A stretch of DNA of 64,000 nucleotides from Meiothermus sp. (GTDB lineage: Bacteria; Deinococcota; Deinococci; Deinococcales; Thermaceae): positions 372,001-436,000 of the forward strand of contig NZ_BPIJ01000001.1 of NCBI RefSeq assembly GCF_026004055.1, in the 5' to 3' direction. Shown piece after piece: positions 1 through 64,000 of the stretch (its first letter is position 1; each line of letters starts with the position of its first letter). The notes beneath the pieces are model-generated. The model was not told the origin of the DNA, did not search any database, and was given only the letters and a program-made list of their open reading frames with translations. A program made the position numbers and the translations under genes.

Positions 1-567
1 GGTCAGGTAGGCGGTCTGGGTGGCCGGTTTGACGATGGCCGGTACGCCCGCGATGAGCCCCGGTGCGAGTTTTTCCAGCATCCCCCAGACCGGGAAGTTG
101 TAGGCGTTGATGTGCACCGCCACCCCTTCCTTGGGCACCAGGAGGTGCCGGCCCAGGAAGGTGCCCCCTTTGGAGAGGCTAAGGGGGTCGTCCTCCACCA
201 AAAAGCGCTCGTTGGGGAGTTCGCGCCGGGCTAGGGAGGCGTAGCTGAAAAAGGTGCCGATGCCCCCGTCGATGTCGAACCAGCTATCGTAGCGGGTGGC
301 GCCGGTCTTGTAGGATAGGGCGTAGAAGGTCTCTTTGCGCTCCAGTAGGTGCTGGGCCAGCGCCCGCAGCATGGCCGCTCGTTCGTGGAAGGTGTAGCGC
401 CTGAGGTTTGGGCCGCCCACGTTACGGGCGTACTCGACCATGGCCTTGAAGTCGAGCCCTTCACTGCTGACCTGGGCCACCGGTTCTCCATAGACGGCGT
501 CCCGTACCAGGGTTCCTTCGGCGGGGCTCTGGTACCAGGCCCCGGCGGCATAGCTACTTATTTTCAT
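1..567 (-). CDS. paaZ: PaaZ, N-terminal part (cut by window edge)
   Basis: The 189 visible residues match the aldehyde dehydrogenase half of PaaZ, the bifunctional ring-opening enzyme of aerobic phenylacetate catabolism (oxepin-CoA hydrolase plus 3-oxo-5,6-dehydrosuberyl-CoA semialdehyde dehydrogenase). Recognisable stretches are [39 protein letters not shown] and [18 protein letters not shown], collinear with the E. coli protein. The C-terminal hydratase domain would lie beyond base 1 and cannot be checked, so a stand-alone PaaN-type dehydrogenase remains possible. The ATG has no Shine-Dalgarno sequence, and a -10 hexamer lies only 7 bases upstream, which suggests a leaderless message. A palindromic operator occupies the promoter spacer. 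Confidence 0.85.
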
Positions 568-574
568 GTCAGGT

Positions 575-596
575 ATTCTAACAAACGCTTGTTTGT
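575..596 (-). promoter_or_regulatory. paaZ promoter with PaaR-like operator
   Basis: Reading the minus strand, a -10 hexamer TAGAAT (580 to 575) ends seven bases before the paaZ ATG. Directly upstream is a perfect inverted repeat ACAAAC-GCTT-GTTTGT (581-596). It agrees with the motif I recall for the Thermus thermophilus TetR-family repressor PaaR (CNAACGNNCGTTNG) at all but one defined position. It fills the space between -10 and -35, where a repressor would exclude RNA polymerase. No good -35 hexamer is visible. The regulator gene is not in the window. Confidence 0.6.
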
Positions 597-799
597 GTCT
601 GGGCAAGTGGCGCGTGACCTGTGGCTTGTGGTGTCGTAGGGGTGTATATCGTTTGCCAGGGCTGGGGGCTGATCCCCTTTAGAACTGCAACAGGGCATGG
701 GCTCCACAGCAAGGCTATTCTTGTAGCATATTTGCTTGCCTACCTCCCACTGCCAACCCCCACCTCGTGCGTCGCCGAAAGTTTGGTTAGAAGGTGGTA

Positions 800-1798
800 T
801 TAGTGGGTCAGTACCTTTTGCACCGCCTCCAGCACCCGCCTGGCATCGGGGCGGTAGTAGTTTTCCACCGCGCTAAAAGGGGGATAAGGAGCATCCCAGC
901 CGGCCACCCGCACGATGGGGGCCTGTAGATAGTCCAGGGCCTCCTCGGCGATGCGGGCGGCCACCTCGGCCCCGAAGCCGCCGGTGCGCATGGCCTCGTA
1001 GACCACCACCGCGCGGCCAGTTTTCTGCACCGAGGCGAAGATGGTCTCGGTATCCAGGGGTACGAGGGTCTCGAGATCCACCACCTCCAGCTCCACCCCT
1101 TCCCGCGCGGCCACCTCGGCGGCCTTCTGGCAGACCTCCACCATGCCGCCGTAGCAGAAGAGGCTGGCCGCGTCCCCCTCCCGCACCACTCGAGCCCGGC
1201 CCAAAGGCAGGGTGTAATAGCCCTCGGGCACCTCGGCCTTTACCCCCCGGTAGAGCTTGATGGCCTCCAGGAAGAAGACCGGGTCGGGGTCTTCGATGGC
1301 CGCGAGCAATAGCCCCTTGGCCCGCTCGGGGGAGGAGGGAATCACCACCTTTACTCCCGGCACATGGGCCAGGATGGCCTCGGGGCTATCGGCGTGTTGC
1401 TCGGGGGTCTTGACCCCTCCGCCGTAGGGGGCCCGGATGACCATGGGGATGCTGAAGCGGCCCCGAGTGCGGTGGCGCATCCGGCCCAAGTGCGAGAGAA
1501 TCTGGTCGAGCGCGGGGTAGAGGAACCCCGCGAACTGAATCTCGGCCACCGGCCGCAGCCCGGCCATGGCCAGCCCAATCCCAAAGCCCACAATGCCCGA
1601 CTCGGCCAGGGGGGTGTCGAAAACCCTCTGCTCGCCGTATTTTTGCTGCAAGCCATCGGAGGCCCGGAAGACCCCGCCCATAACGCCCACATCCTCCCCG
1701 AAGAGCACCACCCTGGGGTCGCGCTCCAGGGCTAGGTCGAGGGCCTCATTGATGGCCTGTACATTGTTCAGAACCCGGGTCTGGCGTTCGGCGATCAT
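800..1798 (-). CDS. 2-oxoacid dehydrogenase E1 component, beta subunit
   Basis: This 332-residue protein is the beta subunit of a heterotetrameric thiamine-diphosphate E1 enzyme (pyruvate or branched-chain 2-oxoacid dehydrogenase). Family landmarks are FGEDVG near residue 30, [18 protein letters not shown], the QIQFAGF-like segment EIQFAGF, and IRAPYGGG with the following HADSPEA. The C-terminal transketolase-like domain follows. The ATG overlaps the TGA of the alpha subunit gene by four bases, so the two are translationally coupled. Several hundred in-frame bases upstream are open but belong to the alpha gene in another frame. The substrate cannot be decided from sequence by eye; no E2 or E3 gene is adjacent. 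Confidence 0.88.
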
Positions 1799-2829
1799 AC
1801 TTCCCCCCGCAAGTAGTTCCAGGCGGCTTTCTGGTCGGGCTGCATCTCGGCGTAGACCTGCTCCACAATCTCCCAGGGTTTGGGCTCTTGGGCTTGGTCG
1901 GCCTCTTCCACGGCGGCCAGGAACTCGCCCTCGAGGGCCTCGGTGAGCTCGGCTTCCTGCGCCTCGCTCCAAAGCCCTAGGTGCAGCAAGCAGTTTTTCA
2001 TGCGCATAATGGGGTCGCGCTGCTGCCAGCGAGCGGTTTCCTCTTCGGTGCGGTAGCGGCTGGGGTCGTCGGAGGAGGTGTGAGGGGCCACCCGGTAGGT
2101 GAGGGCTTCTATCAGGGTAGGCCCTTCGCCCCGGCGGGCCCGGGCCACCGCTTCCCGAGCCACGCTCCAGACCGCTACCAGGTCGTTGCCGTCCACCACC
2201 ACCCCCGGAATTCCGTAGCCCTGGGCCCGCTGGGCGATGCGCTTCACCTTCATCTGTTTGTGGGTGGGCACGCTGATAGCCCAGCCGTTGTTCTGCACCA
2301 CCACCAGCAGGGGGGCGCCAAACACCGAGGCAAAGTTCAACCCTTCGTGGAAGTCGCCCTCGGAAGTGCCCCCATCGCCGATGAAGACCGCCGCCACCGC
2401 GTCTTTACCCAAAAGCCGCTGGGCATGGGCCACACCCGCCGCCTGGGGAATCTGGGTGGCGATGGGAATGTAAAACTGCACCATGTTCACGTTGGGGGGG
2501 GCGCCCCAGCCCGCCGGGTCGGCCCGCCAGCTCAGGATGAGCCGACTGATGGGCATCCCAAAGGTGAGGGCTGCGGCGCTTTCGCGGTAGCTGGGCAGAA
2601 GCCAGTCGTGGTCGGCCTGTAGACAGAGGGCCACCCCCACCTGGGCGGCCTCCTGGCCCCGGAAAGGGGGATACACCCCCAGCCGTCCCTGCCGCTGCAA
2701 AACCAAAGCCCGTTCGTCGAAGTGCCGGGCCCGGCGCAGGGCGCGGTAGCCTAGGAGCAGTTCCTCCTGGCTAAGGGGCAGGTCTTGCAACGGTTTGCCC
2801 TGATCGTCGAGGTACTGAACTGTGTCCAC
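1795..2829 (-). CDS. 2-oxoacid dehydrogenase E1 component, alpha subunit
   Basis: A 344-residue E1 alpha subunit. It carries [10 protein letters not shown] near the N-terminus, the thiamine-diphosphate/Mg motif [18 protein letters not shown] (GDG through N of the GDGX-N signature), [14 protein letters not shown], and the phosphorylation-loop-like [17 protein letters not shown], which favours the branched-chain 2-oxoacid/pyruvate dehydrogenase family. I choose the GTG giving M-D-T-V-Q-Y-L because homology starts there; the frame stays open for about 67 codons upstream through apparently non-coding DNA, and ATG codons exist in that extension. No strong ribosome binding site precedes the GTG, so the start is provisional. 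Confidence 0.86.
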
Positions 2830-3169
2830 GTTGCACAGTTTAGCCCAACCTGGGTTAGCTGCATGGGTTCTAACAGGTAAAAGCAAATGGTCTGTGTAGC
2901 GAAGGGTAATACAGCCCCTGGCAAGGGATACGCTTGCTGCGACTGTTAGGGAGGGAACTTTGACGAATACCCGGCCCCACAAAACCTGCCGCATCGGGTA
3001 TTTGCGGGAATCATTCCGATATTCGTTCAAAAATATCTACATAATGCTGCTTCAACTGATAGTTTTTGCGTTATCCTCCGCGCCGTGAATAAACCGGAAA
3101 CGTGCTGGAGGCAGTTTGCTCGAAAACCATTGATCCCTAACCTGCCTCTTAGCGGTTGATGGTGTACTA
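2830..3169. other. Intergenic region upstream of E1 alpha
   Basis: About 340 bases between the E1 alpha start and repeat-element copy 1. I see no gene here. It should hold the promoter of the dehydrogenase operon, but no convincing -35/-10 pair stands out. One notable site is the odd palindrome GGAATCATTCC (3007-3017), whose complement recurs upstream of the iron-type binding protein gene. Confidence 0.5.
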
Positions 3170-3509
3170 GTGGTCTGGTGACTAAATTTCCGAAGTTATG
3201 TACCGCACCCCGAATACATCGTTGTAGAGATTCCATCCCACTTCGGCCCCCGAGATGGCCTAAAAACGCCCTCCCTACCGCGTAGGGAGGGTGGGGGAGG
3301 GTATCAGGCAAGGCCCCCAATCCGCTGGGTGAAGGGCCAGGTCAGCCACCCCACCTGGCCTCCCCTACGCAGTAGGGGAGGGAAGGGGCGAAGCGGGGTG
3401 GGGTGCTTTTTGCATGACCGTACAGGCAAGACACCGAAGGCCCAGGTTTACGAGACACGGCGCGTTCTGAAGGCTAAACCCCATGCTGCGTATTTTGTTA
3501 CCAGACCAC
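3170..3509. mobile_element. MITE-like element, copy 1 (340 bp)
   Basis: Non-coding element bounded by terminal inverted repeats: GTGGTCTGGTGAC on the left and GTTACCAGACCAC on the right. It is flanked by a TA on each side; removing one TA restores the target C-TA-G. The interior has two strong hairpins, CCCTCCCTAC-CGC-GTAGGGAGGG and TCCCCTAC-GCA-GTAGGGGA. Two further copies lie at 40161 and 49078. This copy is the most diverged, with about five extra bases in the second half. An open frame of about 51 codons is shared by all copies but has no recognisable product. The right end abuts the narK2 stop codon. Confidence 0.85.
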
Positions 3510-4852
3510 TAGCAAGGCTTTTCGGCATTTTTGCGGGCATAGAAGTACCAGTTGAGCCCAATGTTGAGGGCATAAAACACGGCTGCACCATAGAAGAATC
3601 CGGTAGCCGAGCCCGTGCTGGCAATCACCGCGCCAATCAGCGAGGAAAACACAAAGGGGCCATAGGCGGCGATGGCCGCTGTCCAGCCGATGACCCCGCC
3701 GGCCTTGCGCGGCTCGAAGATCATGGGCATTTGCTTGAAGGTACTGGCGTTGCCTATACCAGAGAACAGAAAGACCAGCAGCATGAAGAGCACAAACCAG
3801 GGAAACTGCTCGAGGGAGGTCGGTCGCAGGAAAAAGGTTACCCCAATGGCTGATAAGAGCAGCCCAATGCCACTCACCTGCGTCCAGATGGCCCCACCGT
3901 AGCGGTCGGTCAGGGGGCCCATCAGCACCCGGATCAAGGAGCCTACCAGTGGCCCCAGGAAGGCAAAGGCCAGGGGGTCGGGTGCCCCTTCAAACTTGCC
4001 GTACACGGTGCGGATCAAAAGCGGGAAGGTGGCAGAAAACCCGGAGAAGGAGCCGAAGGTCATGATGTAGAGGCTGGTCATGATCCAGGTATGCTTGTCG
4101 CCGAAGATATCGAATTGCTCACGGAAGTTGGCCCGCACCGGTACGCTTTTGAGCCAGACCCAGGCCAGCACTGCTCCCAGTAGCACCAGGGGCACGTAGA
4201 CCAGGGTGGCGTTTTGTAGCCAGATAGGCCGGCTAACCTCGCCTCGAGTGAAGGTCTGGGGGTCGCCCAACAGGGAGCCCAACAGGGCAAAGCCGATGAT
4301 CCAGGGGGTCACGAACTGCACCACCGAGACCCCAAAATTGCCCACCCCGGCCTGGATGCCCAGGGCGGTGCCTTGCAGCCTTTTAGGGAAGAAATAGCTG
4401 GTGCTGGGCATGAAGCCCGAAAAGTTACCCCCGCCAATGCCGGCCAGGAAGGCCAAAAGCATGAGGAGCCAGAAGGGGGTAGCGGTGTTTTGCACCGCCC
4501 AGGCCCAGCCGAGTAGGGGTACTAGCAGCAGCAAGGTTGAAAAGGTGACCAGGTGTCGCGTACCCAGCATGGGTGGCAAAAACGTCCAGATGATGCGCAG
4601 GGTGCCCCCGGCCAGGCCGGGCATGGCCGCGAGCCAGAAAAGCTGCGAGGTGCTGAGCTGAAAACCCACATTGGGTAGGCGTACAACCAGCGCACTCACC
4701 ACAAACCAGGTGATGAAGGCCAGGGTCAGGTTGAAGGTAGTGATCCAGAGGGTGCGCCAGGCTAAGGCCTTGCCCTGGGTTTCCCAAAACTGGGGATCTT
4801 CTGGCTCCCACCGGGCGAGCCAGGTTGAAGGAAAGGGTTTGGAAGGGTTCAT
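3509..4852 (-). CDS. narT: Nitrate/nitrite transporter NarK2 (NarT-like)
   Basis: A 447-residue, about 12-helix major facilitator protein of the nitrate/nitrite porter family. The first nitrate signature appears as AGIGGGNFSGFMPSTSYFFP followed by LGIQAGVGNFGVSVVQF; the second as SGIGNASTFKQMP. It is the last gene of the nar operon and its ATG overlaps the carbonic anhydrase stop (ATGA). In Thermus the operon likewise ends with two transporters, and the second is called NarT; function in nitrate import or nitrite export is inferred from that. The TAG stop lies exactly at the junction with repeat-element copy 1, so the insertion left the protein intact. Confidence 0.85.
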   Translation of the reverse strand: MNPSKPFPSTWLARWEPEDPQFWETQGKALAWRTLWITTFNLTLAFITWFVVSALVVRLPNVGFQLSTSQLFWLAAMPGLAGGTLRIIWTFLPPMLGTRHLVTFSTLLLLVPLLGWAWAVQNTATPFWLLMLLAFLAGIGGGNFSGFMPSTSYFFPKRLQGTALGIQAGVGNFGVSVVQFVTPWIIGFALLGSLLGDPQTFTRGEVSRPIWLQNATLVYVPLVLLGAVLAWVWLKSVPVRANFREQFDIFGDKHTWIMTSLYIMTFGSFSGFSATFPLLIRTVYGKFEGAPDPLAFAFLGPLVGSLIRVLMGPLTDRYGGAIWTQVSGIGLLLSAIGVTFFLRPTSLEQFPWFVLFMLLVFLFSGIGNASTFKQMPMIFEPRKAGGVIGWTAAIAAYGPFVFSSLIGAVIASTGSATGFFYGAAVFYALNIGLNWYFYARKNAEKPC

Positions 4853-5361
4853 AGACTCCTCTCGAGGCCCATAAGTCGGCTCGGGTATTCCGGTAAGGTT
4901 GTATCCAGGTGTTGCAAACGGTGGTCTTCCACGCGATATAAAAGGGGCACTACCGGTAACCCCAAGCGAACGCTTAGTTTGCGAGCCTGTCGCCGAGTAA
5001 AAAGCTCCACCTCGCCGATGGCCAGGGCGGCAATCTGGGCGCGGTAGTGCCGGATGTGTTCTTCATCGGTAGGGAGGTGGTTCAGCACGTAAGGGTCGGG
5101 GTACTGCATGGCGCAGTCGGTGTGCCCAATTAGGGCAATGGCCTGAATCCCCATGCGGGCCACCGAAAAGGCCAGATAGGGCTCCACCGGCTCGGGGTTG
5201 GCCCCACCGGTACGCAAGACAAAGGCGAAGTTCTCCGGCATCCGAAGGTGGATGCGAAAATCCATGCAGGTGACCACAGCCAGCTCGGGGTGGGAGAACG
5301 GAGGGAAGGAGAGGCCCTCGTTGTGGCTTCTTAGCAGGGTGTACACAGGTTCGGGCAGCAT
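4849..5361 (-). CDS. Small beta-class carbonic anhydrase
   Basis: A 170-residue soluble protein with all zinc and catalytic residues of beta-carbonic anhydrases: C32-x-D34-x-R36 in TCMDFRI, and H80-x2-C83 in GHTDCAM. It would interconvert CO2 and bicarbonate in the cytoplasm. It is shorter than the usual roughly 200 residues, resembling compact bacterial and archaeal forms. The frame stays open far upstream inside narK1; I start at the ATG eight bases after the narK1 stop, with GAGG a few bases before it. It overlaps narK2 by four bases, so it is a true operon member placed between two nitrate transporters, which is unexpected. Confidence 0.85.
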   Translation of the reverse strand: MLPEPVYTLLRSHNEGLSFPPFSHPELAVVTCMDFRIHLRMPENFAFVLRTGGANPEPVEPYLAFSVARMGIQAIALIGHTDCAMQYPDPYVLNHLPTDEEHIRHYRAQIAALAIGEVELFTRRQARKLSVRLGLPVVPLLYRVEDHRLQHLDTTLPEYPSRLMGLERSL

Positions 5362-5369
5362 GGAAAACC

Positions 5370-6702
<1,333 letters not shown>

Positions 6703-6716
<14 letters not shown>

Positions 6717-7479
6717 AGGATCCTCCTTTGTCTTGCAAGGCGGCCCGGGGTTTGGCTGAAGCGGGGGTTGGGTACGGTTGGGCGGCGGGTGAAACAGGCT
6801 GCAAACGGCGGTGTTTGCGCACCCAGATCACGATCTGCCAGGGCCGCCACAAATAGCCCAGCGGTACGGTGATGATGTGGATGAGCCGGGTGAAGGGAAA
6901 GACCGCCAGCAAGAGCCAGAAGTTGAAGACGTGAAGTTGAATCCAGAAGGGAAGGTCGGCGACCAGCTCGGGGCGAGGGCGCAGGGTGAAAATGGACCAG
7001 AGGTAGGGGGTGAAGACCGAGGGAAACCAGTACGAGCCGTAGCGGTACATTACGGCGGTAAGGATGCCGGTGAGGATCGAGACCAAGAGGAGCAGCAGCA
7101 CGATCACATCGGTGGGCCTGGTTACGGCCAGGATGCGCCGGTTGGAAAGGCGGCGATAGAGCAAAACCAAAAGCCCGCCCAGGGTCCAGAGGGCCAGGGC
7201 CAAGCCGGTGATCTCGAGCACAAAAAGCCGCATGGGCACCGCGTTCCAAAGCAAGAGCCCCTGGGGCAGGAGCAGTGCCAGCAAATGTCCCAGCAATATA
7301 ATCAGCACGCCCCAGTGGAAAGGCACCGAGCCAAAGTAGAGCAATTTGCGCTCCAGGAGCTGGCTGGACAGGCTCGAGACGCTAAAGGGCTTGCCCCGCA
7401 TCCGCTGGAAACTGACGACGACTAGAAGGGCCAGGGCCACGTAGGGAAACACCTGAAACAAGAGGATATTCCAGTTCAT
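6703..7479 (-). CDS. narI: Nitrate reductase gamma subunit (cytochrome b) NarI
   Basis: A 258-residue membrane protein with five hydrophobic helices that anchors the nitrate reductase and takes electrons from quinol. Candidate ligands for its two b hemes are H55 and H65 (FHWGVLIILLGH) and H183 and H201 (LHVFNFWLLLAVFPFTRLIH), with the 18-residue spacing typical of NarI. A roughly 35-residue polar tail follows the last helix, somewhat longer than in enterobacteria. Its ATG overlaps the narJ stop by four bases. Confidence 0.92.
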
Positions 7480-8066
7480 TCGTTACCTCCCTTCCAGAAC
7501 GGGAGATTGCGCATGAGTGAACCCATCACGATGGGAAGCTGAGAGGATTGCTCAGCTATCACAGCCTGCTTTGTATAGGGTTTGACCGCATCGAGCGTTG
7601 CTTCCAGAAGCAGCAGATACGGGTTCTTAGCTTCCAGGGTTTTGAGGGTGTGGAGGATCTGGTGGAGGGCCGGCCCCAGGAGTTGCAGAAGCTCGGGCAG
7701 CGGTTGCTCGGCCTCAGCCAGGTAGCGCAGCACCGGAATCAGGTGGTCGGGGATCTCACCTGCGGTGTCGATGCCCAGCCGCGAGTATTCCGCGTTGAGA
7801 TCGGCCATCAAACGCCCGCGCCGGTAGTCCTCGCCGTAGACCGCGTAGCCAATGTAGGGCGCGGTGAGCGGGGTGAGCTCGAGCGTGCGGGTATAAAGCT
7901 CCTCCCGCTCGGAGAGCTTGAGTTCGGAGATGGCCTGCAGGAAGCGCCCCAGCAGGTCTTTAGCCCTGGACGGGGGCAGGTTTTTTACCCGCTCCCATAA
8001 GGCTTTGGTAGAGCCCGGCTGGGGGTATTGGTAGGCCAGGGCTAGCGTTTCGAGAAGTGTAACCAT
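7476..8066 (-). CDS. narJ: Nitrate reductase assembly chaperone NarJ
   Basis: A 196-residue cytoplasmic helical protein of the TorD/NarJ family that would bind apo-NarG and guide molybdenum cofactor insertion and membrane attachment. The family stretch ELTPLTAPYIGYAVYGEDYRRG is visible in pieces near residues 65-85. I choose the ATG giving M-V-T-L-L-E-T-L, preceded by GAGGT; the frame is open 24 codons further, into the intercistronic hairpin. It is the only internal gene of the operon separated from its predecessor by a sizeable gap (74 bases, with a long hairpin), which may lower its dose relative to NarGH. Confidence 0.88.
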   Translation of the reverse strand: MVTLLETLALAYQYPQPGSTKALWERVKNLPPSRAKDLLGRFLQAISELKLSEREELYTRTLELTPLTAPYIGYAVYGEDYRRGRLMADLNAEYSRLGIDTAGEIPDHLIPVLRYLAEAEQPLPELLQLLGPALHQILHTLKTLEAKNPYLLLLEATLDAVKPYTKQAVIAEQSSQLPIVMGSLMRNLPFWKGGNE

Positions 8067-8090
8067 GTTTACCTCGTTTGTAAGATCGAA

Positions 8091-8140
8091 GGGTAAAAAG
8101 TGGGGTCTCGGTGCTTTTTGACCATTTCCACTTTTCACCC
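8091..8140 (-). promoter_or_regulatory. Intercistronic hairpin between narH and narJ
   Basis: The minus-strand transcript can fold GGGUGAAAAGUGG (8140-8128) against CCACUUUUUACCC (8103-8091): thirteen pairs with one G-U wobble and a 24-nucleotide loop. It starts next to the narH stop codon. No uridine run follows, so it is not a classical terminator; RNA processing, protection of the upstream message or partial attenuation are plausible. Confidence 0.55.
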
Positions 8141-9649
8141 CTAATCCCCCCTCACCGGCAACTCGATAAAGCCCACCCCGGTCTCGCCCTTGTGGGCCAG
8201 AGGGTCGTTCCAGACCTCTACGGCCTGTTCACGGTGGTAGGGCGGTACCACAAAGCGCTCCTGTAGGCTAGGTTTGGTGGTGAGCTGATAGATGGCCTCG
8301 ATTTCTTCGGGGCTGGTGTTGGCAGCCTCAACGAGTTTCAAAGTAGCCTCGTCAATCAAACCTTCCACGCTCTGACGACGCTTGTAGATGCGCACCGCCA
8401 GCAGCTTGCGGAGGATGGGTTTGATAACTTCCACATTGCCTGCGGCGAACAGGTTGGCCAGGTACTCCAGGGGTAGGCGGGATTTTTCCAGGTGATTGAA
8501 CAGTTCGAAGTCCACCTTTTCGGGCGGGAGCTCGAGCCGCACCAGCCCCTCCTCGAGGGTGCTCACGATGGGCGAGAGCGGGGGAATGTAGAAGAGCATG
8601 GCCATGGTGCGGTACTCCGGGTGCAGTGGCAGGGCCAGCTTCCAGACCTTGACGAACTTGTACACGGGCGATGCTTGAGCGGCCTTGATCCAGTCCTCGC
8701 CCAATCCACTTGCTTTGGCTTCGGCTATCACCTGGGGGTCGAAGGGGTCGAGGATGGCGTCGAGTTGGGCTTGCACTAGCTCTTGGGTCGCAGCGCTCGC
8801 TGCGGTGGCAATCCGGTCGGCGTCGTAGAGGATCACGCCCAGGTAGCGGATGCGCCCCACACAGGAATGGAAGCAGGCCGGGGCCTGGCCGGTCTCGAGG
8901 CGGGGGAAGCACAGGATGCACTTCTCGCTCTTGCCGGTAGCCCAGTTGTAGTAGACCTTCTTGTAGGGGCAGGCTGCCACGCACATGCGCCAGCCCTTGC
9001 ACTTGTTCTCGTTGACCAGCACCACCCCATCCTCGGCGCGTTTATAAATTGCGCCGCTGGGACAGGCCGCAACACAGGCCGGGTTCAGGCAGTGATTACA
9101 GATGCGCGGCAGGTAGTTGAAGGCCACCCGCTCGATCTCGGCCATCTGGGCCTGGATTTCGGGAGCCACCCCTTCCCAGTTGGGGTCGTTTTGGGCATAC
9201 AGGTTGGAGCCGCCCAGGTCGTCGTCCCAGTTGGGGCCGGCGGCGATGTGCATGGGTTCGCCGGTGATCATCGAGACCGGGCGGGCTACCGGCTGATCGT
9301 CACCCTCGGGGGCGTTGAAGAGGTGCTGGTAGTCGAAGGTGAAAGGCTCGTAGTAGTCATCCATCTCGGGGAGGGCCGGGTTGTAAAACAGGTTGGTCAG
9401 GCCCCGGGCGCGGGAGTGCAGCCGAAGCTCCAACTGGCCGTTTTTCTTTTCCCACCCCCCCTTGAACCGCTCCTGGTCTTCCCAGCCGGTGGGGTAGCCG
9501 GTGCCGGGCCGGGTCTCGACGTTGTTCCACCACATGTACTCGGTGCCCTTGCGGTCGGTCCAGAGGTTTTTGCAGGCCACCGAGCAGGTGTGGCACCCGA
9601 TGCACTTGTCGAGGTGGAAAGTCATGGAAACGTGTGCTCGTACATTCAT
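8141..9649 (-). CDS. narH: Nitrate reductase beta subunit (Fe-S) NarH
   Basis: A 502-residue iron-sulfur protein linking NarG to NarI. Four cysteine clusters are visible: CIGCHTCSVAC (residues 16-26), CNHCLNPACVAACPSGA, CKGWRMCVAACPYKK and CILCFPRLETGQAPACFHSC. The tryptophan in the third motif, where other clusters have cysteine, is the hallmark of the [3Fe-4S] centre of NarH. The frame is open upstream into narG, but the ATG giving M-N-V-R-A-H is preceded by GGAGGA and lies 16 bases after the narG stop. Length is normal for the family. Confidence 0.95.
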   Translation of the reverse strand: MNVRAHVSMTFHLDKCIGCHTCSVACKNLWTDRKGTEYMWWNNVETRPGTGYPTGWEDQERFKGGWEKKNGQLELRLHSRARGLTNLFYNPALPEMDDYYEPFTFDYQHLFNAPEGDDQPVARPVSMITGEPMHIAAGPNWDDDLGGSNLYAQNDPNWEGVAPEIQAQMAEIERVAFNYLPRICNHCLNPACVAACPSGAIYKRAEDGVVLVNENKCKGWRMCVAACPYKKVYYNWATGKSEKCILCFPRLETGQAPACFHSCVGRIRYLGVILYDADRIATAASAATQELVQAQLDAILDPFDPQVIAEAKASGLGEDWIKAAQASPVYKFVKVWKLALPLHPEYRTMAMLFYIPPLSPIVSTLEEGLVRLELPPEKVDFELFNHLEKSRLPLEYLANLFAAGNVEVIKPILRKLLAVRIYKRRQSVEGLIDEATLKLVEAANTSPEEIEAIYQLTTKPSLQERFVVPPYHREQAVEVWNDPLAHKGETGVGFIELPVRGD

Positions 9650-9665
9650 GGGTTCCTCCGTGGGC

Positions 9666-12600
9666 TCACCACTGCGGCGCCTCGATGCGCCGAACATAGA
9701 CGAAGGTGTCGCGGTTGACCCCCACCGGCCCCCAGTAGTTGAAGGCGTAGGTGAACTGGGCATAGCCCCCGCTCATCAGCACGGGCTTCAAGCGGGCGCG
9801 GGTAATGGAGTTGTTCATGCCGGCCCGTTTGCCCCGCAGGGGCGACTTGGGGACGCTCAGGGTGCGCTCGGTGGCGTGGTAGACAAAGACCGTGCCCCTG
9901 GGGATGCGGGCCGAAACAATGCAGCGCTGTACGAAAACCCCGTTATCGTTGAAGAGTTCCACCCAGTCGTTGTCCTGGATGCCCAGTTCGGCGGCGTCCT
10001 TGTCGTTGAGCCAGATGGGGTAGCCCCCACGGGAGAGGGTCATCATGCGGTGGTTGTCGGAGTAGGTGGAGTGGATGCTCCACTTGCCGTGGGGGGTGAT
10101 GTAGTTCAAGAGCTTGCCCTGGGCCTCGGCCTGAGTGATCTCGGTCTCTAAAAGCATCGAGTGGTCGGGGCGCGGCTTGTAGGTGGGCAGGTGCTCGCCC
10201 CAGGCCAGGTAGTTCGGGTGGTCGAGGTAGAAGTGTTGCCGCCCACTAAGGGTGCGCCAGGGGATGAGCCTTTCCACGTTCAGAGTGAAGGGGCTATAGG
10301 CCCGGCCCTGGTTGATGTTGGCGCTCCAGGTGGGCGTGGTGAGCTGGCGGCGTGGCTGGGCCACAATGTCGGAAAAGCTGATGCGGGTGTCGCGCACGGA
10401 TTCGGCCAGGTCGGTGAGCTTTACGCCGGTTTTCTTTTCCTCGTCTTTGAAAGCGCGGTAGGCCAGTTCGCCGTTGGAGACCGGATCGAGGTAAAGGATG
10501 GCCTCGGCCACTTGTTTGGCGTCCTCGAGGCTCGGATACACACTGCCATTCAGCTTGCGGCCCTGGCGGCGGCGCAGGTCATCGTAGAAGTCGGCTGCCG
10601 GAATGGTCAGGCCGTGCATCCCCACGCCATTCTTCTCGATGGCGTCGCCCAGGCTGACCATCTTCTCGTAGATCAGCGGGTACTGCCGCTCGACGATGCG
10701 GAACTTGGGCATGGTCTTGCCGGGGATGGGCTCGACCTGTCCTTTCTTCCAGTCGCGGTCGTCGGGCTGGGCCAGCTCGTCGGGGGTATCGTGCTGGAGT
10801 GGAATCATCACGATGTCCTTGACTGGCTGGGCCAGGTGAACCTTTGCCAGCTCGGAGAACTTCTGGGCGATGGCCTTGTAGATATCCCAGTCGCTCTTCG
10901 ACTCCCACAGTGGGGGGACAGCAGCTTGCATGGGGTTGATGTAGGTGTGTAGGTCGGTAGTGTTGAGGTCGGGCTTCTCGTACCAGGAGGCTGTAGGTAG
11001 CACGAGGTCGGAATAGAGCGCGCTGGTATCCATGCGGAAGTTCAAATCCACCACCAGATCCAGCTTGCCCTGGGGGGCTTCCTTGCGATACCGCACTTCC
11101 GAGACGTGCCCATTGGCTTGTTCCTGGGCCACCGCGCCCGTGTGCGTACCCAGATAGTGCTTGAGGAAGAACTCATGGCCTTTGGCCGAAGTCCCGATGG
11201 CGTTGCCCCGCCAGATAAACCACACCCTGGGCCAGTTGGCGGGGGCGTCGGGGTCGTCTATGGCGAACTCGAGCCTCCCCTCCTTGAGCTGCTTGACTAC
11301 ATAAGCAATGATTTCCGCGTCGGTCTGGGCTCCGGCTTTCTGGGCTTCCTCGACTACCTCGAGGCTCGACTTGTTGAACTGCGGGAAGAAGGGTAGCCAG
11401 CCCTTGCGCACAGCGCGGGCCTGGTGGTCTATGGTGTGATCGGTCTTGGGGCCTACGGTCTTGTCGTAGTCCTTGTAGCCCCGCTCATAGCGCCACTGGT
11501 CGGAGTGCACGTAGTGGAAGCTGGGGGTGTTCTGCTGGCGGGATGGGTAGCCCCAGTCGCCCGCAAAGGCAATGGGCCCCCAACTGGCCTGGTTGGCGAG
11601 CTTCTCCTGCCCCACATAGTGGGCCAGCCCGCCGCCGTTGACCCCCACCGCGCCGGTGAGCATCAGCGCCACAATGCCCGCACGGTACAGCAGGTTGTTG
11701 TGGTACCAGTGGTTGGCCCCCGCGCCGATGATGATCAGGTTCTTGCCGCCCGTCTTTTCGCCGTTCTCGGCCCACTCGCGGGCGTAGCGGATCAGGGTGT
11801 CGCGGTGGATGCCGGTGTATTGCTCCTGCCAGGCCGGGGTATAGGGGCCTACCTCGTCATAGGTCTGGGGGTAGTCGCCCCCCAGGCCCCGATCCACGCC
11901 AAACTGGGCCATCAGCAGGTCGAAGACGGTGGTAACGGTGACGGATTCGCCGGTTTTGCTGGTAAGCTTTTTGACCGGAACGCCGCGCCGGGTCTTCCTG
12001 TCCGCGCCGAAGTCGTCAAACTCCAACTGGAGTACTTCATCCGGGTTGTCGCGGAAGCTTAGGAGCGGGTCGATCTTCTCGCCGGTCTGGGCGTCCTCGA
12101 GCTCTAAGTTCCACTTGCCCTTCTCGGTTTGCCAGCGGAAGCCTATCGTCCCACCGGGCATCCGGGGAGCACCACTCAGTGCGTCCCAGACCAGGAGTTT
12201 CCAGTCGCCGTTTTCCTGGTCGGCGTAATCGGCGAGCTGGTTTGCCCGCAGGTAACGCCCCGGGCGGCCCTCCTTCACCTCGACCAGCATGGGGCTGTCG
12301 GTGTAGCGCTTCAAATAGTCCACGAAGTACGGAACCTGCTTCAGTACGTAAAACTCCTTCAAGATGACGTGGTTTACCGCCATCCAGAAGGCCCCGTCCT
12401 GGCCTGGATTAATCGGTAGCCACCAGTCGGCGTACTTGGCCACCTGGTTGAAGTCCGGAGCAAAGACCGTGAACTTGGCCCCGGCATAGCGCCCCTCGGC
12501 GATGTAGTGGGTGTCGGGGGTGCGGGTCATGTTCAGGTTGGAGCCCACCACCGCAATAAAGCGGGCATTGTACCAGTCGGCGGCCTCGTGCACGTCGGTT

Positions 12601-13256
12601 TGCTCGCCCCAGATTTCGGGAGAAGCGTTGGGCAGGTCGCAGTACCAGTCGTAAAAGCTCATCGGCACCCCGCCCAACAGGCTCAGAAAGCGCGAACCCG
12701 CGGCATAACTGATCTGCGACATGGCCGGAATGGGGCTAAAGCCGATGATACGGTCGGGGCCGTGCTGCTTGATGGTGTGCACCAGCGAGGCCGCAATGAT
12801 TTCCAACGCTTCGTCCCAGCTAAAGCGCCTAAAGCCGCCCTTGCCCCGCGCCCGCTGCCAGCGCCTGCGCTTTTCGGGGTCATTTACCAGGCTTTTCCAG
12901 GCCTCTACCGGGTCGGGGTGCTGCTCCCGGGCTTCACGCCACAGGTCGAGCAGGGCCCCCCGCACGTAGGGGTACTTGACCCGGATGGGGCTGTACAGAT
13001 ACCACGAGTAGCTCACCCCGCGCTGGCAACCCCGGGGGGTGATGTCGGGCAGGTTGGGGTCAATGGCGGGATAGTCGGTGGCCTGGAGCTCCCAGGTCAC
13101 AATGCCGTCCTTGACAAAGACCTCCCAGCTACAACTGCCGGTGCAGTTGACCCCGTGGGTGGTGCGCACCCGCTTGTCGTGGGCGAAGCGGTTTCGATAA
13201 AACTCCTCCCACTTGCGTTCGGTGGGGGCTTCCAGTTCCTTGATCCAATCGCTCAT
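9666..13256 (-). CDS. narG: Respiratory nitrate reductase alpha subunit NarG
   Basis: A 1196-residue molybdenum bis-MGD catalytic subunit reducing nitrate to nitrite at the cytoplasmic face of the membrane. The N-terminal [4Fe-4S] site has H34, C38, C42 (HGVNCTGSC) and C77 (PRGCQRG), the His/Cys3 set of NarG. The molybdenum aspartate is in [19 protein letters not shown] (D207). There is no twin-arginine signal in the first residues, so it is not the periplasmic NapA type. The ATG overlaps the narC stop by four bases. The length is close to E. coli NarG. Confidence 0.96.
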
Positions 13257-14050
13257 GCGCTCCTCCTGCTGCGTATCCGTTCGGCCAGGCCCACCCGCCG
13301 GTTGCTCCAGAACAAGTACATGACGCCGAACAGCCCCCCAAAGCCGATGAACCCGGCGAAGAGCATCCGGGCCATGTCCATTTGGTGGGTGTTGGCGGGC
13401 TGGCCTGCGGTCTGGGCAAAGAAAGCGGTGAGGGCCGAAATTTCTTCGGGGGTGAGGGGTTTGCCCTTATAGCTTTCGCGCATCACCGGGAAGGCGATGT
13501 TGGCGAGTACACCCTGAATGCCTGCCGCCCCCAGGCGGGTGTGCAGGTCGGTGAGATCGCGCCCCAGGCTGCCCCCGCCCATGGGGCCGAAGTTGCCTGC
13601 CGTGTGGCAGGCCATGCAGGGCGCGCCGCCGTTTTGGAAGCGGCTCTGGCCCAAAAAGAGCGCCTTGCCTTTGGCTGCGAGGGCGGGGTCGGTGGCAGGC
13701 TCTGGGGTGGCGGTGGGTTGTGGGGGAGTGGTTGTGGTGGCCCCTAGTCCCTTGATGTACGCGGCAATTGCCCGGGCGTCGGCTTCGGAAATTTGGGACA
13801 TGGCGGGCATTACCCCGTTGTAGGTCTGGCCGCCCACTTCCAGCGGGCCGCTGACGCCTTGGCGAATCGCCTTGACCACGTAGGCCTCGTCCTGTATTCG
13901 GGGGTTTCCTGCCAGGGGTGGGAAGACCCCTGGGATACCCTGTCCGTTTACACCGTGGCAACCTGCGCAGTTTTGGCTGTAGAGCTGCCCTCCATCGGCA
14001 GCCATTGCCAGACCGAGCCAAGCGGCCACGAGTACCAGTAGTTGCTTCAT
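13253..14050 (-). CDS. narC: Diheme cytochrome c NarC of the nitrate reductase operon
   Basis: A 265-residue exported cytochrome. Residues 1-18 form a signal peptide ([18 protein letters not shown]). Two c-type heme sites follow, CAGCH (28-32) and CMACH (145-149), separated by a linker rich in Pro and Thr (residues 105-122). A C-terminal helix (about 227-248) with a basic tail anchors it so that the heme domains face the periplasm. In Thermus the equivalent gene opens the nar operon and its product is needed for electron transfer and assembly of the reductase. It is coupled on both sides by ATGA overlaps. Confidence 0.9.
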
Positions 14051-14241
14051 ACCAGCCTCCTTTGTTTGTGGTTTTCCAGCCAGGCCAGGAGTTCCTCGAG
14101 CTCGAAGAAGGGATGCTCGAGTCCCGTCCGGGCATCCTTGATGCGACCTTCCCAACGGCCGGTTTCATCCGGCCACAACAGCACCAGATACACCGGCGAC
14201 TTGGGCGGGGGTAGGTTGCGGGGGGTGGGCTCCTGGGCCAT
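14047..14241 (-). CDS. Small conserved-looking protein opening the nar operon
   Basis: A 64-residue soluble protein with a Pro-rich start, then V-Y-L-V-L-L-W-P-D-E and F-F-E-L-E-E-L-L-A-W-L-E. I do not recognise a named family, though short proteins with this pattern of an LW-containing strand and an F-x-S/E-LEEL helix are common near respiratory or regulatory genes. Translation is supported by AGGGG six bases before the ATG and by the four-base overlap with narC. It is therefore the first gene of the nitrate reductase operon. Function unknown; a role in enzyme maturation or regulation would be a guess. Confidence 0.65.
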   Translation of the reverse strand: MAQEPTPRNLPPPKSPVYLVLLWPDETGRWEGRIKDARTGLEHPFFELEELLAWLENHKQRRLV

Positions 14242-14265
14242 GCACCCCTAGCTTTCTCCCACGGG

Positions 14266-14283
14266 CTTACAGCCCACTTACAG
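14266..14283. promoter_or_regulatory. 11-bp-period heptamer direct repeat between dnrS and nar operon
   Basis: The heptamer CTTACAG occurs twice with four bases between, a period of exactly 11 bp (one helical turn); on the nar strand it reads CTGTAAG-TGGG-CTGTAAG. It lies 25 bases before the first nar start codon and 52 before dnrS. Heptameric direct repeats with 11-bp spacing are the classic recognition sites of SARP/BTAD regulators, and DnrS next door has that DNA-binding architecture. A -10-like TAACCT (14314-14319) and AGGA precede dnrS. Confidence 0.5.
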
Positions 14284-14334
14284 GGTTGGGACATTTGCAC
14301 CACTCGAAACCTCTAACCTGATGCTCGAGGATCC

Positions 14335-16293
14335 ATGAACCCGGTGCGCTGGCAGCTTGATGCGAACGGGCGGGTGACCGCCTGGAGTGCCGAGGCGGCT
14401 TCGTTTTTCCACCTGCCAGCTTCCGAGGTGTTGGGCAAGCCTTGTGCGTTGGTGGTACAGGGCACCGATCCTTTTGGCCGTCCCCTGTGCGTGCGCTGCC
14501 CGGTTCAGCGGGAGCTACGCTATGGGGCCTACCAGGCCAGCACGCCCCTCCACTGGCATGGCCGGCGGATGCTCTGCCAGGGCTACGCCCATGAGGGTTT
14601 CCAGATCGAACTCAAATCCGCTCGAGGCTTCCAGACAGGCGATCTACTCACCTCGCTGGCCTGGGCTACCCGCAAGCTCCATGCGGAGCCGGGTCGCTTT
14701 TTTCAGACTTTGCAGGTATTTTTGGCGGGCCTGCGCAAAAGCCTGGGCATGGAAGCTGCCGAACTTTTCCTGGCCGACCCGCAGCAGCGCTATCTGGTGC
14801 TTACCGCCTACGACGGCCTTCACCGCGAGGCTTTTATGGAGAAGCCCTGGTTTGCTTGGGGCGAGGGTTACCCGGGGCTGGTTGCCCTGGAGCATCAGGC
14901 CCTGGTTACCCACGACCTGGCTTCGGACGCCCGTTATTTGCGACAGAAGGTCAAGAAGCTGGGCTACAAGACCTACCTTTGCTATCCGCTGGAACTGCCC
15001 CAAGGGCTTATCGGCGTGCTGAACCTGGCCAGCCGCGACCCCAACGTAGAGGACGAGACCTTGCTTGAGCAAGTTACCCTAATGGGCCCCGTGCTAGCAG
15101 CTTCGCTGTATACCGTACTGACCCGATTGGGCGAGAAGGGCCTGCTCTCAATCGTTTCTGCACTTCGACGGGGCTCTGAATCGGAGGGCCTCGAGACTTT
15201 CTTGGCTCAGGCCGCGGCCATTAGCGGAGCCTCATGTGTGCGGCTGGTGCTTCAGGATGGTCGCAGTCTGGTTCAGGGCCGTTGCGAGGCGCCGGCATGC
15301 CCGCATGTGCAGGGGTGTGGCGTTTGGCAAGGCAAGATACAGGGGGTCAAGGTGGGGCTGGAACCCTGTCCCCATATCGAGACCGGGCGGCCCCGTTACT
15401 GCTTGCCCCTATGGTCGGGAGGGCGTGTGGTGGGGGTGCAGCAGTTTCACTTTGCCCGCATACCCCAGCCGCCTAGCCAGGCCGTCGCGCCCGTTTTGTG
15501 GCTCGAGCGACTTGGTGCCGAGGCCCTATGGCCGTACTCAGAACGGGCGGGAGAAAGTCCTGAGCTAGAGATCTACACCCTAGGAGGCCTACAGCTACGC
15601 CGTAGGGGAGAGCTGCTACCGGCCAGGGCCTTTGGGCGCCGCCAAGCCCTCACCCTCCTGAAGTTGCTCCTGTCCCATCGCGGCCAAACCCTTTGTTGCG
15701 AGGAAATTTGCGGATGTCTTTGGCCAGAACAAGAGAGCTGCGAAACCCAAAGCCGCCTCCATGTCTTAATACATGATTTGCGGCAGGCCATCGAGCCCGA
15801 CCCCACTCAGCCCCGGCTCATCCTGCGCGAGGGCGAGGGTTACCGCTTCGCCCCGCAAATCCCCTACTTTCTCGACGTCGAGCGCTTCGAGCAGCTCATC
15901 CACCGGGGCGACGGCCTAGAGGGCACGGCGGCCATGGAGGCCTACCGCCAGGCCTTGGCCCTGTACAAAGGCGACTTTCTGGCCGATGAGCCCTACGCCG
16001 ACTGGGCCGAACTCGAGCGCGCCTACCTGCGCGAGCGGGCGGTGGGCGCCCTGCTGCGCAGCGCCGAGATCGCCCGCTCGCTGGGCCAGCCCCGCGAAGC
16101 CCTGGAAGCCTATCGCCGCATTCTCAAGCTTGACCCCTGGCGCGAGGAGGCCTACCGCGCCCTGATGCAGCAGCTTGTGGAGCTGGGGCAAAAGCTCGAG
16201 GCCAAGAGCCTCTTCAGTCAGTACCAGACCCGCATGGAACGCGAGGGCTTGCCCATCGACCCCGACCTTGCCAGGCTGGTGCAACCGGCATGA
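14335..16293 (+). CDS. dnrS: Sensor-regulator DnrS (PAS-GAF-wHTH-BTAD)
   Basis: A 652-residue cytoplasmic regulator divergent from the nar operon. Residues 1-90 look like a PAS domain with cysteines 37, 52 and 55 (LCVRC). A GAF domain spans about 105-265. A second sensor segment (285-375) holds cysteines 301, 317, 322, 328, 345 and 356. Residues 410-510 form an OmpR/SARP-type winged helix, followed by a tetratricopeptide-like BTAD domain to the end. In Thermus, DnrS and DnrT are required to express the nitrate respiration genes in anoxia; identity here rests on position, architecture and partner gene. The stop overlaps the dnrT start (ATGA). The cysteine sets may bind a metal or Fe-S centre, which is inference. 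Confidence 0.82.
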   Translation: MNPVRWQLDANGRVTAWSAEAASFFHLPASEVLGKPCALVVQGTDPFGRPLCVRCPVQRELRYGAYQASTPLHWHGRRMLCQGYAHEGFQIELKSARGFQTGDLLTSLAWATRKLHAEPGRFFQTLQVFLAGLRKSLGMEAAELFLADPQQRYLVLTAYDGLHREAFMEKPWFAWGEGYPGLVALEHQALVTHDLASDARYLRQKVKKLGYKTYLCYPLELPQGLIGVLNLASRDPNVEDETLLEQVTLMGPVLAASLYTVLTRLGEKGLLSIVSALRRGSESEGLETFLAQAAAISGASCVRLVLQDGRSLVQGRCEAPACPHVQGCGVWQGKIQGVKVGLEPCPHIETGRPRYCLPLWSGGRVVGVQQFHFARIPQPPSQAVAPVLWLERLGAEALWPYSERAGESPELEIYTLGGLQLRRRGELLPARAFGRRQALTLLKLLLSHRGQTLCCEEICGCLWPEQESCETQSRLHVLIHDLRQAIEPDPTQPRLILREGEGYRFAPQIPYFLDVERFEQLIHRGDGLEGTAAMEAYRQALALYKGDFLADEPYADWAELERAYLRERAVGALLRSAEIARSLGQPREALEAYRRILKLDPWREEAYRALMQQLVELGQKLEAKSLFSQYQTRMEREGLPIDPDLARLVQPA

Positions 16294-16970
16294 CCCATAG
16301 CCCCCAGATCCGGGAAATCCTGGCCCAGAGCCCCCTCTTTCAGGGCCTAGAGCCCGCCGACCTCGAGGCCCTGGCGGCCGTGGCCAGCCTGCGGCAGTTG
16401 TCCAAGGGCCAGAGCCTGTTCCTCGAGGGCGACCCCGCCCGCACGCTGTTCATCGTGGCCCGGGGGATGATCAAGGTCTACAAGATGGATCCCCAGGGAC
16501 GGCGCCAGATGGTGCTGCACCTCGACGGCCCCTACCATGCGGTGGCCGCGGTGGCTGTCTTCCTGGAGAAACCCCGCTACCCGGCCTCGGCCGAAGCACT
16601 GGAGGACAGCCTCCTGCTGGCCATCCCCACCGAAGCCTTCCATGGCCTGCTCGAGACCCACCCCGCCCTCTCCCGCGCCCTCATCCGCTTCCTGGCCCGC
16701 CGTCAGGGGCAGCTCGTGCACCTGCTCGACCGGCTGGTCTTCCACGAGGTCTCGGCGCGGCTGGCCGAGTACCTGCTGGGACGGCTGGAGGCCGAGGGCC
16801 AGGGCTTTGGCCTGCCCACCAACCCCGAGCTCGCCGCGCTGCTGGGCACTGCTCCCGAGGTGGTGAGCCGCAAACTGGGCGAGCTGTTCCGCCAGGGGCT
16901 CATCCGGCTCGCCGAGCGCCGGGTCTGGATTGACGACCCCGCCGCCCTGCGCGAGGTGGCCGAAGCTTGA
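16290..16970 (+). CDS. dnrT: CRP/FNR-family activator DnrT
   Basis: A 226-residue transcription factor: cyclic-nucleotide-binding-like beta barrel (about 10-125), a dimerisation helix (residues 127-160), and a CRP-type helix-turn-helix (about 165-215) with N-P-E-L-A-A-L-L-G-T-A-P-E-V-V-S-R as recognition region. There is no N-terminal cysteine cluster, so it is not an oxygen-sensing Fe-S FNR and probably relies on DnrS or another ligand for signal input. It is translationally coupled to dnrS. Targets probably include the nar operon. The alternative is a general CRP paralogue, but context argues for DnrT. Confidence 0.82.
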   Translation: MTHSPQIREILAQSPLFQGLEPADLEALAAVASLRQLSKGQSLFLEGDPARTLFIVARGMIKVYKMDPQGRRQMVLHLDGPYHAVAAVAVFLEKPRYPASAEALEDSLLLAIPTEAFHGLLETHPALSRALIRFLARRQGQLVHLLDRLVFHEVSARLAEYLLGRLEAEGQGFGLPTNPELAALLGTAPEVVSRKLGELFRQGLIRLAERRVWIDDPAALREVAEA

Positions 16971-17095
16971 GGGGCACCGAAACCCCTTAGGCTCGTGGGC
17001 GATGCTGTAAAGCAAACCGACGTGCCCCCGAGCCTCGAGAGCGGCCTTGACCCAGGTCATGGCCCGCCCGCGCCCTGCCGGGGTGCAATGAGGCC

Positions 17096-17419
17096 ATGAC
17101 CCTGACCTACCGCTACTTCCCCGACCTCCACCAAGAAGCCACCGTCCAGCCCGACGGCATCTTGAGCCGCGTGCTGCACAACGAGGGCGGCATCCGCACG
17201 GTGATCTTCGCCTTCGACGCGGGTCAGGAGCTCACCGAGCACACCGCCAGCAGGCCCGCCATCGTACAAATTCTCTCCGGCACGGGCACCCTCAGGCTGG
17301 GGGCGGATGAACTCGAGGCCCGCCCTGGCACCTGGGCCTACCTGCCCGCCGGGCTGGTTCACGCCATCCGGGCCGAAAGTCCCCTCACCCTGCTGCTAAC
17401 CTTGCTTCCCAAGGAGTGA
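17096..17419 (+). CDS. Small cupin-domain protein
   Basis: A 107-residue single-domain cupin. Motif 1 is degenerate: G-Q-E-L-T-E-H-T-A-S-R-P lacks the second histidine of H-x-H. Motif 2 region reads P-G-T-W-A-Y-L-P-A-G-L-V-H-A-I, retaining the final histidine. It could bind a metal or small ligand; cupins of this kind often accompany nitrogen-oxide or redox regulators. It follows dnrT after 125 bases and precedes the ywiC fragment by four. The exact role is unknown. Confidence 0.75.
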   Translation: MTLTYRYFPDLHQEATVQPDGILSRVLHNEGGIRTVIFAFDAGQELTEHTASRPAIVQILSGTGTLRLGADELEARPGTWAYLPAGLVHAIRAESPLTLLLTLLPKE

Positions 17420-17423
17420 ACCC

Positions 17424-17660
17424 ATGACCGCACAGCCCAAAACCGTCCAAGTTCCGCTCAAGACCGTGGCCCTGCCCAACGAGCACGGGGGTTGGGGATT
17501 TACCCTCGAGCCCATCCTGCTGGGCTTGCTGGTAGCCCCAAGCTGGGCCGGGCTGGGGCTGGGCGTCTTCGCGCTGGCGGCCTTCTTCACCCGCCACCCG
17601 CTCAAGCTCTGGCTGGCCGACCTCTCCGCCTCAGCTGAGGAGCGCACTACAGCGGCATAG
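17424..17660 (+). pseudogene. YwiC-like membrane protein, truncated
   Basis: A 78-residue fragment matching only the N-terminus of the YwiC-like family: P-N-E-H-G-G-W-G-F-T-L-E-P-I-L-L-G, a hydrophobic segment, then H-P-L-K-L-W-L-A-D. Complete family members are roughly three times longer and have several more membrane helices. After the L-A-D the sequence departs from the family and stops. ywiC sits next to fnr and narK in Bacillus subtilis and is a regular guest in denitrification clusters, which explains its presence. The downstream 160 bases contain no further match that I can see, so the gene was truncated by deletion rather than by a simple frameshift. Confidence 0.7.
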
Positions 17661-17820
17661 AGCGCTTTTATATTTTGAGCCAGTCGGCTGCGATAAGGCT
17701 TTATTCCTGAACTGAACAGCGGCCACGTCTGTGAAGAGCGCGATAATGTTCATTACGGCCAAAGCCGCCATACCGGGTATTTTCTGCCAGCACCAGGAGC
17801 AAACCCTTGTAGGAACTGCT

Positions 17821-18273
17821 TTAGCGAGCGGGGGGGGTGGACGTTGGTCTAGCCGGGTCAAAGAACAGCCTGCGGTTTTCCGGCCAGAACAACCACACCA
17901 GGCCCAGTATCGGTTGAATGAGGGGCAAAAAGCCGTAGTCTATGCCGAAGTCGTGCCAGACCGTGCGTCCAATGACCTCCGGCATCACCAGACTCAGGGT
18001 GCCCACCACCAACACCCCCACCAGCTCAAACGAGAGGGCCCCTACCGAGACCCACCACGCCCAGGGTTTGCGCAGCACGAAGGCCACCGTTGCCACCAGA
18101 TAAATAGCCGCAGCCACCGCCGAGAGGGCCGGGGGGAAGTAGTCGGTTACACCGGGCTTGAAGAAGAGCTGATAGACTGCACGAACCCCGGCTGATATGG
18201 CCAGCAAAGGATAGGAAACGGCCAGGATTTGGCCAATAGCCCGGATCATCCGGGGTGTTAGAAGGCCAGACAT
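17821..18273 (-). CDS. Four-helix membrane protein of unknown function
   Basis: A 150-residue hydrophobic protein with about four predicted membrane helices (roughly residues 15-33, 45-68, 75-95 and 120-140). I recognise no catalytic or transport motif. The frame is open 50 codons further upstream into the promoter of the divergent binding protein gene; I prefer the ATG giving M-S-G-L-L-T-P-R because the upstream part is polar and overlaps regulatory DNA. It ends with a Pro/Thr-rich tail. It has no obvious operon partner. Confidence 0.6.
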   Translation of the reverse strand: MSGLLTPRMIRAIGQILAVSYPLLAISAGVRAVYQLFFKPGVTDYFPPALSAVAAAIYLVATVAFVLRKPWAWWVSVGALSFELVGVLVVGTLSLVMPEVIGRTVWHDFGIDYGFLPLIQPILGLVWLFWPENRRLFFDPARPTSTPPAR

Positions 18274-18348
18274 GCCTACAAGTTTATCCTGTGGAGAATC
18301 TGGGGAATGATTCCTATTTGCAATACTCAATAAATCCGACTGGAATAC

Positions 18349-18377
18349 TTGACATTGGGTCTCGACCCGATTAGACT
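18349..18377 (+). promoter_or_regulatory. Promoter of the iron-type binding protein gene
   Basis: A near-consensus pair: TTGACA (18349-18354), 17-base spacer, TAGACT (18372-18377). The spacer contains the perfect inverted repeat GGGTC-TC-GACCC (18357-18368), a possible operator. A second palindrome, GGAATGATTCC, lies at 18304-18314. Confidence 0.75.
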
Positions 18378-18423
18378 CCCCCCTGAGTCGGAAGCGACTT
18401 GAAACCATCACAGGAGGCTGCAA

Positions 18424-19410
18424 GTGAAGCTATATCGTGTCCTGATTGTTGCAATGCTGGCCCTAGGGGGGCTGGCGCAGGCCCAACAGCAAAGCCTGAC
18501 CGTCTACACCGGGCGCGGGCAAGGGCTGGTCGAGCCGCTGGTCAAGCAGTTTGAGGCCGAGACCGGCATCAAGGTCAATGTGCGCTATGGGCGCGATGCC
18601 GAGATTCTGGCTGCGCTGCAAGAAGAGGGGAGCCGGAGCCCGGCAGATATCTTCTGGGCCAACACCGCCGGCGCTTTGGGGGCGGCCTCGGAGCGAGGGC
18701 TTTTTGTTCGTCTGGGCGACTCGATCACCCGGATTCCCACCCACTTTGTCCCCGCCAGCCGTCAGTGGGTTCCCCTGACCATCCGTCTGCGGGTGCTGGC
18801 CTACAACCCGGCCAAAGTCAAGCCCGAGGAGCTGCCCAAGAGCATCCTGGATCTGCCCAAGCTGACCCAGTACAAAGGCCGCATCGGCTGGACGCCGACC
18901 TACAGTAGCTTTCAGGACATGATCGCGGCCATGATAGCAATCCATGGCGAAGCGCGCACCCGTCAGTGGCTGAACGAGATGAAGGCCCTCGAGCCCAAAG
19001 CCTACGCCTCCAACCCCGCCATGATGGAGGCCATTCGCTCGGGCGAAATTGACCTCGGCTCCACCAACCACTACTACATTCAGCGCTTCGTGCGGGCAGG
19101 CCAGGCCATTGGCACCTACTACTTTGCTGATGGAGATGTGGGTGGGCTGGCTTTGGTAACCGGTGCCGGGATTCTCAAAACCAACAAAAACCCAGCAGCG
19201 GCCAACCGCTTCTTGCTATGGCTGTTGTCGCCTAAAGGCCAGCAGTTCTTCACCAGCGAAATTATCGAGTATCCGGTGGCCAGGGGTATCGTACTCACCT
19301 CTAACCTGCTACCCATCAATCAAGCAGTTGCCAAGAGCCCCAAGCTAGACTTTGAAAAGTTACCCCTCGACGCCGCACTCAAACTTCTGCGTGAGGTCGG
19401 GTTGCTCTAG
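18424..19410 (+). CDS. Fe(III)-type ABC transporter substrate-binding protein
   Basis: A 328-residue exported solute-binding protein. The first 20 residues are a signal peptide ending A-Q-A-Q. The mature part begins Q-S-L-T-V-Y-T-G-R and contains P-A-D-I-F-W-A-N-T-A-G-A-L-G and S-N-P-A-M-M-E-A-I-R-S-G-E-I-D, typical of the FbpA/FutA family. The paired tyrosines N-H-Y-Y-I-Q-R are the expected iron ligands. It starts at GTG with AGGAGG at the right distance. No permease or ATPase gene follows, so its transporter must be elsewhere. A strong terminator comes directly after. Confidence 0.85.
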   Translation: MKLYRVLIVAMLALGGLAQAQQQSLTVYTGRGQGLVEPLVKQFEAETGIKVNVRYGRDAEILAALQEEGSRSPADIFWANTAGALGAASERGLFVRLGDSITRIPTHFVPASRQWVPLTIRLRVLAYNPAKVKPEELPKSILDLPKLTQYKGRIGWTPTYSSFQDMIAAMIAIHGEARTRQWLNEMKALEPKAYASNPAMMEAIRSGEIDLGSTNHYYIQRFVRAGQAIGTYYFADGDVGGLALVTGAGILKTNKNPAAANRFLLWLLSPKGQQFFTSEIIEYPVARGIVLTSNLLPINQAVAKSPKLDFEKLPLDAALKLLREVGLL

Positions 19411-19426
19411 CGCGACTCCCCTGGGT

Positions 19427-19457
19427 ACCGCCTACAGCGACTGCGGCTGTAGGCGGT
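19427..19457 (+). terminator. Hairpin terminator after the binding protein gene
   Basis: A perfect 12-bp stem, ACCGCCTACAGC against GCTGTAGGCGGT, with a seven-base loop, followed by AGTTTATGTTG. The short T-rich tail fits a factor-independent terminator. Confidence 0.75.
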
Positions 19458-19476
19458 AGTTTATGTTGTCTATGAA

Positions 19477-19620
19477 TTGCCGAGAAAGCCTTTCCCAAGC
19501 GATTTATCGGACAAGAAATGGGCAATACTTGAGCCGCTGATGGCCAGGACATCGTGGTTGACCCTTAGGCCAAAGGGGCAGGGCTGGCGGGAAATTCTCG
19601 TGGGGCAAGACGCATGTTAA
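19477..19620 (+). pseudogene. IS5-family transposase fragment
   Basis: From a possible TTG start the frame reads L-P-R-K-P-F-P-S-D-L-S-D-K-K-W-A-I-L-E-P-L, the characteristic opening of IS5-type transposases, and stops after 47 codons at TAA. The continuation P-K-G-Q-G-W-R-E-I-L resembles the family only loosely. No DDE catalytic domain or inverted ends remain. The rest of this roughly 360-base gap holds the upstream terminator and an inverted repeat around 19620-19668. Confidence 0.6.
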
Positions 19621-19769
19621 GCACCCAAGCGTGGGCTTGGCCCGGCCCCCGGGTGCTTGGGTTTCGAGTTTCCAGACGGCTCCTGTTTTGTCCGCTAAAA
19701 GCTTTCTCGAGGTCGAAGGGTTCAAAATATGTGAAGAGCGCTCTATGGTCGGGCGATTAGCTTTATTAT

Positions 19770-20399
19770 TTATACTCGAGTCTTCCCCCTGCGGTATTTC
19801 AAGAGTTCGGCGTACATTCGGAGGCGCATGCCCAGACCCCTCCAGAAACCGCGCTTTTGCTCTTTCATGATCTGCCCGGCACCGGGAAGCTCGACGTAGG
19901 CCCAGCGGGCCTGGGTGCGGGCCAGGTGGTCGGTGATGGCGGGCTCCGGCCAGCGGCGTTCGGTCAGGTTGGGTACGCTTTTCAGCCAGGCGGTGGTACA
20001 GGCCCGCTGCCCCGACAAAAAAGGGGTGGCCCGGTTGCCAAAATCGGTCATAAGGCCCCCTGCTTTGAAGACCCCAATGGCCATGTCCAGTTTGCCGCTA
20101 CGAACGGGCTCGAGCAAAGCCAGCAGGTGCTTGGGTTTTAGCCCCACCAGGTCGGCGTCGAGCAGCAGTAGGTAGGGGGTTTGTACGTGGGCCAGCCCAT
20201 AGGCCAGGGCTTGGCTCTTGCCCCGGTTCTCGGGCAGGCGCAGCACCCGGGCACCGGCCTTTTCGGCGGCCAAGGCGGTTTGGTCGGTAGAGCCGTCGTC
20301 AACTACCAGTACCGGCAAGCCCGCTTCCAGCGCTACGGCCACCACGGCGGCGATATGGGCTTCCTCGTTGTAGGCCGGGATCAAGACCGTGGTGTCCAT
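19770..20399 (-). CDS. Family 2 glycosyltransferase
   Basis: A 209-residue GT-A fold enzyme that would transfer a sugar from a nucleotide-sugar donor. Visible motifs are V-L-I-P-A-Y-N-E-E near the start, V-V-D-D-G-S-T-D (donor binding), G-K-S-Q-A-L and L-L-L-D-A-D-L (metal-binding DxD). There is no membrane segment. It is short for the family and lacks a C-terminal extension. It lies 12 bases downstream of rseP on the same strand, so may be cotranscribed. The acceptor is unknown; DPM1-like or cell-envelope glycosylation are options. Confidence 0.82.
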   Translation of the reverse strand: MDTTVLIPAYNEEAHIAAVVAVALEAGLPVLVVDDGSTDQTALAAEKAGARVLRLPENRGKSQALAYGLAHVQTPYLLLLDADLVGLKPKHLLALLEPVRSGKLDMAIGVFKAGGLMTDFGNRATPFLSGQRACTTAWLKSVPNLTERRWPEPAITDHLARTQARWAYVELPGAGQIMKEQKRGFWRGLGMRLRMYAELLKYRRGKTRV

Positions 20400-20411
20400 C
20401 TCCAGGCTATT

Positions 20412-21425
20412 CTACCCACCGGCCAGGTTGCGGATATCGTTGATGGTTACCAGTACGATCAGCAGAATTAGAAATACAAAGCCGCCGTAGGAGAGCCGGG
20501 CTTCGGTCTCGGGTTTGATGCGTCCACCAGTGAGGACATTGGCCAGAAGTACCAGGATGCGCCCCCCATCCAGCCCTGGAATGGGCAGCAGGTTGAACAC
20601 TGCGAGCGAAAGATTGATGGCCGCCAGCAGCCCTACCAGGGTACCCAAGCCCTGCTGGGCAGCCTGACCGGTGATGTTCACGATGCCAACCGGCCCCGCC
20701 ACCCCCTGGACTTGCTGGCCCGAGAGGATACGGGCAATACTCCCCACAAACTCCTGCACAAAGCGCGGCACCGCCCCCACCGTTTCGCCGATGGCCCGAC
20801 CAAGCCCCTGGAAGAAGTTGATGCGGGTGTAACCGATTAGCTCGGCCCGGTAGACGATGCCCAGTCTGGTTTGGGTGTTGTCCCAGTTGAAGCGCAGGGC
20901 CACTTCCTGACCATCCCTCAACACCACGAAAACCTTCTCGCCGGGGGTCTGGCGGAAGCGGGTGACCTGGTCGTAGGACTGAAGCCGCTCCCCGTTTAGG
21001 CTTAGAATCCGGTCGCCCACCCGGAAACCGGCCTGCTCGGCTAGGCTGCCGGGCAGTACCTCGGTCACCACCGCCTGGGTCTGGGGTACGCCCTGGATGG
21101 AGGCCAGGGATGCCAGCACCCCCCAGGCCAGGAGCAGGTTCATCACCACCCCGCCCACCAGAATGAAGAACTTACCCGGCGCCGAGAGCCGCGCATAGCC
21201 GTGGGTGTCGCCGGGCATCATGCCCTCAATTTCGGCGTAGCCACCCAGGGGAATGGCGTTGAGCCGCCAGGTGGTGCCCCAGCGGTCGAACTTGAGCAAG
21301 GTGGGGCCAAAGCCCACGCCAAAATTCTTGACCCCCACTCCTTGCCAGCGGGCCGCCAGGTAATGGCCCAGCTCGTGCACGAAGATGCTGATGGAGATAA
21401 TCAAGAGAAACCAGAGGAAGCTCAT
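20412..21425 (-). CDS. rseP: Site-2 membrane zinc protease RseP
   Basis: A 337-residue M50 intramembrane protease. The zinc motif H17-E-L-G-H21 lies in the first helix and the third ligand in N-L-L-P-I-P-G-L-D-G-G near residue 290. One PDZ domain (about 120-205) is present rather than the two of E. coli. It cleaves membrane-spanning anti-sigma factors or signal peptides. Position between dxr and a glycosyltransferase, downstream of frr-cdsA, is the widespread frr-uppS/cdsA-dxr-rseP order. The ATG is preceded by a gap of 71 bases from dxr. Confidence 0.93.
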   Translation of the reverse strand: MSFLWFLLIISISIFVHELGHYLAARWQGVGVKNFGVGFGPTLLKFDRWGTTWRLNAIPLGGYAEIEGMMPGDTHGYARLSAPGKFFILVGGVVMNLLLAWGVLASLASIQGVPQTQAVVTEVLPGSLAEQAGFRVGDRILSLNGERLQSYDQVTRFRQTPGEKVFVVLRDGQEVALRFNWDNTQTRLGIVYRAELIGYTRINFFQGLGRAIGETVGAVPRFVQEFVGSIARILSGQQVQGVAGPVGIVNITGQAAQQGLGTLVGLLAAINLSLAVFNLLPIPGLDGGRILVLLANVLTGGRIKPETEARLSYGGFVFLILLIVLVTINDIRNLAGG

Positions 21426-21496
21426 GCTTTGCTCCGTAAAACGTCCAGGGTGCGGGGTCGGGAGTCAAGCTTCAAAAGCAGCGGTGTAGACATAAA

Positions 21497-22624
21497 TCAA
21501 GCCTTCACTTTGAGCAACGCTCGAGCCCACTCGCGGGCCTCGAGGTCGGCCTGGTACACATTGTCCCAGGTGAGGGGCGCCTCGGGGGTCTGCTGCAACA
21601 CTTTTTCCAGCACCCCAGGAATTTGGGCGTACCCGATCTGTCCGTTCAGAAAAGCCTCCACCGCAATCTCGTCGGCGGCGTTGAGCACGACTGGAGCCAG
21701 GCCGCCCTTTCGTCCGGCTTCGTAGGCCAGGGCCAGGGCGGGAAAGCGCTGGGTATCGGGGGGATAAAAGTCCAGGCGCTCGGGGATGGGCGCGTCGCGC
21801 AGGGGAGTGGGGGGGCGGTGGGGGTAGGTAAGGGCGTACTGGATGGCCAGGCGCATGTCGGTGGGGCCGAGTTGGGCCTTGATATTGCCGTCCTGGAAGC
21901 GCACCATCGAATGCACATAGGACTGCGGGTGAATTTGCACTTTCACTTTCTCGATGGGCACCTTGAACAGTTGTACTGCTTCCAGCACCTCGAGGCCCTT
22001 GTTGAACAGGGTCGAGGAGTCTATGGTCACCTTGGGCCCCATCTTCCAGCGGGGGTGCTTGAGGGCCATCTGGGGCGTAACCTTGGAGAGATCGGCCGGC
22101 TCGTGCAAAAAAGGCCCCCCCGAGGCGGTCAGGATCAGCTCGGCCACATCCTGCAAGGGCTCGCCCACCAGACTCTGAAAAAGGGCCGAGTGCTCGGAGT
22201 CCACTGGGATAATCTCGGCTCCGCTGTGCTCGGCTTCCTGCCAGAGCAATGGCCCTGCGGCCACCATGCTTTCTTTGTTGGCCAGGGCCAGTCGGCGGCC
22301 CTGCTGCACTGCGGCGCGCACGCCCGGTAATCCTGCCAGGCCCGGAATGGCGGCCACCACCACATCCGCCGGCCAGGCGGCCACCTGCGTCACCTCGGCT
22401 AGGCGCAAGCCCGGAAAGCGGGAGCGCAGCTCAGGCCACAAGGCCTCGTCGGCGGCTACCACTTCCGGTTGAAACTCGACAATTTGCTGGGATAGGAGGT
22501 CTAGGTTCTTGCCTGCCACCAGCCCCACCACCCGGTAGCCCCGCCAGCGGCACACCTCCAGAGTCTGGGTGCCGATGGAGCCGGTCGAGCCCAGCACTAC
22601 AATGCGTTTAGGGGTATCGCTCAT
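21497..22624 (-). CDS. dxr: 1-deoxy-D-xylulose 5-phosphate reductoisomerase
   Basis: A 375-residue enzyme converting DXP to MEP with NADPH in non-mevalonate isoprenoid synthesis. The NADPH loop G-S-T-G-S-I-G is at 12-18. Active-site landmarks are [32 protein letters not shown] and I-D-S-S-T-L-F-N-K. The frame is open 58 codons upstream into the cdsA intergenic DNA; the ATG giving M-S-D-T-P-K-R matches the family start. There is no clear ribosome binding site, as for several genes in this window. Confidence 0.96.
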
Positions 22625-22680
22625 GTTCTTGTCAGTGTAACGCTTTGACAAAGGAGGTCTGTAGCCTTTGCCAGATACCT

Positions 22681-23541
22681 TCAAATAAAGATGGTGAGCA
22701 GATAGTAGGTGAGCGGCACCGTGAACAGGTGTGAATCGAGACGATCTAATAGGCCCCCGTGGCCGGGGAGGAAGTGGCCGGAGTCCTTGACGCCGCAAAA
22801 GCGTTTGAGCATGGACTCGGTCAGGTCGCCGAGTTGTGCGGCGAAGGAAAGCACCAGGTTGACCACAAAAAGCTCCACCGGCCGAAAGAGCGCGAAGGGG
22901 CTTTCGGGGTAGGCCGAGCGCACGATGGTGGTAAACAAAAAGAGCAGCAGAAAGCTTGCCACGATGCCGCCAATGGAGCCCTCTACGGTTTTGCCGGGGC
23001 TAATGGTGGGAGCCAGCTTACGCCGGCCCAGGTAGCGGCCCACGAAGTAGCCGCCGATGTCGTTGGCAAAGCTGCTGATGAGGGGCAGGGCCAGAATCCA
23101 AAGGCCCACCGTGCCGTCGGGGCTGTGTCGCAGCAGCAAGAAAAATCCCAGCGTCCAAGGCAGGTACAAGAAGGCCATCAGGCTGTAGGCGAAGCGCTGG
23201 ATGTTGGCACCCACAATTAACTCGGAGCTAAAGGCCCCAATGAGCACCAGTCCCAGGGCAATTTCCCGCCAGGGCACGCCCGGATAGACGTCGTGGAGCT
23301 GCGGCAGGCTAAAGAGGAGCATGACCAGCCCCCCCCCAATCAGGAAGGCCATGTTGAGTTCAATGCCCTTGTTGCGCAGCATGTAGCGCAGCTCGAGCGA
23401 CCCCAACACCAGAATAAAAACCAGGGCCAAGAACATCAGAATGCGCCCTTCCCATAGCACCAGGAAAAGCACCACCACCCCCACCAGCGACGAGATGACG
23501 CGGGTGGGCAGTGAGGCGTCGGATCGGGCTTCCGGCTGCAC
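22681..23541 (-). CDS. cdsA: Phosphatidate cytidylyltransferase
   Basis: A 286-residue, about eight-helix enzyme making CDP-diacylglycerol from phosphatidate and CTP. The signature is complete: [20 protein letters not shown] with following G-L-L-D-R-L-D-S near residues 235-262. Starts at GTG (M-Q-P-E-A-R); a short polar N-terminus precedes the first helix. It sits in the conserved frr-cdsA-dxr-rseP block; uppS, normally between frr and cdsA, is not here. Confidence 0.93.
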
Positions 23542-23586
23542 GTCTACAGCATATCAGCAGGTTTTGCTACCGGGTTCAAAGAGTTA

Positions 23587-23626
23587 TTCTGGATTGCCCC
23601 GATGGCCTAGGTCTCCACGCAATGAC
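23587..23626. repeat. Half copy of the TCATTGCGAG palindromic repeat
   Basis: TTCTGGATTGC, a 20-base middle part and CGCAATGAC match the right arm of the larger palindromic repeat at 39990-40098. Only one arm is present. It lies in the 99-base gap between frr and cdsA. Confidence 0.5.
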
Positions 23627-23640
23627 ATCGGAGAGCAGCT

Positions 23641-24198
23641 CTAACCTCCCAGAATTTCCTGTTCTTTTTTGTGCAGGGCTTCGTCGATTTTGTGGATAAA
23701 TTCGTCGGTAATCTTTTGAATTTCGGTCTCGGCACGTTTAATGTCGTCTTCGGAGAGGTGTTTTTCTTTCTCCAGCTTCTTGGCCTTGTCCAGGGCTTCG
23801 CGCCGGATGTTACGAACCGCAACACGGGCTTCCTCGGCGTAATGTTTCACCGACTTCACCAGGTCTTTGCGGCGCTCTTCGGTCAGGGGGGGGATATTGA
23901 TGTAGAGCGCATCGCCTTTGTTGGTGGGGTTCAGGCCTAGATCGGAGTCGCGGATGGCCTTTTCAATCTCCTTAAGCATGCTGGGATCCCACGACTGCAC
24001 CACCAGGGTGCGGGGGTCGGGAGAGGAGACCGTGCCCACCTGGTTTAGGGGCATGGCCGAGCCGTAATACTCGACCTTGATGTTGCTCAGGATAGCCGGG
24101 TTGGCCCTTCCGGTTCGCATGGTGGCGAGGTGGTGCTCGAGGGCCTCCAGCGATTTTTGCATGTGTTGCCGGGTGTCGTTGTAAAGGTCTTTGAGCAT
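23641..24198 (-). CDS. frr: Ribosome recycling factor
   Basis: A 185-residue protein that splits post-termination ribosomes together with EF-G. Typical stretches are L-R-T-G-R-A-N-P (as M-R-T-G-R-A-N-P), [23 protein letters not shown] and [10 protein letters not shown]. The ATG follows GAGGAGG at good spacing; an in-frame extension upstream lacks similarity. It follows pyrH in the common bacterial order, 75 bases downstream. Confidence 0.97.
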
Positions 24199-24273
24199 GA
24201 TCGCCTCCTCAATCCTGGATAGCTTACCTCTAAACTGCTGGTTGCAGGCCAACGGCCTGGCTTCCAAGTGGCT

Positions 24274-25032
<759 letters not shown>

Positions 25033-25223
25033 TTACTGTGCAAGCATGCCGGTTGGTTCTGGATTGCTCTTGGTTTAGGGCCTCGAGAACCCCACTTCGG
25101 CACGGTTGATCGGCTACCGTTGAGTGACGGACTATCCGAGTCGGGTATGAGACGATTGCAGCGACAGCGAAAGATGACAGGTGCTGCCTCGGTTCGACCG
25201 TTTTTGGTGTGTTGGCGTAGGAA

Positions 25224-25255
25224 AAGGGCCGAAAGCCTTGCGACTCTCGACCCTT
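25224..25255 (-). terminator. Terminator of the rpsB-tsf operon
   Basis: On the minus strand AAGGGUCGAGAG pairs with CUUUCGGCCCUU (12 pairs including two G-U), loop of eight, followed by UUCC. It starts 14 bases after the tsf stop codon. Confidence 0.65.
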
Positions 25256-25268
25256 GCTTTCCCATGAC

Positions 25269-25859
25269 CTATGCTCCTACTTCAAAGCGGCTAAAGCGTC
25301 TAACCTGGATATTTTCGCCAATCTTGGCCACTGCGGCTTTGATAAGGTCGCCCACTTTGACCTTTTCGTCCTTGACAAAGGGTTGCTCTAAGAGCACCGT
25401 CTCTTCGTAGAACTTCTTGAGGCGGCCTTCGGCAGCTTTCTCGGCGATGTTTTGCGGCTTGCCTTCATTGAGGAGTTGCTGGATATAGATGGCTTTTTCT
25501 TTCTCGAGGTCTTCGGGCGAAACCTCCTCGATGCTCACGTAGCGGGGGTTGGCCATGGCGATGTGCATGGCGATGTCCTTGGCCAGGCGCTGAAACTCCT
25601 CGTTACGGGCTACGAAGTCGGTTTCGGAGTTGAGCTCGACCAGCACCCCTACCCGCAGGTTGTGGTGGATATACGATCCGATGATGCCTTCGCGGGCTTC
25701 GCGACCTGCTTTCTTGGCCGCTTTGAGGGCCCCCCGTTCGCGCAACAAGACGGTGGCTTTTTCCATGTCCCAGCCGGCGTCTTCCAGGGCTTTCTTAACA
25801 TCGGTCATGCCAGCGCCGGTTTGTTCACGTAGTTTTTTGATTTGCTCGAGTTGTGACAT
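25269..25859 (-). CDS. tsf: Elongation factor Ts
   Basis: A 196-residue nucleotide exchange factor for EF-Tu. The N-terminal UBA-like domain reads [16 protein letters not shown], followed by the core contact T-D-F-V-A-R-N. It is the short form known from Thermus, about 90 residues less than E. coli Ts, with a single core subdomain. The second ATG (M-S-Q-L-E-Q) is chosen because AGAGGTG lies properly before it. Second gene of the rpsB-tsf pair. Confidence 0.97.
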
Positions 25860-25884
25860 CGGTTTCACCTCTGGAGGGTATTTA

Positions 25885-25957
25885 GGGGACGGGGGTTAGG
25901 GGTTAGAGTCCAAAAATCCGGTTTTGTACTGACCCCTTTTCCCTCGCCCCTGTCCCC
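25885..25957 (-). promoter_or_regulatory. Long imperfect hairpin between rpsB and tsf
   Basis: The 100-base gap has two nested inverted pairs: GGGGAC (25885-25890) with GTCCCC (25952-25957), and AGGGGT (25898-25903) with ACCCCT (25932-25937). In RNA this gives an interrupted stem just after rpsB. It has no terminal U run. It may modulate tsf expression or message stability. Confidence 0.45.
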
Positions 25958-25959
25958 GC

Positions 25960-26706
<747 letters not shown>

Positions 26707-26815
26707 GGCTTCTCCTTACGGGACGGTTGGAGCGGGCGTTGATTTGTGCTGCGGGCGCGGTTCTCCTGGGCACCGTTCCCTGACCCCAGGCCGCGCACGG
26801 CACACCCAAAAAAAA

Positions 26816-26821
26816 AGTATA
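26816..26821 (-). promoter_or_regulatory. Likely -10 box of rpsB
   Basis: Minus-strand TATACT preceded by CGGG (extended -10 like) and followed by a run of nine T on the minus strand. The matching -35 is poor. It is back to back with the tRNA promoter. Confidence 0.45.
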
Positions 26822-26835
26822 CCCGAGGCGCACTC

Positions 26836-26864
26836 TTTACGGAAGACTTGCGGGTTGCTATACT
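26836..26864 (+). promoter_or_regulatory. Promoter of tRNA-Ala
   Basis: TTTACG (26836-26841), 17-base spacer, TATACT (26859-26864); the tRNA begins 20 bases later, as expected for a short processed leader. Confidence 0.6.
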
Positions 26865-26884
26865 CCTTGGTGCTTTGGGCCCAT

Positions 26885-26959
26885 GGGGGCGTAGCTCAGC
26901 GGGAGAGCAGGTCCTTTGCAAGGACAAGGTCGGGGGTTCAAATCCCTCCGCCTCCACCA
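26885..26959 (+). tRNA. tRNA-Ala(UGC)
   Basis: Complete cloverleaf: acceptor GGGGGCG with CGCCTCC (one G-U), D arm GCTC/GAGC, anticodon loop TTTGCAA with anticodon TGC, T arm with loop TTCAAAT, and an encoded CCA end. The top pair of the anticodon stem is G-A, a mild irregularity. The single tRNA stands alone, outside an rRNA operon. Confidence 0.95.
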
Positions 26960-27165
26960 GAAAAGCCCATCGCCGATAGCAAAATCCTGATGGGGTCTGC
27001 CCGATGGCAGTTTCTTTTACCTGCTGTCCTGGCACGCCCACCCATTAGGAAGCCTCAGGTATTGGTGTTGCATCATTGCACAGTCTTCTTGACCTGCTAC
27101 TGGCATTCCGAGGCGCACACGGTGCGACCGGGCATTACCAGAGCACTCAGCTTTATGCTAAAGAG

Positions 27166-28290
27166 GTGAACACGCCTGTTTGGGACGACGGAAATTGGCG
27201 GGGTTTGCCTCGGCTGGAAGGCGACCTCGAGACCGAGATTTGCGTGGTGGGGCTGGGGGGGTCGGGTCTTTCGGCCATCCTCGAGCTACTGCGACTGGGG
27301 CGCAAAGTGATAGGGCTCGATGCCGCTTCGGTGGCCGGGGGGGCGGCGGGCCGCAATGGGGGTTTTTTACTTGCCGGGGTGGCCAAGTTTTATCACCAGA
27401 GCGTGGCCGAACACGGGCGCGACCTGGCCAGGGCCCTTTACCGGGCAACCCTCGAGCAAATCGAACGAATGAAGCAGGAGACGCCTCAGGCCATTCGGCC
27501 GGTGGGGTCGCTGCGCATTGCGGCTTCGGCGGAAGAACTGGCAGACTGCGCGGCTCACCTCGAGGCCCTCCGAGCCGATGGCTTCGAGGCCGAGCCCTAC
27601 GCCGGCCCAGAGGGAGAGGGTTTGCTCATACCCAGCGACGCTGCTTTCAATCCCCTGCTACGCTGCAGGGCTTTGGCCCGCCAAGCGCTGGAGGCCGGAG
27701 CCCGGCTTTTTGAGCATACCCCGGCCTTGCGCATCTCGGGCCAGGAAGTGCAAACCCCTTTGGGGCAGGTTCGCTGCCAGAAAGTTTTGGTGGCCGTAGA
27801 TGGCAAGCTCGAGCAGGTGTTGCCCGAACTGAGGGGCCGGGTGCGTACCGCCCGCTTACAGATGCTGGCAACGGCCCCGGTCAGTAGGCGCTTTCCCCGA
27901 CCGGTTTACCGGCGTTGGGGTTTCGACTACTGGCAGCAGTTGCCCGATGGCCGTATTGCCTTGGGTGGAATGCGGGATGCCGGGGGCGAGGCCGAGTGGA
28001 CGACAGAAACAGCCCCCAGCGAAGCCGTGCAAATACGCCTGGAGCAACTCCTAGAACAACTGGATGTCCGGGCCCCCATTACCCACCGCTGGGCTGCCTC
28101 GGTGGCCTACACCCCCTCGGGTCTGCCCATTGCCGAGGAAGTGCGGCCCGATGTGTGGGCCATTGGTGCCTACAATGGAACCGGGAACGTGGTAGGGGCC
28201 ATGCTGGGCCGGGAGGTTGCCTGGGTGTTGAACGGAAGCTGGATGCCGGGTGCCGTGCTGCTGAATAGCTCCCACATCGAAGCTACGTGA
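27166..28290 (+). CDS. FAD-dependent oxidoreductase (DAO family)
   Basis: A 374-residue flavoprotein of the D-amino-acid/sarcosine oxidase family. The dinucleotide motif is I-C-V-V-G-L-G-G-S-G-L-S-A near residue 22; A-G-G-A-A-G-R-N-G-G-F-L-L follows, typical of the glycine oxidase/PuuB branch. The C-terminal I-G-A-Y-N-G-T-G-N-V-V-G binds the FAD ribityl part. The substrate is an amine or amino acid, not identifiable here. I start at GTG (M-N-T-P-V-W-D-D) because upstream in-frame codons show no similarity; a -10-like TATGCT lies just before it. It stands alone. Confidence 0.8.
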   Translation: MNTPVWDDGNWRGLPRLEGDLETEICVVGLGGSGLSAILELLRLGRKVIGLDAASVAGGAAGRNGGFLLAGVAKFYHQSVAEHGRDLARALYRATLEQIERMKQETPQAIRPVGSLRIAASAEELADCAAHLEALRADGFEAEPYAGPEGEGLLIPSDAAFNPLLRCRALARQALEAGARLFEHTPALRISGQEVQTPLGQVRCQKVLVAVDGKLEQVLPELRGRVRTARLQMLATAPVSRRFPRPVYRRWGFDYWQQLPDGRIALGGMRDAGGEAEWTTETAPSEAVQIRLEQLLEQLDVRAPITHRWAASVAYTPSGLPIAEEVRPDVWAIGAYNGTGNVVGAMLGREVAWVLNGSWMPGAVLLNSSHIEAT

Positions 28291-28360
28291 TGCATGCCAG
28301 ATTCGGTTGGTTCACCCATCGCGGTGCCCACCAAAAGGGCCCACGCGGTGGCTCGTATTG

Positions 28361-28393
28361 TAGTCCCTACAGCAAAAACCGCTGTAGGGACTA
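28361..28393. terminator. Bidirectional hairpin between converging genes
   Basis: Perfect 13-bp stem TAGTCCCTACAGC / GCTGTAGGGACTA with loop AAAAACC, between the ends of the FAD oxidoreductase and the VWA gene. It lacks a long T tail on either strand but is well placed to end both transcripts. Confidence 0.55.
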
Positions 28394-28491
28394 TTCGCGG
28401 GAACCGCTCCAGGTTTTCTTCTGCCCACAGTGCAAGAAATTGCACCAAATTTCCTCTACTACGAGCGGTTTTCACAAATAGCCTTTGTGGC

Positions 28492-29904
28492 TCAAGTCGC
28501 GGGAGTCGGGGAGGCTTCCGGGCGCTTAGCGCGGTACTGAAAGAAGTAAAACTCTGCGGCCAACACCAGCGCTGCCAGCAAAACCAGCCAGGGGGCCAGT
28601 GGCACGGTGAGGGAGGGAGGAAGAGGTTGGTCGGGGCTGGGACGGGGCAGCAGGGTTTCGGCGGGGGTCAGGAGGCCGGTGCGGCGTTCGCCCCTGGGTG
28701 CGATCAGGTTGTATAGCAGTACGGGAAAGGCAGGGAGGTTCTGCAGGCTTTCGACGGGGGGCAGGTACAGCCCGTTGGGGTGGTACCAGGCCAGGGCCTG
28801 GCCGCTTTCACCGGTGGCCAGGGGTTGCCAGCCGGGGGTTTGTGGGGGTGGGGGTATGCGCAGGCTGTAGCCAACCAACTCGGCGCCGCGCAAATAGGGG
28901 AGGGTGCGTTCTAAATCGAAGACGGTGTCCTGTCCACCGGCCTGTCGGGCGAAAAAAACCGTAAAAACGGTAGGCTGACGACGGGGTGTGCCGATTTCAA
29001 AGACCAGTTCGCCGGGGCTGCCCCGGCTGGTCTCCAGGAGGGCCAACAGCCGCTCGAGCGCAGGCGAACTGCCCGAGAGCTCTACCCGTACCAGCCGCCT
29101 AAAAAAGCGGGCCTGGTTATCCAGGCTCAGGGCATCCTGGCCCAAGATGCGGGCGGAAGGGGCACTCGAGGGCACTTCCAGACTGCTATACCCCCTGGTG
29201 GGTACTTCCAGTGCATAGCGCTGCCCATCTACCAAAACCTCACCCCGCCACAACCCAGGCCCGGCATTGGCCAGCGCCACAAACCCCGGCCCAATGGCGG
29301 TAATGCCCACGTTGGCGCCGTTGCTCGCCACGTTCAAGTAGCCATCGGTGCCGGGGGGAGCGGCCTGGTCGGCAATGGTCAGCACGCGGGCTTGCGGTAA
29401 CAAGGCTTTGCCGCGGGCGATGGCGGCCTCGAGGTTGGTGCTCGAGGCGCTGGCCTGGAGACCCTCGAGCCGGCCCACCAGCTCCTGCCCCGAAGCCGGG
29501 CCAAAGGTTTGAATCCGGCTTCCGGCAATCACCAGCACTGCTTTGGGCGAGGCGGCCAGATATTTTTGGGCCAGGGCCTTGGCCCGATCTAAGCGGCTGG
29601 GGCTCACATCGGTTGCGGCCATCGAGGCCGAGGCATCCAGCACCACCACCAGTTCGCCGGGGCGATCCAGCGAAACGGCAGGCAGCGACAGCGCCAGCAA
29701 CCCCAGCAAGGCCGAAAACAGCAGCAAAAACAGTCGCAGATCGAAGCGCCGGCGGGCGCGGCCCCTGCGCAGCGCCTTTTGCCATAGCCAAAGCCCGGCC
29801 ACCTTGCGCTCGGGAGGCTGCCTGCGCAGGTACCACCACCACACCAGCCCTAACACTGGCGGAATCAACAAAAGCAAACCGGGCAAGCCAAACGCTACCT
29901 GCAC
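28492..29904 (-). CDS. BatA-type VWA-domain membrane protein
   Basis: A 470-residue protein with an N-terminal pair of membrane helices (about 5-25 and 58-78, BatA N-terminal domain), then a von Willebrand A domain with the metal site D-A-S-A-S in V-V-V-L-D-A-S-A-S-M near residue 92, a large central region, and a last helix (about 435-455). Such proteins accompany MoxR ATPases in chaperone-like systems, but no MoxR gene is adjacent. It starts at GTG. It may share a transcript with the hydrolase gene upstream, 57 bases away. Confidence 0.75.
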   Translation of the reverse strand: MQVAFGLPGLLLLIPPVLGLVWWWYLRRQPPERKVAGLWLWQKALRRGRARRRFDLRLFLLLFSALLGLLALSLPAVSLDRPGELVVVLDASASMAATDVSPSRLDRAKALAQKYLAASPKAVLVIAGSRIQTFGPASGQELVGRLEGLQASASSTNLEAAIARGKALLPQARVLTIADQAAPPGTDGYLNVASNGANVGITAIGPGFVALANAGPGLWRGEVLVDGQRYALEVPTRGYSSLEVPSSAPSARILGQDALSLDNQARFFRRLVRVELSGSSPALERLLALLETSRGSPGELVFEIGTPRRQPTVFTVFFARQAGGQDTVFDLERTLPYLRGAELVGYSLRIPPPPQTPGWQPLATGESGQALAWYHPNGLYLPPVESLQNLPAFPVLLYNLIAPRGERRTGLLTPAETLLPRPSPDQPLPPSLTVPLAPWLVLLAALVLAAEFYFFQYRAKRPEASPTPAT

Positions 29905-29961
29905 GCCTCCAGCATAGGTGCATTGCCTTCAAAGCAGAAGGCTGCAACCCTCCATTTGCTG

Positions 29962-31026
29962 CTAGACCGATTTCAAATGAGCGTGAAAGAGTGGGTCGAA
30001 CACTTCGGGTTTTTCCATGTGGGGCGAGTGGCCGGTGTCCGGGATTACTACTTCGCGGAAGGAACCCCCATGGGCTTTGTACTGCTCGAGCACATGCCGG
30101 GTCTGGCCCACCATCGGCTGAGGGGGGTGTATCTCGTCGCCGGGCCAGCCGGGAACCACGCCCAGCTTGCCCAGGGTGCCCATGTTGAACAGGCTTAGGT
30201 CGCTCACAATCTGGTCGTCGGCGCCGCGCACCCAGAGAATGGGGGGTTTGACGCTTGCCGCTAGCATCTTTTCCACGCTGTCGCCAATGTACTTGGGCGA
30301 GATGGCGTTGGCCGGCCCCCACTTGCCCGGGGCCACGCCCGGCCAGTGGGGTGAGGGCTCCGCGTCGCCAGGGTATTTATCCGGCCCGATTTTTTCCGAG
30401 AGCACGCCCGAGAGCAGGGCCTCTTCGCGGGGGTGCCGGAAGGGGGCCTTCCAGTAGAAGCTGTTCATCACCGTGCGAGGGGAAGCCTGGTGTTCCGTAC
30501 CTCGGTAGCCCTCGGCGATCAGCCGGGCAAACTCGGGGTTTACGATACCAGCTCCCGAACCGGCAAAATCGGGGGCGCAGGGGGTGCCCTGAAGGTCTTT
30601 GGTGCCGCCAAAACCAAAGGGCGAGCCCGGCGCAATAGCCGTAGCGGTGAGGATGCGCTCCGGCGCAGCCGCCAGCAGGGCCCAGACCACACTGCCTCCC
30701 AGCGAGTGCCCCGCCACATGAAAGCGGGCATGGCCCAGCGTGTCCATCAGGCCCAAAAGGTCGTCCACCCAGTCCATGCAGCCTCTTGTGGCGTCTATTA
30801 GCTTGTCTTCGGTATCGCCGTAGCCCCGCAGGTCGGGTGCAATGGCCTGGAAGCCTGCGGGCAGGGCCCGCATGGTCTCTTCCCAGAAGGTGCTGCTGCT
30901 GGCGTTGCCGTGAATCAAAAGCACCGGTACGCCATCGGCGGCCCCCCGCAGCAGGACGTGCATGTTCAGTCGCGGCGTCTCGATCATCTTGGACACAATG
31001 CCCGGCAGGTTAGGGATGGAACCCAT
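29962..31026 (-). CDS. Alpha/beta-hydrolase fold enzyme
   Basis: A 354-residue hydrolase. Oxyanion region H-G-N-A-S-S-S-T-F-W, nucleophile elbow G-H-S-L-G-G, acid in G-A-D-D-Q-I-V and catalytic His in D-T-G-H-S-P-H-M-E give a full triad. A large cap is inserted after the sixth strand. Substrate unknown; esterase, lactonase or C-C hydrolase are all open. I start at M-G-S-I-P-N-L, which has AAGGAG in front, rather than five codons earlier. Three near-identical octamers lie in its upstream region. Confidence 0.78.
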   Translation of the reverse strand: MGSIPNLPGIVSKMIETPRLNMHVLLRGAADGVPVLLIHGNASSSTFWEETMRALPAGFQAIAPDLRGYGDTEDKLIDATRGCMDWVDDLLGLMDTLGHARFHVAGHSLGGSVVWALLAAAPERILTATAIAPGSPFGFGGTKDLQGTPCAPDFAGSGAGIVNPEFARLIAEGYRGTEHQASPRTVMNSFYWKAPFRHPREEALLSGVLSEKIGPDKYPGDAEPSPHWPGVAPGKWGPANAISPKYIGDSVEKMLAASVKPPILWVRGADDQIVSDLSLFNMGTLGKLGVVPGWPGDEIHPPQPMVGQTRHVLEQYKAHGGSFREVVIPDTGHSPHMEKPEVFDPLFHAHLKSV

Positions 31027-31054
31027 GGCACACTCCTTCACGTTTGAGTTGAAC

Positions 31055-31087
31055 CATGTTACCGGGTTCTTGTTACAAACTTGTTAC
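31055..31087 (-). promoter_or_regulatory. Triple octamer repeat upstream of the hydrolase gene
   Basis: On the minus strand GTAACAAG (31087-31080), GTAACAAG (31076-31069) and GTAACATG (31062-31055) repeat in the same direction with periods of 11 and 14 bases, 29-61 bases before the start codon. This looks like an activator or repressor site. The rest of the gap to bamA holds no gene that I can see. Confidence 0.4.
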
Positions 31088-31250
31088 CCGCTGTATTCCC
31101 ACGTGCACCTTTGTGGTGGCCCTTATCGGCCACAGGGAGCAGGCGAATTGCAGGCCAGAAAGCCAAGCAAATCCATACTCCCCGACAAGATTTTCATTTA
31201 GATTGAAGCAAAGCCTCGAGCCGCTCCCAATGCACTATGTGACCCACTTA

Positions 31251-33827
31251 TTAGAACCCAAGCCCCAACCGCAGCGCAAAACGCCCCGTGGGGTTGCGCT
31301 GGCTAAAGCCATAATCCAGACGGATGGGGGGCAAGATGGCGCCCAGCAGGTCGAGGTTAATCTGCAAACCCACCCCTATCCCCAGGAAAAAGGCGTCTTG
31401 CTCTGGGGGAGCCGGCCAGAGGCGGCCAAAGTCGGTGAAGACAAAGCCATAGATGTTGGTTCCGCCGGTGGGACTCAGGCCAAAGTCGTAGCCGTACTCG
31501 AGGGTGCCGTTGAGTACGGTGGTTCCCTTATCCAGAAAGCGGGGGTCGTACCCGCGCAGGGTGGTGATGTCAGTGCTGTTGCCCCCCAGGCTAAACTTCT
31601 GGCTGTCTTGCGCCGTGCCCAGAATGGTGCCAAACGAAAGCCGCAGGCCAATGGCCTGACGGGCCGCCTGGTCAATCTGGAAATAGTTTCGGCCCGTCAC
31701 CACCACCGGCACGTACTGGGTTACCTCGCCGCCTTTGGGGAAGGTAATGCCGTAGCCGGTGCTGAGGTTGACCGAGAAGCCCTGGGTGGGGAAGTTGGGG
31801 CTATTCAAGGTGCTGTAGGTAGCCCCCAGGCTCAGGGTAATGGCCTGGAACTCCCGCACGCTTTGCTCAAACTTGTTTTGCGCGTCCTGCAGCAAAGCGT
31901 TGCTACAGGCGGTGTCCTCGGCGACTGGGGGGTTGGCCGTGTTGCCCGAATCCGGCACCTTAACCAAGCAGCGGGGCCGGTTGGCATCGTTTACTTCCAG
32001 GAGGGGAATATTCCATTCCCAGCCCAGGCCGGCCGAAAGCCGCAGATTGGGGAAGTCGCGGCTCAGGGGGCGGGAAATGGAGAAGTTGATACCGGTTTTG
32101 CGCTCGGTGTACTGCCAGACCGAGGTGGTGTCTTTGTCGTCGATGATTCCATCGCCGTTCAGGTCGGGTGTATTTCCGTTATACTGCTGCTGCAACGGAA
32201 AGTTGATATTGGCCTGCGGCTGGCTATATACGTTCACCCCAAACGAGGTGCGCACGTCCTTGAAGTCGGCAAAATCAATGTAGACCCAGGGAATGCGGTA
32301 GGAAGCACTGAAGGTCAGGAACTGACCGGCATCGTTGGGGTTGATGCCCAGGGTCACGTTGTACTGGTGGGCCAGCCCCCACAGGTTGGTATCGCTGATA
32401 CCGATGTTGCCCTCCCATCCCGTCAGGCTGCTCCAGGAGATTCCCGGAATAAAGCTGCCGGTCTGGGCCTCGCGGAAGCTCAACACGATGATGATGTCTT
32501 CGGGTTTTTCGCCCTGCTGGGGCCTTACCCCTGGGGGCTCGCGCAGCAAGCCGGTGCGCAGAATGTTGGTGATGCCCTGGCGCAAGGCGCTCACCGAGAA
32601 CAGGCTGCCCACCGGCGGCATCTCGCGCAAAAACACGCTGGGATCGGTGCGGGTCAGGGGGGGGTCGATGCGGTAGCCGGCAATGCGGAGTTCGCGCAAC
32701 CGCTGTACATAAACCCCTTCGCGGAAGCTGATGTCGGGCTGGGCCACGAGGTCGTAGCCAGCATCGCGGTATTCCCGCAGGACTCGAGCAAAGTCTTCAT
32801 TGGCCAGCACAGGATTGTACTCATCGCCGGGCTTGAGGCGTAGCTTGGGCAGCAATTTTTCGGTAGGAATAACGGTGTTGCCCTCGATGCGTACCTCGCG
32901 GATGGCTCCGAAGCGCTGCTCGCCCGCCTGGAAGGTCAGGCGCACTCCATCCTGGCTGACCCGCTCGGGGCGGAAATCGATCACCCGGCTGATGCTGCGC
33001 GATAGGGTATTAACTCCGTCCAGGATGCGGTCTACGTTGAAGGGATCGCCTACCTTGAGGCCCAACGAACTGATATCCACCCCTCGAGCGTTAATTTCCA
33101 CAATCTTGAGCTCGCTGAACGCCACCCGCAGCACCCCATCGGCCAAGACGGTGCGGGTCAGGTCGACCCCACTGCCCCGGAAACCGGCTGCGGCGTACAC
33201 ATCCGCCGTACGACCCACTGCGTCGCGGAAACGCTCGAAGGAGAAGCGCCCGTTTTCTGCTACGGTTTGAAAGAGGGGCTCGAGGCGCTCTTTGGGTACG
33301 TAGGTTGCGGCTCCTACCTCCACCGACTTCAGCTCCGGGTTTTCCTCTACGTTGAAGTTGAGCTCTACTCCCCCGGCTACTTCCTTGGCTTCAGGGGTTA
33401 TTTTGGGCTCGAATGGAAAGCCCTCGTTGCGGTAGATGCGGGCTAGTGCCAAGGCCGCTTCAGTGGCCTTCTTGGGATTGAACACCGAGCCTACCCCGAT
33501 GGCCTGCTCGGTTTCCAGGTAACGCAGCACATTGGCCTCGGGGAAAGCTTTGGAGGAGACGCTAACTTTGGTGATGGGAGGATTGGTGCTGACCTCTACG
33601 ATCAGCTTGTTGCCCTCCAACCGAACCCTGGCCTCCCGGAAGTAGCCGGTGTTCAAGACGGCCGCCCGGGCCTGCTCCAGATCGCCGGGTTCGTCGCCCA
33701 CCCCAAAAGGCAACGAGATGCGTACCAGGGCCGCAAGTACGGTGTCGGTACCCCGTACCTCCACTTCCTCAATGGGGGCTGCAAAAGCCAAGCCCAGCAA
33801 AAGCACAAGGGATAGAAGATGCTTCAT
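31251..33827 (-). CDS. bamA: BamA/Omp85 outer membrane assembly protein
   Basis: An 858-residue outer membrane protein. Residues 1-20 are a signal peptide. Several POTRA repeats occupy about 22-420 and a 16-strand-type barrel the rest, ending L-R-L-G-L-G-F with the terminal phenylalanine that marks outer membrane barrels. It folds and inserts other barrel proteins. Within the barrel are two unusual loops: D-L-N-G-D-G-I-I-D-D-K-D, an EF-hand-like calcium motif, and a loop with a likely disulfide pair (P-R-C-L-V and T-A-C-S-N). The ATG giving M-K-H-L-L-S starts the signal peptide. It is followed downstream by nothing on the same strand for 224 bases. Confidence 0.9.
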   Translation of the reverse strand: MKHLLSLVLLLGLAFAAPIEEVEVRGTDTVLAALVRISLPFGVGDEPGDLEQARAAVLNTGYFREARVRLEGNKLIVEVSTNPPITKVSVSSKAFPEANVLRYLETEQAIGVGSVFNPKKATEAALALARIYRNEGFPFEPKITPEAKEVAGGVELNFNVEENPELKSVEVGAATYVPKERLEPLFQTVAENGRFSFERFRDAVGRTADVYAAAGFRGSGVDLTRTVLADGVLRVAFSELKIVEINARGVDISSLGLKVGDPFNVDRILDGVNTLSRSISRVIDFRPERVSQDGVRLTFQAGEQRFGAIREVRIEGNTVIPTEKLLPKLRLKPGDEYNPVLANEDFARVLREYRDAGYDLVAQPDISFREGVYVQRLRELRIAGYRIDPPLTRTDPSVFLREMPPVGSLFSVSALRQGITNILRTGLLREPPGVRPQQGEKPEDIIIVLSFREAQTGSFIPGISWSSLTGWEGNIGISDTNLWGLAHQYNVTLGINPNDAGQFLTFSASYRIPWVYIDFADFKDVRTSFGVNVYSQPQANINFPLQQQYNGNTPDLNGDGIIDDKDTTSVWQYTERKTGINFSISRPLSRDFPNLRLSAGLGWEWNIPLLEVNDANRPRCLVKVPDSGNTANPPVAEDTACSNALLQDAQNKFEQSVREFQAITLSLGATYSTLNSPNFPTQGFSVNLSTGYGITFPKGGEVTQYVPVVVTGRNYFQIDQAARQAIGLRLSFGTILGTAQDSQKFSLGGNSTDITTLRGYDPRFLDKGTTVLNGTLEYGYDFGLSPTGGTNIYGFVFTDFGRLWPAPPEQDAFFLGIGVGLQINLDLLGAILPPIRLDYGFSQRNPTGRFALRLGLGF

Positions 33828-33874
33828 CCTGCCAACCATATGCGAATCGCGTGAAGCATGAGTGAGAGCTGGTT

Positions 33875-34357
33875 TTAGCGTTTGAACCTGTCTAGCGAAG
33901 CCAGATAACCTTCCAACAAAGCCCGGAACTGCCCCACAAACAAATCGCGCTCGTTGCGTACTTGCTCGATGTCGTTCTTGATGCGCTTCATTTGTTCGAT
34001 GAGTTCTTGCAAGGCAGCCTGGCGTTCGGACTCGGTCTCACGTTTGATGAGCTCGGCCTCGCGCTCGGCTTGGGCCTTAATCTCGCGGGCAATGCGCTCG
34101 GCTGCCACCACCGCCCGCTTGAGTTCGGCCTCACCCTCCCTGGCCTTGGCCAGTTCGGCCTCGAGGTCGCGGATATACCCCCTCAAACGCTCGTTTTCTT
34201 CAATCAGCGCGGTCTGCACATCGGCCACCCGGCCCAGGTACTCGCGCACTTCGGCCACCGAGTAGCCCCTGAGCCCCTGGCGAAACTCCTGGTAGCGGAT
34301 GTCCAGTGGGGTCAGATCGCCACGTTCGCTGCGCTCCATCCGAAACTCACCCGTCAT
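33875..34357 (-). CDS. DivIVA-domain coiled-coil protein
   Basis: A 160-residue protein: DivIVA membrane-binding head L-T-P-L-D-I-R-Y-Q-E-F-R-Q-G-L-R-G-Y-S (about 15-40), then an almost continuous coiled coil to residue 150, rich in E, R, K and A. Such proteins gather at curved membranes and direct division or envelope growth. Three starts are possible (GTG at 34369, ATG at 34357 or 34339); I take the middle one without strong evidence. It lies 47 bases upstream of bamA on the same strand. Confidence 0.83.
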   Translation of the reverse strand: MTGEFRMERSERGDLTPLDIRYQEFRQGLRGYSVAEVREYLGRVADVQTALIEENERLRGYIRDLEAELAKAREGEAELKRAVVAAERIAREIKAQAEREAELIKRETESERQAALQELIEQMKRIKNDIEQVRNERDLFVGQFRALLEGYLASLDRFKR

Positions 34358-34444
34358 GCGCTCGTCCACGGCTCTAGACTACTATAGCCGGTCTCAAAAT
34401 ACCGAAGACGACGTGGCCTATCCTGATAACCGGGCCCGGCCCGG

Positions 34445-35086
34445 CTAATCCGGCTCGAAGACGGCCCGCCCTACCCGCACCAGGGTGGCGCCTTCCTCCA
34501 CCGCCACTTCAAAGTCGCCCGACATGCCCATGCTGCGCTCGGGCAACCGGTGCAAGTCGGCCAGCCTCGAGAGCTTGGCAAAGATGGGCCGCACCGTCTC
34601 GGGGTCTTGGGTGTAAGGGGCTACGGTCATCAGGCCCTCAACCCGCAACCCCTGCATGGCTCGAACCTGGGCGAGGGCCTGAGGCAGTTCTTCCTCCAGA
34701 AAACCGTGTTTCTGAGGTTCGCGCCCCAGATTGAGCTCGAGCAGTACCCGTTGCACTTTGCCGTTTTCTATGGCCTTACGGGCGATCGCCTCGGCCAGGC
34801 GAACCGAGTCAATGGAGTGAATCAGCTCGAAACGCACGGCAAATTTGGCCTTGTTGCGTTGTAAGGGCCCGATAAAGTGCCACTCGGCCTCGAGTTCCTC
34901 CATTTTGGGCAGGGCCTCCTGGATGCGCGACTCACCCAGGGGGAAACGGCCAAACCGCAGCACCCGCTCCCGAATCTCGACCACCGGGTGTTCCTTGGTC
35001 ACTGCTACCAGCCGCACGCTTTTGGGGTCTCGCCCCACCCGGCTACAGGCTTGCTCGATGCGCTCCAGGACTTTGGCAAGGCTCAT
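34445..35086 (-). CDS. YggS-family pyridoxal phosphate homeostasis protein
   Basis: A 213-residue PLP-binding protein of the YggS/PROSC family. The PLP lysine is in V-R-L-V-A-V-T-K near residue 31; other marks are W-H-F-I-G-P-L-Q-R-N-K, I-H-S-I-D-S-V-R-L-A, G-L-M-T-V-A-P and S-M-G-M-S-G-D-F-E-V-A. It buffers free PLP and affects amino-acid metabolism. ATG chosen; a TTG five codons upstream is possible. It precedes the DivIVA gene, the common yggS-sepF/divIVA neighbourhood. Confidence 0.92.
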   Translation of the reverse strand: MSLAKVLERIEQACSRVGRDPKSVRLVAVTKEHPVVEIRERVLRFGRFPLGESRIQEALPKMEELEAEWHFIGPLQRNKAKFAVRFELIHSIDSVRLAEAIARKAIENGKVQRVLLELNLGREPQKHGFLEEELPQALAQVRAMQGLRVEGLMTVAPYTQDPETVRPIFAKLSRLADLHRLPERSMGMSGDFEVAVEEGATLVRVGRAVFEPD

Positions 35087-35207
35087 GCTATCATCCGACA
35101 AAAAGGTACACCGGTGTCGTCTGTCGAGGTCGGATCAAACCCCTTACCGAGGGGTGAAGGGTCTCGAGGGCGAACAATCACATCACCTAAATCCCACGAG
35201 TTTACCC

Positions 35208-36029
35208 TTACAGGGCTGCCAGAATGCCGCGCACAAACTTGCGGAACAAGGCCCCGCTCCTGGCTGCGGTAGCCAGCACCTCCTGCTCGGTGGCGTGGTG
35301 GTCGCGTTCGGGCACGGCCATATCGGTAATGGTTGAAAGGCCCAGCACCCGCGCCCCCAGATGCCGCAGAGCAATCACTTCCGGCACCGTGGACATTCCA
35401 ATGGCATCGGCCCCCAGGGTGCGCAGCAGCCTGAGCTCGGCCCGGCTGGCAAACTGCGGCCCCGGCCACCAGGCATACACCCCTTCGCGCAGGTGGAAGT
35501 CCTGGGCTCTGGCTACTTGTTGCGCCAAGGCCCGCAGTTCGGGGTCGTAGGCGTCGAAGGTCACGGGGAAACGCGGCCCCAGGCGTTCATCGTTGGGCCC
35601 GGTGAGGGGCGAGAGGGCGGCATAGTTGATGTAGTCGTTGTGCAGCATCAGCTCCCCTGCATTCCAGCCGGGGTTAAGTCCACCTGCTGCCGAGGTGAGG
35701 AAGAAGGTTTTGGCCCCCAGGAAGAACCCCACCCGTTGCGGGAAGGCCGCCTGGGCCGGCGTATAGCCTTCGTAGCAGTGCACCCGGCCCTTGTAGGCCA
35801 GCACTTTTTTGCCCTCGAGCCACCCCAAAATTAGCTTCCCCTCGTGCCCCGGCGCGGTGGACTGGGGGAAGTTGGGCAATGAACGATAGGGGAAACTGGC
35901 CACCGCCTCGATCTCGTCACCCAGCGGCCCCAGGCCCGAACCCAGCACCAGACCCACCTCGGGCACAAAATCGGTCTGGGTGCGAATATGGCTTACGGTT
36001 TGCTGGATTTGGTCGTAAGTCGAATCCAT
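35208..36029 (-). CDS. Purine nucleoside phosphorylase (trimeric class)
   Basis: A 273-residue enzyme cleaving purine nucleosides with phosphate. Landmarks: V-L-G-S-G-L-G-P-L near residue 29 (phosphate loop), G-H-E-G-K-L, G-R-V-H-C-Y-E-G-Y, T-S-A-A-G-G-L, and A-I-G-M-S-T-V-P-E-V. The base-binding glutamate is E198. At the position of human N243 the protein has D236 (S-T-I-T-D-M-A), a substitution associated with acceptance of 6-aminopurines, so adenosine may be a substrate. A TAGATT box lies seven bases before the ATG. Confidence 0.9.
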   Translation of the reverse strand: MDSTYDQIQQTVSHIRTQTDFVPEVGLVLGSGLGPLGDEIEAVASFPYRSLPNFPQSTAPGHEGKLILGWLEGKKVLAYKGRVHCYEGYTPAQAAFPQRVGFFLGAKTFFLTSAAGGLNPGWNAGELMLHNDYINYAALSPLTGPNDERLGPRFPVTFDAYDPELRALAQQVARAQDFHLREGVYAWWPGPQFASRAELRLLRTLGADAIGMSTVPEVIALRHLGARVLGLSTITDMAVPERDHHATEQEVLATAARSGALFRKFVRGILAAL

Positions 36030-36182
36030 AGCCTAAAATCTACCGTATCCCCAGGCTCGAGGTGTAGTGGAACGCCGGGATCGGCATGGAGGTGGGCTAC
36101 TTGGGAAGGGCCCAATCTGAAGGAGTACCCGAAGGCGGCCTATCCCCGGCAAGACCTGTACCGCCTGCCGTATGCTGGAGCC

Positions 36183-36875
36183 ATGCCGCCCCACCTGGAC
36201 GAATATTTTTGGGCGACAGAAGTCGCACCCCAACAGATGGATGCGCTTTGGGCGCAGGGCTGGCGGCACTTTGGAGCGTATTTTTTTCGTTATGGTCGCC
36301 TGCAAAACCACACGGTGCTGCCCCTGCGGGTGCGGCTGGCCAACTTCGGTCTGAGCCAGAGCCAGCGGCGGGTGCTAAAGAAAAATCGGGATTTGGTGTT
36401 CAGACTGCAACCGGCTTTTGTGAACCCAGATGTCGAGGCGTTGTTTGAACGGCACAAGGCCCGCTTCAGCCATAGCGTCCCCGAGCACATCTACAATTTT
36501 GTTTCGCGCCGCCCGGCCCATATCCCGTGCCGCTGCCACAGCCTGACCCTGCACCACCAGGGCCGTCTGGTGGGCATCAGCTATCTGGATGAAGGGGCGC
36601 AGGCCACCTCCAGCGTTTACCAGTGCTTCGACCCGGCTTACGCCCGGCGCAGCCTGGGTATCCTGATGATTTTGCTTTCAATCCGCTTTTCGCTGGAGTG
36701 GGGGAAGGTGTTTTATTACCCCGGCTATGCGTACCGAGAACCCTCCGAGTACGACTACAAGAAACGCTTGGGGGCACTGGAATACTTCGACTGGAAAGGC
36801 AACTGGCTGAACTACGAAGAGGGTCTGGCTAAACCACAACCCCTGCATACAAAATACTCCTCGGATGGGGTTTAG
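36183..36875 (+). CDS. Arginyltransferase-like (ATE1 C-terminal domain) protein
   Basis: A 230-residue protein resembling the catalytic domain of arginyl/leucyl-tRNA-protein transferases, a GNAT-like fold: R-V-L-K-K-N-R-D-L, the segment F-E-R-H-K-A-R-F-S-H, G-I-S-Y-L-D-E, and F-D-P-A-Y-A-R-R-S-L-G. It lacks the N-terminal cysteine pair of classical ATE1 and is shorter. It may add an amino acid to protein N-termini or be a related acyltransferase. The ATG follows TGGAG; upstream in-frame codons exist back to 35988 but overlap the divergent gene. It lies 27 bases before fdhF. Confidence 0.72.
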   Translation: MPPHLDEYFWATEVAPQQMDALWAQGWRHFGAYFFRYGRLQNHTVLPLRVRLANFGLSQSQRRVLKKNRDLVFRLQPAFVNPDVEALFERHKARFSHSVPEHIYNFVSRRPAHIPCRCHSLTLHHQGRLVGISYLDEGAQATSSVYQCFDPAYARRSLGILMILLSIRFSLEWGKVFYYPGYAYREPSEYDYKKRLGALEYFDWKGNWLNYEEGLAKPQPLHTKYSSDGV

Positions 36876-36902
36876 AATAAGGCCATTCGGTGGAGGCGTT
36901 GC

Positions 36903-39167
36903 GTGGCACTCAAGCCGGTGAGAAAAGGGTGGAGCCCCCAGACCTGGGTTAGCCTGCGGCCTTTTGGCATGGGTTTACAAAAGCCCAACAACTTCCTCGA
37001 GGTTTTCCGGGCCCTAGCCGAGAACGCCGACAACCTGGGGTATGCCTGGCGAATCCTGCAAGATGGGGTCTGCGACGGCTGCGCCCTGGGCACCCGCGGC
37101 CTGCGGGACTGGACCATCCAGGGCCTGCACCTATGCAATATCCGGCTGCGCCTGCTGCGGCTCAACACCATGGGGCCGCTGGATCCGGCCTTGCTAAAAG
37201 ACCCTACCTTGCTTCGCGGCAAAAGCTCGGCCGAGTTGCGGGCGTTGGGCCGTCTGCCCTATCCCCTGTACCGCCGTAGAGGGGAGAGGGGGTTTACCCG
37301 CATTAGCTGGGATGAGGCCCTGGATCGCATCGCCCTGAAACTATGCAAAACCCCACCCGACAAGATGGGCTTCTACCTGACCAGCCGGGGCACCCCCAAC
37401 GAAACCTACTACGTGGTGCAGAAAGCGGTGCGGGCCCTGGGTAGCAACAACATCGACAATGCCGCCCGCATCTGTCACAGTCCCAGCACGGTGGCGCTCA
37501 AGGCCTCGCTGGGTGTGGCCGCTACAACCTGTAGCTACCGCGACCTGATCGGCACCGACCTGGTGGTATTTTTTGGCTCCAACCCGGCGGTTAACCAGCC
37601 GGTCATGATGAAATACCTCTACTATGCCAAAAAGGCCGGTACCCAGGTGGTTTGCGTGAACCCCTACCAAGAGCCGGCCATGCAGCACTACTGGATTCCC
37701 TCCGACCCCGAGAGCGCGCTGTTTGGCACCCGCATCACCGACCGCTTTTTCCGGGTACAGCCGGGGGGCGACAGCGCTTTTATCAGCGGAACCCTCAAAC
37801 ACCTGATCGAGCAGAACTGGCTTAACCAACCTTTTATCGATGCGCACACCCAGGGCTTTGAGGCTGTGCGGGCGCAGGTCTTGGCGACCTCCTGGGAGGA
37901 ACTCGAGCAACGTTCCGGCAGCAGCAAAGCGGAGATGCTCGAGTTCGCCCTGCTGCTGGCTAAAGCCAACAAGGCCGTGCTGGTCTGGAGTATGGGCATT
38001 ACCCAGCACACCACCGGCGAGGATGCGGTGCAGAGCATCATTAACTTAGGGCTCGCACGGGGCTACCTAGGGCGCGAGGGCTGCGGCCTGATGCCCATCC
38101 GGGGCCACTCGGGGGTGCAAGGCGGGGCCGAGATGGGGGCCTATGCCACGGTGTTTCCCGGGGGGGGTCCCATCAACGCCGAAAGTGCTGCGGCCCTGGA
38201 ACAACACTGGGGTTTTCCGGTGCCCGCTGAACCAGGCCTCACCGTTACGGAGATGCTCGAGGCGAACCTCGAGGTGCTTTGGAGTGTGGGGGGCAACTTC
38301 CTGGAAACCCTCCCCAGCCCGGCCCAGGCCGAGGCCCGCCTGGCCCAGGTGCCGTTGCGTGTCCACCAGGACATCGTGCTTTCCTCGCAGATGCTGCTCG
38401 AGCCCGCCGAGGAGGTGATACTGCTCCCCGCCACTACCCGCTACGAGATTCCTGGCGGCTGCACCCAGACCAGCACCGAGCGCCGGGTCATCTTTAGCCC
38501 GGAAATCCCCGGCCCGCGCTTGGCTGAGGCCCGCTGGGAGGGGCAGGTTTTCCAGGACATAGTCGCCCGGATGTGCAAGCCCGAGCTGGCCCAGAAGGTG
38601 CGTTTTGCCGATACCGCCGCGGTACGGGCCGAGATTGCCCGGGTTGTCCCGCTTTACGACGGCATCCAGCACCTTCGCCAAAAAGGCGATGCCTTCCAGT
38701 ACGGGGGCCCCCAGCTCTGCCCGGACGGGGTATGCCCTACCCCGGACGGACGGGCCCGCTTCAGGGCCGTCTCCTTGCCCAAAAGCAGCATTCCCCAAGG
38801 CGCTTTCCGGCTGGTTACCCGGCGCGGGAAGCAGTTCAACAGCATGGTGCACGAACCCACTGACCCCATCAACGGCGCGCCCCGCGACGCGGTGCTCATC
38901 TCCTCAACCGACCTGCAAAAGCTGGGTTTGAGGCCCGGCCAGCGCATCTGGCTTCAGAATGGCTTTGGCACCCTAGCCGGACAGGTTTTTGTGGCCGAGG
39001 TGCATCCCGGCAGTGTGCAGGTACACTGGCCGGAGGGCAATGTGCTGTTGGATCCTGCGCTGCGCTCGAGCCAGGCCAAAATACCGGCCTACAAAGAGGC
39101 GTATGTCTATATTTACCCCCAACCACCGGCCCAAAGCCCGCAGCAAAGCCAGGCTCTGGCGGATTGA
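36903..39167 (+). CDS. FdhF/YdeP-family molybdopterin oxidoreductase
   Basis: A 754-residue molybdenum bis-MGD enzyme related to formate dehydrogenase alpha subunits. Only part of the usual Fe-S motif is present: C57-x2-C60 and C78, with no cysteine at the third position, as in YdeP-like proteins. The active-site loop has a cysteine, A-R-I-C191-H-S-P-S. MGD-binding segments are G-S-N-P-A-V-N-Q-P and G-I-T-Q-H-T-T-G. GTG start with GGTGGAGG upstream. fdhD overlaps its end, supporting a sulfur-dependent formate dehydrogenase-type activity; the physiological substrate and electron partner are unknown. Confidence 0.85.
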   Translation: MALKPVRKGWSPQTWVSLRPFGMGLQKPNNFLEVFRALAENADNLGYAWRILQDGVCDGCALGTRGLRDWTIQGLHLCNIRLRLLRLNTMGPLDPALLKDPTLLRGKSSAELRALGRLPYPLYRRRGERGFTRISWDEALDRIALKLCKTPPDKMGFYLTSRGTPNETYYVVQKAVRALGSNNIDNAARICHSPSTVALKASLGVAATTCSYRDLIGTDLVVFFGSNPAVNQPVMMKYLYYAKKAGTQVVCVNPYQEPAMQHYWIPSDPESALFGTRITDRFFRVQPGGDSAFISGTLKHLIEQNWLNQPFIDAHTQGFEAVRAQVLATSWEELEQRSGSSKAEMLEFALLLAKANKAVLVWSMGITQHTTGEDAVQSIINLGLARGYLGREGCGLMPIRGHSGVQGGAEMGAYATVFPGGGPINAESAAALEQHWGFPVPAEPGLTVTEMLEANLEVLWSVGGNFLETLPSPAQAEARLAQVPLRVHQDIVLSSQMLLEPAEEVILLPATTRYEIPGGCTQTSTERRVIFSPEIPGPRLAEARWEGQVFQDIVARMCKPELAQKVRFADTAAVRAEIARVVPLYDGIQHLRQKGDAFQYGGPQLCPDGVCPTPDGRARFRAVSLPKSSIPQGAFRLVTRRGKQFNSMVHEPTDPINGAPRDAVLISSTDLQKLGLRPGQRIWLQNGFGTLAGQVFVAEVHPGSVQVHWPEGNVLLDPALRSSQAKIPAYKEAYVYIYPQPPAQSPQQSQALAD

Positions 39168-39954
39168 GGGCGGACGGGCCTGGGCCAGAACCGAGCAACT
39201 CGCCACCGAGGAGCCGCTGGAAATCCGGTTGCTGTGGGGGGACGAACGGCGCACACTGGCCGTGACCATGCGCACACCGGGGCACGACTTTGAGCTGGCT
39301 GCCGGGTTTTTGTGGGCCGAAGGGGTGGTGGGGGCGCGGGATGAAATCCGGCGCATAGCCTACTGCACCGACCCCGGCGAACCTCAGCAGTACAACATCG
39401 TGAACGTGTGGCTGCAATCGGATACCCCACCGCACCTGGCCCCTTTGGAACGCCACTTCTACACCAACTCGGCCTGTGGGGTGTGCGGCAGAGCCGGGCT
39501 CGAGAACCTGCGGCGGCGCTATGCCCCGCTGGAGGCCGGGTGGCAGGTCTCGAGCCCTGTGATCACCCAACTACCGTCGCTGCTGCACCGGCAGCAAAAA
39601 CTATTCCAGCAGACCGGCGGCCTGCACGCAGCGGCGCTCTTCGACCCACACGGAAACCTCCTCGCCCTACGAGAAGACGTGGGCCGCCACAATGCGCTGG
39701 ACAAGCTGTTGGGCTGGGCGTTGCTGGAAAACCGGCTTCCTCTATCTGAGGGTGTGGTATTGGTGAGCGGGCGGGCCAGCTACGAACTGGCCCAGAAAAC
39801 CCTGGCTGCAGGCATCCCCGTGCTGTGCGCCATTTCGGCCCCCAGCAGCCTGGCGGTAGAGCTGGCCAGGGAGTTCAACCTCACCCTGATTGGTTTTTTA
39901 CGGGACTCCTTCAACATCTATAGCGCCCCGGAACGGATTAAGCTGACGGACTAA
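39103..39954 (+). CDS. fdhD: Formate dehydrogenase accessory sulfurtransferase FdhD
   Basis: A 283-residue FdhD that transfers sulfur from cysteine desulfurase to the molybdenum cofactor of formate dehydrogenases. The active cysteine pair is in T-N-S-A-C-G-V-C-G-R; other motifs are E-E-P-L-E-I-R, R-T-P-G-H-D-F-E-L-A-A-G-F, L-R-E-D-V-G-R-H-N-A-L-D-K and S-G-R-A-S-Y-E-L. The ATG lies 65 bases inside the end of the oxidoreductase gene, in another frame, with AGAGG before it; downstream starts would remove family residues less completely but the overlap is plausible. Confidence 0.92.
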   Translation: MSIFTPNHRPKARSKARLWRIEGGRAWARTEQLATEEPLEIRLLWGDERRTLAVTMRTPGHDFELAAGFLWAEGVVGARDEIRRIAYCTDPGEPQQYNIVNVWLQSDTPPHLAPLERHFYTNSACGVCGRAGLENLRRRYAPLEAGWQVSSPVITQLPSLLHRQQKLFQQTGGLHAAALFDPHGNLLALREDVGRHNALDKLLGWALLENRLPLSEGVVLVSGRASYELAQKTLAAGIPVLCAISAPSSLAVELAREFNLTLIGFLRDSFNIYSAPERIKLTD

Positions 39955-40160
39955 GTGCTCTGGAAAGTATGTGATGCCGGCCTTCTCCCGTCATTGCGAG
40001 CGTCCGCAGGAAGCGAAGCAAGCCAGAATTTCTGGCCAGGCTAGCCAGGTCAAACCTAATCTGGATTGCTTCGTTGGCGGGGGCCTCCTCGCAATGACAA
40101 GGAGGTGACACCTGGATTTGTAAGGGCAAAGTGACGTAAACCGGATTATCAGACCACTAA
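39955..40160. other. Non-coding stretch with repeats after fdhD
   Basis: No gene visible. It holds the palindromic repeat described separately and, at its right end, TTATCAGACCAC, a degenerate terminal repeat of the MITE-like family that faces copy 2. Confidence 0.6.
39990..40098. repeat. Palindromic interspersed repeat (TCATTGCGAG type)
   Basis: Outer arms GTCATTGCGAG (39990-40000) and CTCGCAATGAC (40088-40098) are perfect complements; inner arms around AAGCGAAGCAAGCCAGA and TCTGGATTGCTTCGTT also pair imperfectly. Similar GTCATTGCGAG...AAGCAATCC palindromes are scattered in many bacterial genomes. A half copy occurs at 23587. Confidence 0.7.
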
Positions 40161-40495
40161 GTGGTCTGGTAACTAAATTTCCGAAGTTATGTACCGCACA
40201 CCGAATACATCGATGTAGAGATTCCATCCCACTTCGGCCCTCGAGATGGCCTAAAAACGCCCTCCCTACCGCGTAGGGAGGGTGGGGGAGGGTATCAGGC
40301 AAGGCCCCCAATCCGCTGCGTGAAGGGCCAGGTCAGCCACCCCACCTTCCCTCCCCTACGCAGTAGGGGAGGAAGGAAACGGGTTGGGGTACTTTTGGCA
40401 TGACCGTACAGGCACTGCACCGAAGGCCCAGGTTTACGAGACACGGCGCGTTCTGAAGGCTAAACCCCATACTGCGTATTTTGTTACCAGACCAC
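40161..40495. mobile_element. MITE-like element, copy 2 (335 bp)
   Basis: Ends GTGGTCTGGTAAC and GTTACCAGACCAC, same interior hairpins as copy 1, and only about three substitutions relative to copy 3. A TA follows the right end. The left flank is TAA rather than TA, and just outside it is a partial inverted end of another copy, so the junction has been rearranged or two elements met here. Confidence 0.85.
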
Positions 40496-40507
40496 TAAGC
40501 AAATCTG

Positions 40508-41479
40508 TTAGATAACGTGCTGCGGCAGCCCCTGCAACTCCGATTCCTGGGTGGGCACAAAGCCGCCCTCAAAAGCCTCCAAAAGGGAGCCTTCCAGAAA
40601 CCAGCTCCTGGGGGTTTTGGCGCCCCACAAGGTTTGGCGGCGGGGGTCGTTGAGGCTCCAGCGGATGGGCTCGAAGTCGGGGTCAACCGTGCTATAGTCG
40701 GAGGTATACAGCTCGATACGGTGCCCGTCGGGGTCGCGCAGATAGAGGAAGAAGGCGTTGGAAACCCCATGCCGTCCCGGCCCCCGTTCGATGGCCTCGG
40801 TTTGCATGGCCCCGGCCAGGATGTCGCAGGCCCTGATAATGCTCATGGCATCGGGCATCCAGTAGGCGAAGTGGTGCAGGCGGGGGCCGGTGCCGTTGGT
40901 GAGGGCCAGGTCGTGGACGTTGCCCTTGCGGTGAATCCAGGCGGCCCAGATTTTGCCATCGTCGCCCTCGGTGTACTCGGACATCCGAAAGGCCAGCCTG
41001 TCCATGTACCAGCGGGTCATGGCCTCGACCTGCGGGGTCATCACGTTGATATGGTCGATGCGCTGGATGCCGGGCCCTTTGTGCAGGTCGTAGCGCTGCA
41101 AAAGCCAGGGGTACTTCTGGCTTTCGGCGTAGAAGACCAGCGGTACACCGAAGGAGTCTTGCAGGCGGAGCATCCGGGGCCGGTCTTGCTCGGACTCCCA
41201 GCGGTACGGCAGGCCCAGGGCGTGGGCTAGCTCGACCAGCAACTGCAAGTCGAGCTCACCGGCCACCCGGTAGCCCAGGTGTTTGATGCCGGCCTCGGGG
41301 GCCAGCTCGAGTTTGAGCGTCCACTCGCGGTCTTCGGTGCCGCGCAGGTAGAGGGCGCTGGGGCTTTCGTGGAGCACATTCAGGCCCAGCAAGTCCACAT
41401 AAAAGTGGCGCGAGCGCCCCAGGTCGGTCACGTAAAACACCCCGTGACCGATGCGGATAATGTTGGGTATCTGGTTCAT
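40508..41479 (-). CDS. hpaD: 3,4-dihydroxyphenylacetate 2,3-dioxygenase
   Basis: A 323-residue type I extradiol dioxygenase opening the ring of homoprotocatechuate to 5-carboxymethyl-2-hydroxymuconate semialdehyde. Two vicinal-oxygen-chelate domains; metal ligands in the second are I-D-H-I-N-V-M, R-L-H-H-F-A-Y-W and H-R-I-E-L-Y-T-S-D-Y. The last gene of the hpa operon, 93 bases after hpaC. Other extradiol enzymes are possible in principle, but the cluster fixes the substrate well. The downstream flank is repeat copy 2. Confidence 0.9.
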   Translation of the reverse strand: MNQIPNIIRIGHGVFYVTDLGRSRHFYVDLLGLNVLHESPSALYLRGTEDREWTLKLELAPEAGIKHLGYRVAGELDLQLLVELAHALGLPYRWESEQDRPRMLRLQDSFGVPLVFYAESQKYPWLLQRYDLHKGPGIQRIDHINVMTPQVEAMTRWYMDRLAFRMSEYTEGDDGKIWAAWIHRKGNVHDLALTNGTGPRLHHFAYWMPDAMSIIRACDILAGAMQTEAIERGPGRHGVSNAFFLYLRDPDGHRIELYTSDYSTVDPDFEPIRWSLNDPRRQTLWGAKTPRSWFLEGSLLEAFEGGFVPTQESELQGLPQHVI

Positions 41480-41545
41480 GGTTTCACCCCTTGTTGCAAG
41501 TCTCAGGTGGCAGGTAGCAGATAGAAAAGGGTGTATGCGACATGG

Positions 41546-41562
41546 TTTGGGCCATAAGCCTT
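41546..41562 (+). repeat. 17-bp repeat in the hpaC-hpaD gap
   Basis: TTTGGGCCATAAGCCTT recurs on the opposite strand at 46673-46689, also in a gap of the same gene cluster; here it continues into a small hairpin with CGGCTTAAAGCTATGGC at the hpaC end. Confidence 0.5.
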
Positions 41563-41572
41563 CGGCTTAAAG

Positions 41573-42046
41573 CTATGGCAACTGACGGTAGTCCCGGTTC
41601 CAGTACAAGAGCGGCCTGGTGTTTTCCCCAACTTTCACTTTTTCGACCTTTCCTACCACAATTTTGTGGGTTCCGCCGGGGTAGACGGCCCAGGTGTTAC
41701 AAATAAGGCTTGCCAGGGCTCCTTCCAGCACGGGGTCTTCCTCCTTGGAGAGGGGGTCGTAGCCCTCAAGGGGGCGCCCGGCAAAATGGGCCGAGGTGTG
41801 CTCGTGGCCCTCGGCCAGGAGGTTCACGGTAAAGCGCCCGGCTTTTTCCAGGATGGGCCAGAGCTGGGCGGCTTCATTGATGCAGACCAGGATTAAGGGG
41901 GGCTCGAGGCTTACGCTGGTAAAGCTGCTGGCGGTCATGCCCCGGGTTTCGCCTGCGTAGCGGGCTGCAATCACCGTGACCCCGCTGGGCCAGTGGCTCA
42001 TCACCTGGCGGAGCTGGTCAGAAAGGGAGGTTTCGGTGGTTTTCAT
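41573..42046 (-). CDS. hpaC: Flavin reductase component HpaC
   Basis: A 157-residue flavin reductase-like (split barrel FMN-binding) protein supplying reduced FAD to HpaB. Motifs: M-S-H-W-P-S-G-V-T-V-I, M-T-A-S-S-F-T-S-V-S-L-E-P-P-L, F-T-V-N-L-L, H-F-A-G-R and the C-terminal P-L-L-Y-W-N-R-D-Y. Size matches the Thermus HpaC. It follows hpaB by 38 bases. Confidence 0.92.
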   Translation of the reverse strand: MKTTETSLSDQLRQVMSHWPSGVTVIAARYAGETRGMTASSFTSVSLEPPLILVCINEAAQLWPILEKAGRFTVNLLAEGHEHTSAHFAGRPLEGYDPLSKEEDPVLEGALASLICNTWAVYPGGTHKIVVGKVEKVKVGENTRPLLYWNRDYRQLP

Positions 42047-42084
42047 GTGGAGTGAAGTCCATGGTCTATGGGCTCAGGCAGACT

Positions 42085-43542
42085 CTAGTCGCTGGCCACC
42101 ACCTCAGGCTGGGGCTGCTCTTTCCAACCCAAAAAATGCTTGATGCGCTGCTTGTAGGGTTCTTTGTCGTACACCGAGAACAGGGTCTGGTACATCCGCA
42201 CCGGGTCGCCGAAGAAGAAGCGCTCGTAGAGGGTCTGGCGTGCGCCGAACCCGCTTAAGGTCATGTCCCAGGCCAGGCGGAAAAGCTGCACGCGCTCTTT
42301 GGCGGGCAGCGTAGCCGACTGCAAGAACTTCTCGATGTAAGGCCCTATCGGCGAGTTGAGATCGGCTTCGGAGGGCAGGGTGATCATCCCAGAAGCCCCA
42401 ATCTGCTGAACGATCTCGTTGATGCGGGGGTAGAGCCGGGGGTAGAGGTTGCGGGCCCCGTCGATGGCCCCCCGATCCGGGCACAAAAGGCCATACTTGT
42501 TGAGCTTCGCATCCCGCTCGGCGCGGGCCCAGAAGCCTTTCATGGCCTCGAGGTAAACAATCACCTCGGCAATCTTTTCCTGTACATGCGGGAAGGTGTC
42601 GGCCCCGATGGCCTCGGCCATGAGCGAGACCAGGCCCAAAAAGGCCTCGGTTTTGGCGTTTTTGAGCACCACCACCTGATGGGCCATGTGCATCAGGGCC
42701 CCGGTCTCGGCATAAGCGGTGTTGCAGCGCGCGAGGTCTTTGTAGATAAACACCCGCTCCCAGGGCACGAACACATCGTCGAAAACCGTCAGGCAGTCCA
42801 TTTCTTCCAGGCGGCTGCTCAAAGGATAGTCAAACTCCCCTTCGGCGGCGGCCAGGCTCTCGCGGCTGATAAAGTGGAGCCCCGGCGTGTTGGTGGGAAT
42901 GGCAAAGGCCACCCCGTACTTGTCGGCCCCCGGCCCTTCCTTGAGCAGCGTGGAGGGGAAGACCAAGAGCTCGTCGGCGGTGGGCAGGGTGGAGAGCATC
43001 CGGGCCCCCCGCACCACGATGCCCTCATTGCTCTCGCTTACCACTCCCAGGGGAATATAGGGGTCGGGCTGCTCGAGGTTGCTCTTGGCCCGATTCACCT
43101 GGGGGTTGGTGAGGCAGTGAGTGGTGGCGAGGTCGTGCTCGCGCACGTACTGCACATAGCGGCGCACGTTGTCGGCGTAGGGACCAAAAAACTCGGCGCT
43201 CTGCTCGAAGGCCATCAGCACCGCGTTCAGGTAGTCCGGGCAGCGGCCCATCATGCCCAGGTAGGTATCGGCCCAAAGCTTGTAGGCCGCGCTGCGCCGG
43301 GCCAGGTCTTCGGGGGTTTTGGCCGGCAGCAGGCTCATGGCGTAGCGCTGGCCGTTCTGCTCGTAGGTGAGGGTGTCGCGGTGGCGCGGGTCGTGCTGCA
43401 TGTCGTAAAGCTGCGCCAGCGAGTGGGTGATGCCCCTAAAGACCGGGTGGGTGGTGGGGTCTTCGACCTTCTGGCCCTTGTACCAGAGGTTGGGCGGGTT
43501 CTTTCTGAGGGCTTCCAGGTACTCTTTACCGGTGCGTGCCAT
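42085..43542 (-). CDS. hpaB: 4-hydroxyphenylacetate 3-monooxygenase, oxygenase component
   Basis: A 485-residue FADH2-dependent monooxygenase that hydroxylates 4-hydroxyphenylacetate to homoprotocatechuate. It has the acyl-CoA dehydrogenase-like fold; recognisable parts are Y-L-E-A-L-R, H-C-L-T-N-P-Q-V-N-R, G-I-V-V-R-G-A-R-M-L-S-T and V-F-V-P-W-E-R-V-F-I-Y. Strong AGGAGG precedes the ATG. Starts 20 bases after hpaE. Works with HpaC. Confidence 0.94.
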   Translation of the reverse strand: MARTGKEYLEALRKNPPNLWYKGQKVEDPTTHPVFRGITHSLAQLYDMQHDPRHRDTLTYEQNGQRYAMSLLPAKTPEDLARRSAAYKLWADTYLGMMGRCPDYLNAVLMAFEQSAEFFGPYADNVRRYVQYVREHDLATTHCLTNPQVNRAKSNLEQPDPYIPLGVVSESNEGIVVRGARMLSTLPTADELLVFPSTLLKEGPGADKYGVAFAIPTNTPGLHFISRESLAAAEGEFDYPLSSRLEEMDCLTVFDDVFVPWERVFIYKDLARCNTAYAETGALMHMAHQVVVLKNAKTEAFLGLVSLMAEAIGADTFPHVQEKIAEVIVYLEAMKGFWARAERDAKLNKYGLLCPDRGAIDGARNLYPRLYPRINEIVQQIGASGMITLPSEADLNSPIGPYIEKFLQSATLPAKERVQLFRLAWDMTLSGFGARQTLYERFFFGDPVRMYQTLFSVYDKEPYKQRIKHFLGWKEQPQPEVVASD

Positions 43543-43562
43543 GGGGTTTGACCTCCTTTTGC

Positions 43563-45080
43563 TCAGCGCCCAAACTTCGGAATGGGGTGCTCGGTGAGCG
43601 GTACCGCAATGTGCTTGAGTTCGGTGTAGAACTCGAGGCTGTGCGCCCCGCCCTCGCGGTGGGTGCCGCTCATCTTGACCCCGCCGAAGGGGGTGGGCAG
43701 GTGGCGCACGTTGTGAGAGTTGATCCAGGTCATGCCCGCCTCCAGATGCAGCGCCAGGCGGTGCGCCCGCGACACGTCGCGGGTCCAGACATACGAGGCC
43801 AGGCCATATTTGGAGTCGTTGGCTTTTTGCAGCGCGTCGGCCTCGTCTTTGAAGGGAATGACGGTCAGGATGGGGCCAAAAATCTCCTCCTGGGCAATGC
43901 GGTGGTGGTTCTCGGCTACAAAGAGCCCAGGCCGCACGTAGTTACCCTCGGTACCCACCCGCTCACCGCCGAAGATGTGCTGCGATTCCTGCTTGCCGAT
44001 TTCCACGTAGCCCAGCACACGCTGGAGGTGCTCGGGGTGAATCAGGGGGCCCACCTCGGTGTCGGGCTCGAGGGGATGCCCCACCTTGATCCGTGCAGCC
44101 CGCTCGGCCACCCGCCGCACGAACTCGTCAAAGATACCTTCCTGTACCAGGGCGCGGCTGTTGGCGGTGCAGCGCTCGCCGTTGAAGCTGTAAATCTGGA
44201 AGACGGTGGCGTCCAGGGCGCGCTCGAGGTCGGCATCCTCGAAGATGATGGCGGGGGATTTGCCGCCTAGCTCGAGCGAGAGCCGCTTGAGGTGTTCAGC
44301 TCCATTGCGTGTGATGAGGGTGCCGGTGGTGGTCTCGCCGGTGAAGGCGATCAGGGGGATGTCCGGGTGTCGCACCACCGCATCGCCCGCCTCCTCCCCA
44401 AAGCCCTGCACCACGTTGAACACCCCCGGTGGCAGGTCGGCTTCTTGCATGATTTCGGCCAGCTTCCAGGCGGTCAGGGGCGACCACTCGGCGGGTTTCA
44501 GCACCACCGTGTTGCCGAAGGCCAGGGCGGGAGCAATGCGCCAGGTGGAGAGCATTAGGGGGGCGTTCCAGGGGGTGATGATGCCGCAAACCCCCACCGG
44601 CACCCGCACCGAGTAGTTGAGCCACTCCCCGTCCACCGGGTAGCTGTGCCCGTCCATGGCCCGCTCGGCATACTCGGCGTAAAAGTTAAAGTTCTCGGCG
44701 GCCCGCGCCACCTGGGCCCGCACAATCCGCAAGGCCTGCCCTGCGTCCAGACACTCCATCACGGCCAGCTCGTCGGTGTGCTTCTCTAGAACCTCGGCAA
44801 TCTTGAGCAGGTATTTTTTGCGGGCCTTGGCGTTCAGTTTCCACTTAGCAAACGCAGCTTTGGCAGCTTTGGCGGCCTTGTCCACGTCCTCGGCGTGGCC
44901 TTTGTAGGCCCGGGCCAACACCTGGTTGTTGGAGGGCTCGAGGCTCTCGAACAGCTCACCCCGCACCCCCGGCTGGAACCGGCCATCAATGAAGTGTTCT
45001 ACGGTGTGGGTGGCAATCTTCTGCCGCACCTGGGCAATGAAGTCAGGGCTGATGGCTTGGGTTTTCTCGGCAACTTTCAC
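43563..45080 (-). CDS. hpaE: 5-carboxymethyl-2-hydroxymuconate semialdehyde dehydrogenase
   Basis: A 505-residue NAD-dependent aldehyde dehydrogenase. Motifs: T-P-W-N-A-P-L-M-L-S-T-W-R (cofactor), F-T-G-E-T-T-T-G, L-E-L-G-G-K-S-P (general base Glu), and catalytic Cys in N-G-E-R-C-T-A-N-S-R. It oxidises the ring-cleavage product of HpaD. I choose the GTG giving M-K-V-A-E-K-T, with GGAGGG eight bases before; a TTG five codons upstream is less likely. It is the first gene of the hpaE-B-C-D run because vapBC lies upstream in opposite orientation, so it needs its own promoter. Confidence 0.92.
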   Translation of the reverse strand: MKVAEKTQAISPDFIAQVRQKIATHTVEHFIDGRFQPGVRGELFESLEPSNNQVLARAYKGHAEDVDKAAKAAKAAFAKWKLNAKARKKYLLKIAEVLEKHTDELAVMECLDAGQALRIVRAQVARAAENFNFYAEYAERAMDGHSYPVDGEWLNYSVRVPVGVCGIITPWNAPLMLSTWRIAPALAFGNTVVLKPAEWSPLTAWKLAEIMQEADLPPGVFNVVQGFGEEAGDAVVRHPDIPLIAFTGETTTGTLITRNGAEHLKRLSLELGGKSPAIIFEDADLERALDATVFQIYSFNGERCTANSRALVQEGIFDEFVRRVAERAARIKVGHPLEPDTEVGPLIHPEHLQRVLGYVEIGKQESQHIFGGERVGTEGNYVRPGLFVAENHHRIAQEEIFGPILTVIPFKDEADALQKANDSKYGLASYVWTRDVSRAHRLALHLEAGMTWINSHNVRHLPTPFGGVKMSGTHREGGAHSLEFYTELKHIAVPLTEHPIPKFGR

Positions 45081-45203
45081 TCGGATTCCCTCCAAAGCTA
45101 TGCGGTGTGCATTTCAGCAAGAAAGCCAACCCCTTCTTCTGTATCGAGGCTTGGCAGTTTGGGGCAAAGGTTTTTAGTGCATGGAACCTGATACACTGGG
45201 GGC

Positions 45204-45428
45204 ATGGTTGCGGTAAGGCAAAAAGTGGTGGTCAAAAAGGGCGGGCGTATCGAGCTCGAGTCGTCTGAGCTACCTGAAGGTGCTACGGCCGAGGTAATTG
45301 TGCTGGTAGAAGCCGAGGCTAAAGTGCCGCCCCTCTCAGGTTTGCTGGGAAAAGCCAAAGGCAACTTCAGCTTTGGGGCCGATGCCGATGAATACATCCG
45401 CCAGGAGCGCAACGCTTGGAGATCTTGA
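45204..45428 (+). CDS. VapB-like antitoxin
   Basis: A 74-residue protein with an N-terminal beta-rich part (V-R-Q-K-V-V-V-K-K-G-G-R-I-E-L-E) and an acidic C-terminal tail ending D-E-Y-I-R-Q-E-R-N-A-W-R-S, the usual toxin-wrapping region. It overlaps the PIN toxin gene by 13 bases. TACACT lies 12 bases before the ATG as a possible -10. Family assigned from context and tail; alternative names such as antitoxin of unknown class are possible. Confidence 0.72.
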   Translation: MVAVRQKVVVKKGGRIELESSELPEGATAEVIVLVEAEAKVPPLSGLLGKAKGNFSFGADADEYIRQERNAWRS

Positions 45429-45856
45429 ACCGCATTGCGGGCCGAAAAACCTATCTGGACGTCAATGTGTTTATCTACGCCCTCGAAGGTTTCCCCCAAG
45501 TGGAACAAGCCCTCGAGGCATTGTTCAAAGCCATCGATAGCGCTGTACTTCAAACCGTCACCAGCGAGCTTTCGCTGGCAGAAGCTCTGATAAGGCCGAT
45601 CGAGAACAAGAACCTTCAACACCAAGCCATTTATCAGAGCGCGATTCGTAGTCGAACGGGGCTTGAGGTTGTACCGGTTTCGCGGAGCATTTTGCTCGAG
45701 GCCGCCCGGCTGCGTGGAGCGGTTGGACTCAAATTGCCCGATGCCATCCATGTTGCAACGGCTTTGCAAACGGGTTGTGAAGTTTTTTTGACCAACGATG
45801 ACCGCATCCAGCTCCCCGGCCTCGAGGTGCTGTTGCTGCGTGACTTTGCGCTTTGA
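45416..45856 (+). CDS. VapC-like PIN-domain toxin
   Basis: A 146-residue PIN-domain ribonuclease. Acidic metal-binding residues are in Y-L-D-V-N-V-F-I-Y-A-L (first Asp), S-E-L-S-L-A-E (Glu), L-P-D-A-I-H-V-A-T-A-L (third) and F-L-T-N-D-D-R (fourth). The start is a TTG within the antitoxin end; a second TTG three codons on is also possible. Its stop lies two bases from the convergent hpaG stop. The pair is inserted against the direction of the hpa genes. Confidence 0.83.
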   Translation: MEILNRIAGRKTYLDVNVFIYALEGFPQVEQALEALFKAIDSAVLQTVTSELSLAEALIRPIENKNLQHQAIYQSAIRSRTGLEVVPVSRSILLEAARLRGAVGLKLPDAIHVATALQTGCEVFLTNDDRIQLPGLEVLLLRDFAL

Positions 45857-45858
45857 GC

Positions 45859-46653
45859 TCATAAAACCAGCGACCTGTCACCTTCCTCAGAAAGCACGGG
45901 CTCGGCTTCTGGGGTCTCCCACTCGATGGGGTTTTCCAGCGCCCCCAGCCCCTCGATCTCCATCCGCATCACATCCCCTGGGTACACCTGTGAGATGCCT
46001 TTGGGCGTGCCGGTCAAAATGACGTCCCCGGCCTCCAGGGTCATGAACCTCGAGACAAACTCGATCACCTCGGGAATGGAAAAAATCATGCCCCGGGTGG
46101 TGGCCTCCTGCCGCAGCTCGCCGTTTACATAGGCCCGCATTTTCACGTTGTGGGGGTCGGGTACCTCGTCGGCAGTCACATAGAAGGGCCCCAGCGGCCC
46201 AAAGGTGTCCCAGCCCTTGCCCCGGATGGGGGGGCGGAAGGTGTTGGAGACGTAGTCGCGCACTACCAGGTCGTTGGCGATGGTGTAGCCGCCCACATAG
46301 TCCAGGGCGTCCTTGGCCTTGACCCGCCTTGCATTGCGCCCCATAATCACCGCCAGCTCGCATTCAAAGTGCATGAAGCGGGCCCCTTGGGGATAGATGA
46401 CGGTGCCCTTGTGCGGCAGCAGGCTGGTGTTGGGCTTCCAGAACAGGGCCGGCTCGGTGGGCTTTTTGAGGCCAAACTCTTCGGCGTGCTCGGCAAAGTT
46501 GAGCGCCAGGGCCAGCACCTTGCCGGGTTGCACGGGTAGCTGCCACACCACCTCCTCGGGGTGGTGGGCCTCCCCGGCATGGTCTAGCAGCAGGCCGTCC
46601 TGCAGATGCCCCTGCAAGAGGCGGCCTTTGGAGAGGAAGCGGGCAAGTTTCAT
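45859..46653 (-). CDS. hpaG: Fumarylacetoacetate hydrolase family protein, HpaG-like
   Basis: A 264-residue FAH-fold enzyme. Metal ligands are in H-F-E-C-E-L-A-V-I-M-G (E-x-E-type) and D-L-V-V-R-D (Asp); other marks are K-G-W-D-T-F-G-P-L-G-P and T-G-T-P-K-G-I. In the homoprotocatechuate pathway this family provides the decarboxylase/isomerase step (HpaG). E. coli HpaG is a double-domain protein; this single domain may do one or both reactions. It ends convergently two bases from vapC. The gap to the next gene contains a 17-bp repeat. Confidence 0.8.
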   Translation of the reverse strand: MKLARFLSKGRLLQGHLQDGLLLDHAGEAHHPEEVVWQLPVQPGKVLALALNFAEHAEEFGLKKPTEPALFWKPNTSLLPHKGTVIYPQGARFMHFECELAVIMGRNARRVKAKDALDYVGGYTIANDLVVRDYVSNTFRPPIRGKGWDTFGPLGPFYVTADEVPDPHNVKMRAYVNGELRQEATTRGMIFSIPEVIEFVSRFMTLEAGDVILTGTPKGISQVYPGDVMRMEIEGLGALENPIEWETPEAEPVLSEEGDRSLVL

Positions 46654-46672
46654 AAGATACCGCCTAAGGCCA

Positions 46673-46689
46673 AAGGCTTATGGCCCAAA
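46673..46689 (-). repeat. 17-bp repeat in the hpaG-aldolase gap
   Basis: Same 17-mer as at 41546-41562, inverted. It continues into GGCCTTAGGCGG on the minus strand, so each copy forms a slightly different short hairpin. Confidence 0.5.
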
Positions 46690-46737
46690 GCTGGGTTGAG
46701 AAGTACCTTGGGCCTCGAGCTTTGGGCTTTTAGCGTT

Positions 46738-47679
46738 TTACACATACTGTTTCCCGGCGGGGTCGGGCAGCACCGGGGGGTGGCCCGCTTGGGCTGGAAT
46801 CAGGCCATAGGACTCGGCCATGCGGCGCAGGCGGGCCTCGACCTCGGGGCTGGTGGGGCCTAAAGGCTCGCGCCACTCCTTCTCGCACAAGCCCATCCAG
46901 GCCAGCACGGTTTTGAGGGGGATGGGGTTGGTATCCCAGAAAACCGCATCGTTGGCCTCGAGCCCGTAGTAGTGGAGCTCGAGGGCCTCTTTGTACCGAC
47001 CTTCCAGGGTGAGCTGGCACATCTCGGCGGTCTCTCTGGGCAGCCAGTTGGCCGTAGCTGCGATGGTGCCCACTGCGCCCACGCACATCATGGGGAAAGT
47101 GAGGGCCTCGAGGCCGCAGTACACCTTGAAGTCCCGCCCCACCCGGCGCAGGAGTTCCGAAACGTACTCCACGTCCTTGGAGGAGTGCTTGAGGCCCACC
47201 ACGTTCTTGAAGTCGCGCCGCAGGCGGGCCACGGTCTCAATCTTGATCTCGATGCCCGAGCGCCCCGGGATGTTGTACAGCACGATGGGCATATCGGGGA
47301 CGCGCTGGGCCACCTGGCCGAAAAAGCGGTAGAGCCCCTCCTGGTTGGGCTTGATGTAGTACGGGGTAATTACCAGCGCGCCCTGGGCCCCCATCTGGTG
47401 GGCGGCCTGGGTGATTTCCAGGGTTTCGTCGAGCCGCAGGGTGCCGGTGCCGGCCAGCAGGGGCACGCGGCCCCGAATGATCCGGAGGGCCAGCTCAATG
47501 AGATACTTGCGCTCCTCCACACTCAGGGTGCCCGGCTCGCCGGTGGTGCCGCCCACGCTCAGGGCGTGGGAGCCGGCCTCGATCTGCCGCTCGATGAGCC
47601 GCTCGAGGGCGGCTTCATCGATGGCGCCGTTTTTGAACGGCGTCACCAGGGGTACGATGCTGCCTTTGAACTCGACCAT
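46738..47679 (-). CDS. DapA/NAL-family aldolase in the hpa cluster
   Basis: A 313-residue class I aldolase of the dihydrodipicolinate synthase family. G-G-T-T-G-E-P-G-T-L holds the carboxylate-binding TT, V-L-Y-N-I-P-G-R-S-G the catalytic Tyr and Arg, and V-V-G-L-K-H-S-S the Schiff-base lysine. Thermus relatives make lysine by the aminoadipate route, so a biosynthetic role is unlikely. As first gene of the hpa operon it probably cleaves 2,4-dihydroxyhept-2-ene-1,7-dioate, replacing the unrelated HpaI. This substitution is inference. ATG follows AAGGAG. Confidence 0.82.
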   Translation of the reverse strand: MVEFKGSIVPLVTPFKNGAIDEAALERLIERQIEAGSHALSVGGTTGEPGTLSVEERKYLIELALRIIRGRVPLLAGTGTLRLDETLEITQAAHQMGAQGALVITPYYIKPNQEGLYRFFGQVAQRVPDMPIVLYNIPGRSGIEIKIETVARLRRDFKNVVGLKHSSKDVEYVSELLRRVGRDFKVYCGLEALTFPMMCVGAVGTIAATANWLPRETAEMCQLTLEGRYKEALELHYYGLEANDAVFWDTNPIPLKTVLAWMGLCEKEWREPLGPTSPEVEARLRRMAESYGLIPAQAGHPPVLPDPAGKQYV

Positions 47680-47732
47680 TGCGCTCCTTTGGGGCTGTGT
47701 AGCCCAGACTGCTAATCGTCCAACTTAGATAG

Positions 47733-47744
47733 TTAATATATTAA
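47733..47744. promoter_or_regulatory. Probable HpaR operator
   Basis: The 12-bp perfect palindrome TTAATATATTAA lies in the hpa-hpaR divergent gap within an AT-rich block unlike its surroundings. On the minus strand it falls between TTTACT and TAAGTT (16-base spacer), a plausible promoter of the hpa operon. On the plus strand TACAAT (47776-47781) may be the hpaR -10. Confidence 0.55.
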
Positions 47745-47800
47745 GTAAAACCCGGGCCCAGTTTGCAAGCCCCGGTACAATTGTCCCTCCAGAGAAACCT

Positions 47801-48274
47801 ATGGCTTCCCCCCTACCTAAAGACCCCTCGGCACGGCTCCTGCGCGACCTGACCCACTCCTTGCCCATGGCCCTCTTGCGCACCCGCGAGGCGGTGGTGC
47901 ATCGCTTTCGCGAGGTGCTCTCGCGGCACGGTCTGACCGAGCAGCAGTGGCGCATCCTGCGGGCGCTAGAGGGGCGAGAAGGGCTGGAAGTTTCGCAGTT
48001 AGCCGAGCAGTGCCGGATTCTCCTGCCCAGCATGACCGGCATTCTGCGGCGCATGGAACAGCGAGGCCTGGTTCGGCGCAGCGCCAACCGGGCCGATGGC
48101 CGCAGCATCCTGGTAGCCCTTACCGAGGAATCCCAGGCACTGGTGGAGGAGATTAAGCCCGAGATTGTGGCAGTCTATGCAGAAATCGAGCAAATTTTGG
48201 GCAAGCGCAAGCTCGAGCAGCTCTACGCGCTGCTCGAGGAGCTAGAAAGCGGCTTGCAGGGGGAACAGCCCTGA
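47801..48274 (+). CDS. hpaR: MarR-family repressor HpaR
   Basis: A 157-residue winged-helix regulator. The MarR core reads L-T-E-Q-Q-W-R-I-L-R-A-L-E, V-S-Q-L-A-E-Q-C-R-I-L-L-P-S-M-T-G-I-L-R-R-M-E (recognition helix) and R-A-D-G-R-S-I-L-V-A-L-T-E (wing). Similar proteins repress homoprotocatechuate operons until aromatic acid binds. The divergent position and the palindrome between the two promoters support this role. The N-terminus has about ten extra residues. Confidence 0.87.
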   Translation: MASPLPKDPSARLLRDLTHSLPMALLRTREAVVHRFREVLSRHGLTEQQWRILRALEGREGLEVSQLAEQCRILLPSMTGILRRMEQRGLVRRSANRADGRSILVALTEESQALVEEIKPEIVAVYAEIEQILGKRKLEQLYALLEELESGLQGEQP

Positions 48275-48275
48275 C

Positions 48276-48845
48276 TTAACCCAGGGTGCGGGCCTCGAGC
48301 CGAAGCGTGCTGGGGGCGACGAATTCCTCTCGCAACATGCCAAACAGGTGTACGTCCTCCCTGACTCCCTGACGGGTCTCGTGCTGGCGCAGGATGCCTT
48401 CCCGTACAAAGCCCAGCTTTTCCAGCAGGCTTAGCATCCGGGTGTTGGAGCTGTGCACTTCGGCAGTGATGCGTTCTAAGCCCAGTTCGGTAAAGCCGTG
48501 CTCGAGCATCTGGCAGCCCGCTCTGTACCCCACCCCCTGCCCGCGGTGGGTTTCTTCGCCGATGGCAATGCGCAAGCGGGCCCGCTTCTCCAGCGGGTTA
48601 ATGTCGCGTAAATCCACAAAGCCCACCAGGCGGCCTTCGGGGTGCTCGGGGGTCGTCACCACGATGCCCTTGCGAACGAGGTCTACCGGGGGGTTATTGA
48701 GCAGGCGGACAAACCAGTCCTGCAGTTGTTCGGCGGGCAACCCCACCGGCCAACCGTTGGCCAGACAGAAGGCCTCATCGCGGCTCCACTCGAGTACCCG
48801 GGGTAGATCGCTCATGGCCAGTGGGCGCAGACGCACTTGCAGCAT
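48276..48845 (-). CDS. GNAT-family N-acetyltransferase
   Basis: A 189-residue acetyltransferase of the RimJ/RimL-like branch: V-R-L-R-P-L start, V-G-F-V-D-L-R-D-I-N-P, the acetyl-CoA loop H-R-G-Q-G-V-G-Y, and V-H-S-S-N-T-R-M-L-S-L-L-E-K-L-G-F. Substrate unknown: a protein N-terminus or a small amine. It ends one base after the hpaR stop, tail to tail. Confidence 0.82.
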   Translation of the reverse strand: MLQVRLRPLAMSDLPRVLEWSRDEAFCLANGWPVGLPAEQLQDWFVRLLNNPPVDLVRKGIVVTTPEHPEGRLVGFVDLRDINPLEKRARLRIAIGEETHRGQGVGYRAGCQMLEHGFTELGLERITAEVHSSNTRMLSLLEKLGFVREGILRQHETRQGVREDVHLFGMLREEFVAPSTLRLEARTLG

Positions 48846-49077
48846 GGTTTGTTCAGGTTACAACCATTGCCGGCTTTTGAGGGTGAAGTTCACCCGAATT
48901 CACGTCGGGTCATTGCTATTTATGTCTTGTTCACGCAATTCGTTGTTCAGGGGAAACGATAGGGTGGTTCGTATGAATATGCCGGAGATACCCGAGAACG
49001 GCTGCGATAGCGGCACAAAGGTCATCTCAAACAAAGATACGCCCGTCGTTCCGAAGTGTTATCCGACAAGCAATCTA
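48846..49077. other. Intergenic region before repeat copy 3
   Basis: No convincing gene. A short frame from about 48973 running into the repeat element (M-N-M-P-E-I-P-E-N-G-C) has no similarity I know and is disrupted by the insertion if it was ever coding. Confidence 0.4.
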
Positions 49078-49412
49078 GTGGTCTGGTAACTAAATTTCCG
49101 AAGTTATGTACCGCACCCCGAATACATCGATGTAGAGATTCCATCCCACTTCGGCCCCCGAGATGGCCTAAAAACGCCCTCCCTACCGCGTAGGGAGGGT
49201 GGGGGAGGGTATCAGGCAAGGCCCCCAATCCGCTGCGTGAAGGGCCAGGTCAGCCACCCCACCTTCCCTCCCCTACGCAGTAGGGGAGGAAGGAAACGGG
49301 TTGGGGTACTTTTGGCATGACCGTACAGGCACTGCACCGAAGGCCCAGGTTTACGAGACACGGCGCGTTCTGAAGGCTAAACCCCATGCTGCGTATTTTG
49401 TTACCAGACCAC
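49078..49412. mobile_element. MITE-like element, copy 3 (335 bp)
   Basis: Ends GTGGTCTGGTAAC and GTTACCAGACCAC, flanked on both sides by TA within C-TA-G; excision of element and one TA gives AATCTAGTAC. Nearly identical to copy 2. It lies between the GNAT gene and the ABC-F promoter. Confidence 0.87.
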
Positions 49413-49530
49413 TAGTACGGTGAAAAGCTTGGAAAGATGGGGAACGGCAGGGCATCAGATTCCACGTTGCGTTCGGAATGATTAGGTTTTTGCGCCTTTC
49501 GCGTCACCGTTTCAGAGTATGGGCACGGCT

Positions 49531-49559
49531 TTGACGTCTTTTTGGTAAAGCGCTACCCT
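49531..49559 (+). promoter_or_regulatory. Promoter of the ABC-F gene
   Basis: TTGACG (49531-49536), 17-base spacer, TACCCT (49554-49559). The GTG start lies ten bases after the -10, implying a leaderless or nearly leaderless transcript. Confidence 0.65.
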
Positions 49560-49568
49560 CGAGGGGTT

Positions 49569-51704
49569 GTGCTGCACACTAAGCCCCAGGTATGGCTGCG
49601 TTTGAGCGAGGGTGAAAAAGCCTTCGGCGAGCGCGTCTTGTTCAAGGGGGTTCAGTTCTGGTTGGAGCCGCGCGAACGGGCCGTGCTGCTGGGGCCGAAT
49701 GGGGCGGGCAAGAGCACCTTATTCCAAGCCCTCTGCGGGCGCATTTCTCTGGACGAAGGCAGACTGTTCTGGCCTCGGGGGGTTCGGGTGTTTTATTTGC
49801 CGCAGGATTTTCGCCCCGCCGGTTCGGCGGTCTACAAACTGGCCTACAGCATGACCCCCTTGTACCGGGCCGAGCAGGAGCTGGCCCACAGCCTACCCGA
49901 ACAGGCTGGAGAAGCATGGGACAAGGTTCGTGAACTTGCCTACTGGAAAGGCCGGGTAGCCCGCACCCTGGCCGACTTTGGCCTGGATGCCCTTTGGGAT
50001 CAACCTGTGGAGCGGCTTTCTGGGGGGGAAGGGGTGCGCTTGGGTCTGGCAATGGCTTTTCTTTCCGGCGCCGAAGTCTTGCTGCTGGACGAGCCCACCA
50101 CCCATCTGGATTTGCGCATGCGCCTGCGTTTGGAAGAGATGTTGCTGGCTTACTCCGGTGCGGTCGGGCTCATCTCCCACGACCGGGCGCTGGTGAAGCG
50201 GGTCGCTACTACGGTTTACCATCTGGAAGCCGGGCACTTGTTTCGGGTAGCAGGGGGCTATGCCACCTACCTGCAAGAGCGCGAACGCATCCGACGAACC
50301 CTGGAAAAAGCCCGTCATGAAGCCGAGAAGGAGCGCGAGCGGCTTTTGCGGGCCATCCCAGACCGCAGGCGGCCTGGTTCGGATCGTCGGGGCAGTGAGA
50401 AGGCGCTGCTGCAAGCCAGAGCCGAGCGTATTCAGCTCCCAGACCCCCTGCCCCCCGAGCGCCGCTGGAGTCTGGAAATTAGAGCGGAGGGAACGCCCAA
50501 GCTGGTGCTCGAGGCCAAGGGCTTGAAAAAGTCCTATCCAAGCACAGGCGCAGCCGAGCGGGGCAGAGGAGACGAAGGTTTGCGCAGCGTTATCCGAGAG
50601 GCCACCCTTCGCATCTTCCGGGGGGATCGGATTGCCCTGGTCGGGGCCAACGGGGCAGGCAAGACCACCTTGCTCCGCTTGTTGCTCTCCAGAGAACTAC
50701 CCGACGACGGCGAGCGAACGCTGGGCTACGGGGTGAGCACCGGCTACCTTGACCAGCACTACCACGGACTGGAACCCGACCAGCCCCTCTTTACCCAGTT
50801 TGCCTCGAGATTCGGGGAGGCGCGGGCGGCGGCGCTGCTGGGCCGGATGGGCTTTCGCCCCCCGCACTGGCACGACACCCCCCGCAGTTTTTCCGGCGGT
50901 GAGCGGGCCCGGGCAGGGCTGGCCTTGTTGGGGGCTTTGCGGGCGGGTCTGCTGGTGATGGACGAGCCCACCAACCACCTCGAGCTCGAGCTCCTGGAAG
51001 CCCTCGAGAAAGCCCTGACCGACTACCCCGGTACGCTGCTCTTTGTCTCGCACGACCGCGAGCTGGTCAAAAAGGTGGCCACCCGCTTCTGGGGGCTGGA
51101 AAACGGGGTGCTGGTAGAGTACCCCAGCTATGCCGAGGCCGAGGCGGCTATGCTGGGCAAGCCGGCCTTGAGGCTAAGCCCCTACGGCGAAATGGTTTTA
51201 CCGGAAGAGCCGCCCCCCGAGGAGCGCGACCTCGAGCAAGAGCGCATAATCTTGCTGGCACAACTCGACGAACCGAACCTGACTGAGCGGAACCGCCAGC
51301 GCCTGCGAACCGACTTGCTGGCCCTGGAAGAAGCACTGTATCGGCAGTACGCCCAGGATTACTTCCGCCCCCACCCTTATCGCTACCGGGTGCGACAGGG
51401 GGGCCAGGAGGTATTTGCCGATGAAGAACTGGGTTTATGGCGCTTCTGGAGCCGCGAGGAGGCTTGTATGGGGGAGCTTTCGGGCGGTGTTCTGAGCCTG
51501 GACGGAGCTAGCCCCCGGCTGCTTTGGGCCATACTGCGGATTGCATTCGAGTTGGCGGGCGCGACGGTGGTGCGTTCAGGCTCCCAAAGCTTTGGTAGAA
51601 AGAGCTACCTGAAACATGCGGGCTACACACCCAAGACGACCCCCGTTTTGGTAAATCCCCGCCGAAAGCGCAAAAAAAGCATCCCTCCCGGTCTAAAGTC
51701 CTAA
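49569..51704 (+). CDS. ABC-F family ATPase
   Basis: A 711-residue soluble protein with two ABC cassettes and no membrane segment. Walker A: G-P-N-G-A-G-K-S-T (42-50) and G-A-N-G-A-G-K-T-T; signatures L-S-G-G-E-G-V-R-L and F-S-G-G-E-R-A-R-A; Walker B L-L-L-D-E-P-T-T-H-L-D and L-V-M-D-E-P-T-N-H-L-E. The linker between cassettes is charged (about 240-300) and a C-terminal extension of about 150 residues ends in the basic P-R-R-K-R-K-K. ABC-F proteins act on ribosomes in translation control or antibiotic protection. GTG start chosen over an upstream TTG because of promoter position. Confidence 0.86.
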   Translation: MLHTKPQVWLRLSEGEKAFGERVLFKGVQFWLEPRERAVLLGPNGAGKSTLFQALCGRISLDEGRLFWPRGVRVFYLPQDFRPAGSAVYKLAYSMTPLYRAEQELAHSLPEQAGEAWDKVRELAYWKGRVARTLADFGLDALWDQPVERLSGGEGVRLGLAMAFLSGAEVLLLDEPTTHLDLRMRLRLEEMLLAYSGAVGLISHDRALVKRVATTVYHLEAGHLFRVAGGYATYLQERERIRRTLEKARHEAEKERERLLRAIPDRRRPGSDRRGSEKALLQARAERIQLPDPLPPERRWSLEIRAEGTPKLVLEAKGLKKSYPSTGAAERGRGDEGLRSVIREATLRIFRGDRIALVGANGAGKTTLLRLLLSRELPDDGERTLGYGVSTGYLDQHYHGLEPDQPLFTQFASRFGEARAAALLGRMGFRPPHWHDTPRSFSGGERARAGLALLGALRAGLLVMDEPTNHLELELLEALEKALTDYPGTLLFVSHDRELVKKVATRFWGLENGVLVEYPSYAEAEAAMLGKPALRLSPYGEMVLPEEPPPEERDLEQERIILLAQLDEPNLTERNRQRLRTDLLALEEALYRQYAQDYFRPHPYRYRVRQGGQEVFADEELGLWRFWSREEACMGELSGGVLSLDGASPRLLWAILRIAFELAGATVVRSGSQSFGRKSYLKHAGYTPKTTPVLVNPRRKRKKSIPPGLKS

Positions 51705-51725
51705 CCCTACAGAAGGCTAGAAGCT

Positions 51726-51753
51726 TTGCGACCAGGCACTTTGGCGTTAGGCT
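51726..51753 (+). promoter_or_regulatory. Promoter of surE
   Basis: TTGCGA (51726-51731), 16-base spacer, TAGGCT (51748-51753), eight bases before the ATG: again a leaderless arrangement. Confidence 0.5.
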
Positions 51754-51761
51754 AGTTGCGT

Positions 51762-52556
51762 ATGCGGATTTTGGTTGCCAACGACGATGGAATTTTCTCT
51801 CCCGGAATCAAAGCGCTGGCCTTTGCCTTGCGTCCGCTGGCCGAAATAAACGTGGTAGCCCCGGATGTGGAGCAGTCGGGCGTGGGTCACAGCATTACCT
51901 TTCGCAGGCCTTTGCGCTTCAAGCACACCGCCTCGGCGGGCTTTGGCGAGATTCCGGCCTACCGCGTGGATGGCACCCCGGCCGACTGCGTGGTGCTGGG
52001 CAGCAGACTGCTGGGTTGGCCCGATCTGGTGGTCTCGGGGATCAATATTGGCGTCAATATGGGCCTCGACCTAACCCACTCCGGCACCGTTGCAGCAGCT
52101 TTGGAAGGCGCCTCGCTGGGCATTCCCTCTATTGCCTTTAGCCTGGATGCCTCAGGGGAGGAGCTGCGCTTCGAGGAGGCCGCACAGCACGCGGTGCCCA
52201 TCGTGCGCTGGGTATTGCAGCACGGCTTGCCCCCAAAAACCCTCCTCAATGTAAACTTTCCCAACCGCCCCCCCCAGGGCATCAAGATCACCCGGCTCTC
52301 CACCCACCGCTACGAAGATTCGATTGTCGAGCGAGAAGACCCCGAGGGACGGCCTTACTACTGGGTCGCGGGCAAACCCACCGCCGAGTTGGAAGAGGGC
52401 ACCGATTTCTGGGCTGTTCAACACGGTTTCATTTCGGTTACCCCCATTACCCTCGACTACACCAACCACGCTTTTGCTGCTGAACTCGAGCGCAAGTTCA
52501 ACCTGCATGGGAAGAAAACAAAAGCCCGCCCCAAAGACAAAAAGAAAACTGAATAG
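51762..52556 (+). CDS. surE: 5'/3'-nucleotidase SurE
   Basis: A 264-residue metal-dependent nucleoside monophosphate phosphatase. Metal site: I-L-V-A-N-D-D-G at the start, S-G-V-G-H-S-I-T and V-V-S-G-I-N-I-G-V-N-M-G. The C-terminus adds a lysine-rich tail (K-K-T-K-A-R-P-K-D-K-K-K). The second codon pair offers TTG-CGT-ATG; I take the ATG. Ends only five bases from the convergent histidine kinase stop, with no terminator visible between. Confidence 0.95.
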   Translation: MRILVANDDGIFSPGIKALAFALRPLAEINVVAPDVEQSGVGHSITFRRPLRFKHTASAGFGEIPAYRVDGTPADCVVLGSRLLGWPDLVVSGINIGVNMGLDLTHSGTVAAALEGASLGIPSIAFSLDASGEELRFEEAAQHAVPIVRWVLQHGLPPKTLLNVNFPNRPPQGIKITRLSTHRYEDSIVEREDPEGRPYYWVAGKPTAELEEGTDFWAVQHGFISVTPITLDYTNHAFAAELERKFNLHGKKTKARPKDKKKTE

Positions 52557-52561
52557 GGGGT

Positions 52562-53983
52562 TCAGGCCAGTTGAGGATGGGGCGCCGCAGCCCGCTTGAG
52601 GGAGATGCTAAACACCGAGCCCTTGCCGGGTTCGCTCTCGGCCCACACGCTGCCGCCGTGGGCTTCCACAATCGAGCGCACAATGGCCAGCCCCAGCCCA
52701 CTGCCGCCCCGCTCGCGGTCGCGGGCTTTGTCCACCCGGTAAAAGCGCTCGAATAGGTGGGGCAGGTGTTCCTTGCCGATGCCCTCGCCGTTGTCCTCTA
52801 CCCGGATGACCACCCGTTCGTCTAACTCGAGCACCACCAGCCGGATCAGGGTAGCGTTGGCTTTAATGGCGTTGGAAACGAGGTTTGCAATCACTTGATG
52901 CAGCCGCTCGGGGTCGCCCAGCACCCAGACCTGCTCGGAGGCCTGCACCTCGATGCGGCCTTCAAAACTCTTGCTGTATTCCTCCACAATTTCGTTCAGC
53001 ACCGTCTGGATGTGCACCGAACCCAGCTCCACCTTCCAGCTTCCGCCGGTTTTGGATAGCTCGAGCAAATCCCCCACCAGCTTTTGCATGCGCTCAGACT
53101 CCCGCTTGATAATCTCCAGGCTTTCGCGCTGCTGCTCCGAGATCTGGGTGCGACGAAGCAGGTAGTTGACGTGTCCCAAAATGGCGGTCACCGGGGTGCG
53201 CAGCTCGTGCGAAGCATCGGCCAGAAAACGGCCCTGGGTTTCCCAGACGTTCTCCAACCGGGAGAGCATCCGGTTGAGCGACCGAACCAGCGAGGCCACC
53301 TCATTGTGGCCCTCGAGCTCGGGTAGCTTTTCCGGCTTATTGCTGACCTGCTCGGCCTTTTTGGCCACCCACTCCAGGGGTTCCAGGGTCTGCCGTACCA
53401 GCCGAAAAGCCAGCAGCCCGCCAAAAATGAGCACCAAGAGGGCCGTAGCGGTGTAGGTACGGGCAAAATCGGCCAGGGTGCTTTCGATGCTTTCGGTAGA
53501 CTTGCCCACCAGCAAAATCACCAACTGCTTGCCCTGGGGGATGCCGGCAATCTCAATCTCGAGGCGCTCGGCCCGCACCCGCAGGGGAATCTGACTGCCG
53601 TCGGGGCGGGTCAGGGTGGTCTGGGTGTAAAACCCACCCGAGCGCAACACCTCCTGCAAGCCTTTCTCCGAAAGCGTAAGGGTTGCGTTGCCCAGGGCCA
53701 GCGACTGGGCGATGGGAATGGCGGCCCCTTGCAGGATGTCGCGCGCGGTGGGGTTGGGGAAGGGCACCCACAAAGCTTGCCCATACACCGTAAGGGGAAG
53801 GCCGTCGAGGTTGCCCTGCTCCTGAATAAGCCGTTGGGCCGTTACCGAGGTTTCGGTTAGCTCGCGCCGAAGGTTATCGTACAGCGTGAACTGCAGCGTT
53901 CCATACACCGACCCCCCGATCAAAAGCAGCGAGAATGCCAGCAATGCCAGGGTTAGTAGGGTAATGCGCGTTCGAAGCGTCAT
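52562..53983 (-). CDS. Sensor histidine kinase
   Basis: A 473-residue two-helix membrane kinase: helix 1 (about 7-30), periplasmic sensor (31-170), helix 2 (about 173-195), HAMP (196-250), HisKA with D-A-S-H-E-L-R-T-P-V-T-A (phospho-His), and an HATPase domain with N-A-I-K-A-N (N box), D-N-G-E-G-I-G and G-S-G-L-G-L-A. It pairs with the response regulator upstream. The stimulus is unknown; the sensor domain has no family I recognise. Confidence 0.92.
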   Translation of the reverse strand: MTLRTRITLLTLALLAFSLLLIGGSVYGTLQFTLYDNLRRELTETSVTAQRLIQEQGNLDGLPLTVYGQALWVPFPNPTARDILQGAAIPIAQSLALGNATLTLSEKGLQEVLRSGGFYTQTTLTRPDGSQIPLRVRAERLEIEIAGIPQGKQLVILLVGKSTESIESTLADFARTYTATALLVLIFGGLLAFRLVRQTLEPLEWVAKKAEQVSNKPEKLPELEGHNEVASLVRSLNRMLSRLENVWETQGRFLADASHELRTPVTAILGHVNYLLRRTQISEQQRESLEIIKRESERMQKLVGDLLELSKTGGSWKVELGSVHIQTVLNEIVEEYSKSFEGRIEVQASEQVWVLGDPERLHQVIANLVSNAIKANATLIRLVVLELDERVVIRVEDNGEGIGKEHLPHLFERFYRVDKARDRERGGSGLGLAIVRSIVEAHGGSVWAESEPGKGSVFSISLKRAAAPHPQLA

Positions 53984-54068
53984 GGCTTATGGCTCATAGC
54001 CTATAACCGGTAGTCCAATACGATCCCTGCTATCGGCTATGGACGATAGACCATCGACAGACTACCCA

Positions 54069-54743
54069 CTAGTCCTCTCTGAGCACATACCCCACCCCGC
54101 GCACGGTGTGGATCAGGCGGCGCTCGCCGGTGCCCTCGAGCTTCTTGCGTAGGTAGCCGATGTACACATCCACCACGTTGGAACCACCCTGGTAGCCGGG
54201 CCAGACCTTTTCTTCAATCTCGAAGCGGCTGAAGACCTTGCCGGGGCTCTTGGCCAGCAACTCCAGCAGTTCAAACTCTTTGTTGGAGAACTCGATGCGC
54301 CGCCCGCCGCGGTACACCTCACGGCCCTCGAGGTTAATAATCAGATCGGAGACCCGGATCTCGCCGGTGATGGCCGGGGTCACCCGGCGCAGGTGGGCGC
54401 GGATGCGGGCCAGCAGCTCCTCGATGCTGAAGGGCTTGACCAAGTAGTCGTCGGCCCCGGCATCGAGCCCCTCCACCTTGTCCTCCACCCGGTCTTTGGC
54501 GGTCAGGATGACGATGGGCACGTTCGAGGTCTTGCGGATGCGCCGGGCCACCTCGAGGCCGTCCATCACCGGCAGCATCAGATCCATCACTACCAGGTTG
54601 GGGTTGGTCTCGCGGAAACGTGAAAGCCCGGTGATGCCGTCATAAGCCACCTCGGTGCGGTAGCCCTCGGCCTGGAGCTCGAGTTCGATGAAGCGGGCGA
54701 TGTCCTTCTCGTCTTCGACGATCAGGATCAGGGGTTGATCCAT
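54069..54743 (-). CDS. OmpR/PhoB-family response regulator
   Basis: A 224-residue regulator. Receiver: [10 protein letters not shown] (acidic pocket), phospho-Asp in [12 protein letters not shown] and the lysine in V-K-P-F. DNA-binding winged helix from about 125: [20 protein letters not shown]. The second ATG is chosen because GGAAGG precedes it; the first lies three codons upstream. It is 85 bases before the kinase gene. Two palindromes lie just upstream and may be autoregulatory sites. Confidence 0.93.
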
Positions 54744-54771
54744 ACCTTCCATGCTAGCAGGGTAGCCCGAC

Positions 54772-54807
54772 TTCTCATGAGAAATATGGCTAATCCACTA
54801 AGGATTA
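54772..54807. promoter_or_regulatory. Two palindromes upstream of the response regulator
   Basis: TTCTCATGAGAA (54772-54783) is a perfect 12-bp palindrome and TAATCC-ACTAA-GGATTA (54791-54807) an inverted repeat with 5-base centre. Both lie within 65 bases of the start codon, where an OmpR-type regulator or another factor could bind. Confidence 0.4.
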
Positions 54808-54897
54808 ACTCACTTTGACGGTGCAGCTCATCGCTAAACCCAATCCGGCCCAGAGCCTCCCCCAGGGTCTGACCCCCTCGGTGGAGCTGCTCGGCTA

Positions 54898-55398
54898 TCA
54901 GGGCTTTGAGCCCCCCTTTTTCCAGCGCGCTTGCGCTGCCGCATCGGCCTTGGCAGCACTCGGTCGCGGTACTTTGGGGTGAATCTTCCATCGAGCCATC
55001 AGCCCATAGAGGCCTTTATAGCTGTACTGCACCCCAAAGCGTTGTTGCACCCACTGCCGCGCTTCTTCGTAGGTGCGAAAGCTTCCTTGGGCACTCTCGG
55101 CTCGCAGTTCCAGTTGTTGGTCTTGATCCAACCAGGCTCGACTGACCTTGACCCCCCAGCCCGGTACGCGCTTCAACACCTCCTGCAATCCCCCGGCCCG
55201 ATACCAAGCCAGCCACCGGTTGAGGGTTTTACGTCCAATCCCCACTTCTTTGGCCGCATCCTGTGCAGCTTTGCCTCGACGTACCAGCCACATCGCCTGC
55301 AGCCGTTTACGTCGTTCCAGGTTCCTCTCCCGTCTATACTGTGCCTCCAGCTCCTCTGCGCTTTCAGTCCAATCGATTGGGGCAATCCTACGACCCAT
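54898..55398 (-). pseudogene. IS630-family transposase, N-terminal part
   Basis: A 166-residue product with the helix-turn-helix and winged-helix segments of IS630-type transposases: [43 protein letters not shown]. The frame stops just after a G-rich slippery stretch (AAAAAGGGGGGC). The -1 frame continues [10 protein letters not shown] for about 50 codons and could be the start of the catalytic part, but the DDE domain is missing and the element is cut by the response-regulator region. No matching inverted end is seen. Confidence 0.75.
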
Positions 55399-55473
55399 TC
55401 CCCAATCCTACTATAGGTGTCACCTCGAGGGAGATTTGGTATTAGATGAGACCGATGGGGTACTTAACCCGGG

Positions 55474-57723
55474 CTAAACCCGCAGATGCACCACCGTCAC
55501 CCCATGCCCGCCCTCGTAGGGCAGGGCGTCGTGAAAGTGATCTACCCGGCGGTCACGCTTGAGTGATTCACGCAAGGCGTTGCGCAAGGCACCCGTGCCC
55601 TTGCCGTGTAAGAGGCGCACGGGGGTGGTGGCGGTGGCCTTGGCCTCGGCCAGATAATCGTCTACGGCCAGCAAGGCTTCCTCTACCGTCAGGCCCCGCA
55701 GGTTGAGCTCGTCGGCAATTTTGGCTTTGTGCTGGACGAGGCCCGCTTTAGAGGGTTTGGGCCCTTCTTTCGGCTGCAAGCGTGCAAGGGGTACGGTGAG
55801 CCGCACCGCACCCATTTGCAGAACGGCTTCCTGTCCCCGAAGCTCCACGACGGTTCCCTGGCCCCCATACTCGGGCACCTCGACCACCGACCCAAGCTCT
55901 ACGCCGGGCTTGGCTGGGGTGGTTTTTTCCCGACGTTGGTAGCGGCTGCGGAGCTGGATGAGCTCCTGCAAGGCCTGTCCCTGGCCCTGGGACTTGCTGC
56001 GTTCGCGGGTCTGGCGGACGCGCTCCTGCGCCTCCCTCACCACCTGTTCGGCTTCGGCGTGGGCCTCCTCGAGCAAGCGTTCCTTGTGCTGCTTTAGTTC
56101 GGAGAGTTGCTGGTTGAGCGTCTGTTCTAAGCCTTGGGCTATTTGTTGCTGGCGCTCGGCGGCTTGCCGTGCTTCCTGCAAGCGTTCGCGTTCGACCTCG
56201 AGCGCGGCCAAGAGGCGCTCGAGCCGCCCCCCTTCAGACCCCAAAAGAGCCTGGGCTCGCTCGATCTGGGCCTGGGGAAAGCCCAGTCGCCGGGCAATTG
56301 AGAGGGCGTAGCTGCGCCCTGGGGCCCCGACCACCAATTCATACGTGGGGCGCAGGTGCTCCAGGTCAAAGCGCATGGAGGCGTTTTGCACGCCGGGGGT
56401 GTCCTGGGCAAAGGCCTTGAGGGGGGAGAGGTGGGTGGTAATCAGCCCGCGTACCCCCTTACGCAGGAGTTCTTCCAAAAAGGCCTGGGCGAGTGCGGCC
56501 CCCTCCTCGGGGTCGGTGCCCGAGCCGAGTTCGTCCATCAGAACTAGGCTATGGGGTGTGGCTGCTTCCAGCACCTCTTTGAGCCTGAGCAGGTGGGCGG
56601 CGAAGGTGGAGAGGCTTTCCTGAAGCGACTGCTGGTCGCCGATGTCCACAAAAAGCCGATCTGGGAAGGCGATTTCGGCGGCTTCGGCGGCCACAAACAG
56701 CCCGCACTGGGCCATCAACACGGCCAGGCCCAGGGTTTTCAGGAGGGCGGTCTTGCCGCCCATGTTGGGGCCGGTTACCAGCAAGATTCGCCGCTCCGCC
56801 GAAAGAGTCAGGTCGTTGCTGACCGGGTTGACGATGAGCGGGTGGCGGGCTTTTTTGAGGAAGTAGCGCCCTTCCTGGTTCAGGCGGGGTCGCACCAGGT
56901 TCCAGTCTTCGGCCAGAATAGCCGCAGCACGGGCCTGGTCGAGCGCGGTCAGGGCTTGCAGGGTAAGGTCGAGCTCGAGGTCATTGCCCAGAATGGCTGA
57001 TAGCTCGAAGAGCACCCGGTTGACCTCGGCCTCTTCCTCGAGCTTCAGGCTGGCGAGCTGGTTGTTGAGGGGCACCACCGAGGAAGGCTCCAGATACACC
57101 GTGAGCCCCGAGTCGGACTGATCCAGGATGATACCCGGAATTTTGTGCTGGAAGCTGGCCTTGACCGGAATCACGTAGCGGTCACGCCTTAGCGTAATGA
57201 AGCGCTCTTGGATGGCCTCCGGATGCCGATCCATGAGTTGATGCAGCCGTTCTTGAATCTGCTGGCGTAAAGGGTTTACCCGCCGGCGGATTTCCAAAAG
57301 CCTTGGGGTGGCGTCGTCTTTGACCTGACCTGCTTCGTCCAGGCACTCGCGGGTGCGTCGCAGGAAGTAGGCGTGCTCGCCCACCTGGGCTGCCAGGGCC
57401 TTCAAATGTTCACCGATCTCCAGTAGCTCGTGTTTCAGGGCCACCGCCGCTTCCAGGCTGGCGGCTGCCTCGCGCAGCTCTGGTCCCTCGAGCCGCAGTC
57501 CTTCCCGCGCTGCAGCCAGGGCAGGCCGCAGGTCGGAGATGCCGCCCAACCGGTAGGGGTAGGCCAGGGCCTCGGCCACGGTGGCCTGCTGGGCCAGGGC
57601 TTCGGCCAGGGTTGCCTTGGGCGACAGGGCCAGTAGCGCCTCCCGGCCCATAAAGGTAGAGGCCCGCTCGGCCAGCGCCTCCCGGATGCGGTCAAACTCC
57701 AGCGATTCGGCAACCCCTTGCAT
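55474..57723 (-). CDS. mutS2: Endonuclease MutS2
   Basis: A 749-residue MutS2: core domains, ATPase with Walker A G-P-N-M-G-G-K-T near residue 330 and Walker B V-L-M-D-E-L-G-S-G-T-D-P, a long coiled coil (about 510-610), and a C-terminal Smr nuclease domain with L-L-H-G-K-G-T-G-A-L-R. Unlike MutS it suppresses recombination or rescues collided ribosomes rather than mismatch repair. The frame is open far upstream, but M-Q-G-V-A-E-S-L-E-F-D is the family start. A minus-strand TATACT (57741-57736) lies 12 bases before it. Confidence 0.93.
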   Translation of the reverse strand: MQGVAESLEFDRIREALAERASTFMGREALLALSPKATLAEALAQQATVAEALAYPYRLGGISDLRPALAAAREGLRLEGPELREAAASLEAAVALKHELLEIGEHLKALAAQVGEHAYFLRRTRECLDEAGQVKDDATPRLLEIRRRVNPLRQQIQERLHQLMDRHPEAIQERFITLRRDRYVIPVKASFQHKIPGIILDQSDSGLTVYLEPSSVVPLNNQLASLKLEEEAEVNRVLFELSAILGNDLELDLTLQALTALDQARAAAILAEDWNLVRPRLNQEGRYFLKKARHPLIVNPVSNDLTLSAERRILLVTGPNMGGKTALLKTLGLAVLMAQCGLFVAAEAAEIAFPDRLFVDIGDQQSLQESLSTFAAHLLRLKEVLEAATPHSLVLMDELGSGTDPEEGAALAQAFLEELLRKGVRGLITTHLSPLKAFAQDTPGVQNASMRFDLEHLRPTYELVVGAPGRSYALSIARRLGFPQAQIERAQALLGSEGGRLERLLAALEVERERLQEARQAAERQQQIAQGLEQTLNQQLSELKQHKERLLEEAHAEAEQVVREAQERVRQTRERSKSQGQGQALQELIQLRSRYQRREKTTPAKPGVELGSVVEVPEYGGQGTVVELRGQEAVLQMGAVRLTVPLARLQPKEGPKPSKAGLVQHKAKIADELNLRGLTVEEALLAVDDYLAEAKATATTPVRLLHGKGTGALRNALRESLKRDRRVDHFHDALPYEGGHGVTVVHLRV

Positions 57724-57779
57724 ACCCAACCCGTCAGTATAGCCCAGCGGCCCCCGCAGGATGGAACCTGTGTTACCTA

Positions 57780-59519
57780 TCAAAGCAAGCGGAATATCTG
57801 CACCCCAAAGAGCGAGACCGGGCCTTCCAGGGTTTGGCCGGTTAGCAGATTCTCGGCCCGTGGGAGCTGTACCAGGGTGGGCTCCAAAGCCGCGTACACC
57901 CAGACCTCCTCCCCTTCGTAGAGGCGCTTGTAGGCCAGGAGATGCTTTGCAACCTGCAAGGGCTGCAAACCGCCTTTGCGCAGGGCAGGAACCTGTTTTT
58001 TGAGCCGGATGAGGGTCTTGGTCCAGGCCAGCACCTCCTGGTTCCACTTTTGCTCGTCCCATGGAAAGGTTCCCCGGCACATGGGATCGCCGTTCCAGTG
58101 GTGGTAGGGGTTGGTCTGGTCGAGGCCAATCTCGTCGCCGTAGTAAATCCCCGGAGCGCCCGGAAAGGTGAGCAGAATGCCCAGGGCCAGCTTGAAGCGC
58201 TCCACATCCCCCCGCAGCCGCCAGAGCGCCCGGGGGATGTCGTGGCTGCTGATTAGGGTATACATGCTCTGCCTTAGTTGGAGGGGCAGGGCCGTATAGT
58301 GATCCCACAGGGTTTCCCAGAGTTCTTGGGTGGAGACCTGTACCTCCCAGCCGTACACGTTTTTCCCCGACAGCCACTCCAAGAGGGGGTTGGCAAAGCC
58401 GGCATAGTGCATGGAGCCATCTAAGGTATGGGCCCGCAGGGTGGGCAGGGTGTCGAAGAACAGCTCGCCAAACACGAAGGCCTCGGGGTTTTCTTCCAGG
58501 CTATTGTGCTTGATAAGCCGCAGCAGTTCGGCATTGCGCCGGTCGGTGCCCCCCTCGCCCATCTGATGGGCCACATCCAGCCGCCAGCCATCGGCCCCCC
58601 GGCGAATCCAGTGCCGCACCGGGGCGTGGTAGCCATCCAGCCAGCGCTCCACGGTGAGGGGGTTGCCATAGTCCAGCTTGGGGAGGGTCTTGACGCCAAA
58701 GAAGGCCGCATACGAGCCGTCGGCATAAAAGGTGAACTGCCCGGCCTCGGGGGCGGTGGGGTCTTGCAGGGCTTTCTGGAAGTCGGGGTGGGTATTGCCG
58801 ATGTGGTTGAACACGCCGTCCAGCACCAGCCTCATGCCGCGCCGGTGGAGCGCTTCCACCAGCCGGTCGAAGGCTTCGTTGCCGCCTAGGTGGGGGTCTA
58901 CGTTCAGGTAATCGCGGGCATCGTAGCGGTGGTTGGAGCCCGAGGGCAGGATGGGATTTAGGTATAGGGCCTCGATGCCCAGGTCTTGCAGGTAGTCCAG
59001 TTTTTCCAGGATGCCTTCCAGGTCGCCGCCGTAGTGCTGAATAGGCCCCTCACCCGGCCCGTAGTCTAAGGGCTCGTCCCAGTTTTTCTTCACAATGGGG
59101 CGGCCCATGTACATCCACTCCCCGGTCTGGGGGTCGTTGTGGGGGTTGCCGTTGCGAAAACGGTCGGGAAAAATCTGATAAAACACCGCCCCTACGGCCC
59201 AGTCGGGTACGGTGGGCTGGGCCAAGAGGTGAAAGAACCTGTCGTAGCGCGGCATGGCCCCGTGCAGCCCCTGGGCGGTCAGGTAGGCTTTTTCTTGGGT
59301 TAGGAAGAAGCAGTAGCGCAGGGGCGAGCTATAGAGTGGGAGCCGGATTTCCAGCCCCCCATTTACGGGCTGCAGGGGCCGACGCTCCACCTCGCCGTAG
59401 CGCTCGAGGATCAAAAAACCCTCTTTTGCAGGCGTTCTTAGCCGCAGGGTGATTTCCTGGCCCAGTTCGGGCTTCAGGGGGTCTACACAAAAAGGCTCCC
59501 AGTCGTGGTAGTGCCTCAT
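57780..59519 (-). CDS. GH13 cyclomaltodextrinase/neopullulanase-type enzyme
   Basis: A 579-residue alpha-amylase-family enzyme with an N-terminal beta domain (1-100) and catalytic barrel. Nucleophile D315 in G-W-R-L-D-V-A-H, acid/base E352 in F-G-E-L-F, transition-state Asp D427 in S-S-H-D-I-P-R; region I is D-G-V-F-N-H. No signal peptide, so it acts on maltodextrins after import. The ATG overlaps the malG stop (ATGA). Exact product specificity cannot be read; GH13 subfamily 20 is my best guess. Confidence 0.86.
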   Translation of the reverse strand: MRHYHDWEPFCVDPLKPELGQEITLRLRTPAKEGFLILERYGEVERRPLQPVNGGLEIRLPLYSSPLRYCFFLTQEKAYLTAQGLHGAMPRYDRFFHLLAQPTVPDWAVGAVFYQIFPDRFRNGNPHNDPQTGEWMYMGRPIVKKNWDEPLDYGPGEGPIQHYGGDLEGILEKLDYLQDLGIEALYLNPILPSGSNHRYDARDYLNVDPHLGGNEAFDRLVEALHRRGMRLVLDGVFNHIGNTHPDFQKALQDPTAPEAGQFTFYADGSYAAFFGVKTLPKLDYGNPLTVERWLDGYHAPVRHWIRRGADGWRLDVAHQMGEGGTDRRNAELLRLIKHNSLEENPEAFVFGELFFDTLPTLRAHTLDGSMHYAGFANPLLEWLSGKNVYGWEVQVSTQELWETLWDHYTALPLQLRQSMYTLISSHDIPRALWRLRGDVERFKLALGILLTFPGAPGIYYGDEIGLDQTNPYHHWNGDPMCRGTFPWDEQKWNQEVLAWTKTLIRLKKQVPALRKGGLQPLQVAKHLLAYKRLYEGEEVWVYAALEPTLVQLPRAENLLTGQTLEGPVSLFGVQIFRLL

Positions 59520-60844
59520 TCTTTCACCGAGCCCGCGGTGTATCCCGACACAAAATAGCGTTGGAATCCGTAGAAGGTCAGCAGAATGGGCAGCGAACCC
59601 AGCACCGCCGCCGCTGCGAACAGCCCCCAGCGGGTGGAGAACTGCCCGGTGGTGAAGTTGCGCAGTCCCATCCCCACCGTCCAGGAGTCGACCCCGGTCA
59701 GGAACAGGTTGGCCACAATAAACTCCGAGTAGGTGCCCACAAACTGCAGCAAGAAAATGAACACGAACATGGGGGCCGAAAGCGGCATCAGGATTTTGGT
59801 AAAGACCTGCCACTTGCTGGCCCCGTCGATCAAAGCAGCCTCCTCCAGACTTTTGGAGATGCTTTCCAGAAAACCCTTGTAGACCCAGGTGCCAAAGCTA
59901 ATAATCCCCCCCGAATACGCCAGCACCAGACCGGTAAAGGTGTTCAGGAGGCCCAAATTGGAAATCAGGGTATAGGTGGCAACCAGGCCCAAAAAGCCGG
60001 GGAACATCTGAATGAAAATGAAGACCAGCAGCATGGGATAGCGCCCCGGGAAGTCGAAGCGGGCGAAGGCATAGCCGGCGGTAGCCGTCAGCAGTACCGC
60101 CAGAATGCCGGTAATACCGGAAACAAACAGGGTATTACGCACCCAGAGCACAAACTTGGCCTCGGTGCCCTGGCCGGTGAACTGAGCAGGGGAGAGGAAG
60201 ATGACCAGTATGAAACCCAGGATGGCAAAAACCGTTAGGCTGCGGCCCTGAATCAGGGCCCAGGGGCTATCGGCGTTGTCATCGCCGATGATGCGGCGAT
60301 AGACCGCCAGAACCAAAACCAGCAGCAGGCTGAGGGCTGCCATCGCCAGCAACAGCGTCTGGTAGGGGTAGAGCACAAAGCCATCGAAAAGTTTGGCGTA
60401 GTTTTCCCAGCTAAGCTGAGAAAAATCCGGAATAACCCGGGCCCGCACCAGCAAGTTGTCGCTGGCAGGGGGCAGGATGCGATACAGGGTGTTGCGGGGG
60501 TCGAAGGAGGCGGCCAGGATTTGCAGCACAGGATAATAGGCAAAGACCAGCACCATGAACATGAACAGGTGCGTAAGGCCCTGCCCAAAGAGGGGCCAAA
60601 AGCTGCGTTTGCGGCGGGTGCGGCGATTGTTGATATAGGTGACCAACCAGGCATAGGCCAAAATCAGCCCGACAACGATTAGCAGGCCGCTCAGGGCATA
60701 GACCCAGCCGCTCTCGAGGCGGACAAAGCCCGGGGGGGTGTTGGGCTGGATGCGGGCCAGGAGGCCAGGGAAGTAGACAAAAAGCACCCAGGCCACCATG
60801 AGCCCGAGCACCGCCCAGCCGAGATAGCGCGACAAAGCCGCCAT
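59516..60844 (-). CDS. malG: Maltodextrin ABC permease MalG
   Basis: A 442-residue permease. The EAA loop E-E-A-A-L-I-D-G-A-S-K-W-Q-V-F-T-K-I-L contacts the ATPase. It is about 150 residues longer than E. coli MalG: two extra helices at the N-terminus (about 8-28 and 48-70) and an enlarged first periplasmic region (about 110-230). Ends with T-A-G-S-V-K-E. Its ATG overlaps the malF stop by one base. Confidence 0.88.
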   Translation of the reverse strand: MAALSRYLGWAVLGLMVAWVLFVYFPGLLARIQPNTPPGFVRLESGWVYALSGLLIVVGLILAYAWLVTYINNRRTRRKRSFWPLFGQGLTHLFMFMVLVFAYYPVLQILAASFDPRNTLYRILPPASDNLLVRARVIPDFSQLSWENYAKLFDGFVLYPYQTLLLAMAALSLLLVLVLAVYRRIIGDDNADSPWALIQGRSLTVFAILGFILVIFLSPAQFTGQGTEAKFVLWVRNTLFVSGITGILAVLLTATAGYAFARFDFPGRYPMLLVFIFIQMFPGFLGLVATYTLISNLGLLNTFTGLVLAYSGGIISFGTWVYKGFLESISKSLEEAALIDGASKWQVFTKILMPLSAPMFVFIFLLQFVGTYSEFIVANLFLTGVDSWTVGMGLRNFTTGQFSTRWGLFAAAAVLGSLPILLTFYGFQRYFVSGYTAGSVKE

Positions 60845-62196
60845 CAGCGCACCTCCTTGAGGGCCCCGGTAAAGCGGAAATTGATAAGGCTAATAGCCAC
60901 CGTAAGGAAGAAAATCAGGATGGAAATGGCCCCCCCCAGGCCGTAAGCCTGGCCTCCGTCGGCCTGGAAGGCGGTTTTGTAGGCCCAGGTAATGAGGATG
61001 TCGGCAGCCTGAGCTGTGGAAGGGCGGCCCTCCACCCCCGGCTGTGGCCCCATCAGATAAATCAGGCCAAAGTTGTTGAAGTTGAAGGCAAAAGAACCCA
61101 GCAGCAAAGGAATAAAGGGCTGGCGCAACAGCGGCAAGGTGATGCCGGTGAGGGTCTGGAGGCCATTGGCCCCATCTATTTTGGCGGCTTCGTAGACATC
61201 ATCGGAGATGGTGGAGAGGGCGCCCAGGGTGGCGGTCATCCAGTAGGGGAAGCCCAGCCACAGGCTGATGAGCAGGGCCGACATCTTGAACCACTCGGGG
61301 TCGGTAAGCCAGGGAATGGGGTAGGAGCCTAGCAGTCCCAACAGGCGGTTGATGGGGCCAAACTGCACGTTGAGCATGGCGGTGAAAATCTGCACGCTGA
61401 TGACCACCGGGATGGCCCAGGAGATGATCAGGGCGGTGCGATAAAAGCCCCGCAAGGCCAGGTTTTTGTTGTTGAGCATCAGGCCCAGAATCAGTCCCGG
61501 AACGGCCCCTACTACCACCGCACCCGCAGCAAAAATGATGTTCCAGACTAGAACCGGAAGCAGAACACTACCGGCACGACTGAAGATTTCGACAAAATTG
61601 CGGAAGCCGATGAAGCGGAACGCGTTAATTTTGTAGACCAGGGTGGGGGTGAAAGGCGGAGGGGTGGTGAGGGTGAGGGTGTTCTCGAGGGCCTGTTCTA
61701 CCGTCACACGGGCGCGCTGGGTGGGGGTGGTGATTTCCAGGGCCTGGCCCGCGCAGTCGGGTTGGTCACAACGCAAGAGGTCGTGGGCATTGCCGTCCAC
61801 AAACAATTGCCGACCCTCTACGCGCACCACCTGGGTCTCGGTGGAACGGTCGGGTTTGCCGTTGCGGATGCCGGTGTAATCGGTAAAGGCATAGTAGATG
61901 GTCAGAACGATGGGAAACAGGGTAAATGCCAGCAAGAAGGTGATGGCTGGGAGAAGGTAGTACCAGTCGGTCAGGAAGGGAAAACGCCGCCCCAGCCCTA
62001 CCAGCAACGGGATGAGCACCAGGGTGCCAAACACCAGGACAAGGTAGCCAGGATAGCCTTGGTCTATCGGTCTGGGAAAAGCAGCCTGTAAAGCCCAGAA
62101 CAAGAGGAGCCCAGAAAGCGTGGCCACCATCAGGGCTCCCCCCAAAAGCCCAATTGCCAGCAGGAAACCTCGAGCGCCAGGGGGGGAACGGTACAT
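60844..62196 (-). CDS. malF: Maltodextrin ABC permease MalF
   Basis: A 450-residue permease with about eight helices and an extended periplasmic loop (roughly 105-190) carrying a cysteine pair R-C-D-Q-P-D-C, possibly a disulfide. The EAA loop is Y-E-A-A-K-I-D-G-A-N-G-L-Q-T-L. The ATG follows GGAGG. The frame remains open 85 codons further up but across the promoter. No malE binding-protein gene is adjacent, unlike the usual malEFG order, and no ATPase gene is present. Confidence 0.88.
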   Translation of the reverse strand: MYRSPPGARGFLLAIGLLGGALMVATLSGLLLFWALQAAFPRPIDQGYPGYLVLVFGTLVLIPLLVGLGRRFPFLTDWYYLLPAITFLLAFTLFPIVLTIYYAFTDYTGIRNGKPDRSTETQVVRVEGRQLFVDGNAHDLLRCDQPDCAGQALEITTPTQRARVTVEQALENTLTLTTPPPFTPTLVYKINAFRFIGFRNFVEIFSRAGSVLLPVLVWNIIFAAGAVVVGAVPGLILGLMLNNKNLALRGFYRTALIISWAIPVVISVQIFTAMLNVQFGPINRLLGLLGSYPIPWLTDPEWFKMSALLISLWLGFPYWMTATLGALSTISDDVYEAAKIDGANGLQTLTGITLPLLRQPFIPLLLGSFAFNFNNFGLIYLMGPQPGVEGRPSTAQAADILITWAYKTAFQADGGQAYGLGGAISILIFFLTVAISLINFRFTGALKEVR

Positions 62197-62252
62197 ACAG
62201 TCCTCCGTGTGCCTTGTTTGGGACTGGCCCAAGCAACCTAATCGGCGCCCCC

Positions 62253-62281
62253 AGCATATACTTGGGGGCCCCATTTTGTAA
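62253..62281 (-). promoter_or_regulatory. Promoter of the malF operon
   Basis: Minus-strand TTACAA (62281-62276), 17-base spacer containing GGGGCCCC, TATGCT (62258-62253); the malF ATG is 57 bases downstream of the -10. Confidence 0.6.
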
Positions 62282-62319
62282 GCCCTGTGGTCATATTTGT
62301 TGCCTGTGGTGCGGTATGG

Positions 62320-62327
62320 AAGCGCTT
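62320..62327. promoter_or_regulatory. LacI-family-like operator core
   Basis: AAGCGCTT, an 8-bp palindrome with central CG of the kind bound by LacI/GalR regulators (MalR-like), between malF and the divergent aldehyde dehydrogenase. It lies about 40 bases upstream of the malF -35. No regulator gene is in the window. Confidence 0.45.
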
Positions 62328-62392
62328 TAATCTGACTTTCGCGGGCCAAGCCCTTGACGCAGGCCGTCCTATGCTCCCACCATAGACGTACC

Positions 62393-63994
62393 ATGCTCGA
62401 GACCGGACGGCTCCGGGCCATCAATCCGCCCCGCGAAGCCCCGCAGTTCACCCCCGCCCTACTGGAACGGCTGGCAAAGCGGGTATCGCTATGGGGCGAG
62501 CGGCCCCGTCAGACCCTGTACGCACCCTTCGACGGAAGCGTACTGGGAACCATCCCGATTTGCATTCCCGAGGATGCCCAGCAAGCTGTTCAACGAGCCA
62601 GAACTGCCCAGGCCGCATGGGCTAAAGTAGATCCTAGAGTCCGGGCGCGTATTATGCTGCGCTTTCACGACCTGCTCTTGGAGCGCCAGCCCGAAATCCT
62701 CGACCTGACCCAGTACGAAACCGGCAAGGCCCGCCGCGATGCCCAGGAGGAGCTTCTGGACTCGGCCATCGTGGCGCAGTTCTACGCTACCCGCAGCCCC
62801 GGCTGGCTGCGCCCCCGGCGTACCGGCGGAACCTTTGTGGGCCTGACCCAGACCTGGGAGTACCGCCATCCGGTGGGAGTGGTGGGGGTTATCGCACCCT
62901 GGAACTACCCGTTGGTTATGGCGGTGAGTGAGCCGATTCCGGCCCTGATGGCCGGCAACGCGGTGGTATTGAAGCCCGACCCCCAGACCACCTTTACGGC
63001 TTTGTGGGTTCAGGCCCTAATGGAAGAAGCGGGGCTGCCGCCCGAGCTGTTTCAGATTGTGACCGGCGGGGCGGAGGTGGGGGCGGCGTTGGTGGCCTCG
63101 GCCGACTTCATCGCCCTGACCGGCAGCACCCCCACCGGGCGCAAGGTGGCCCGGCAGGCCGGGGAGCGGCTGATTGGGGTGAGCCTCGAGCTCGGTGGCA
63201 AAAACCCCATGCTGGTGCTGGAGGATGCCAACCTCGAGGCCGCCGTGGACGGGGCCATTCACGGGGCCTTTGCCAATGCAGGGCAGCTTTGTGTCTCGCT
63301 CGAGCGCATCTTTGTCCACGAAAAGGTCTTCGAGGCCTTCACCAAGCGCTTTGTGGAAAAAACCTTGGCCCTGCGGCTGGGGGCCACCCTCGACCACCGC
63401 TCGCAGATGGGCTCCCTGACCGTGCAGCGGCAGTTCGACACGGTGCTGGCCCACGTGCAGGACGCGGTATCCAAGGGCGCTAAGGTGCTTTTGGGCGGGC
63501 GACCTCGGCCCGACCTGGGGCCCCTCTTCTTCGAGCCCACCATCCTGACCGACGTAACCCCCGCGATGCGTGTGTACGCCGAGGAAACCTTTGGCCCGGT
63601 GGTGAGCCTGTACAAGTTTAGCGACCTCGAGCAGGTGCTCACCCTCATCAACCAGAGCGAGTATGGCCTCAATGCCAGCGTATGGACCCAAAACCTCCGC
63701 AAAGGCCGTGAGGTGGCCGCCCGCATCCAGGCCGGAACCGTGAATATCAACGAGAGCTACGCCGCCGCCTGGGCCTCGATGGATGCCACCATGGGGGGCT
63801 TCAAGGCCTCGGGGCTGGGGCGACGGCACGGCAAAGAGGGGCTCTATCGCTTTACCGAGGTACAGACCATCGCCATCGAGCGATTAATACCCGTCACCGG
63901 CCCGACCTGGCTTCCGAGGGGCTGGTACGGGCGCATCGTGACCGCAGCGCTGCGGACTCTTAAGACACTAGCCCGGCTGTGGTACCGGGTTTAG
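62393..63994 (+). CDS. Succinate-semialdehyde-type aldehyde dehydrogenase
   Basis: A 533-residue NAD(P)-dependent aldehyde dehydrogenase. Motifs: A-P-W-N-Y-P-L (cofactor), F-I-A-L-T-G-S-T-P-T-G, L-E-L-G-G-K-N-P (Glu), and catalytic Cys in N-A-G-Q-L-C-V-S-L-E-R. The roughly 30-residue N-terminal and 30-residue C-terminal extensions resemble the GabD2 type of succinate-semialdehyde dehydrogenase, but substrate is uncertain. It diverges from the mal genes and ends seven bases before the window edge. Confidence 0.82.
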   Translation: MLETGRLRAINPPREAPQFTPALLERLAKRVSLWGERPRQTLYAPFDGSVLGTIPICIPEDAQQAVQRARTAQAAWAKVDPRVRARIMLRFHDLLLERQPEILDLTQYETGKARRDAQEELLDSAIVAQFYATRSPGWLRPRRTGGTFVGLTQTWEYRHPVGVVGVIAPWNYPLVMAVSEPIPALMAGNAVVLKPDPQTTFTALWVQALMEEAGLPPELFQIVTGGAEVGAALVASADFIALTGSTPTGRKVARQAGERLIGVSLELGGKNPMLVLEDANLEAAVDGAIHGAFANAGQLCVSLERIFVHEKVFEAFTKRFVEKTLALRLGATLDHRSQMGSLTVQRQFDTVLAHVQDAVSKGAKVLLGGRPRPDLGPLFFEPTILTDVTPAMRVYAEETFGPVVSLYKFSDLEQVLTLINQSEYGLNASVWTQNLRKGREVAARIQAGTVNINESYAAAWASMDATMGGFKASGLGRRHGKEGLYRFTEVQTIAIERLIPVTGPTWLPRGWYGRIVTAALRTLKTLARLWYRV

Positions 63995-64000
63995 GAGGTA

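Follow-up and report, generated by a model that had tools for sequence, protein, structure and literature searches.

Why should a gene resembling a carbonic anhydrase (CA) lie between two nitrate transporter genes of a respiratory nar operon, and what might its product do there? The question arises from a window, that is, a stretch of DNA of 64,000 nucleotides, in the 3.18-Mb genome of a hot-spring bacterium of the Meiothermus group, in which this gene, here called nar-CA, is part of the nar locus. The Thermus nar papers that we consulted (including PMC7694296 and PMC6394727) make no mention of a CA in the nar operon, and our search of a limited collection of literature revealed no CA described in any nar operon. 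A CA that is conserved, translationally coupled and inherited with a nitrite/nitrate carrier would link nitrate respiration to CO2/bicarbonate chemistry, and nar-CA lends itself to simple tests in a group amenable to genetics; for example, a nar operon can be transferred into T. thermophilus HB27 (PMC6394727).

The nar operon and its carbonic-anhydrase-like gene

The features of the locus, in window coordinates and with the evidence on which each was assigned, are the following.

3269..3291, minus strand: terminator-like hairpin downstream of narT, 10-bp stem and T tail
3509..4852, minus strand: narT (= narK2), NarK2-type nitrate/nitrite transporter (open reading frame, family match, alignment)
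4849..5361, minus strand: nar-CA, divergent beta-CA-like protein of 170 aa; predicted zinc ligands C32, H80 and C83, D34-R36 dyad
5362..5376, minus strand: narK stop codon, GAGG ribosome-binding site and 8-nt spacer ahead of the nar-CA ATG
5370..6716, minus strand: narK, NarK1-type nitrate/nitrite transporter (open reading frame, family match, alignment)
6703..7479, minus strand: narI, nitrate reductase gamma subunit (family match)
7476..8138, minus strand: narJ, nitrate reductase chaperone (weak NCBIfam match and position)
8141..9763 (bounds of the open reading frame), minus strand: narH, nitrate reductase beta subunit (sequence, position, homologous reading frames in the nar loci of relatives)
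9666..13256, minus strand: narG, nitrate reductase alpha subunit (sequence and nar loci of relatives)
13253..14155, minus strand: narC, c-type cytochrome, first gene of the operon (family match)
14335..16293, plus strand: dnrS-like regulator (PAS/GAF/BTAD), divergent from the nar operon (family match; role in Thermus, PMC7694296)
16290..16970, plus strand: dnrT-like regulator of the CRP family (sequence, position; role in Thermus, PMC7694296)

The minus-strand genes run from 14155 to 3509 in the order narC-narG-narH-narJ-narI-narK-CA-narT, and with narCGHJI, narK, narT and divergent dnrST the locus has the composition of a Thermus-type nar operon. Gene order and regulators resemble those of the Thermus narCGHJIKT operon with dnrST (PMC7694296, PMC6394727), in which, however, narK and narT follow each other without an intervening gene. 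The nar-CA reading frame starts with ATG and is free of internal stops over its 170 codons. Its ATG lies 8 nt behind the end of narK, with the GAGG ribosome-binding site overlapping the narK stop codon, and its own stop codon overlaps the narT ATG by 4 nt (4849-4852), in agreement with the original prediction, which had placed the gene between the two transporter genes with a four-base overlap of narT. We found that the hairpin at 3269..3291 was the strongest terminator-like one in the region 2950-7500, and that the stretch from narI to narT held nothing comparable. Because the spacing is tight or overlapping and such a hairpin stands only behind narT, there is good reason to infer that nar-CA is co-transcribed with the nar operon. 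In Thermus, anoxia together with nitrate induces dnrST and the nar genes (PMC7694296); as part of the presumed nar transcript, nar-CA would thus be made mainly when DnrS and DnrT turn on nitrate respiration. Past the hairpin, on the same strand (window 800-3030), are genes whose sequences read as those of a two-subunit 2-oxo acid dehydrogenase E1.

A divergent subfamily of the beta-CA fold

The original prediction regarded the product as a beta-CA with a complete active-site set. All five residues are present at the predicted numbers, in C32-x-D34-x-R36 and H80-x-x-C83, and were invariant in an alignment of 12 subfamily members, so that the sequence contains both the Cys-His-Cys zinc ligands (CxDxR ... 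HxxC) and the Asp-Arg dyad (D34, R36) of beta-CAs. The identification thus stood for the residues and, as described below, for the modelled fold, but the protein belongs to a subfamily too divergent for any Pfam or NCBIfam model to reach its cut-off. Specifically, Pro_CA (PF00484) scored 16.2 bits against a gathering threshold of 25.7 (best member, E 1e-4) and Pro_CA_2 (PF20393) scored 18.8 bits against 30 (best member, E 4e-6). A profile of the subfamily matched 6jqd best in the PDB (3e-11), and also 1g5c (1e-7) and CS2 hydrolase (7e-7). The AlphaFold monomer model (pLDDT 83.6, pTM 0.78) has the predicted alpha/beta fold of a beta-CA, with a Foldseek E of 4e-8 against the PDB and a VIA Z of 15.5 to 1g5c (Cab). 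Among the matches listed for the model there were beta-CA-type folds only, the best being Cab and CafC, with Cab first by Z; COS hydrolase and CS2 hydrolase were also among the structure and profile matches.

In a tree of the nar-CA subfamily together with canonical beta-CAs from the same order, Cab and CafC, the nar proteins fell with relatives from two further families into one separate clade (support 0.998), nearest to Cab/CafC (support 0.952). In the corresponding alignment, every member of this clade has a loop behind CxDxR that is shorter by 4-6 residues, and RT(G/S/T)GAN instead of the RN-type motif; HTDCAM substitutes for HTDCG in the Thermaceae/f2 branch. Cab of Methanobacterium thermoautotrophicum is similar to nar-CA in fold (142 residues aligned), in length (about 170 aa) and in the motifs CMDxR and HTDC, but the two share 25% identity, nar-CA is 6 residues shorter behind CxDxR, and RTxGAN and HTDCAM stand where Cab has KNAGN and HTDCGM. 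The fungal beta-CA CafC (PDB 6jqc/6jqd) is the best profile match and has the same fold, whereas its identity is 28% and nar-CA differs from it by a 4-residue loop deletion and by the bacterial nar operon context. Canonical PF00484 beta-CAs (e.g. those of genomes G023, G025, G028 and G034) belong to the same superfamily and likewise occur only in nar-positive genomes of our non-Thermus Thermaceae sample, but they form a separate clade with CSDSR and GHYGCGG motifs of their own, are about 215 aa long and lie outside the nar operon.

Taken together, the fold match, the family scores below threshold and the separate clade indicate, at the level of sequence and predicted structure, that nar-CA belongs to a new, divergent subfamily missed by the Pfam and NCBIfam models; the novelty lies in the subfamily and its operon context, the fold itself being known. 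The loop deletion and RTxGAN may alter substrate or rate, and the CO2-hydrating activity of this subfamily should not be taken for granted. Within Meiothermus, the dN/dS of nar-CA is 0.12-0.16, about three times the 0.04-0.05 of narK/narT; the gene is under purifying selection, with weaker constraint than on its neighbours. This ratio, the same position in six species and the match to beta-CA structures argue against a chance reading frame.

Distribution and linkage to narT

Members of the subfamily were found in 12 of 111 genomes of the order. The insertion is not unique to one strain; such uniqueness is what the original prediction had named as speaking against it. The gene occupies the same position in six Meiothermus species and is also present in one Thermus. 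Specifically, half of the 18 Meiothermus genomes (genus g1) are nar-positive, and six of these nine carry nar-CA, always exactly between narK and narT and, in all six species, with overlaps or short spacers; the nine nar-negative genomes contain none. Among 18 nar-positive Thermus, the gene is present in one (G059), directly behind narT in the order narK-narT-CA; same-strand reading frames past this CA (L053:10469-14416) resemble ferredoxin, membrane proteins and others. The survey of the two genera that had been proposed revealed a recurrent gene order in Meiothermus, whereas the gene is rare in Thermus and missing from three nar-positive Meiothermus. Its absence from 17 of 18 nar-positive Thermus and from these three Meiothermus indicates that nitrate respiration does not need nar-CA.

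In the stretches read, the more distant relatives (genomes G003 and G005-G008; families f2 and f3) are not beside nar genes, the f2 relative being 0.5 kb from a contig end. The f3 relatives at L057:9824-10354 and L058:2719-3261 overlap, by at most 4 nt, the end of an upstream same-strand reading frame with a signal-peptide-like start. Relatives were not found in plasmids and viral contigs, and a scan of genome contigs gave matches from Meiothermus only.

In a tree of the rpsB region, nar-positive Meiothermus were scattered among nar-negative sisters (G029/G040, G039/G031+G043 and G042+G035/G036), and in each of these cases nar-CA and nar were present or absent together. The operon of G028 separates the transporter end from the reductase. 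Its NarG and NarI group within those of the CA-bearing operons (96% to G035). DNA identity, in contrast, drops from roughly 90% to roughly 75% at the equivalent of window positions 5800-5900, a point within narK, and does not recover through narT; the CA is absent. This mosaic (L061, about 11,400-13,419, against window 5900-3509) joins a segment from narJ to the 5' part of narK that is close to CA-bearing Meiothermus with a narK 3' part and a narT of another lineage, and from these sequences we conclude that the transporter end (narK-3'/CA/narT) was exchanged as a block. Since the breakpoint is in narK and the CA is missing where the narT end is of another lineage, nar-CA travels with narT, not with the reductase. 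Compared with the NarT of the window, those of CA-bearing Meiothermus are 94-97% identical and those of CA-less relatives outside Thermus 73-77%; the NarT group of CA-bearing Meiothermus is nearer to Thermus NarT.

Possible roles in nitrate respiration

The narK-CA-narT arrangement looks like a real, undescribed accessory part of nitrate respiration, and we see about an even chance that nar-CA serves there as an accessory CO2/HCO3- enzyme, located in the cytoplasm and belonging to the nitrate-respiration regulon. Such a protein would be a cytoplasmic zinc enzyme with the beta-CA fold, translated from the nar transcript in coupling with narK upstream and narT downstream; it would bind zinc via C32, H80 and C83 and accelerate CO2 + H2O <-> HCO3- + H+. 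Nitrate reduction by NarG takes place in the cytoplasm and uses up two protons. As NarG consumes these cytoplasmic protons with each nitrate, NarK1-type carriers would bring in nitrate together with protons and respiratory CO2 would build up, a setting in which nar-CA would speed proton supply or buffering and the handling of respiratory CO2. The likely benefit would be a faster exchange of CO2, bicarbonate and protons on the cytoplasmic side of the membrane when cells grow anaerobically. The enzyme would supplement the gamma-CA-like protein of Meiothermus, and would be dispensable, since several nar-positive relatives lack it. A comparable case is CynT, the beta-CA of the E. coli cyn operon, which serves a bicarbonate-dependent cyanase; it too is a beta-CA assigned to an operon for inorganic nitrogen, but no bicarbonate-dependent enzyme such as cyanase was seen at nar-CA.

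Co-occurrence bears on the value of such an enzyme. Among 22 non-Thermus Thermaceae (genera g1-g3), and with shared ancestry ignored, a beta-CA of either kind is present in 11 of 12 nar-positive against 0 of 10 nar-negative genomes (Fisher p 3e-5), and a canonical beta-CA alone in 7/12 against 0/10 (p 0.005), which suggests, rather than proves, that nitrate respirers in these genera profit from a beta-CA; Thermus does not fit the rule. Two genomes, G028 and G034, have a canonical beta-CA elsewhere and lack nar-CA. That of G034 (L062:18509-19165) follows a nar operon without nar-CA at a distance of 5.5 kb, and was not counted as an operon member because unrelated metabolic genes lie in between.

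It is possible, though doubtful, that nar-CA is instead a beta-CA-fold hydrolase or hydratase for a different small substrate (COS or CS2, an anion of the cyanate or thiocyanate type, or nitrite/N2O3 chemistry); this would account for its site with nitrogen-oxide transporters. The short CxDxR loop and the replaced RN motif, found in every member, may leave room for another small substrate, the fold includes the COS and CS2 hydrolases seen among the matches, and mammalian alpha-CA reportedly acts as a nitrous anhydrase (PMC7875556), a precedent still under discussion (PMC7924222). However, all beta-CA catalytic residues including the Asp-Arg dyad are retained, the closest structures are beta-CAs, and no sulfur, cyanate or nitrite enzyme adjoins the gene. 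We consider it rather unlikely that this unrecognised subfamily (short loop, RTxGAN, HTDCAM) would act as a dedicated NarT partner, providing protons or bicarbonate, or handling a nitrogen-oxide substrate, at the carrier in anaerobic respiration.

A supply of bicarbonate for carboxylation (RuBisCO or anaplerosis), with the nar location incidental, is an unlikely role. The window genome does contain a RuBisCO large-subunit gene (G000:C1:1692097-1693020), patchy across the genus, but beta-CA tracks nar and shows no association with RuBisCO (5/10 genomes with it against 6/12 without it, p 1.0, in the same 22 genomes), no beta-CA of any kind occurs in five nar-negative Meiothermus that have RuBisCO, and a gamma-CA-like gene already exists in every genome of Thermaceae, with a single fragmentary draft as the exception. 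In the window genome this gene, with strong gamma-CA matches, lies about 45 kb before the window start (G000:C1:327211-327909; L093:1465-2166), and the idea that nar-CA is the only CA of the genome was rejected on this account; nor, given its near-universal presence in Thermaceae, is nar-CA the sole CA candidate. Searches of the window genome for a PF00484 match, an alpha-CA and DabA found none, and the DabA bicarbonate transporter and alpha-CA were not found in Thermaceae.

Still less probable is a physical partnership with NarT/NarK in transport, such as nitrite/bicarbonate exchange by NarT or direct proton delivery, despite the facts that nar-CA always adjoins narT, in the six Meiothermus by a 4-nt overlap or by abutting its start, and that G028, with a narT end of another lineage, has no CA there. 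Arginines R86/R308 of NarT and R70/R279 of NarK are invariant and correspond, in the alignments, to the pair of substrate arginines R89/R305 in E. coli NarK. No transporter residue distinguishes CA-bearing from CA-less operons across both genera, the Thermus case included; nothing here points to an altered anion specificity, and the modified anion exchange by NarK2 that had been proposed was not borne out. Carriers of the NarK1 type are regarded as symporters of nitrate and H+, those of the NarK2 type as antiporters of nitrate and nitrite (PMC3764938, PMC6394727). In T. thermophilus, nitrate respiration is supported by CA-less NarK/NarT pairs (PMC6394727).

Finally, a passenger without function in nitrate respiration, as the patchy distribution and an evolution faster than that of the neighbours might suggest, is very improbable in view of the purifying selection, the conserved catalytic residues and the tight coupling kept in six species and a second genus.
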